The translations under genes were made by a program, and so were the position numbers. A DNA stretch of 64,000 bases from Valencia hispanica (taxonomy: Eukaryota; Chordata; Actinopteri; Cyprinodontiformes; Valenciidae): contig OY747705.1 of NCBI GenBank assembly GCA_963556495.2, forward strand, positions 8,631,001-8,695,000, in the 5' to 3' direction. Under the pieces are notes generated by a model. It was not told the DNA's origin and searched no databases. It saw nothing but the letters and a program-made list of their open reading frames with translations. Within the stretch, counting starts at the first letter, position 1, and each line of letters starts with the position of its first letter. Of this stretch, positions 1-64,000 are shown one piece after another.

Positions 1-375
1 TCCTATCCCTCCGGCTTATTAACCATACGGCCAGACAGTGTTAAAAGATTAGCAGCAAAAGCAAATGAGGTGGATTAGCAGTGCTAGTCAACAACCGATG
101 GTGTCATCCAGGACACGTTACCATGGAATATCGTCTCTTCTGCAATGATACTGAGCTGTTAGCATGTCATGACAGTCATGAGTCTGTCATACAGCAACAG
201 CCTTCAGTCAAAGGCCTCTTCAGATTTGTTGCAAGACTGACTGCTACCTGAGATTCTTCTTGCCCACAGCATCATCATCCACAAAGGTTTGCTGAAAATG
301 CTAAGGTAATATGAGCTACAACAACATTTAATTTCCCTCTGGGATAAAGAAAGTATTTTTGAATTGAATTGAAAA
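1..375 (+). mobile_element. Internally deleted LINE copy (CR1/L2/Rex1 group)
   Basis: The left part (about 60-170) matches the endonuclease region of the LINE at 8177-14317 (Gly-Gly-x-Ala-Val-Leu-Val-Asn-Asn, then a CHPG-like stretch). From about 180 it matches the extreme 3' coding end of the same family, followed by the typical 3' end (ATTTAATTTCCCTCTGGGAT, then GAATT repeats) ending near 375. The reverse transcriptase between them is missing. The element may start before position 1. Two adjacent truncated copies would look the same. Confidence 0.6.
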
Positions 376-1194
376 GCTGATGTGAAGATAGAGAGAGCTA
401 AGCACAGGTCCATTCAAAGTTCAGACTTATAGTGAATAGGAACAGATTGACTCAGGAGGGCTGACTACAAGTGTAAGGGACATTTCTTAATTTTTAATCC
501 CTTTTTTCCCCCACTCCATATTGTGCACTTCTTTGTGTTAGTCTATCTCATAACATCCCATCAAAATGTAATGAAGTTTACAGTAGCAATGTGAGAAAAA
601 TGTGACAATTTTTAAGGGTTATAAATACTTCTGTAAGGTACTGTATATACTGCTCTGTTTCTCTAAAAGTAAACGAACAGATTTCAAAAAGGAAGGCGTA
701 CATCTTTCTGACCACCTTCGGCTTAGTTCATCATTCCAATCAGGGAAATGGAGAGTGACGCAGAAACGACTCCTGTCCACTGTTCAATTAATCCCTTGCC
801 AGCTCTCAGCCTACATAACATCGTACAGATATGGACAGGCTTATAGCTCTTTGGCCCCAGCCCAGGGCACAAGGCTCAACGTCTTTCTTTTCTTTTATAT
901 ATATATAACTTCAGGATAAGGAAATGTTGAATGCTTTGGACTCTCCCAGTCCATGCCAAATATAAATGTCCGTGAATAAGGGTGGCATGGATTTCTACTG
1001 AAATCAGAATGCAGATATTTAACAGTGCTGCAGCAGCCACACAGTGAAGAAATATTAGAGAGTTGAGGGATGTTGTAGAGGGGGGGACTGCCACGGAAAA
1101 CACAGAGCGACCGCATATATATATAACCTTACTGGCTCGTTTACAGCTGAGCCCAGAGTGGTGCTCTCACTGTTGCCCCCCCCCCGTTACCCAC
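376..1194. other. ephx4 intron 2, no recognised element
   Basis: Non-coding by position, since it lies downstream of ephx4 exon 2 on the minus strand. It contains short TA runs near 896 and 1117 and nothing I can assign. I searched it for the next ephx4 exon and did not find one. Confidence 0.4.
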
Positions 1195-1280
1195 CAGAAC
1201 TCGGGGAAGCCGTGCAAAAACAGCATGAGGGGCTTTCCTCTCTCCCCAGCAGCGACGTAGTGGAACCGAAGGCCAGACTC
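1195..1280 (-). CDS. ephx4: ephx4 (epoxide hydrolase 4), coding exon 2
   Basis: The minus strand reads ESGLRFHYVAAGERGK and continues to HGFPEFW. HGFPE is the oxyanion-hole motif of alpha/beta-hydrolase epoxide hydrolases, and the text matches the EPHX4 family directly after its N-terminal anchor. The exon starts after an AG acceptor (tttgctttccgcag) in phase 0, fitting the phase-0 end of exon 1 at 3771. It ends in phase 2 at a GTGGGT donor, splitting the Trp codon. Length is 28 codons plus 2 nt. The catalytic nucleophile, Asp and His lie in later exons outside the window. Confidence 0.9.
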
Positions 1281-1439
1281 CTGCGGAAAGCAAAGACACA
1301 AAAATAAAGACTGAAAACTTTATCACCTGCCACAAAATACACACTCAGCGTTGGTGCATTCATGATTTACAATAACTCGTGTAAAAAAAAAGAGAAGAAA
1401 AAAAAGAATCAGCTAAAATTAAAGCTTTAAACACACACA
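1281..1439. other. ephx4 intron 1, proximal part
   Basis: Sequence between the exon 2 acceptor and the L2 insertion, containing an A-rich run near 1383-1410. No other feature is seen. Confidence 0.4.
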
Positions 1440-2839
1440 ACACATAATACAGAATGAAGCATGAAAAACAGCAATAAGGCATGAACACATATGATACATA
1501 AGACATTAATCGTTTACTCAAAGGCAGTTCTAAACAGGTACGTTTTTAGTTGCGATTTAAAAGAACTCAATGTTTCAGCAGCTCTGCAGTCGTCAGGAAG
1601 TCTGTTCCAGATTAGAGGAGCATATAAACTGAAAGAGAGAGGAGCTGAAGAGAGAGCTGAGCCGAAAGGCGAAGCTCTCGGTTTACCGGTTGCTCTACGT
1701 TCCTACCCTCATCTATGGTCACGAACTCTGGGTGGTGACCGAAAGAACGAGATCACGGATACAAGCGGCTGAAATGAGTTTCCTCCGCAGAGTGTCTGGG
1801 CTCTCCCTTAGAGATAGGGTGAGAAGCTCAGTTATCCGGAGGGGGCTCAGAGTAGAGCGGCTGCTTCTCCACATCGAGAGGAGTCAGTTGAGGTGGCTCG
1901 GGCATCTGGTCAGGATGCCTCCTGGACGCCTCCCTGGTGAGGTGTTTCAGGCACGTCTCACCGGGAGGAGGCCCAGGGGAAGGCCCAGGACACGCTGGAG
2001 GGACTATGTTTCTCGGCTGGCCTGGGAGCGCCTTGGGGTTCCTCCCGAGGAGCTGGAACAAGTGGCTGGGGAGAGGGAAGTCTGGGTCTCTTTGCTTAGG
2101 CTGCTGCCCCAGCGACCCGACCCCGGATAAGCGGAAGAAAATGGATGGATGGATGGATGGATGGATAAACTGAAAGCTGCTTCTCCATGTTTGGTTCTGA
2201 GTCTAGGGATGTTTAGTAGGCTAGAGTTGGAGGATCTGAGTGTTCTGGGTGGTTGGTACAGTGACAACAGGTCTTCAACATATTTTGGTGCCAAGCCATG
2301 TAATGATTTATAAACTAGTAAAAGTATTTCTACATGGGGTCAGTGTAAGGACTTTAGAACTGGGGTGATGTGCTCTACTTTCCTGGTTCTAGTGAGGAAC
2401 ACGAGCAGCAGCGTTCTGGATCAGCTGCAGCTGTCTGATTGACTTTTTAGGCAGACCTGTGAAGTCGCTGTTGCAGTAATTAACCCGACTAAAGATAAAC
2501 GCATTGATGAGTTTTTCTAGGTCCTGTTGCAACATCAGTCGTTTAGTCCTAGAGATGTTCTTCAGGTGATAGAAGGCTGACCTTGTTATTGTCTTTATGT
2601 GACCCTGGAGGTTCAGGTCTGAGTCCATCACTACACCTAGATTTCCGGCCTGATCAGTAGTTTCTAGCTGTTTCAACTGAAGCTGTGTGCTGACTCTTGA
2701 TCGTTCCTCTTTAGGTCCAAAAGTAATTACTTCACTTTTGTTTCTGTTCAGCTGGAGAAAGTTATGGCACATTCATCCATTGATTTGCTCGATGCATTTA
2801 TTTAGGGCTTGGATGGGTTCAAAGTCACCTGGTGACATA
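1440..2839 (-). mobile_element. L2-type LINE fragment in ephx4 intron 1
   Basis: The minus-strand translation at 2389-2772 ([16 protein letters not shown].., [32 protein letters not shown]) is close to the C-terminal half of reverse transcriptase in the L2 copy at 24900-29718. The copy starts abruptly near 2839 (5' truncation) and runs through the C-terminal region to about 1440, where similarity to the L2 3' end stops before its tail. It is split by an RTE insertion at 1636-2164 and carries frame breaks. Confidence 0.75.
1636..2164 (+). mobile_element. RTE-clade (Rex3-like) LINE 3' fragment
   Basis: Frame 1690-2127 gives YVPTLIYGHELWVVTERTRS, then GHLVRMPPGRLPGEVF and RPRGRPRTRWRDYVS, the typical C-terminus of fish RTE reverse transcriptases. 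It is followed by the (GATG)n 3' tail at about 2143-2164. The 12-bp direct repeat ATAAACTGAAAG flanks it (1624-1635 and 2165-2176), giving an exact target-site duplication inside the L2 copy. It is 5' truncated and non-autonomous. Confidence 0.85.
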
Positions 2840-3469
2840 TGCGGTCGTAAGGTGAGAAAACAAAGTAATTTGAGAGGTATGAATACTTTCACAGCCCATG
2901 AACATTCAGAGTGAACTATTTGCGAACAGAGAGGCACAGCATAGTCTCTGCAGCAGCCAAAAACAAACCTCCGGACAATGATCTCTGCGTTTAGCTGTTT
3001 TTTAATGAAAAACAGCTAAACTAACACCGGCCACGGTACACTAATGATTGGACGAACCATGTTCACCTTAAGTGTTTATGGGTCAAAGCAATGTCTTTAA
3101 CATCAAACTGGAGCATCACCTCAATGCACTTTTGGCAGATAACGAGAAGTTTAATTTGTACTGCTTTCTGCCTTATGCATTTTCACTACAGATATAAAAC
3201 ATCAAAGACATGATGAACCATGAAGCACTTGTTTGGGTGAAACCAAACAACGGATCACCAACCAAAGTCCCTCATCAGCATGTCAGCACACGTATAGCTT
3301 CAGTAAACACAGACTGCAGCTGAATCCCGGGTTCCCCCTGTACTTGTGGCAGATTATAAGGGGGGGGGGGGGAGTGAAAACTCTCCTACTCACTGTATGT
3401 TTTTTTTTGAGGGAGGATTTAGTGACCAACATACTCAATTACATAATCGTTTAACGCGTCCCGTAGGTT
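2840..3469. other. ephx4 intron 1, distal part
   Basis: Apparently single-copy intron sequence with a run of 13 G at about 3360-3372 and a short T run near 3402. No coding or repeat family was recognised. Confidence 0.4.
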
Positions 3470-4450
3470 GGTGGTGGTTGGAGGCGGGCTGCAGAGCGGG
3501 GAAGTGAGGCGGAGGAGCTGTCCTTTCAGCACCACCACCTGAGCTCCGCCACATCAACAACAACAACCACCACCACCACAGAGACGCTTCATGGTTCGGC
3601 TCAACAGAACCAGGCCCTGTCCGGCTCGTCACGACGCGACGCGGCGTGAGGAGGAGAGGAGAGGAGAGGTGTGGGAGCACACGTGAACACACGCGCGAGA
3701 GACTCAAACACAATGAGTTCCAGCCCCGCGACTAGAGACTCGCGCGCGCGCGTGTGCGTGCGTGTCTTACCTTGATCCTAACGTAACAATGAGTTCCCAA
3801 GGACGTGTCGTTCAGACAAGCCGGGGGAGTTTCGCGGAGCCCCCATTGGAAGGTTGCTTTCGGCCTCAGCACGATGCTCCAGCAAAGTTTCAGCAGGGCT
3901 GCGGTGGTGCAGAGAGCACAATAACCGTAGACTAACGACCAGTAGCCCCAAACTCGGATTTTCAGCGCAAGTCTGATTAGAAATAACAGCAAGTTGTTCA
4001 GGACTCCCGCCATCTTCGCATTGCCGTAGGGAATCAATCCAGGTCGCGTTTCCTATTGATTTCCTTTCTATAACCGGCCGCTGGTGCTGAACCACAGCTC
4101 AGGAGGAGGAGGAGGAGGAGAAGGAGGAGGAGGCGGTTGTCTCGCTACCAGCTCATACGCACGACTGTCTGAAGGGAGGGTCCCGACGAGCGGCTGAATG
4201 GGACGGTGGCACGAGCCTCACGTCAGTTTTCACGCTCGCGTGTGACAGCGGCGGTGGTTTGGCGGGACGCGGTGCCGACCGAGAGCTCGAGGACGGACCG
4301 CACGTCGGCCGGTAACCCGTTTTGCGGCGGACGTTCGGGTTCTGTCCTCGTTTTCATCGCGCCGCTTTCGGGTCGAGAGAAAGCCCAGGGAAATCACTGC
4401 AAAGCGGCACGGCGTCACGTGGCTGCTATGGCAACAACGGCGCAATGACA
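3470..4450 (-). promoter_or_regulatory. CpG-rich promoter region of ephx4
   Basis: CpG density rises sharply here compared with both flanks (CGCGCGCGCG at 3741-3750; many CG in 4130-4430). The segment covers ephx4 exon 1 and about 430 bp upstream. It includes an (AGG)n tract at about 4101-4135. No TATA box is evident. CpG-island promoters are typical of vertebrate genes; the transcription start is not visible. Confidence 0.6.
3771..4013 (-). CDS. ephx4: ephx4 (epoxide hydrolase 4), coding exon 1
   Basis: The exon encodes 81 residues starting MAGVLNNLLLFLIRLALKIR. A hydrophobic N-terminal anchor is followed by WSLVYGYCALC, LLKLCWSI, PPACLNDTSLG and THCYVRIK, which align along their length with the N-terminus of vertebrate EPHX4. 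The first ATG of the conserved block (4013) is used; an in-frame ATG at 4037 is possible but adds non-conserved residues. The exon ends in phase 0 at a GTAAGA donor. EPHX4 is a membrane-anchored alpha/beta hydrolase related to epoxide hydrolases whose substrate is poorly known. The brdt 3' end lies 12 kb upstream in the same direction. Confidence 0.92.
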
Positions 4451-4821
4451 ACACAGCCTGCGTGCTTAGAATGCAATCAGCTGCTCTGTGGATTTAGTCA
4501 AGTGATTTTCAATGATCTTACCAGGCAGTTCTAGGCTATAAAGTGATGCTATAGGCTGTAATACTGCATTTATAATAATAGGCTGTAATACTGCATTTAT
4601 AATAATCAAAGAGGTATACGAAAATCCTTAAGAGTTAGCTAGAGGCCCTCTATAAATATTCTATAAATAAGTAATAATAATAATGATATAGATAAATAAG
4701 ATAAACATGATTTACAAATAATATTTAATATAATAATTATAATAAGTCATTCGTTAAATAAGTAATCATTATATAAATAACAAACGACATAAACATGATT
4801 TACTAATATGTAATATAATTT
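4451..4821. repeat. AT-rich low-complexity DNA with a tandem duplication
   Basis: Nearly pure A/T sequence. A unit of about 29 bp beginning aggctgtaatactgcattta is present twice in tandem at 4552-4606. AT-rich sequence of the same character resumes at 5364-5500, so the element at 4822-5363 was inserted into this tract. Confidence 0.7.
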
Positions 4822-5363
4822 CCGGAATTGCGCCGCTCAAGGTGGCAGCATGTTGGAGTAGCTCTGTTACTTTGGTTCATATTTTTTTTCTTTTTTAAAA
4901 CTTAAATTCTTCCATTTCTGGTAGAAACATTGTTTTTGTGGACAACTGTTCTCTGTGGTTGTGAATGCTGTGCAACTGGAAGGATTTTTGCTGATACTTC
5001 ATATTTTTGGACATTTGTTATGATGCATAACCATGGCAACAAGGTGATTTACAACTGGCAGCAGCTGATTAACATCACAAAAGCTCAAATAAGACCTCAA
5101 CTACAGCCACAAAACCCTGATGAGTTGAAAGGAAGACGCCATAGATCCAGAGCATCCTCTACATCAGACTGTCATACAACTACAGAGCGTCTTCAGTCAG
5201 AGGCTTCTTCAGATCTGCAGAGCGCTACAAGAGATCATCCCTACCCACAGCCATCAGCATCTACAACAAATCTTTGAAGGAACTTGTATAATGAGTTACA
5301 ACAACATTTAATTTCCCTTTGGGATTAATAAAGTGATTTTGAATTTTGAATTTGAATTTGAAT
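4822..5363 (+). mobile_element. Non-autonomous LINE-derived element, copy 1
   Basis: The 542-bp unit begins ccggaattgcgccgctcaag, contains the 5' UTR and first about 60 codons of the LINE ORF1 (VIYNWQQLINITKAQI.., PQNPDELK), then jumps near 5145 to the last part of ORF2 (HPL-like stretch, RLQSEASSDLQ in one frame) and the LINE 3' UTR with its GAATTT-repeat tail. A second copy with the same ends and the same jump lies at 12921-13444. Reverse transcriptase and endonuclease are absent, so it must depend on the parent LINE. Confidence 0.75.
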
Positions 5364-5479
5364 AATAAGTAATTAATTAAATAAATAATGATATAAATAA
5401 ATAAGACAATTTACAAATAGTATTTAATAATAATAATTCATACATTAACTAATATTTAATACAATAATAATATAAATAA

Positions 5480-5585
5480 GTAATTCATTAAATAATGTAT
5501 TTGTTATTGTTTTATTTTAATCTAATTTATATTTCTAAATATGTGAGCACTGAACAATGTGAATTTCCCCTTTTTGGGGATAAAG

Positions 5586-5617
<32 letters not shown>

Positions 5618-5632
5618 CATCCTTCCTTCCTT
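5480..5632 (+). repeat. Retroelement 3' tail with (ATCT)n microsatellite
   Basis: GAATTTCCCCTTTTTGGGGA at 5560-5579, then ATAAAGT and (ATCT)n to about 5617, then CCTT repeats. The form fits a LINE or SINE 3' end with an expanded tail; too little body remains to name the family. Confidence 0.55.
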
Positions 5633-5779
5633 ACAGTCTCGATCAGGTCAGGTCTCCAGATCACTTTCATGCCAGCAGATATATAAAACCAGCCCATTTT
5701 GGCAAAAATAAAAAATAAAATTGGTCGGTCTAAGCATTCAGTGAATTCCAGTGTAGTACCATCATAGGCTGCCACTTGC

Positions 5780-6310
5780 GCAAAAGGAGTGGGTTCAGCA
5801 GATGTTTAAGGGCGTAGTACAGGTCGACAGCTTTCTGAGACAATAGTTACAGACCCTTCAACCTTTGCTGTGTTGGAGGTCAGCTTCAAAAGAACAAAAA
5901 CACAGCGGCTAGAGAGCTTCGTGGAACTGGCTTCCATGGTGGAGAACCTGCAGCCAAGCGCATGTTTTCCGAAGTGATGAATCATGTGACGTCTTGCCAT
6001 CTAATGGAGAAATGTGGTTACACAGCTAGGTCCATGAAGACGTGAATGAAAAAGGTTGATGTGGAAGAACTTGAATGGCCTTCAAAGAACCCTGACCTCA
6101 ACCAGATACAACTTGTGATGAATTACAATGGAGCCTGTGAGCCAGACCTTCTTGTCCAACATCAGTGTGTTATCTCACAAATGGGCTTCTGAAAGAATGG
6201 TACAGTTCCCATAATCACACTCCTGAACTGAACCCTGCTGAGAAGCCTTCCCAGAACAGTGAGCTCTCTGGCATTTATTCTGAGTGGATGACATCCCACC
6301 ATTCCTATAT
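5780..6310 (+). mobile_element. Tc1-like DNA transposon remnant
   Basis: Degenerate transposase segments can be followed: a region like RGMVxRxRQLSE near 5810, a REL-GMxxH-like segment around 5910-5940, then LEWPSKNPDLNQI near 6070-6105 and TSVC-LTN near 6150-6180. LEWPSxxPDLNPIE is the region before the third catalytic residue of Tc1 transposases. Many stops are present and the middle is deleted. No clear terminal repeats were found. Confidence 0.6.
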
Positions 6311-7181
6311 GTAACATGCATCTGCAACTCTGTGATAAAGTAAACAATAATGTGCCGTACAGTGTTACAGTTCTAATAAAGCAAATACTGACCTCATTAT
6401 GATTCCTAGAATAAGATTTACCTTCCCTCCTTTATCACCAGCAGCAATAAATGGATTCGGAGAACCACAGACACCATATGCTTGTTGTGTTTCCCGTTCA
6501 CTGCATGCTGTGTTCTTTTCTGTGTTTCTCTGACAGTGTCACAGCGCCACCAGTGGGCCAGGTGTATGTACTGCAGCATTCTAAGCTGGTTTGTATGAAT
6601 TCATGTGGAGAAGTGTTTGAATTATTGTGGTGTCCTTTTTACAGACTGTTTTTGAAACTTTACCCATTTTGTCTCCTTGTAGAGCAGGCCTAAGGCAACA
6701 ATGGAGATGCTTTGTGTGGAAAAAAGATCCCAGCCTTGCCACTTCCATAAGCTTTAAGAGGGGAAGTAGCAACCATGTGCTGCTAATTAGATGTAGTTGA
6801 ATAACTGATTATCAGCAGAACGACATCACTAATCTTCCTAAGAGTATCACAGCTTACACACCAGATCTGATCAAAATGGAATCAAAAGTCACAGCACTGG
6901 AAGACTGACTTGAACCCTGTCATCATGTGATGTTTGTGGTAATGTCCTTACTAAAGCAGTTAGCTCATTTAAGGTTTCCATGCACTTCCTCAATGTCTCC
7001 CGTTTCCCTAGACAAACCTCGCTGGGATCTACCTCACCTTTCTCATAGAGAACTCTCTAGAAAATTCTGCCAAGAACAAATAACCTGTCATAACTACTTT
7101 GAAAATTGTTTCATTCAACAGATCTTGGATGCTGTCCAACACTCGCCTGCATAGCCACAAAGCCTCATCAGGCTACACCAC
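6311..7181. other. Unassigned intergenic DNA
   Basis: Several short frames, none with a recognisable protein. CAGCGCCACCAGTGGGCCA near 6543 resembles short conserved segments of dispersed repeats but is not enough for an assignment. Confidence 0.35.
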
Positions 7182-7837
7182 TCTGAAGCCTAGTTTATAC
7201 TTCTCCATCAGTAAGTTTGCACCCAAACGCACACATATTGACAGAGACGTTTTCCTCTGATACTTCGTTGGTAAGTGTTGCAAAGCAATTCTCCACCAGG
7301 ACAGCAGGGGGTGTAGACCTTTTCACCTTTTCTGGTGGGTCTGCCTACCATTGCAGTGATGTGTCTGCTCGATGACAGTTTATTTACTTCAGCTTGTAAA
7401 CACACATCAACTCAAGGAGCAATGGCTGACAGGGAGCAAGTTTTGATTGAGCTGAAAAGCTTTTTACTAGAAATGACACATAATGAATACTCTAAAAATG
7501 CATGTAAACAAACACAGCAGTCTCTTGTGTTGTTATCTACACATCCTGGTGTTCAAAATTGCCAAAAAAAACATATTAGATCAACTGGCCTTGCAATATA
7601 AATCATCTAGTGCCCAAAAACTGCATTGACTACGAATTACATCGACTATAGAGCACCGTTCTGGTGTAATGATCTTGGGCTGACCAATCAGAGACGTGTG
7701 CTCTCTGTTGCGTTTGATGGATAGTTTAAAGAAATTGGGCTCTACTCCGTCCGTGCTTGCGTGCCTGTCGGAGAGCCCTTGCTCGACGGGTAATAGTGCT
7801 GCCCCTCCGCAGACAGAGAAGTATAAACTAGGCTTAA
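7182..7837. mobile_element. Non-autonomous DNA transposon with terminal inverted repeats
   Basis: AAGCCTAGTTTATACTTCTC at the left is matched by its reverse complement GAGAAGTATAAACTAGGCTT at the right, a 20-bp perfect inverted pair 656 bp apart. The interior has an open frame starting MADREQVLIELKSFLLEM (about 7422), possibly a residue of a transposon-encoded protein. The superfamily is uncertain; PIF/Harbinger or hAT are possible, and no clear target-site duplication was seen. Confidence 0.6.
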
Positions 7838-7875
7838 GTGGGGAAATCTAAGGAATCTTAGCCATCGTCTGTGAC

Positions 7876-8176
7876 TATTCAATTCAATAATACGTTGATA
7901 CTAAAGGGAAATTAAACATTGTAGCTCATAATACCCAGTTTTCTTCAAATAGTTTTTGTAGGTGCTGATGGCTGTGAGCAGGAAGGACCTCCTGTATTGG
8001 TTTGTATTACAGCAGGTCCTAAGATGCCTCCGACTGAAGATACTTTTGTCATAAAGCAGTCTCATGAAGAGGATGCTTAGGGTTGTACATAATGTTCTTG
8101 ATTAAATGAAGAATCCTTGTTTGCCCCATCATCTCCACTGGTTTCATAGTCAGCCCCAGAACGGAGCCAGCCTTCT
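7876..8176 (-). mobile_element. Older LINE 3' end (CR1/L2/Rex1 group)
   Basis: A diverged copy of the same 3' region as the neighbouring LINE: 3' end motif at 7878-7930, then sequence parallel to 8250-8490 (PTAI-like, LLQ-like and LHETAL-like stretches in reverse). It stops at 8176, exactly where the 3' tail of the younger LINE begins. Confidence 0.65.
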
Positions 8177-8260
8177 TTATTCAATTCAACTCAATTCAAA
8201 AATACTTTATTGATCCCAGAGGGAAATTAAGTGTTGTTGGAGCTCATATAATTAATTCTT

Positions 8261-9240
8261 TTAGGGGTTGTAATAGATCATGATGGCTGTAGGCAGGAAG
8301 GATTTCCTGTAGCGGTCTGTATTGCAGCCAAATTGAAGAAGCCTCTGACTGAAGACGCTCTGTTGTTGTATGACTGTCTCATGAAGAGGATGCTCAGGGT
8401 TGTCCATACTTTTTTTGATTTTATGAAGAATCCTTCTTTGCATTATCATCTCCAGATGTTCCACAGTTGTCCCAAGAACAGAACCAGCCTTCTTTATCAG
8501 GTTGTTTAGCCTTTTTAAGTCCCTGGCTCTGATGCTGCTACCCCAACAGATGATGGCTGAAGAGATTACACTCTCCACAACAGACTTGTAGAAGATCTGC
8601 AGCATCTTGCTGCAAACCTTGAAGGACCTAAGCTTCCTCAAGAAGTCCAGTCTGCTCGGTCCCTTTTTGTAGACGGCTTCACTGTTGCGCCTCCAGTCCA
8701 GTCTGTTGTCAAGGTGAACTCCGAGGTATTTATACTCCTCAACCACCTCCACTTCTTCTCCCATGATGGAAACAGTGTTTGACATATCCCTGTTTCTTCT
8801 GAAATCTACAATCATCTCCTTTGTTTTGTTCACATTCAAGGTGAGACGATTGTTTCCACACCATGTCACAAAGCGGTCCACCAGCTCTCTGTATTCAGGT
8901 TCTTGTCCATCTCTGATACACCTGACAATTGAAGAGTCATCCGAGTATTTCTGCAGATCTGCAGTTCTGCAGTCTCTGATTTGTACTGGAAGTCTGAGGT
9001 GTACAGAGTGAAAAGAAATGGTGAGAGTACGGTCCCCTGTGGTGCTCCTGTACTGCTGACCACCTGGTTTGACACACAATCATTCAGTTTGACAAACTGT
9101 GGTCTGTTGGTCAGGTAGTCATTGATCCAGGCAATTGTTGAGGGCTCCACCTGTGTCTTCAGGAGTTTCTGAGGAAGCAAATCAGGCTAAATTGTGTTAA
9201 ATGCACTGGAGAAATCAAAGAACATGATCCTCACAGTGCT
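8261..9240 (-). pseudogene. LINE reverse transcriptase, C-terminal half
   Basis: Two overlapping frames carry the RT core: STGAPQGTVLSPFLFTLYTS, then a YSDD catalytic box (QKYSDDSSIV), LTLNVNKTKEMIVDFRRNRD, YKYLGVHLDNRLDW, and RLNNLIKKAGSVLGTTVEHL. YSDD in place of YADD also occurs in the copy at 33167-33859, so it is a trait of this family and not damage here. A frame change near 9000 separates the palm core from the remainder, so the copy is inactive. Confidence 0.8.
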
Positions 9241-9314
9241 GCCTGCTTTGTCCAGATGACAGTGGGTTGGTTGAAGCAGATGGATGATGGCATCTTCAAC
9301 TCCAAAGCGATAGT

Positions 9315-9549
9315 AAACGACAGGGGGTCCTGGGGCATCGCGTTACTATCGCGTCATGTAGTGGTTAAGACAGGCACCCCATGTTCTGAGGCCTCAGTCC
9401 TCCAAGTGGTCGTCCCGAGTTCAATACCGCCCCGCGGACATTTACCAAATGTCTCTTCCCCCACTTCTCTCCCGTTTCAACACACTGTCCACTGCTAATA
9501 AAAGCTGCTGTGGCCACAAAACCTTTAAAAAAAACGACAGGGGGTCCTG
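9315..9549 (+). mobile_element. tRNA-type SINE with 18-bp target-site duplication
   Basis: Element body 9333-9531 (199 bp). An A-box-like TAGTGGTTAAGACAGG (about 9359) and a B-box-like GAGTTCAATACC (about 9417) have the spacing of a tRNA-derived head; the body ends with an A-rich tail. The direct repeat aaacgacagggggtcctg is perfect on both sides (9315-9332 and 9532-9549). It lies inside LINE RT sequence, dating it after that LINE. The partner LINE is not evident from its 3' end. Confidence 0.85.
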
Positions 9550-9812
9550 ATATGTTCTTGTTTGCTTGATGTAGGGTGTCAGGGCAACAGGTCCATAGTC
9601 ACTGATGGGTGAGTTCCCTTTGGTACTGGAATGGGACATGATGTCTTCCACAACACCAGAACCCTCTCTTGGGTCAAGCTAAGGTTGAATAGGTGCTGCA
9701 GAATCCCACAGAGCTGCTCTGCACAGGCCTTAAGGACTCTAGGGCTGACACCCTCTGGACCTGCAACCAGTTCTGGTTCAGTCTCTCCAGCCACCTCTTC
9801 ACCTGACTTCTA

Positions 9813-10868
9813 TTCTATTCAATTCATTTCAGTTTATTTATATAGTCCCAATTCACAACAGATGTCATATCAAGGCACTTTATAAGAAAAGTCATTTCAA
9901 TACAATCATACAAACAATCCAATCAGTTTAAAGTTTTAGCTAGTTTTCTATTTAATGAATCCCAGCAGATTGCATCAAGTCATTGAGTGGCAGTTGATGC
10001 AGACTCCAACCACAGCAATACCTACTGAGCAAACATGTAGCGACAGTGGAGAGGAAAAACTCCACTTTAACAGGAAGAAACCTCCACCAGAACCTGGCTC
10101 AGTATGAGAGGCCATCTGCCGCGATTGTCTGGGGGTTCGAAAAGACAGAGCAGAGACAGAAAGAAAAAAAGAACTAATGTAAGAGAACTTTCTATATTAA
10201 AGAAAGTAAAAACGTGATAACAATAAATGGAGGGTGTTCAGTTACTGGGAGCATCATCCCATCGCAGTCGATGCCCCCCATCCAACAGGGCATTGTAGCT
10301 AAGCAGGATACCAGACAAGGTGTAGTTTCAATGGAGGGAAAACACAGAGAGAAAACAAAGTTATAGTCGAAATTTCAACATATAATGCAACTGGAGTAGT
10401 CCAAGAGAAAAGTACCAGAGTGAAGAAAAGTGGTCAGTCTGTCCTTCAGCAGTCTAAGCCTATAGCAGCATAACTACAGAAATAGCTCAGGATGACCTAA
10501 GCCAATCTGACTATAAGCTTTATCAAAAAGGACTGTTTTAAGCCTGGCCTTAAAAGTAGACAAGAGTATCTGGCTCACGGACTAAAACTGGTTCCACAAG
10601 AGAGGGGCATGATAACTAAAAGATCTGCCTCCTATTCCACTTGTAGAAATCCTAGGAACCACCAGTAAACCTGTAGTCTGAGAGCGAAGTGCTCTGTTAG
10701 GAAGATATGGAACAATCAGATCTCTGATGTATAATGGAGCTTGGTTATTAAGGGCTTCATATGTAAGGAGGAGGATCTTAAATTCTATTCTGGAGTTAAC
10801 AGGGAGGCTAAAACAGGAGCACTGTGATCTCTCTTTTTAATATTAACCAGAACTCTTGCTGCAGTACT
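9813..10868 (-). mobile_element. L2-type LINE 3' fragment
   Basis: On the minus strand, starting near 10868, the sequence encodes the RT C-terminus (TAARVLVNIKKRDHSAPVLA, then LNNQAPLYIRDLIVPYLPNR-like text with frame breaks). A long 3' UTR with GGTTCTGGTGGAGGTTTCTT-like sequence follows, ending in a TATATAAATAAACTGAAATG-like tail at about 9813-9845. It is 5' truncated. The same 3' UTR type occurs at 32165-32524 and 34640-34800. Confidence 0.75.
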
Positions 10869-11100
10869 TTTAGAGACAGACAAGTGGGAGGGGAAGGCAA
10901 AGGGAGCAGCAGCATCTACTGCACAGATGTCAAACTCCAGTCCTCGATGGCCCCTGTCATGCAACATTTAGATTTATTCCTGCTCCAACATACCTGAATC
11001 AAATAATTAGGTCATCAGCAGGACCCCATAGAACCTGACTGCATGCTGAGGAGACAACTCAATCATTTGATTCAGGTGTGTTGGACCAGGAACACATCTA

Positions 11101-12143
11101 CACAACTCACAATAAGTTAGGGATATCATGAGAGACTCGGTGGATGTCATACATATGGTGTTTCTTTCACTTCAGATATTTTTGGGATAGGGAGGCAATT
11201 GTATTGGGGTGATAGACACACCTCATTTTGTTTTCCACGTAATGGTCTCACTGTGTATGTGCCTTACATATTGGGGACAACACAAAAAAATACTAAAGAC
11301 AACCCTTTTCAATGTGGCATCAATTTCAACATTCTGTGGTTTTAAAAAGCTGGTATTGTCAGTAAGTCATTCCAACTTCATCCTTCATCTGGTTCATTGA
11401 CGAGTGTTGGGTCATCTTGCACAGAAATGATGGTCGTCAGTGTTGCTGGAGAAGGCGAGGTGTGCGATATGTCGAGGTCAACATGGTCCCCAGGGTTAGC
11501 TTTGGTGGAGGAGGTAACAGTCTGGGCAGCCATCACCAGTCAGCGCAAAACTGATTTGGTTATTGTAGATGGCTCAGTCAATGCACGTTCATACCCCAGA
11601 GACATCAGAGAACCCATCATCATCCCCCAATTCCGCCAGCACACCCCCAACGTTCTGTTAATGGATGGTAATGCTCCACCACATCGTGCCAGAATTGTCA
11701 CAGCTTGACTTCAGGAAGTTGGAGTGCCTCATATGGTATGGCCAGCAATGTCCCCTGACCCGAACCCCAGAGCACGTTTGGGACCGGCTGAAGCAGAGAC
11801 TGGATGATCGTACCCCACCCCCACGTGATCTGGCAGAACTGCGTGTACCACTTGTGGAACGCATTGCCTCAGGACATCATGAGGCTAGTGTAGAGCATGA
11901 GACATCGGTGCCATTGCGGCAAATGGTGGAAACACCCGCAACTGACAGTCAATTTGTGTTATTTGGGGCTACCCTTGTTATCGTCTACATTTTTGGGGTA
12001 ATAAATATTACACTAATGAAAATTGTTTCTTCTCATTCATTATTAGTAATAATCAAAGAATATTTTTACTTATTTCATTAAAATTCAGACCAAATAGAAA
12101 TAGCACTTATGTAAATAATATCCCTAACTTATTGTGAGTAGTG
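11101..12143 (+). mobile_element. Tc1/mariner element, internally deleted
   Basis: The termini start CACAACTCACAATAAGTTAG and end with its near reverse complement, an inverted repeat of about 28 bp with one mismatch, flanked by TA at 11099-11100 and 12144-12145. The interior encodes the C-terminal half of a transposase: [40 protein letters not shown] (second catalytic Asp), then a stop and frame change at about 11705, then degenerate PxMSPDPNP..HVWD. The N-terminal DNA-binding domain is missing. Confidence 0.85.
11397..11960 (+). pseudogene. Tc1/mariner transposase, C-terminal part
   Basis: Catalytic-domain text includes the second catalytic Asp in LLMDGNAPPHRARIV. A stop follows at 11705-11707 and the frame shifts. 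The expected NPIEHVWD third catalytic residue is altered (NPRARLGPAE-like reading). RLKQRLDDRTPPPRDLAELR continues in the shifted frame. Confidence 0.75.
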
Positions 12144-12920
12144 TAGAGGTTGCAGGATAGAGGCTCTCGAGGACTGGCGTTCGACACCCCTGACTGCCTT
12201 GGTTGAACACAAACTTGTGGAAGCAGAAAGGTCCATGACTGAAGTGAAAGACAGAACATCTGACAGGAAAGATGTGGGTCAGAGGAGAGTAGGATGTCTG
12301 TTTGGATGGAGACAGAAGAGGAGGGTGCCGGTTCCTGAACTAAACTTATAGAAGACTGTGTTCAGTTCATCGGCTCTGTACAGACTTCCATCTATCCAGT
12401 CCTCATTGTGCTTGAAGCATGTGATCATCTTCATCCTTAACCACACAGCTCTGATCATTTCCCACTGTATTTTGTTCTCCAGTTTCTTCCTCTACTTCTC
12501 CTTGCCGTCTCTAATTTTGACTTGGAGTTTCTTCTGCATACACCTCAAATATTCCCAGTCTCCCTCCCTGAAGGCTTTTTTTTTCTTGTTTAACTGTTCC
12601 TTCAGCTCCAGGGTTTGTTATTAGAGAAGCATCTCACTGCTCTGATGGCGATGAGGTTGTCCGCACAGAAGTTCAGATAGTCAGTCACACACTCAGTCAT
12701 GGCATTGAAGTCCTCTCCATGTGGTTGGCACAGAGCATTCCAGTCTTAAAACAATCCAGCAGGGATTCTTCTTTTTCCTGAGACCACTTCCTCACTGTTC
12801 TCTTCTTTACAGGTTGCCTCTGAACAAGGGGTTTATATTCTCAGCAGAGAAAAATGAGACAGAGATCTGGTTTTCCCTGAGGTCTTGTTTTGAAGATGTA
12901 TGAATCCTTGACATTGAGAT

Positions 12921-13444
12921 TCAATTCAAATTCAAAATTACTTTATTCATCCCAAAGGGAAATTAAATGTTGTTGTAACTCATTTTGCAAGTTCCTTCAA
13001 AGATTTGTTGTAGATGCTGATGGCTGTGGGTAGGGATGATCTCTTGAAGTGCTCTGCAGATCTGAAGAAGCCTCTGACTGAAGACGCTCTGTAGTTGTCT
13101 GATGTAGAGGATACTCTGGATCTATGGCGTCTTCTTTTCAACTCATCAGGGTTTTGTGGCTGTGGTTGAGGTATTATTTGAGCTTTTGTGAGGTTAATCA
13201 GCTGCTGCCAGTTGTAAACCACCTTGTTGCCATGGTTATGCATCATAACAAATGTCCAAAAATATAAAGTATCAGCAAAAATACTTCCAGCTGCACAGCA
13301 TTCAAAACCAGAGAGAACAGTTGTCCACAAAAACAATGTTTCTACCAGAAATGGAAGAATTAAAGTTTTAAAAAAGAAAAAAAATATGAACCAAAGTAAC
13401 AGAGCTACTCCAACATGCTGCCACCTTGAGCGGCGCAATTCCGG
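12921..13444 (-). mobile_element. Non-autonomous LINE-derived element, copy 2
   Basis: Read on the minus strand, this 524-bp unit has the same start (ccggaattgcgccgctcaag), ORF1 beginning (VVYNWQQLINLTKAQI, NPDELKRRRHRSR), internal jump and 3' tail as 4822-5363, with scattered substitutions and a 9-bp difference just after the jump. It interrupts the endonuclease region of the LINE at 8177-14317, whose text resumes on the far side. Confidence 0.8.
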
Positions 13445-14317
13445 AAAAACATATGTCTTGTTTTCTCTGGTGGAGCAGCTGAACGTCTGTTGAAATGTTC
13501 CAAGTGTAGCAGAGAGTGGAGCATGATTAAACTAATCTGATATTGCCACAAACGCATTGGGGTGTTGGGTCTGTACTTTAGCAACCACTGAACTGATGAC
13601 ATCACATGCATGGTCGGTGGCAGCTGATAGTGGAATGACCGTGGTTGCCAAGATAAAACTGGTGAATTCTCTTGGTAAACAATATGGACAAAACCTTAAT
13701 GATTAGAGTTCAATATCTGGGCTGCAGTCAACACTTCACAGAGACACGCCCTGGATGACATCTGTTATTGACTAGAACTGCTACTCCACCTTTTTTTTCG
13801 CTAGCTCCTTAAATCTCCGTCAGCTCGTATAGTTAGGAAGACAAGCAGTGAGACATTGGAGTTGGAGATATGATCCTGCAGCCATGTTTCAGTTTAACAC
13901 ACTGCATTTCCAATAGTCTAGGTGAGTCCTTGTCAGGGCTTGGAGTTCATCCATCTTGTTAGCCAGCAATCTTACATTGCCTATTATGATCGATTGGTCC
14001 TGCTCTGCATCAGTAAGAACTCTTTTTAAGTCATCTGGGATTTGTGGCTTCAGTTTAAGTATTATTTCAGCTTTTGCAACTATAATCAGCTGGTCCTGGT
14101 TGTCAACCAACTTGTTGCTTGGGTAATGTATTATAACAAAATGACTAAAGTATAATTTTTTTCTAGCTACACAGCACCCAAAATTAGACATTCCTCAAAA
14201 AAATAATCTGCTATTAAAAAAGCAGAATAAAAGTTTTAAAAAGAAGGAATAAATCTGAATGCAAGTAACAGAGCTACTCCAAGATGCTGCCACCTTGACC
14301 AGCACAATTCAAGAAAG

Positions 14318-14829
14318 ATTCTTGCCTTTTAGAATTCCACAAATTTTTGCTATTTTGCTAGAAAGAAAATAATTTGTTCAAACATTGACAAACATATTTA
14401 CCTGAAATTTATCATTGAGTTCCCTGAATTTGGGTTACATGCAAAAAAGAAACAATTGCTGGTGCCCATCAATCTGGAAAGAACAATGCCTTTAATAATA
14501 TCAAAACTATAGTATTTTAGGTCCATCATTATAAATCAAGATTCTACAACAGGAAAACTTTAAAGCAACCATCTAATAGCCTTCCCCCCCACTAATAACT
14601 GTAATACAAAACATGCATTTCTATGGGGGGGGGGGGTTCTCATAACACATTTCAGAAAGGGCAGTTCAGGTAATCCATTTCTGCTTTGTGTGTTTGGCTC
14701 CTTGACGTGACAAGAGGCGCAGGAATGGAGATGATGGGGACACAAAGGGGACTGAGCCACTTTTGACAGATTCAAAAGCATTTTGCATATTTATTCACAA
14801 TTTTAAAACATAAATCTGTTCATATTGTG
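14318..14829. other. Unassigned intergenic DNA
   Basis: Contains a G run at about 14624-14635 and no coding or repeat family I can name. Confidence 0.35.
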
Positions 14830-15130
14830 AAAAGTTCATTTTTTTTGTCACTCAGTTCAGGAAGTGAATCTCATAGCTTAGACTCATTACACAGAGTGAA
14901 ATATTTCAACCCTTTATTTCTTGTAATTTTGATCATTATAACTTTCGGATGATGTAGCAAAAAAAAACAAAAACCTGAAAATTGCACAAGATTAATAAAA
15001 AGATATTTTAAAACACATCTCAGGCTTCTGAAAATTAATTATGTTCTATACTCTCAATAATTGGTTGGGGCTCCTTTACATGAATTACTGCATCAATGCA
15101 GCATAGTATGGAGGGGTTTAAGCATTTGGT
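14830..15130 (-). mobile_element. Tc1-type element remnant
   Basis: The segment has AAATATTTCAACCCTTTATTTC followed by the start of a transposase C-terminus in reverse: TTGGTTGGGGCTCCTTTACA and GAATTACTGCATCAATGCAG match the end of Tc1-type transposases (reverse of a CRIDAV..KGAPTN-like ending). The similarity breaks off near 15130. Only one end remains. Confidence 0.6.
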
Positions 15131-15760
15131 TATACTGAGGTCACTCACCAGGCTACTCCAAAATGTTTATATATATTTTTTAAAAGTGGGAATTAGATCA
15201 AACATCACACATTTAGAAGTTGTTTTCCAGAAAAGCTCCAGTTTGAGATACAGGATTCGGTCCAGCATCGCACGAGTTGTGACAAATTCATGTTTTTGTC
15301 AGTAGTCCCAATATAAAAACCAGAGGAAACTTAAAGAATGGAGGAGTTTAGAGGCCAAGAAAGAATTTGGCAGCAGTGTGGAAAGAAAATGTAATGAATG
15401 ATCAGACTCGATCATGGACCGATGTAGAGCAATTATTGAAAATAGCTTTATTTTCTTAATTAAAAGAAAAAGAATTTAACATAGAAACAGCTTTGAAAAT
15501 ATGCTACTATTGTTCATAAACAGTAGCACAATCACAACTGTGTATGACCAAACAACAAAGGGCATGTACAGTTAACATTGTGATATGTTATTAGCCCATC
15601 AAAACGGACCTGATATGGTCAATCCCTCAAGCTGGAACTCTTTTAAACCCTATTCCATTATTCAACATATTAGCACGTTACTGTAATACTGTAATGCAGG
15701 AATGTATGCATGTGTGACTGAAACAAACCAGCGTTCTGACTCAACTCTGCATTTGTAACA
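15131..15760. other. Unassigned DNA downstream of brdt
   Basis: No reading frame or repeat was recognised. Confidence 0.35.
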
Positions 15761-15775
15761 ATCTACTGAAAGGAA

Positions 15776-15781
15776 TTTATT
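15776..15781 (-). terminator. Candidate brdt polyadenylation signal
   Basis: AATAAA on the minus strand, 326 nt downstream of the brdt stop codon at 16107. It is the first canonical hexamer noticed in the 3' flank. Another site further down cannot be excluded. Confidence 0.45.
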
Positions 15782-16106
15782 AAAGCCAAGAACTAACCGA
15801 ACGCAACATGTCTGACAACAACAAAGTAAACTGTAAAATGATGAACAATAACGCAGGAAATGTTAGTTCAAATAATAACCGTGCTACAAACACGAATGCA
15901 TAAGTGCAAACATCAAATGCTAACAGAAGGAAGGCGCCAATTACATTTGATATTTTACGCCTCCCCCACAATTGACCTTTTTAGGCTCAGTAACAATTTT
16001 TTTCTGATTGAGTTTCTTGCAACAAGTCAGAAACAACAGCTCCTAATATTAAACCCAGGACAACCGAAGACCTTTGAGGTAGAGGTTTATCTTACAGCTT
16101 CGCTCT

Positions 16107-41468
<25,362 letters not shown>

Positions 41469-44400
41469 CCTGTTGCTTAAAAGCATGGATGTGGAGTCGT
41501 GGTAGGAGGATGGACAGCCTGGAGAACGCTTTGCTCCAACGAAGAGCTCATCACACACCTTCCTGTTGAAGAAACAGAAACTTGGTTCTCAGTGAATGAA
41601 TCAATCGATTACAGATGGTCATTATGCCTGCTACAGAGGAAATATAGCCGTGACCACAAACCATACAGCTTTACAAAACTGCCCTTTGATACATTTTCCA
41701 TATAAATAAAAAATGAGGACCAATTATCTAAGCAACCTAACAGGAACACTAATAAAAAAGTAATTATTTATTTCAGTATGAACATGAATAAAAGATCTGT
41801 AACCTGGACTCTGAAATGTTCATGAGACAACTTAGGAATAAAGAGGGCACATTAATTATTCACTGAAACTTTGGTTTTTATATGCAGGCAGAGCAAACAA
41901 AACACTCTTCTTTAGTTGGGTAATGGCGCCACCTACTGTATGTCTCTGATTTTGTAACAGCACAGAATAAGGGCAGGGAGAGAAAAAAGAGTTAATGGCT
42001 CAATTTTAACCAAAAGCTTCATGTTTGTTCCCGTATTTTTCAATCATTACTTGAGAAAATGTATCAGATATTGAGATTTAGCCTTACTTATCCAAGAAAA
42101 CAAGTTAATTTTGTCTGAAATGAGTCACTCTGAACGCTCATAGGTTAAATATGTTTTGTAAGGCACAACTGATAATCCGTGAAAAAATAAAACAAACCCC
42201 CCCCCACTAATTTTCAATGAAATAGTGCCAATGTAGACGTCTGCAACATAACACTAGTAGTCATATGGGTACCAGCTATCACGTTTAAATGGGAAATCCA
42301 CCATGACTTAATGATGAAAAAAAGAGTTCCAACAGCTCAGCTGATTAGTGATTTCTGTAGATGGAAATCTGCAACATTTAACACCTACAGTAGCACAAAA
42401 TGCTACAAAACCAGAAAAATGCCCTGCTCTTTTGTGTGCCAATCAGAGAACTGATCAACTGTTTTCTACAAGTGGAAAAAAAAACAAGTGGAAGTGTTAT
42501 TTTGTAGGCTGATGAGATGGTCTTGTGTCACTTGAAACAAACATACACACACACACCCCAGACACAATCTGTCAGCCATAATCAACAAAATTACAAATTG
42601 GGTCAGTCTGTGTACAATGAATCGGTATATTTAACTTTCTGAAATGAGTGACAAGAAATATTGAACTTTTTGCTGATACTCGAATTTAAAAATGTGATGC
42701 ACTTGCAACTAATCCCCATGACCTAATGTCATGTTTTGTACAGTACTACTACCAAAAACAGTTTTACTCAGTTTTATCTACTTATATGATATGCATTTTT
42801 TAAGCAAATGAGTACAAGTTTACTGTGTTTGTTAGGGTCAATTTGCCTCTCCACCTGCTAGCGCTGCCGCCGGACCTTAGCAGCCAATACGATTCCTGAA
42901 AATAACCCAGTAGTTATACAAAAGACTCACGCATGACTGAGTTCAAAACCTTCTCAAAGTCTAAAGGAAGAACTACTTATTGGCTCATGTCCCTGTACAA
43001 CATTATTGTCTTTTAAAAGTAAGCGCAACAACAAAGAAAAAACAAAGACGACGAAAGACAAGTTTTACTGAAACCTGGTGCTCAACACCTAGCATCGCTA
43101 AACGTTGCTAACGTTTTGCTAGCGTTCTCATTTTCCTAGGGGCCAGTTTAACCGAATGCTTCTTTCAAACATATTCGCTTTTACACAAGTCTTTTTTTTA
43201 TTGGTGATTAAATTATATTCACCATAGTAATAAGCGTTTTCACATACAAAACATTAAATTTAGTCGTCCATTACCAAGCTACATACCCAATTAGCCTCCG
43301 ATATCGGTCGGGATCATGAGCTCGGCTTGTCAGTGGCAGTCTCTACGGCAACCATACCACATTTATAGTTTCCTTCCAAAGCCTTCACAACTGATTCGTG
43401 TTTGCATTATATCAATCTTTTTTTCTTTTTTTAACGTTATTAAATAATTATATATAAAAAAAAAAGTTTAATAAAATAAAAGTAAATAGCTATTCTCAGT
43501 AAGCGAAAAACAAAATGGCAGCTTCCTGTCACTGCAGGAGCAGACGGTAAAGCTCACCCAAACAGAAGCACTGAGCTGCTCACTATTAGCGGCCTAGACC
43601 CGCAATAGCTCCTGCATGAGACGGCGAATTGGGCCAGTAGCTTTAGCAAAATAGAAACAAAAAATTATCGTGAAATTTAACACACGATGGTAATCACATT
43701 AGCAATAGCCGCCTTGTTCCCTGTTCCTTCTATAAGACCAAACGATTATCATTTAAGTCAACAATCTCCACATAAGTTAACTATTTTCAACATAAAGTCA
43801 AGGTCAACCTTTCATGTAGACAAAGGATTGTTGTCTGTCAACTGAACAGTTGACTGTGAATTATGAACCATGTTCTTTTAAAATGTCCAATGTCTTTTTT
43901 TATTAATCACATTGATTTTATGATTAGCGTGTGCCATTTATTTGTCAAGAAAAAGAAGCCTAAACTAAAACTGAAGTCTCCCTGTTCATTTAAAAACGTG
44001 ATGCCACATTTAATTTGAAAGCATTTTAGTAACTGATCCAGGGAGCTGTTTCATAAAAGGAAAGTTGTTTAATCCTGGATAAACGAAGAAAACTGGGTTT
44101 GAACAAGTGTCAGCCAAGCTGCAAAGGAACATCCTAATCAAGCCAGGTGTAAGCAATCCTGTTAAATGCTGACTCAAGACCAGTAAATCAATCACAGATT
44201 AACTGATTCTGACACAGGAAACTGCTCTTTTAATAATAATTGTTTTTAAGCATTTGAAGCCCATTTGTGAGAAAGGAAACAAAGCAGCAATACTGAAAGG
44301 GCAAAAAACAAAAATATGAACATATCTATTTTAGTTCACACTTGGATCCTAAAATCTACAGTTCACCAAAAAGTATCAATAAATAAAGCTAATCAAAAAA

Positions 44401-44528
44401 CAGCAAGCAAATTAAGCCCTTTAAGCAACTAATATTTATATAATTGTATAATCATCATGGCTATATTGGATTGTTGTGGAAGCTCTGTCATTCCACATAA
44501 AGGTTTATTTCAGGGTGGATGTCCATCA
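41469..44528. other. Upstream region of brdt
   Basis: Expected to hold the brdt 5' UTR and promoter, but no core promoter element or non-coding exon could be fixed. 42830-43660 is somewhat richer in CpG and GC blocks than its surroundings and is the best place to look. 44030-44220 has palindromic-looking ends (AGCTGTTTCATAAAAGG) suggestive of a degraded MITE. Confidence 0.35.
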
Positions 44529-44690
44529 GTTTTAGATGTATCTCTGCTCCAACACAGCTGATTCAAATGGTTCCACTACCCCCTCAGCATGTCAAAGTTC
44601 TGCAGAGGCTTTGTAATGAACCATAATTTAATTCAGGCGTGTTGATCCAAGGAAAAAACACACTCATAGCCCTTGAGGCCTGACTTCCGA
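44529..44690. mobile_element. Degraded hAT-type MITE
   Basis: Internal text CTCTGCTCCAACACAGCTGA and TTCAGGCGTGTTGATCCAAG is the central palindrome-like part of the same MITE group as 10922-12190. Ends are worn. Confidence 0.5.
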
Positions 44691-44728
44691 CTCTCCTAAT
44701 TTATTAAGTGAGATACATACACTGCTGG

Positions 44729-44971
44729 AGTGTATTGGTTCCAGACCCTGGTCCTGCAAGGCCCACTGTCCTGCATGTTTTACCTGTTGGTCTGCTCCAG
44801 TGCAACTGATTTAAATGATTGCATTATTACTTTCTCAGCATGTCATCAAGTCACGAAGAACCCTGTTAATCACCCATTCGTTAAAGCCAGGTGTTGTGCA
44901 GCAGGGAAACGCCCAAAACATGTAGGACAGTGGGGCCCTGAAGACCAGGGTTGAGAACCTCTGTTCTAGTG
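44729..44971. mobile_element. hAT-type MITE
   Basis: Left TTCCAGACCCTGGTCCTGCA.. and right CTGAAGACCAGGGTTGAGAA-CCTCTG are imperfect inverted repeats; inside, CAACTGATTTAAATGATTGC faces AATCACCCATTCGTTAAAGC. Flanks ctggagtg and ttctagtg may be an old 8-bp duplication (6 of 8). Confidence 0.7.
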
Positions 44972-45504
44972 GATGCACATGGAATTTGTTGCAGTGATTC
45001 CCTAGATTATATGGTGGGGCAATGAAAAGTTAAACACTCTTTTCAAATAAACTACACCAATGAAGCATGAGAATTTGAGCACATGAGCTGAATTAGGATA
45101 GCTAGATGATTGGGTCAGAGATTTTCCAAACAGAAGGTCTGTCTGAAGGTTTTCCACTTTAAAATGGTAAATATTCATCAAATGTGGTCAGTGGAAGGAT
45201 TTGTGGCAATCAAAGGTCATTTAAGCGCAGGGGGAGTGAAGGCTGACTCGTGTTGTCACTGAACAAATTAGCTGTTGTACTGTCAGATTGCAAAAGACGA
45301 TAAAGGTGGTTCTGAGAGGAAAGTGTTAGAGTGCACAATGCATTGTAGATTCTTCTGTGTCACAGACCAGTCAGGGTACAGTACCGACCTCCCTGCTACC
45401 TGAAATGCTTTGGTACACACTTAAGAGAGCTGTGCAGAAATTAATGCTTATAAACGTCATTGAACTGGATCAATGTTATAAAGAAAAATGGGCCAGAAAT
45501 TCCT
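44972..45504. other. Unassigned DNA
   Basis: 45260-45490 has transposon-like text (GTGTCACAGACCAGTCAGGG) but no family could be named. Confidence 0.3.
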
Positions 45505-46767
45505 CTACATAAAATAGTAATAGTAATAAAACATTTTATTTGAAAGCGCCTTATCAGGACATCCAAGGACACTGGACATTAAAAACAGTAAAATAAGTAA
45601 AAAAAAACCTAAAAAACCCATAAATAAGACAAATACCACGGCAAGACAACATTGGGCTGATATGGGTCAGGTGGAATATGACTGTCTGAACAGAAGAGTT
45701 TTGAGTTTGAAAAGGTGAAATGAGTCCATGGTACCGAGGTTAGGAGGGGCGTGGATTCCAGAGATAGGAAGCAGAGCGACTAAACGCCCTGCTCCCGATT
45801 GTGACAAGACGGGCAGGGGGGACGGAAAGCTGACAGGTATGGGAGGATCGGAGTGAACGGGTCGGGATGTTTAAATGGAGGAGATCGGAGATGTATGGAG
45901 GAGCCATGTTATGGACTGCTTTGAAGGTGATGAGAAGTATTTTAAAGATGATCCTCTGTTTGACGGGAAGCCAGTGAAGTTGTTGCAGGATGGGAGTGAT
46001 ATGATGAGTGACGGGAGTCCGAGTAATCAGGCGTGCAGCAGAGTTCTGGAGGAGCTGCAGTTTCTGGAGGTACTTATTAGGGAGACCAAACAGGAGTGAG
46101 TTGGAGTAATCTATCCGAGACGTGACGAGGCTGTGAACCAGGATGGCGGTAGTTTGGGGAGTGAGAGAGGGACGGAGACGGGAGATGTTACGCAGGTGGA
46201 AGTAGGCAGACCGGGTGATGCTATTAATGGGAGACTGGAAGGACAGTGTACTGTCAAGGATGACACCCAGACTCTTAACCTGAGGGGAGGGAGGGACAAT
46301 TAAGTTATCAATGGTAATGGAAAATTTGTTGGCTTTGGAGAGAGTATGGGGTGTGCCCACGATGAGGACTTTGGTTTTAGAACTGTTCAGTTTGAGAAAC
46401 TTGGATGAGAGCCAAGAGTGGATTTCTTAGAGACAGAGGGGGAGGGAGGTAGGTGGGAGAGAGGTGGATGGTTTAGTAGAGAGGTAGAGCTGGGTGTCGT
46501 CCGCGTAGAAATTGAATTTTATGTTGTATTTACAGAGGATGTGACCAAAAGGGAGGATGCAGATGATAAAAAGGAGAGGCCCCAATACAGAGCCTTGGGG
46601 CACTCCAGCGGAGACGGGGAAGGTAATGGATTTCTGAGATTTGAATTGTATGAACTGTGTTTGATCAGAAATGTATGAAGTGAACCAGGCTATGGGAATG
46701 TGGGTGATACCAATGGATGATACTCGACTGAGGAGTACAGAAATCAACTTTAACTTATTCCTGATAT
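45505..46767 (-). mobile_element. L2/CR1-type LINE, 5' truncated
   Basis: RT on the minus strand: [20 protein letters not shown] and [15 protein letters not shown] (46427-46783 frame), then [60 protein letters not shown] and a degenerate end at 45740. The 3' end near 45505 carries an (AATAGT)-like tail. A frame break near 46400 separates the two parts. The 5' end abuts the TA of the composite at 46769. Confidence 0.85.
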
Positions 46768-46768
46768 A

Positions 46769-46936
46769 CAGCCCCTTTCCCAAAAATGTGAATATCCTGG
46801 AAATTTTGATTTATTTCCATAAATCCATTAAAAATTTTAAACATCCATAGATTATAGATTCAGGGCCCACAACTTAAACGATTTCAAGTATTTAGTTGTT
46901 TATTTGTACATAATTTGGGCTTCCAGCTCATAAAAC
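46769..46936 (+). repeat. Tc1-type terminal inverted repeat, left
   Basis: Starts CAGCCCCTTTCCCAAAAATG after TA (46767-46768) and runs about 168 bp to CAGCTCATAAAAC. It is the inverted partner of 52755-52922 with a few substitutions. The hAT ATG follows 10 bp later. Confidence 0.85.
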
Positions 46937-47884
46937 AAGGCAAGCATGGCTACAGCTAGCAACTTCGAGATAGCAGACGCTCCAATCAATTTAAAGTCAA
47001 CAGTGTGGCAGCATTTTGGCTTTCCCGTGTTTACAAATGAAAAGGGTGAATGAAAAACCGACAAGATTAAAAGTGTGTGTAAGTACCGTAAGAGACTCAT
47101 AACCTACACAAATAGTACGACCAACATGTCTCAACATCTCAGTCGGCACCACAGCGAGGTTGTGTCGCCACAGACACCATCGCAGGAGCGAAGAGCAAAG
47201 GGGCAAACCACACTAGCAAAGGTATTTGCAACTCCTCTCGCCCACACCAGTCCAACGGCTCAAGCGATTACAAGGTCCATCGCTGTTCATATCGCAAAAG
47301 ACATGAGGCCATTTTCAACTGTAGAAAGTGAAGGATTTCAACAAATGATTAAAACTATTGAGCCGAAGTACTCCATTCCATCACGTCCACACTTCAGCCA
47401 GACGGTGATGCCCGAACTTTACAGGCAAGTCAAAGTATGTTGTTGAGACACTTGGAAATGCTAATAGCGTAGCAATCACTACCGACGGATGGACATTAAG
47501 GGCAACGCAAAGCTACGTGACAATTACTGCTCATGTTATCACCGCAGAGTGGGAAATGGTCAGCCTTGTGCTGCAAACGCGCACTCTGTTTGAGACACAC
47601 AGTGGGACAAACATTGGGCATGTACTGACAGATGCTGTTGCAGAATGATAACGCGAGGGACATGCATGCTGCCGTGAGAGAAGCTGGGCTGGGGCCGCAT
47701 GTCAAGTGTTTCGCCCATACGGTAAACTTGACCACCCAAGCGGGTCTGGCTGTGCCTCGCGTCTCTCGTCTTTTAGTTCGAATCAGGCGTATTGTCAGCT
47801 TGTTTCACCGTAGCCCCTCTGCAACCGCTGTTTTGGCATCCAAGTGGCCGGGAAGTGCAAAACAAAATTACATTAACCTGAAAC

Positions 47885-48135
47885 ACTTTTACATTTTTAC
47901 CGAAACACTTTTACAACTTTACCGAAACACTTTAAAAAATTTACCGAAACACTTTTACAAATTTACCGAAACACATTTACAAGTTTAATGAAACACAATT
48001 ACAAGTTTAATGAAACACATTTACAAGTTTACCGAAACACATTCACAAGTTTAATGAAACACATTTACAATCTTACCAAAACACTTTTACAATCTTACTG
48101 AAACACTTTTACAAGTTTAACAAAACACATTTACA
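47885..48135. repeat. 22-bp tandem array, left arm
   Basis: About 11 units of the type TTTACAAGTTTACCGAAACAC with small variants (AATGAAACACA), in the reverse orientation to the right-arm array. Confidence 0.9.
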
Positions 48136-48357
48136 AAGACATGACCTGGAAGTGATACTGCAGAGATGAGGTTAGGGTCGGGACAAGACCAAAGTAGTAA
48201 CAGTAATGGAATCGATCCTGCCAGCAGCTCAATCTGCAGAGATGTTTTGCCCGTTTTTCCGAATCTATTTTCAAGTTTTAGGGGGAACAGGTCTGATGGC
48301 GTTTCTGATATCTACTTCAAATTAATCGCTTTTTCTGCGGTAGAATCCGGCATTATT

Positions 48358-48615
48358 TTATTTAGTTTTCACGGTCCGTAAAGACAGGCGGACACTGTGA
48401 AGCCGTTCCATCATGTCAACAATCACACTGTATGAGTGGCCTTCGTTTAAATACTTTACGAGGCAGTCCATAAAACCGACGTCTTCTCCCTCTCCCTTCT
48501 CAAAGTCCAAACTATGTCCACAATCACCACAAAATGTCCCTAAAACTTGAAAATAGATTCCGCAAAACGGGCAAAACATCTCTGCAGATTGAGCTGCTGG
48601 CAGGATCGATTCCAT
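48358..48615 (-). CDS. Small zinc-ribbon protein in the foldback core
   Basis: ATG at 48615, stop at 48358, 85 residues: MESILPAAQSAEMFCPFCGI, then two C-x-x-C pairs (CPFC..CGDC) forming a zinc ribbon, an acidic spacer, and MDCLVKYLNEGHSYSVIVDM..LSLRTVKTK, which looks like a helix-turn-helix. The pattern resembles N-terminal DNA-binding modules placed before integrase-like domains of eukaryotic DNA transposons; that is inference. The first about 30 codons are mirrored on the plus strand in the left inner arm (from about 48206, CPFF in place of CPFC). Possibly the truncated first exon of a parental transposase. Confidence 0.55.
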   Translation of the reverse strand: MESILPAAQSAEMFCPFCGIYFQVLGTFCGDCGHSLDFEKGEGEDVGFMDCLVKYLNEGHSYSVIVDMMERLHSVRLSLRTVKTK

Positions 48616-48689
48616 TACTGTTACCACTTTGGTCTTGTCCCGACCCTAACCTCATCCCTGCAGTATCACTTCCAGGTCATGTCTTTATA

Positions 48690-50285
48690 AATGTGTTTTG
48701 TTAAACTTGTAAAAGTGTTTCTTTTTTTAACTTTTAAATGTGTTTCGGTATGATTGTAAATGTGTTTCTGTAAATTTGTAAATGTGTTTTGGTAAACTTG
48801 TAAATGTGTTTCGGTAAATTTGTAAATGTGTTTCGGTAAACTTGTAAATGTGTTTCTGTAAATTTGTAAATGTGTTTCGGTAAACTTGTAAATGTGTTTC
48901 TGTAAATTTGTAAATGTGTTTTGGTAAACTTGTAAATGTGTTTCGGTAAACTTGTAAATGTGTTTCTGTAAAATGTGTTTCTGTAAACTTGTAAATGTGT
49001 TTCGGTAAACTTGTAAATGTGTTTCGGTAAACTTGTAAATGTGTTTCTGTAAAATGTGTTTCTGTAAATTTGTAAATGTGTTTTGATAAACTTGTAAATG
49101 TGTTTCTGTAAATTTGTAAATGTGTTTCGGTAAACTTGTAAATGTGTTTCTGTAAATTTGTAAATGTGTTTCGGTAAACTTGTAAATGTGTTTCAGTAAA
49201 TTTGTAAATGTGTTTCGGTAAACTTGTAAATGTGTTTCTGTAAATTTGTAAATGTGTTTCGGTAAACTTGTAAATGTGTTTCAGTAAATTTGTAAATGTG
49301 TTTCGGTAAACTTGTAAATGTGTTTCGGTAAACTTGTAAATGTGTTTCTGTAAAATGTGTTTCTGTAAACTTGTAAATGTGTTTCGGTAAACTTGTAAAT
49401 GTGTTTCGGTAAACTTGTAAATGTGTTTCTGTAAAATGTGTTTCTGTAAATTTGTAAATGTGTTTTGGTAAACTTGTAAATGTGTTTCGGTAAACTTGTA
49501 AATGTGTTTCTATAAACTTGTAAATGTGTTTCGGTAAACTTGTAAATGTGTTTCTGTAAATTTGTAAATGTGTTTTGGTAAACTTGTAAATGTGTTTCGG
49601 TAAATTTGTAAATGTCTTTCAGTAAACTTGTAAATGTGTTTCGGTAAACTTGTAAATGTGTTTCTGTAAATTTGTAAATGTGTTTCGGTAAACTTGTAAA
49701 TGTGTTTCGGTAAACTTGTAAATGTGTTTCTGTAAAATGTGTTTCTGTAAACTTGTAAATGTGTTTCGGTAAACTTGTAAATGTGTTTCGGTAAACTTGT
49801 AAATGTGTTTCTGTAAAATGTGTTTCTGTAAATTTGTCAATGTGTTTTGGTAAACTTGTAAATGTGTTTCGGTAAACTTGTAAATGTGTTTCTATAAACT
49901 TGTAAATGTGTTTCGGTAAACTTGTAAATGTGTTTCTGTAAATTTGTAAATGTGTTTTGGTAAACTTGTAAATGTGTTTCGGTAAATTTGTAAATGTCTT
50001 TCAGTAAACTTGTAAATGTGTTTTTGTAAATTTGTAAATGTGTTTCGGTAAACTTGTAAATGTGTTTCTGTAAAATGTGTTTCTGTAAACTTGTAAATGT
50101 GTTTCGGTAAACTTGTAAATGTGTTTCTGTAAAATGTGTTTCTGTAAATTTGTAAATGTGTTTTGGTAAACTTGTAAATGTGTTTCGGTAAACTTGTAAA
50201 TGTGTTTCGGTAAATTTGTAAATGTGTTTCGGTAAACTTGTAAATGTGTTTCTGTAAACTTGTAAATGTGTTTTGGTAAAATGTT
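48690..50285. repeat. 22-bp tandem array, right arm (about 1.6 kb)
   Basis: About 72 units, alternating between GTAAACTTGTAAATGTGTTTCG and GTAAATTTGTAAATGTGTTTCT types, with interspersed 15-bp short units (GTAAAATGTGTTTCT). A larger period is visible: the short-unit landmark recurs near 48968, 49348, 49731 and 50064, giving spacings of about 380, 383 and 333 bp. Confidence 0.93.
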
Positions 50286-51503
50286 AAAGTGTTTCAGGTT
50301 ATTGTAATTTTGTTTTGCACTTCCCGGCCACTGTAAAAAGGCGCTTAACCAGGACAACCTGGACAAGCTTATTATTGATGTAACAACACGCTGGAACAGC
50401 AGTCTGGATATGGTGGAACGTTATTTGGAGCAACAAGTGGCTGTGGCAGCTGCCCTGCTCAGCGCAGACAAAAGACGAAATTCTTGGGAAATCGACACAC
50501 TGGATAATTATGACATTCGTGATGCTGAGGACGTCGTGAAACTGCTAAAACCTCTAAAAACAGCCACCACTGTGCTCAGTGATGAACACAGCCCCACTGT
50601 CTCCCTCAGACTGACCCTGAAGCACATGACTGAGAAGAGCATGGAGCATAATGAAGAAGACTCAGCCACAGTGACTTTTATGAAAACCGCTATCCTGAGC
50701 AATATGTCTGGCAGATATGCCCAGGAATACCACTACCTGCTAGAGTGCACTGCAGTTGACCCCAGATTTTGCACCCTTCCTCATCTAGAGGAAAACCAGC
50801 GTTAGGATGTGTTCCACAGGCTGAAGGCTAAAGCTGTGCAGCTACATAACCAGGTATTAGCTATATTCTTTTTTTGTTGTTGTTGATATTTCTAATGCTG
50901 TAAAATGTTCTTGGCTTTAAATAACATTTAGTAGGCTAATTCATATTCAACAAATGCAAAAAAGCATGTTATTTTTGCCTATTTAGCTTTTATTTATATA
51001 TTGATTGGCAAAGTTTTTCATGTTTTACTGCTGTCTATAAACCAGCTTACGTGTGGAGAATACAAGTGATGGAAGAGCAGAACAGAGTGCTTCAACACCT
51101 GCAGCAGAGAAGTTTGCTGAACTGAGAGAAAAAGCCACGCCACGCCACAGCCCCCTCCTCTCAAGAAAAGAGCCTTAGAAGATCTTCTAGAGGGGACTTT
51201 TGTGGCACCTGCACAGGCAGCTCCAGGCAACCACATGAACGGGATTGAGACTGAAATCTCCAGGTACAGAAGTGAAGCACCAATACCTCTTACAAGCTGT
51301 CCACTCAAGTGGTGGAAGGAGAATGGTAAGATCCACCTATTTCTTTCTCCTCTTGCAAAAGCATATCTCACCGCACCAGCCACTTCTGTACCAAGTGAAC
51401 GCGTCTTCTCAACTGCAGGGGACATTGTGACTTTGCAAAGATCACAGCTTTTACCTGAAAATGTTGACATGCTCATCTTTCTGAAGAAAAACATGTCATC
51501 ATG

Positions 51504-52275
51504 TAGGGCTGGGTGATAAATCGATTTTATCGATTAATTCGAATTTGCAGTTTAAGAAGATTTATTTTTGGGAAAATCGAGATTTATGATACGTCATGTA
51601 TCGCAATACATGGGAGACGATACGATATATCTCGATATATCACGATACTATGAGTAAGACTATATATTGTGATTTTTAAAACTCAATTTAACAGCAGGAA
51701 AACTGTCACAGGATTCTAAAAACTCCAACCTGTTTCATACTTTAACACATTCAGTTTGATTACCAGATCTAGTTGATCCACTGGAATGAAGAAGGTGAAA
51801 ACGGCCACCATCTACCAGTTATACTTTTAATTTTACTACAAAAATTACTGTCATCATTAATGGTTCCATTCAAATCCTTAAAAACAAAACAAACAAAAAA
51901 AACGATATTTTTGTTTTGAATATCGATACAATATTGGGAAATAAAATATTGCGATATATCGGTGTATCGATATTTTCTTACATCCCTCTTGCCAAAGATA
52001 TGGTGCCTGCTTATACAGTGGAAAAGCCTGGATTTACTTACCTACTGAAAACTTTGGACGCCAGGTATGTGCCACCAACTTTGCACACAACTTTGATTTC
52101 AGGTAGACTCCCAAAGGAGATATTAAAATAAGAGTTTCAAAAAAATAGATTCTGTCATTTGTTATTTCTGTTTAAGAAAGTAAAGGGAGAAAGAAAAAAA
52201 TAGATTAAAATCGGAAATCGGATTTGGTGTGAAAAAATCTGAGATTTTATTTTTAGGTCATATCGTCCAGCCCTA
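51504..52275. mobile_element. hAT-type MITE with 8-bp target duplication
   Basis: Starts TAGGGCTGGGTGATAAATCG and ends ATCGTCCAGCCCTA. TCATCATG flanks it exactly on both sides (51496-51503, 52276-52283). The interior is A/T-rich with internal inverted text around CGATATATCTCGATATATCA, and contains an inner end-like motif TTACATCCCT near 51985, so another MITE may be nested. It was inserted in the last codons of the hAT transposase. Confidence 0.85.
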
Positions 52276-52283
52276 TCATCATG

Positions 52284-52703
52284 CCAAAACAAGTGCTTAT
52301 TTACTTTTTATTAGTATTTTGTTGTGAGATTTGTTCAATTTTCACACTGTATGACAATAAGTTATAAAGTCCTGTCTTTAAGCCAAGTTCAATTTAATGC
52401 TGAGACATAAACGATATTCAAAATAAATTTAAAAAATGTTGATCATAAAAAGATTTGTTATTAATTTCATATAATCTATAATTACCAGTATTACTTTGTT
52501 CAGTGTTAAGTTTTGTTAGTAGGACAATAGAAAGTTGCAATTTGAAACAAGGACAAAAGGGCAGTTGTAAAAAAAAGAATTTATTTGGCCATAAAATAAC
52601 TGAAATTCATTTTGTTGTGAAAAATCTTAAAAAATCGGAATCGTGAACTTAAAATCGGAAATCGAATCGAATCGTGGCTTGAGTGAATCGTTACATCCCT
52701 AGT
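52284..52703 (+). other. hAT 3' region and right end
   Basis: A/T-rich 3' UTR of the hAT element; the right terminus is GAATCGTTACATCCCTA at about 52686-52703, preceded by subterminal AATCGGAATCGTGA / AATCGAATCGAATCG repeats. The matching left end is absent upstream of the ATG. Confidence 0.6.
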
Positions 52704-52754
52704 AAATAGTGATTCCTTACAGTATTCAAATTTTTTGAATTCATGTATTTGTGA

Positions 52755-52922
52755 CTTTTATGAGCTGTAAGCCCAAATTATGTACAAATAAACAACTAAA
52801 TACTTGAACTCATTTAAGTTCAAGGCCCTGAATCTATAATCTATGGAAGTTTAATGTTTTGAATAGAATTATGGATATAAATAAACTTTTCGATGATATT
52901 CTAATTTTTTGGAAAGGGTCTG
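52755..52922 (+). repeat. Tc1-type terminal inverted repeat, right
   Basis: Runs from TTTTATGAGCTGTAAGCCCA to GGAAAGGGTCTG, followed by TA (52923-52924). Reverse complement of 46769-46936 over its full length. It pairs with the left repeat to define a 6.15-kb TA-flanked unit. Confidence 0.85.
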
Positions 52923-52924
52923 TA

Positions 52925-54300
52925 GGTGGATATAGCGTGCAGAAACTTTTTCTCCTGACTGTATTTAAAAGTCATGGAATCTTCCTTTGTTTAACTGTAT
53001 GAGGCCTGGTTTTTCAAAACAGAATCCAAGAAAGGCTAAACTAACTGAAAAATCCTGACATTTTTTTTGTATTTAGTGAAACAAATGTATGTATTTTTAC
53101 ATGTTTAGGCTAGTGAATAGTGTCATTTTTAACATAATTTGTGCAGGACAATAGCACACATTTTCTAAGTCATCATTGAGGTATAATAAGCCAAAAACAA
53201 CTTGAAAGCATTTTTTTTAACCACAAGATGGAGCCAGAAGCAAAAATATGTAATTAGAAATAGCTTTAGGCGCAGTGCAATGTCATATGTGGACATGATC
53301 TTTTACACAAAATTAAAGCGCAAATATTTGCTGTTACAAAATGGTCATTGTAAAATGACATGCTGATGTTCCATCATATAGCAGACAAAACGCAACTCAT
53401 GAGAACTTACAGTTTTGGTAAATGGAAACAGTGACAATTCATAATGGGAGGGGGATCATTTTAGGTTTAAAACAGGATCATTTTCACCTTTTGTAATCAA
53501 ATACCAGATCTGGGGCTGTTCAGAAAGGGAAAGTGTAACAGTAGCATGCAGAACAGACTTTGGAGTCCTGGCAGTAAATATGGCCACAGCATGTGTGTGT
53601 GTGTGCGTGTATTTGGGTGACAATAACAGGAAGCTTGTTCAGATGGGAGGAGGTCGTAAAGGAAGGTTCAGCCCCCTGATGTTCCAAAAGTGAGGAGTAG
53701 CACTGGCTATTTTAAAAGTGGATGAATTACAACTCATTGGACAAGCAGATGTGGCCTGTTAACCTGAAAAACCGTCAGTAATTGTGATATTCCCACTTCA
53801 TTACATTTGATTGTGTTTTTGCCCTTTAAGCAACTCAATTATAAATAAAATGTGCAGTAATATATCCAAGGACAAAGATAGCAGGACAAAATCTGTTTCA
53901 CAGTGGGTACTTTACAGTCATTGTGCAAAGTAGTGTCCATTCCGAGATATAATTATTTTGTTACCCGCTTGTCAACTTAAAAAAAAAAAATAGTTGAATT
54001 CTAATAACTTATCTGGTCTTGCTGAGGCAAAATGTTAAAAAGAGATGTACTGTACTTCTTATTCCACAGCTCTGATGCAGTTAGTCTGCTACTGGTGAGA
54101 TCATTTCTAGATCATGTGAATTTCACGCTATAGTGTGGGTCTTTGACTCGCTCTGTATGATCCATAAGAGGGCAACATGATCCACATGTTTTTAGGCTTT
54201 GAATCTTCAGTTCTTTTAGCCAGTTTATCATAAGGGCTGACATACAGTCTGCATTTCTGTGGAATTTCTTGGAACTATGACTCATGGTAAGCTATACAAT
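52925..54300. other. Unassigned intergenic DNA
   Basis: No coding region recognised. A short (TG)n lies near 53594-53610. Confidence 0.35.
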
Positions 54301-55776
54301 ACACAATGCATATACTGTTCATAACATTAACCTGCTTCACATTTTTGGCACGTTACAGCCTCAAACGACAATGTACACCACTGGAAATTTAGATGATAGA
54401 TGTATTGAGCCTCCATAAAAAATAAAAAAAAATGCTATGCAACCAATAAACTTCAGAAGTCACCTAATTAGTAAACACAGTTAACGTGTTTGTCATTTAA
54501 TGTAATCATGAATGGCTTTAATACAACATCCAAAGAAAGAATGCCACATTCTACTTGGAGTGGAAGAAGGCGATCTGGTCAGATGAGACCATAATGTAAC
54601 TTTTGGACCTAAGTTGTATGTGTGTGTATATATATGTATATGTGTGTATATATGTATATATGTATGTATATATATGTATATATATATATATATGTGTGTA
54701 TGTATGTATGTATATATATGTATATATATATATATGTGTGTATGTATGTGTATATATATGTATGTGTATGTATGTATGTATATATGTATGTATGTGTATA
54801 TATGTATGTATGTGTATATATGTATGTATGTATGTATATATAAATGTGTATATCTTTATATGTGTATATATATATATATAATTATTTGGTCAATAAGTCA
54901 GCCAAAATGTTAAATGAATTGTTAGTTAGTCAAGGATTTTATTCCTGCCCCACTCTCTGCAGCAGCTTCTTCTGTTTTGAATTTATGAAGATGCCTATAT
55001 TATCATTTCATATGTAGATAATATTTTTAATAAATGATAAATCAAGAAAGAGAAAAAGCTTTAATTAGTTAGAATAATTTATGCTTTTTATGAATTTATG
55101 TTTACGTCAATCTCTGACCTTTATGTTGTGTGTCTGATGTCTCTCACTCAGTCTAGGCCCCGTCCCCTATGTATTACAGCGCTGCTTTTATTTTGGTGCA
55201 TACACCCCTGGCACTCTGTCTCTGTTTTCACCGCTGTGAACGCAGCTGAAGGGATTGTAACGCAGATGTGGGAGCAATGCATGGCAAGACAAGCAACTAC
55301 AGCAGCACACAATAAAATTCAAACGAGCATGTTTCAGAGCTTTGCGCAAAATGTTCTGGTAGCCTACTGCTAAGGGGAAAAGCGAGGAGCCAGTTGTGGG
55401 CTGGGAGCCAGCTTGGAATGGGAAAATAGATCAACTGGGAGACGCTGACAGATGCAACACCTGTTTAAAGCAAATATAAACTGTTAAAGGAAATATATTT
55501 GCAAGATTAGAAGGATAGCACGTCGATCAACATGTCTGACGATCTCAAGTTTTTCACCGGACAATTTTAACTTGCGTCGTTAATGTCCGACTTTCTGATG
55601 TAATTTTTTTTTTTTATACATTGAACCTTGTATCATCTTTCTTCTACATCATTATTATGCACTGCTTTGTATTAATCTACAAAACAAAATCATGACAAAA
55701 TACAAAGAGGTTTGTGCTTCTAAAGTAACAAAATGTGAAGAAGGTCAGGACAGTAAATACATTCTCAAGGCATTGT
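54301..55776 (-). mobile_element. Tc1-type remnant with expanded microsatellite
   Basis: Left end text at 54336-54380 (CACATTTTTGGCACGTTACA, GCCTCAAACGACAATGTA) and right end text at 55722-55776 (GTAACAAAATGTGAAGAAGG..CTCAAGGCATTGTG) are inverted relatives. A transposase remnant lies at 54545-54605 (GGAGTGGAAGAAGGCGATCT, GTCAGATGAGACC). The remainder is deleted or replaced by the repeat at 54618-54885 and unassigned DNA. Confidence 0.65.
54618..54885. repeat. Compound (TA)/(TG)/(TATG) microsatellite
   Basis: About 270 bp of TATATG, TGTA and TATG repeats. It keeps three overlapping frames open with only Tyr, Val, Cys, Met, Ile. Confidence 0.95.
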
Positions 55777-57134
55777 GTCAGGTTTAGACCATGTAAAGAC
55801 ATCAGTATGTCGATGGCAAGATGTTGAGGTATTGCAATGGATTGCTGCTGGATGTTGGACCTTATATCAGGATATCTTTTTCAGGAATCTGAAAGCTATG
55901 CACACATTTGGCTCCAGAATTGACTTTACTCGGAGGAGAAATGACAATAACCTTGAGATCATGCACAACATGCAGGTATTTGTTCTTAATCAATGTCTGC
56001 TATTAACTATAACCTAACCTCTTTGGTTATCAATGTGCCTCATAAGCAGCTGGTGAAAGTTAAAAACAAGTAAAGATGTTTGAAGTGTTCAAAGAGTGTG
56101 TTTAAAAAAAAAGAATTAGGAGGAGAAGTACTATTTTAATGGTGCTCAGATGTGTGGATGGCAATGATTTACTGCACAATACAGATTTTTACAACAAAAC
56201 CAGTGCTGTACAGCGATAAAAGTCCTCTCATCTTTACTTTTTATGTGTCTGAAATCAAAGGGAGAACATGGAAGACTGTTTTGCTTGGTATCGTCCAACT
56301 GTTGGTGAGAGCCAGCTGGAGACCAATGTTAACTTTGCTTTTTTTTTGCAGCCCTCATGTGATTTATAAAGTGAGAGGAAGCAAGATGCTTTTTAAACCC
56401 TCTTTCACCACCCTTCTGCACAAGTCAGCCAATGTCCAGAAACAATCTCTTCCGATGCCAGATATGGACCTTGGACAAATCAAAAGGGATTCATGCCGTG
56501 ATCCGGACTTGTTCTGTAATACAAAAGTCTTAGAAGGAAGAAACATTCCTTTGTGATATTTTCTATGTGACTGCTGATGTAAAAAAACCCAAAACTTTTT
56601 CAATCATTCATTCAAAGAAACTTCTGATTTTATTGTGAACAGAAGTCTGTTTTTCTACTAAACCTTCGAATTGTGCCGTTTCTTTTATACTAAGGAACAT
56701 TTGACATCTGAGAGCAGCTTAATGAAATGTTGAAACGTTCATCCACGCAATACTTGTTTAGCAGCGAGATATTTAAAGATTTTGTTTCTATAACAAACAA
56801 CTTTTTTGGGGCCAATCTAAAGATCATTGTTCTGCTGAAATAACCCATATCTGATTCAGATTTAACTTTCCGACAGTTGACCTCCAGGTCTCTCGAAGGA
56901 CTTTTTAATGTGATGCTGAATTCACTGTTTAACAAAATCTTTTTGGCCCAAACTCCAGACCTTGGAATTTTACCACTGCAGAGACTCTGGATGGGATTAT
57001 CTCAGTCGATCATAACGCCACTGAAAAAGACCCAACAATTAATCTTTACATAACTCCCAACACCATATTTTTCCATTTGTTTCTTGTTTATTATTGACAT
57101 TCTGTAGCAGACCAGTTCAGAATACAAAAGGTCA
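55777..57134. other. Unassigned DNA with a possible exon-like frame
   Basis: A frame at 55781-55975 ends at a CAG/GTATTT donor-like site. A second at 56351-56553 follows a textbook acceptor (gctttttttttgcag) and reads SPHVIYKVRGSKMLFKPSFT to a TGA. The two do not join in phase, and neither resembles a family I know. Otherwise no feature seen. Confidence 0.3.
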
Positions 57135-57510
57135 GTTCTGTCCGTCCGTCCATCCATCCATCCATCCATCCATGTAAATTAGACAGCACTCTTCCCATTG
57201 ACTCTCTCCAGCCTATTCCCAGAGGATATATACAGAACAAACATCTACAGTCTGTCCAAGTTCTGGCAGAACATTTTCTGGAGAATCGTGCCCAGGATGT
57301 GTCCTGGTCAGATGGTCAAAATACCTTAACTGACTTGAGATGCAGACTACGATACCAACTACCCTATAGATGAAGGTAATTTGAGCTGACTGTATCTGAG
57401 ACTGTGTTTCCTCGATTGTTATCCACATATCTCATGACCATAGATGAAGACCAGTTAATTGAGAGCTTCACATTTTGATTCTGCAGTTCCTCAGCAGTTG
57501 TGTACAAGGC
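57135..57510 (-). mobile_element. RTE-type LINE remnant
   Basis: (CCAT)n at 57139-57173 is the reversed (GATG)n tail; upstream on the minus strand are degenerate RTE pieces (YFDHLTRTHPGHDSPENVLP corresponds to the GHLVRMPPGRLP region). Strongly decayed. Confidence 0.65.
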
Positions 57511-57513
57511 ACT

Positions 57514-57873
57514 ATTGCCTCGTTTCCACTGAGTCTTCGGTACACTACTTTGTCTGTTGCCACTGTAAAAGTGGCCCTTACAACCAACGCGCAAAACACC
57601 ATGCCTTGGCCCCCTTTAGTTGTAGGTCCATGGGTCAATGGTAGGGTTAGGGTGGAGATACGGGCATCACTCAACACAGTCCTTTGATTGGGTGAGAGAA
57701 AAACGTCACTGCTTGCGACAACCACAAGAATTCTGCGTCATGTCTGTCGACGCACAAGTATGACGTGGCGTTAGGCTTCTGGTTTGGTGGTGGAAATGCT
57801 CTCCTTAATACACCGTGAAATAGAGTACCAAATCGCTCTGACCCATGCTGTACCGCTCAGTAGAAACAAGGCA
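57514..57873. mobile_element. MITE with terminal inverted repeats
   Basis: TTGCCTCGTTTCCACTGAG at the left and CTCAGTAGAAACAAGGCATAA at the right are inverted repeats; about 360 bp, non-coding. Superfamily not determined. Confidence 0.7.
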
Positions 57874-58393
57874 TAAGACTTTGACTATTATTAGCTCACA
57901 AGTACAGTAAAAGGTTTTTTAGTAGCATGAGAGATGGCAGGTGAGGGGATTTCTGAGTAGAACATCAACCACATCTACCCTTCGACCTTCCTTGTCTTAC
58001 TGGCCTTGACCATAACACTTCTGGTTTAGGGTGAATGAAGGTTGGCTAAGCATGACAGGGTATTTATTGGTGCATGGAAAGTGTTTACTGGTCACTGCAG
58101 CGACATGGAGCGGTGATATCAGCGTACCACCAAAAGCATTGAAATAACTAAGTTGGGGTGCTGCCAGTATGGTGTGGACATGGTCGTCTTGTAGCCTTGG
58201 TATGGGGCCAGTTAGGCAAGTACTGCTTGAAATTATTGAACCAAACCACACGTGCATGTAAGCTCCACATCACCAAGCAAACCATTCCACAGCTGACACC
58301 ATACTGGACAAAAGAGCCCATTAAACTGCTATCACAATGTTCAACAATTCTAACCTTGCTTGTCTCTTGTTGTGCTGGTAAAAAACTAGCTAT
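57874..58393. other. Unassigned intergenic DNA
   Basis: One open minus-strand frame (57997-58257) of unknown nature. Nothing recognised. Confidence 0.3.
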
Positions 58394-59135
58394 CTGTTAG
58401 GATCCTTGTTGTGCTGGTGTTTCTGTTGTGTGTGTGTGTGCTCTCCTACCTTCTCTATAGGGGCATGGCTGATTGGTGACAGGTGCAGATTGTTTAGGCT
58501 CATCATCTCCAGCATTCAAAAGAGGGACAGAGGCTGCAAGCTGAGGCCAGATTGTTCTCGCTTCCAGCGTGGTATAGATGGCCAACTTTGCTCTAGATAC
58601 GGTTACCTTCCAAGACCTGTGCGCTTATTCTTCCTGATTTCCTCACAGATCCTGATCCAGACTCCTTTGTCCTCCGAAGTTGGTTTCCTTCTCTGATCTC
58701 CGTTCCATCGGCGATACTTCCTGGAAACAACTTACCTTCACTCTGGAGTCCCTTCTGGTCAGCTTCTGCCTCGTTACCTCCGCTGGTCTGCCTATTCATC
58801 TGCCTGCCCGTTCCACCTGCTAACACACACAGCCTTGCACAACATCAGCCTCCACTCACCTCCGGCATTGGATCCTACTTATCTCCCTCAAGGATCGGAC
58901 ATCACAATCATCCCGTGAGTAACCATCCACTCTCTGCCTCACAATACCTTCACACCATCTCATATCCACTTTCTGCTGCAGTTCCTCCGCCTGCCATCGT
59001 GGACCCGTTTTCCCGGTGATCAACCAGTGACTTTCACACCTATTATAAATAAACGTCTTTACCAAATCCAAAATAACAGTCTGGTGTTCTGAGTCTGTTG
59101 CTGCCTTTGAGTCATTAAACCACTCAAACATGACA
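58394..59135 (+). mobile_element. Solo LTR
   Basis: Begins TGTTAGGATCCTTG and ends AACATGACA (TG..CA), 742 bp, with an AATAAA in its 3' third (59045-59050). Flanks are CTATC and TTATC, an imperfect 5-bp duplication. Its last 40 bp resemble those of the LTR at 60845-61389. No internal retroviral or gypsy genes adjoin it. Confidence 0.7.
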
Positions 59136-59261
59136 TTATCACTTTAAATTAACATTGTAATTGAATGCTCACCTCAATTTCTAATATCCTCCTGATGACC
59201 TAGGCAAGATCCTGCAAAGATCGTGACGATGTTAGTTTTTGCTTCACTATTTCTAATTAAG

Positions 59262-60180
59262 TTCAATTCAAAAATACTTTATTGATCCCAGAGGGAAATT
59301 AAGTGTTGCAGCTCATACCAATCAATTCTTTAAGGAGTTGTTGTAGATCATGATGGCTGTGAGGAGGAAGGATTTTCTGTAGTGGTCTGTGTTTGAGCAA
59401 AACTGAAGAAGCCATCGAGTGAAGACACTCTGTTGTATGACAGTCTCATGAAGAGGATGCTCAGGGGTTGTCGCTAATTTTCTTGGTTTAAAAATTTTTT
59501 TTTTTTTTAAAGAATCCTTCTTTGCATTTCCAAGGGTTCCACAGAAGTACCAAGAACAGAACCAGAGTTCTTAATCAGGTTGTTTAGCCTTTTTAAGTGC
59601 CTGGCTCTGATCCTCCTTCCCCCAACAGATGGCTGAAGAGTTTCCCCAGAAGTACAGTCTGCTCTGTTCCCTCCTTGTAGACGGCTTCACTGTTGCGCCT
59701 CCAGTCTGTCCAGGTGAACTCCGAAGTATTTATATTCCTCAACCACCTCCACTTCTTCTCCCATGATGGAAACAGTGTTTGACTTATCCCTGTTTCTTCT
59801 GAAATCTACAATCATCTCCTTTGTTTTGTTCACATTCAAGGTGAGACGATTGTTTCCACACCATGTCACAAAGCGGTCCACCAGCTCTCTGTATTCAGCT
59901 TCTTGTCCATCTCTGATACACCCGACAATTGCAGAGTCATCTGAGTATTTCTGCAGATGACAGGTCTGATTTGTACTGGAAGTCTGAGGTGTACAATGTG
60001 AAAAGGAATGGTGAAAGTACAGTCCCCTGTGGACAGTAGTCTCTCCAGGACCATCATGATGTGGGATGTGAGGGCAACCGGTCTATAGTCGTTGATTGCT
60101 GAGGTGTGACAGGAAAACTTTGGGCCAGAGGAGAATGGGATGTCTAAATGGTTTTTGTCCAATCTCAATTTCTTCATCTG
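59262..60180 (-). mobile_element. LINE fragment (CR1/L2/Rex1 group)
   Basis: 3' end motif at 59262-59310, RT pieces in 59687-59881 (VDRFVTWCGNNRLTLNVNKT) and 59866-60000 (LQLSGVSEMDKKLNTES frame), then a deletion to text of the region before the palm (LTSHIMMVLERLL). Same family as 8177-14317. Confidence 0.75.
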
Positions 60181-60629
60181 AAAATCTGTCAGGGTGCAAA
60201 TTGTTCATCTACACTATGGGGCTGTTTACAAGAAAGCGTTGCCATTTTTGTTTGAATATGCGGGTAAAAACTCACTGCGTTTACACGACAGAGCGTGCAA
60301 TGGAAAACGATGTAGTACATATGCCCGGCCTTTAGATGGCAGTGTGCCCCATGTATGCAGTCTTCCGAGGTTCTCCTCTCCCAAACGGAAAAGAAACATT
60401 TCATGATAACTAACAATGGCGGTCTCTGCGCGTTCAACTGAAGCCTTACAGAGACCAAATAACTTCAGAAGCTGCATCGCTACCCGATATATCCCGCGCA
60501 TGTGCGAATCTTGCGTCACTTCCTCTCTTCGCCAAAATTGCGACAGTAAGCTCCCCGACAGCTTTGCCTCCTTTTCGACTGCCCAGATCATTTAAAGTTT
60601 AAAAGATCTGTCTGTTTTTATTCTTAAAA
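60181..60629. other. Unassigned DNA, possible MITE arm
   Basis: GC-richer DNA (GGGCTGTTTACAAG, GCGTTTACACGACAGAGCG) of a type seen in fish MITEs. The matching far end was not found. Confidence 0.3.
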
Positions 60630-60633
60630 ATAA

Positions 60634-60697
60634 AAAGTTTGTAAACGGAGGTATCCATTGTTTAAAAAAAGGATATCTCCGTTTACAAACTATTTAT
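60634..60697. repeat. Strong hairpin
   Basis: AGTTTGTAAACGGAGGTATC and GATATCTCCGTTTACAAACT are inverted with one mismatch, separated by about 20 nt rich in A. It is flanked by similar AT-rich text (TATTCTTAAAAATAAAA / TATTTATTTTTAATAA). Confidence 0.8.
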
Positions 60698-60785
60698 TTT
60701 TAATAACTTTATTTACATAACTTAGTATAAATAATGACAATCTTAATTAAAAGATTGAAACTTTTGCAGTTAAACTGATTGCTCC

Positions 60786-60790
<5 letters not shown>

Positions 60791-60818
<28 letters not shown>
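60791..60818. repeat. Poly(T) tract
   Basis: 28 consecutive T, probably the reversed poly(A) tail of a retroelement. Confidence 0.8.
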
Positions 60819-60821
<3 letters not shown>

Positions 60822-60839
60822 CAGAAGATAGACAATGGT

Positions 60840-61394
60840 GTATCTGTCAGGTTCTGTGGATTTTGCTCTGTTTTCCTTCCATTTAATTTCCTTCCCCTCT
60901 GTACCCTAATCTGCTTTCTTGTTTTGTTCCCTCCTGTTTATGTTTTAACCTAGTTCTTTTCCTTATCTAGTCTTTTCATGTTAGATTATTTCCTTGTCTT
61001 TATTAGTTTAGTCTCTCTAGTGTTAGGTCCCCTTCCTAGACTTATCTGTAGTTTAGAGTTTTCTCTCTCCCTACCATTCTACCTTTCTTCCCAGTTGATT
61101 GTTTCCACCTGCTCTCTCCCTCTCACCTGCATCTGATTCTCCTAATTGGTCATTGGTCTCCTCTCATTTCCTCCCCAGTATAAATTCTACTCTCAGTCAC
61201 TACTCATTGGTCCATCGTCAGTCTTCCCTCTGTGGTTCCTGCCTTCCCTGTTGCCCATCTGATTTCAAATGATCTCTGCATTATTGTTCTCCTGGTTCAG
61301 TAAGTTTTACTTGTTTTTTTTGTTCAAAAATAAATCATTTAAGTTTTATTCTTTGCTGCCTTTGGGTCCTGAATAACACAAACATGACAGTATC
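60840..61394 (+). mobile_element. Solo LTR with 5-bp target duplication
   Basis: LTR 60845-61389 (545 bp) starts TGTCAGGTTCTG and ends AACATGACA. GTATC is duplicated exactly at 60840-60844 and 61390-61394. It has an AATAAA at about 61328, C/T-rich U3-like sequence, and no internal genes. The internal region was presumably lost by LTR-LTR recombination. A Ty3/gypsy or retrovirus-like origin cannot be told apart from an LTR alone. Confidence 0.88.
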
Positions 61395-61599
61395 TGATAT
61401 TATACACTCAAACTAACAATAATTATTAGGAGAAAAGGAATGAAAGGGTGGCTGTGGGTCAGAATGTCTAGTATCGGGGACACATTGGGTATGCCAATGG
61501 TGTCTTTTTGTCCCCAGAAACTGATTTTTCATACATGCCCTGGTTTATATATTACACAGCTAACTAGACCAAATGGTTTTTTTTAATACAACATGCACC

Positions 61600-62970
61600 T
61601 TTGTTCAGTTTAATACATGCCTTAAATTCACAATTGCATGTTGTAGTTATATTAATGTTGTTGGCCTGTTTAGCTCTTTCAGGCCTACAAGCAATAGAAT
61701 TTGACAGCCTTAATGGCACATTAAAAATAAACTGGCTCAAATTATTTATTAAAAATCAAAATAATATATGGTTTATCATCTCTAATACATTTTGTTCCAA
61801 TTTAGGAGGAATCCATTTTTTACTCAGTTGTGATTTTTAACATTAAAAACTACCCATTACATTCATCTTTTCATCAGCAAGTTCTTCTTTATTGGAGACC
61901 AATTTACAAACATGAGTACAGTCCACATAACACTTCTCTGTGGTACTGCCAGTACATGACCATTAAAAACAAATCCCTTTTTGCCCCAAAATGGTTTGAA
62001 AAAGGAGTATGGTCCTTAATGCCTTTATTAAATGACGATGCTACTCTCATGTCCTTTGAAAATTTCACTATTAAATATTGCCCACTAACAAATTACCAAT
62101 GCCATTCCTCAAAATATTTTAAAAACGGTTTCCTTTTTGTACCATAATATAAATTGCAGTTATCCGACTATCCCCAAGCTTTTAATTAATGGACATATGT
62201 CAACTCTCAAACTCCCAAATCAGCAAATTGGGGGAATTTTTAATGAAACATTCTTTCCCTACATTTCATTCCCAAATGCTATTGCTCAGTATATTGATAA
62301 TTCAGAGAAGGAGCAAATCCTAACTAAATATTTTAAACTCCCAATACCTCCTGAAGCCAAGGAAGTTCACTTTGAAACCTTCTCAGGTATATACGCTTCC
62401 AATGAATTCCTTAGAAAGCGTTTTGGGATTGTTGACAACTGTTGATCCATTTGTGATGTTATAGAAACGACTGAGCATTTATTTTTTGAATGTATGTACT
62501 CTGACTCCTTTTGGGACGATGTACACTACTGGCTTTTTCCTAAGATTCTACACTTCACTTTTCTGTCAAGGACATCATATTTGGGACTATTCTGGAAAAC
62601 ACAAACACGTAAATTATTGTGAATGTAATAACTATGTTGGGTAACTTCTACATACACAAATATCGATTCCTTAAAACCAAACCATCTTTGTTCACCTTTC
62701 ACAAAAAACTCTTGTTACTTTCATTGAGAACAAAACTGCTTCAAAGCTCCAAACTATTATATCTGATCTAAAGTTTATGGATAATCCCTAGTACGTATTT
62801 GTTTTGTCATGTTTTTCTTTTATTCTGTTTATAAACTTTTTTTTATATGTACTCTCTCATCTTATGATGCTTTTTTAAATGTATTTTAATATTATCTATA
62901 TGTCTACTTGTCTGTTCTGTTGCTCAATTTTGGAACACATTATACCTTTGCACAATTGTTGTAAATTTTG
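61600..62970 (+). mobile_element. L1/Tx1-type LINE, C-terminal part of ORF2
   Basis: Text across three frames: LNGTLKINWLKLFI and CSNLGGIHFLLSC (61670-61835), LLYWRPIYKHEYSPHNTSLW, NKSLFAPKWFEKGVW (61860-62010), FLRKRFGIVD (62400), then the C-terminal zinc-knuckle-like ETTEHLFFECMYSDSFW (62468-62520). This is the post-RT region of vertebrate L1/Tx1-like LINEs. Frameshifts near 61840 and 62140 inactivate it. The end is not sharply defined; a (TG)n lies at 62971-62984. Confidence 0.75.
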
Positions 62971-62984
62971 TTGTGTGTGTGTGT

Positions 62985-63257
62985 ATATAACCGGCTGATT
63001 CGACGGGGATAAGCCGTATTGCGTCATTTCCTGTTGTCACTGTTGCGCTCCCTGTAAACTGTTTGGTGTTAGGACTCTTGAATTGATCTTATTTCCTCTG
63101 TGCTGAGGCCTTTCTAAGTTATTTTAACACACAAGCACACTAAAACACACGTTTTGTGGTGGTGTACTTTGCGTTTTGGGAACTCCTTGTGTTTCACACA
63201 GCTTTTCTTGGGGTGGTAAGGTCTCGCTAGCTCAGTTAGCTTAGCTTCATTGCGGCT
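62985..63257 (+). promoter_or_regulatory. Probable LINE 5' UTR
   Basis: From ATAACCGGCTGATTCGACGG onward the composition becomes GC-richer than the preceding L1 3' end and leads directly into the ORF1 ATG. The exact 5' end is not proven; a LINE promoter here is inference. Confidence 0.45.
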
Positions 63258-64000
63258 ATGGCTACTCTTCTCTCTTGCTCTCTCTGTCAGATGTTTAGTT
63301 ACTTCCCTGCCTCCTTTAGTGATAATGGTAACTGTAATAAATGTAATATTTTTGTAGCTTTGGAGGCGAGGGTATCAGAATTAGAAGCACGGCTCCGCGC
63401 TGTTGAAAAACCAGCAGATAGCCGAAGCCCATTAGCCAGCGCGGAGCCAACAAGGATAGAACCCCCTAGCCGTCCTCCGGTAGAGCCCGCGCAGCCGGGA
63501 CCTCAGGCTGGCTGGGTGACTGTACGTAGGAAGCATAGTTCTAGAACCCAGCCCCCGGGCCACCACCAACCGGTCCGTGTTTCTAACAGATTTTCCCCGC
63601 TCAGCGACACACCCGCTGAGAAGCCGACCCTGGTAATTGGCAGCTCCATAGTCAGAAACATGGCATTAGAGACACCATTGACCATAGTCAAATGCTTGCC
63701 AGGGGCCAGAACGGGCGACATCAAATCCTACCTGAAACTGCTGGCTAAAGATAAGCGTAAATACAGTAAGATTGTTATTCACGCTGGCGGTAATGACACC
63801 CGGTTACGCCAATCGGAGGTCACTAAAATTAGTGTTGCTTCGGTGTGTAAGTTTGCCAAAACAATGTCAGACTCTGTAATCCTTTCTGGTCCCGTGCCTG
63901 ATCGGACCAGTGACGACATGTTTAGCCGCATGCTGTCATTCCATCAATGGTTGTCTAGGTGGTGTCCTGCAAACGATGTGGGCTACATTGATAACTGGAG
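63258..64000 (+). CDS. LINE ORF1 with esterase-like domain (5' part, runs off the edge)
   Basis: Uninterrupted from ATG at 63258 to the window end (247 codons plus 2 nt). It begins [20 protein letters not shown] with two Cys pairs (CSLC, CNKC), then a coiled coil ([20 protein letters not shown]), a Pro-rich linker, [12 protein letters not shown], and an SGNH-hydrolase-like domain: [10 protein letters not shown] (block I Ser), [15 protein letters not shown] (block III), [17 protein letters not shown]. In such L2/CR1-group LINEs ORF1 is thought to be an RNA-binding esterase protein. A probable 5' UTR lies at about 62990-63257. No damage is visible, unlike the other LINEs here. Confidence 0.85.

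What the first reader, a model, noticed from the sequence alone, without database searches (positions are those of the whole stretch)
47845..50330. Foldback element with mirrored zinc-ribbon core and asymmetric 22-bp arrays
The sequence shows nested inverted symmetry: 45-bp ends, 22-bp arrays in both arms (about 250 bp versus 1.6 kb), 144-bp inner arms about 97 percent identical, and a loop. One side of the inner palindrome encodes an 85-residue CxxC-CxxC plus helix-turn-helix-like protein; the other side carries its mirrored first 30 codons. This fits an inverted duplication of the 5' end of an unknown DNA transposon. Foldback elements with tandemly repeated arms are known from Drosophila (FB, Galileo); I know of no such fish element. 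This is the best candidate here for an undescribed element.
Basis: partly seen in the sequence, partly recalled or inferred. Interest (0 to 1): 0.8.

Follow-up and report, generated by a model that had tools for sequence, protein, structure and literature searches.

The report
Fold-back relic of a fish IS3EU transposon
This is one copy of a large family of non-autonomous, hairpin-shaped jumping genes in what is probably a fish genome; it descends from a known class of cut-and-paste transposon (IS3EU), and its arms are built from a hypervariable 22-base repeat, much like fold-back elements known from flies.

Summary
In detail: 47844-50335 is a fold-back element with inverted ends, 22-bp arrays in both arms, a 97% complementary inner palindrome and a partial CxxC-CxxC + HTH-like frame. 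It is neither single-copy nor an assembly artefact: the end motif occurs 750 times in the own genome (reversed-motif control 0), and 40 of 40 scored core copies are 96-100% identical. Of 42 two-ended copies, 39 begin and end with TA and 33 have exact 6-bp target duplications. The parent is not unknown. Copies with the same units, one with the full terminus, run into a transposase (Pfam rva_4, E 2e-20) widespread in ray-finned fishes; TA..TA ends plus 6-bp duplications are published marks of IS3EU/GingerRoot. So it is a non-autonomous IS3EU-type derivative whose 3' inner part was replaced by an inverted copy of the 5' leader and about 26 codons. Array asymmetry points either way between copies. 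Six empty hAT sites show the host site; the window copy lost about 12 bp at its left junction. Architecture and dynamics resemble Galileo of Drosophila, in an unrelated transposase superfamily.

The parts
47844..50335 (-). whole fold-back element (strand = that of the partial transposase frame)
   Evidence: inverted ends, mirrored architecture in 33 other two-ended loci, empty host sites
47844..47888 (+). left terminal inverted repeat, first 4 nt (TACG) lost
   Evidence: compared with other copies
50291..50335 (-). right terminal inverted repeat, terminus TGTA kept
50336..50341 (.). remaining copy of the 6-bp target duplication AAAAGG (left copy deleted)
   Evidence: six of six fetched empty hAT sites read ..CATCCAAGCAAAAGGCGC..
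47880..48136 (+). left (mirror-arm) array of the 22-bp unit, 11-12 copies
48688..50295 (-). right (ORF-arm) array of the 22-bp unit, 67 to 71.5 copies, 382-bp higher-order repeat
48100..48283 (+). inner palindrome, mirror arm: leader and about 26 codons of transposase (ATG at 48206)
   Evidence: (97% complementary)
48538..48721 (-). inner palindrome, parental 5' arm
   Evidence: aligns with parent copy L082
48284..48290 (.). about 7-nt filler at the inverted-duplication junction (parent sequence stops at GCCATCAGAC on one side, GTTTTAGGG on the other)
   Evidence: read
48361..48615 (-). partial transposase frame, 85 residues: zinc ribbon CPFCG..CGDCG and HTH-like segment
   Evidence: 42 of 73 residues identical to fish transposase P0001, E 4e-24

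Best explanation
The element is a non-autonomous fold-back member of an IS3EU/GingerRoot-type DNA transposon family, probably in a fish. Shown: the same terminus, 22-bp units and N-terminal coding sequence as genomic copies that continue into a DDE-type transposase; 6-bp target duplications; one inverted-duplication junction in the consensus of 30 cores. Inferred: the founder arose when an internally deleted copy, whose two ends already were inverted repeats (TIR, units and a ~31-nt boundary block), had its 3' inner part replaced by an inverted copy of the 5' leader and first codons, by template switching or arm-to-arm conversion during break repair. The founder was then multiplied in trans by the parental transposase, which probably binds the 22-bp units through its zinc-ribbon/HTH N-terminus. 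The arrays afterwards grew and shrank independently in each arm by slippage or unequal exchange.
For: 750 ends with <=2 mismatches, backwards control 0. Core copies 96-100% in 40 of 40 scored, of 413 candidates. 6-bp duplications: 33 of 42 exact, 6 more with 5 of 6; control that never pairs an element with itself: mean 0.05, max 2.1. 39 of 42 have TA at both ends. Copies L080, L081, L082 carry units plus frames of 294, 298 and 292 aa; L082 has the terminus (1 mismatch in 33) and L081 a partial one. Pfam rva_4 at E 1.2e-20, 5e-16 and 2e-20. L082 aligns to the window sense strand from the leader to GCCATCAGAC, where the junction lies. 498 protein relatives, of which 120 listed, the named ones nearly all fishes. 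IS3EU marks (TA..TA, usually 6-bp TSD) from PMC10045372 section 3.3. Empty site in 6 of 6 fetched hAT copies.
Against: No copy was seen with both transposase exons intact and both ends; L080 showed no terminus; the parental 3' end is inferred from derivatives (L040, L075, L077). No Repbase IS3EU sequence was available for comparison, so equating rva_4 with IS3EU rests on termini, TSD length and recall. Nothing shows that the protein binds the 22-bp unit; the unit's conservation is overstated because units were collected by similarity to the consensus. The sign of arm-to-arm conversion is weak (3.54% within versus 3.82% between elements, p 0.0006). 9 of 42 copies lack an exact duplication, and the window copy lacks the left one.
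Confidence: 0.9

Rival explanations
1. A fold-back element of a Drosophila-type lineage (FB/Mutator or Galileo/P superfamily) or of another, unknown superfamily.
For: Same look: long, internally repetitive inverted arms of variable length (PMC3573991 passages).
Against: 6-bp duplications, not 7 (Galileo) or 8-10 (Tetris) as in the passages; the linked transposase is rva_4.
Confidence: 0.03
2. Two full elements inserted head to head, or one nested in another, with later internal deletion, gave the palindrome.
For: A mirrored core can arise that way; the junction has a short filler (read).
Against: No internal terminus in the window element at up to 3 mismatches (only the two outer ends). L077 carries the parental 3' subterminal block outside a small mirrored segment, which fits stepwise growth inside one element better, though L077 is a single locus and may be a recombinant.
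Confidence: 0.2
3. Assembly artefact or a single rearranged locus.
For: Palindromes and long arrays are prone to mis-assembly; array length in any one copy (67 units here) could be off.
Against: The mirrored architecture recurs at 33 other two-ended loci, 27 of them with exact 6-bp duplications.
Confidence: 0.01

Closest known systems
IS3EU/GingerRoot superfamily of DNA transposons (PMC10045372, section 3.3 and passages seen)
   Same: TA..TA termini, 6-bp target duplication, parent transposase with an integrase-like core and no HHCC motif seen (CxxC..CxxC plus HTH-like N-terminus instead)
   Different: The window copy keeps only an N-terminal fragment; long arms of 22-bp repeats and a mirrored 5' core, for which I found no IS3EU description in the searches made (one paper holds 'foldback' and 'IS3EU', passages unrelated). 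Repbase was not searchable.
Galileo (P superfamily, Drosophila; PMC3573991 passages, PMC3688188 abstract and outline)
   Same: Tandem repeats inside the TIR differing in number between the two arms (F group); longest TIRs in non-autonomous copies; leader region (F1) recruited in inverted orientation before TIR2; transposase binding sites identified in the repeats
   Different: P-type THAP transposase, 7-bp duplications, repeat unit about 210 bp in the F group instead of 22 bp
Tetris (fold-back element of Drosophila virilis; PMC4079207 passages)
   Same: Non-autonomous fold-back element; repeat-bearing arms (from title and passages)
   Different: 8-10 bp duplications, suggested Mutator origin, no autonomous copy found there

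Membership tests
IS3EU/GingerRoot | TA..TA termini | tested here: met
   39 of 42 two-ended copies have TA at both ends; criterion from PMC10045372 section 3.3. The window copy has lost its left TA.
IS3EU/GingerRoot | usually 6-bp target site duplication | tested here: met
   33 of 42 exact, control mean 0.05
IS3EU/GingerRoot | integrase-like DDD/E transposase core in the parent | tested here: met
   rva_4 in L080, L081, L082; D164, D223, E264 invariant in 17 relatives, that they are the triad is my reading
IS3EU/GingerRoot | no N-terminal HHCC motif | tested here: met
   by inspection: N-terminus is CxxC..CxxC plus helices; Pfam shows no HHCC-domain hit
IS3EU/GingerRoot | transposase clusters with Repbase IS3EU proteins in a tree | not tested
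   no Repbase sequences to hand
IS3EU/GingerRoot | window copy encodes its own transposase (autonomous member) | tested here: not met
   frame of 89 residues with stop: non-autonomous
Galileo / P superfamily | THAP-type P transposase and 7-bp duplications | tested here: not met
   rva_4 transposase, 6-bp duplications
Fold-back (structural class, not a superfamily) | long, internally repetitive inverted arms enclosing a short loop | tested here: met

The most novel reading that the evidence does not exclude
Fold-back architecture with an expandable array of transposase-binding units has arisen independently in the IS3EU superfamily in a vertebrate, and is selected because longer arrays and mirrored ends make non-autonomous copies better substrates for synapsis than the parent, so that the arrays behave as a tunable copy-number trait.
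Probability: 0.3. Interest if true: 0.6.

Novelty: new variant of a known kind. Interest (0 to 1): 0.42.

Why it matters
It extends fold-back architecture, which the papers seen here discuss for fly elements of P and Mutator type, to an integrase-like transposase superfamily in what is probably a fish, with parental gene copies, a possible intermediate, empty sites and many derivatives in one assembled genome. That makes a comparative question testable: do repeated transposase-binding units in terminal arms arise convergently because they help transposition? It also names the source of a dispersed 22-bp repeat and of long palindromes that may cause breakage or rearrangement.

Tried and rejected
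protein search with the 85-residue fragment found nothing (the tool's length limits exclude full-length relatives); solved by using the L082 frame. Pfam on the fragment gave only sub-threshold hits, mostly zinc ribbons; translated the wrong frame, not used; its first shuffle control (mean 0.8 exact, max 5) let elements pair with themselves; replaced; arm comparison mis-oriented part of the loci; discarded and redone. AlphaFold model of P0001 is poor in the core (mean pLDDT 56.7, 17 sequences), so no fold search was run; profile A1 finds no solved structure at E 0.01. Five PF24764 hits fetched first (L069-L073) showed no such zinc ribbon in the frames printed and were set aside; separate exons were not looked for. 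L083 seemed to lie in a 1714-aa frame but that is a run of N; not pursued. Considered and rejected: satellite array alone, nested insertion (kept as a rival), assembly artefact.

Full report
1. The observation. The window element is as described, with small corrections. The 29-bp end motif occurs twice in the 64-kb window, inverted, at 47844-47872 and 50303-50331, with none in 100 shuffles. The 22-bp arrays lie at 47880-48136 and 48688-50295. The inner palindrome is 184 nt at 97% with 254 nt between. The minus-strand frame 48358-48627 encodes a CxxC..CxxC and HTH-like protein.

2. It is a family. The end motif with up to 2 mismatches occurs 372 times forward and 378 times reverse in the own genome (1.29 Gb, 29 contigs); the backwards control gives 0. 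The core 48140-48680 has 413 first-look candidates; of the 40 scored, all 40 match over essentially the full length at 96-100%, the 100% row being the window itself. The protein has 679 candidates, 150 of them scored; the 150 listed matches are 85-100% identical. Copy numbers of the fold-back form alone were not counted.

3. Termini and target duplication. Paired copies show 6-bp duplications just outside TACGGTGGCC... Among 42 distinct two-ended elements in the loci held, 33 have identical 6-bp flanks, 6 have 5 of 6, 2 have 4 of 6, 1 has 3 of 6. Pairing left flanks with right flanks of other elements gives a mean of 0.05 exact matches, at most 2.1. Flanks compared at 4, 5, 7 or 8 bp agree fully in 1, 0, 0 and 0 of 42. 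TA stands at both ends in 39 of 42; TACGG and CCGTA together in 25.

4. The insertion site of the window copy. The join of the two flanks matches 13 places end to end (of 28 rows, 26 candidates). Six of the 13 were fetched, and all six read CATCCAAGCAAAAGGCGC. The window reads CATCCAAG-TGGCC...CCACTGTA-AAAAGGCGC. So the insertion duplicated AAAAGG, and the left junction lost about 12 bp: one duplication copy, about one host base and the first 4-5 bases of the element.

5. The parent. A search with a 42-residue piece from a longer derivative (L075) found copies whose frame runs on. Of four places fetched from it, three (L080, L081, L082) carry 22-bp units directly next to frames of 294, 298 and 292 residues, and the fourth (L083) is mostly N. 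L082 also has the terminus (TACGTTGGCC.., 1 mismatch in 33) and L081 a partial one; none was found in L080. These frames match Pfam rva_4 integrase core at E 1.2e-20, 5e-16 and 2e-20. In L080 a further piece downstream (..QFWMDLFADLRDTGHFNGS..), like the C-terminal part of the relatives, looks like a second exon. The L082 frame has 498 protein relatives; the best 120 are listed, each with PF24764, the named ones nearly all ray-finned fishes, best Astyanax mexicanus at 68%. The window fragment is identical to that protein at 42 of 73 residues. In 17 full-length or near-full relatives D164, D223 and E264 (numbering of P0001) are invariant; that these are the catalytic triad is my reading. PMC10045372 (passages; section 3.3 read) gives TA..TA termini and usually 6-bp duplications for IS3EU, and unites IS3EU with GingerRoot. 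That rva_4 proteins are IS3EU/GingerRoot transposases is recalled, not tested against Repbase.

6. Anatomy of the derivative. L082 and the window sense strand align from the leader to GCCATCAGAC; there the window passes through about 7 nt of filler into an inverted copy that starts at GTTTTAGGG (read). The same junction is in the consensus of 30 cores, which suggests one founder; single copies vary by a few bases there. Internal deletions with a different, presumably parental 3' block also exist (L040, L075). In L077 that block shares about 31 nt with the leader of its own 5' arm, and inverted units follow the block in L075, so the parent probably had units and this block at both ends. L077 has the 3' block followed by a short mirrored piece of leader end and first codons, a plausible intermediate or a recombinant.

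7. Dynamics. In 33 mirrored copies plus the window, units per arm run from 1 to 61 (window 11 and 67); the ORF arm has more in 15, the mirror arm in 16, equal in 3. Mirrored means: zinc-ribbon motif or leader motif found on both strands; 29 of the 33 meet it by the zinc ribbon, 27 have exact duplications. The remaining 9 of 42 are not mirrored by this rule. The sample is biased: L009-L038 were fetched by core similarity. Of 11 distinct two-ended elements met by the end motif alone (the ten in L039-L068, and L007 = L046/L047), 7 are mirrored, 1 has the 3' block, 3 are other; those loci reach only 1.5 kb from the motif, so longer elements drop out. Of 13 elements over 1.5 kb examined, the 382-bp period is in the window copy only; L005 has a 289-bp one. 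Unit spacing is 22 bp in 1194 cases, next commonest 25 bp in 31. Positions 1-6 (AAACAC), 8-14 (TTTACAA) and 16-19 (TTTA) are 85-99% uniform, positions 7, 15 and 20-22 only 49-76%; units were picked by similarity to the consensus, which inflates this. Thirty cores (the window and the 29 most similar) differ from their consensus by 1.6% on average. Arms of one element are slightly closer than arms of different elements (3.54% versus 3.82%, p 0.0006), while the consensuses of the two arms differ at two positions. Arm-to-arm conversion is thus at most occasional.

8. How it works. Shown: shared terminus, units, N-terminal exon, target duplication, common junction. Inferred: mobilisation in trans by the parental transposase; binding of the 22-bp units by the zinc-ribbon/HTH part; array change by slippage or unequal exchange; origin by break repair with template switching between pre-existing inverted ends. 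Galileo gives precedents: tandem repeats in the TIR differing between the two arms, recruitment of the leader region in inverted orientation before the other TIR, longest TIRs only in non-autonomous copies (PMC3573991, passages), and transposase binding sites identified in the repeats (PMC3688188, abstract and outline).

9. Novelty. Fold-back elements, IS3EU elements and TIR recruitment are each known. The combination was not found in print in the searches made here: 'foldback' + 'IS3EU' gives one paper with unrelated passages; 'IS3EU' + 'transposon' 32 papers, 15 seen as listing; 'IS3EU' + 'Danio rerio' 2 papers; 'foldback', 'fish' and three more terms 25 papers, 15 seen as listing; a looser search, 110 papers, 8 seen as listing, none of the 8 holding 'IS3EU'; a four-term search on fold-backs in vertebrates none. 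IS3EU is reported in a teleost table with 17838 copies in one column, which I take to be zebrafish (PMC4746887, one passage). Repbase could hold this family under an IS3EU-N name; that was not checkable.

Noticed in passing
47075-47840 and 50336-50805: The host of the insertion is a hAT-like transposase gene by eye (Hermes DNA-binding domain hit below cut-off, E 0.005, on 47075-47443; no hit on the other pieces); 13 places match the flank join end to end.
   Followed up: partly
45740-46360 minus: Reading frame resembling the C-terminal part of a fish LINE (recalled resemblance; no Pfam hit).
   Followed up: no
L026 1197-2366; L038 826-2961: Other family copies with eroded left ends, like the window copy; could be scars of one-sided cleavage or plain decay.
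   Followed up: no
L080 308-1217 minus: A different, integrase-like frame by eye (not searched) lies upstream of the parent copy on the other strand.
   Followed up: no
L077 813-5323: Family copy with a LINE-like frame inside it and a possible intermediate arm: parental 3' block outside a short mirrored segment.
   Followed up: partly
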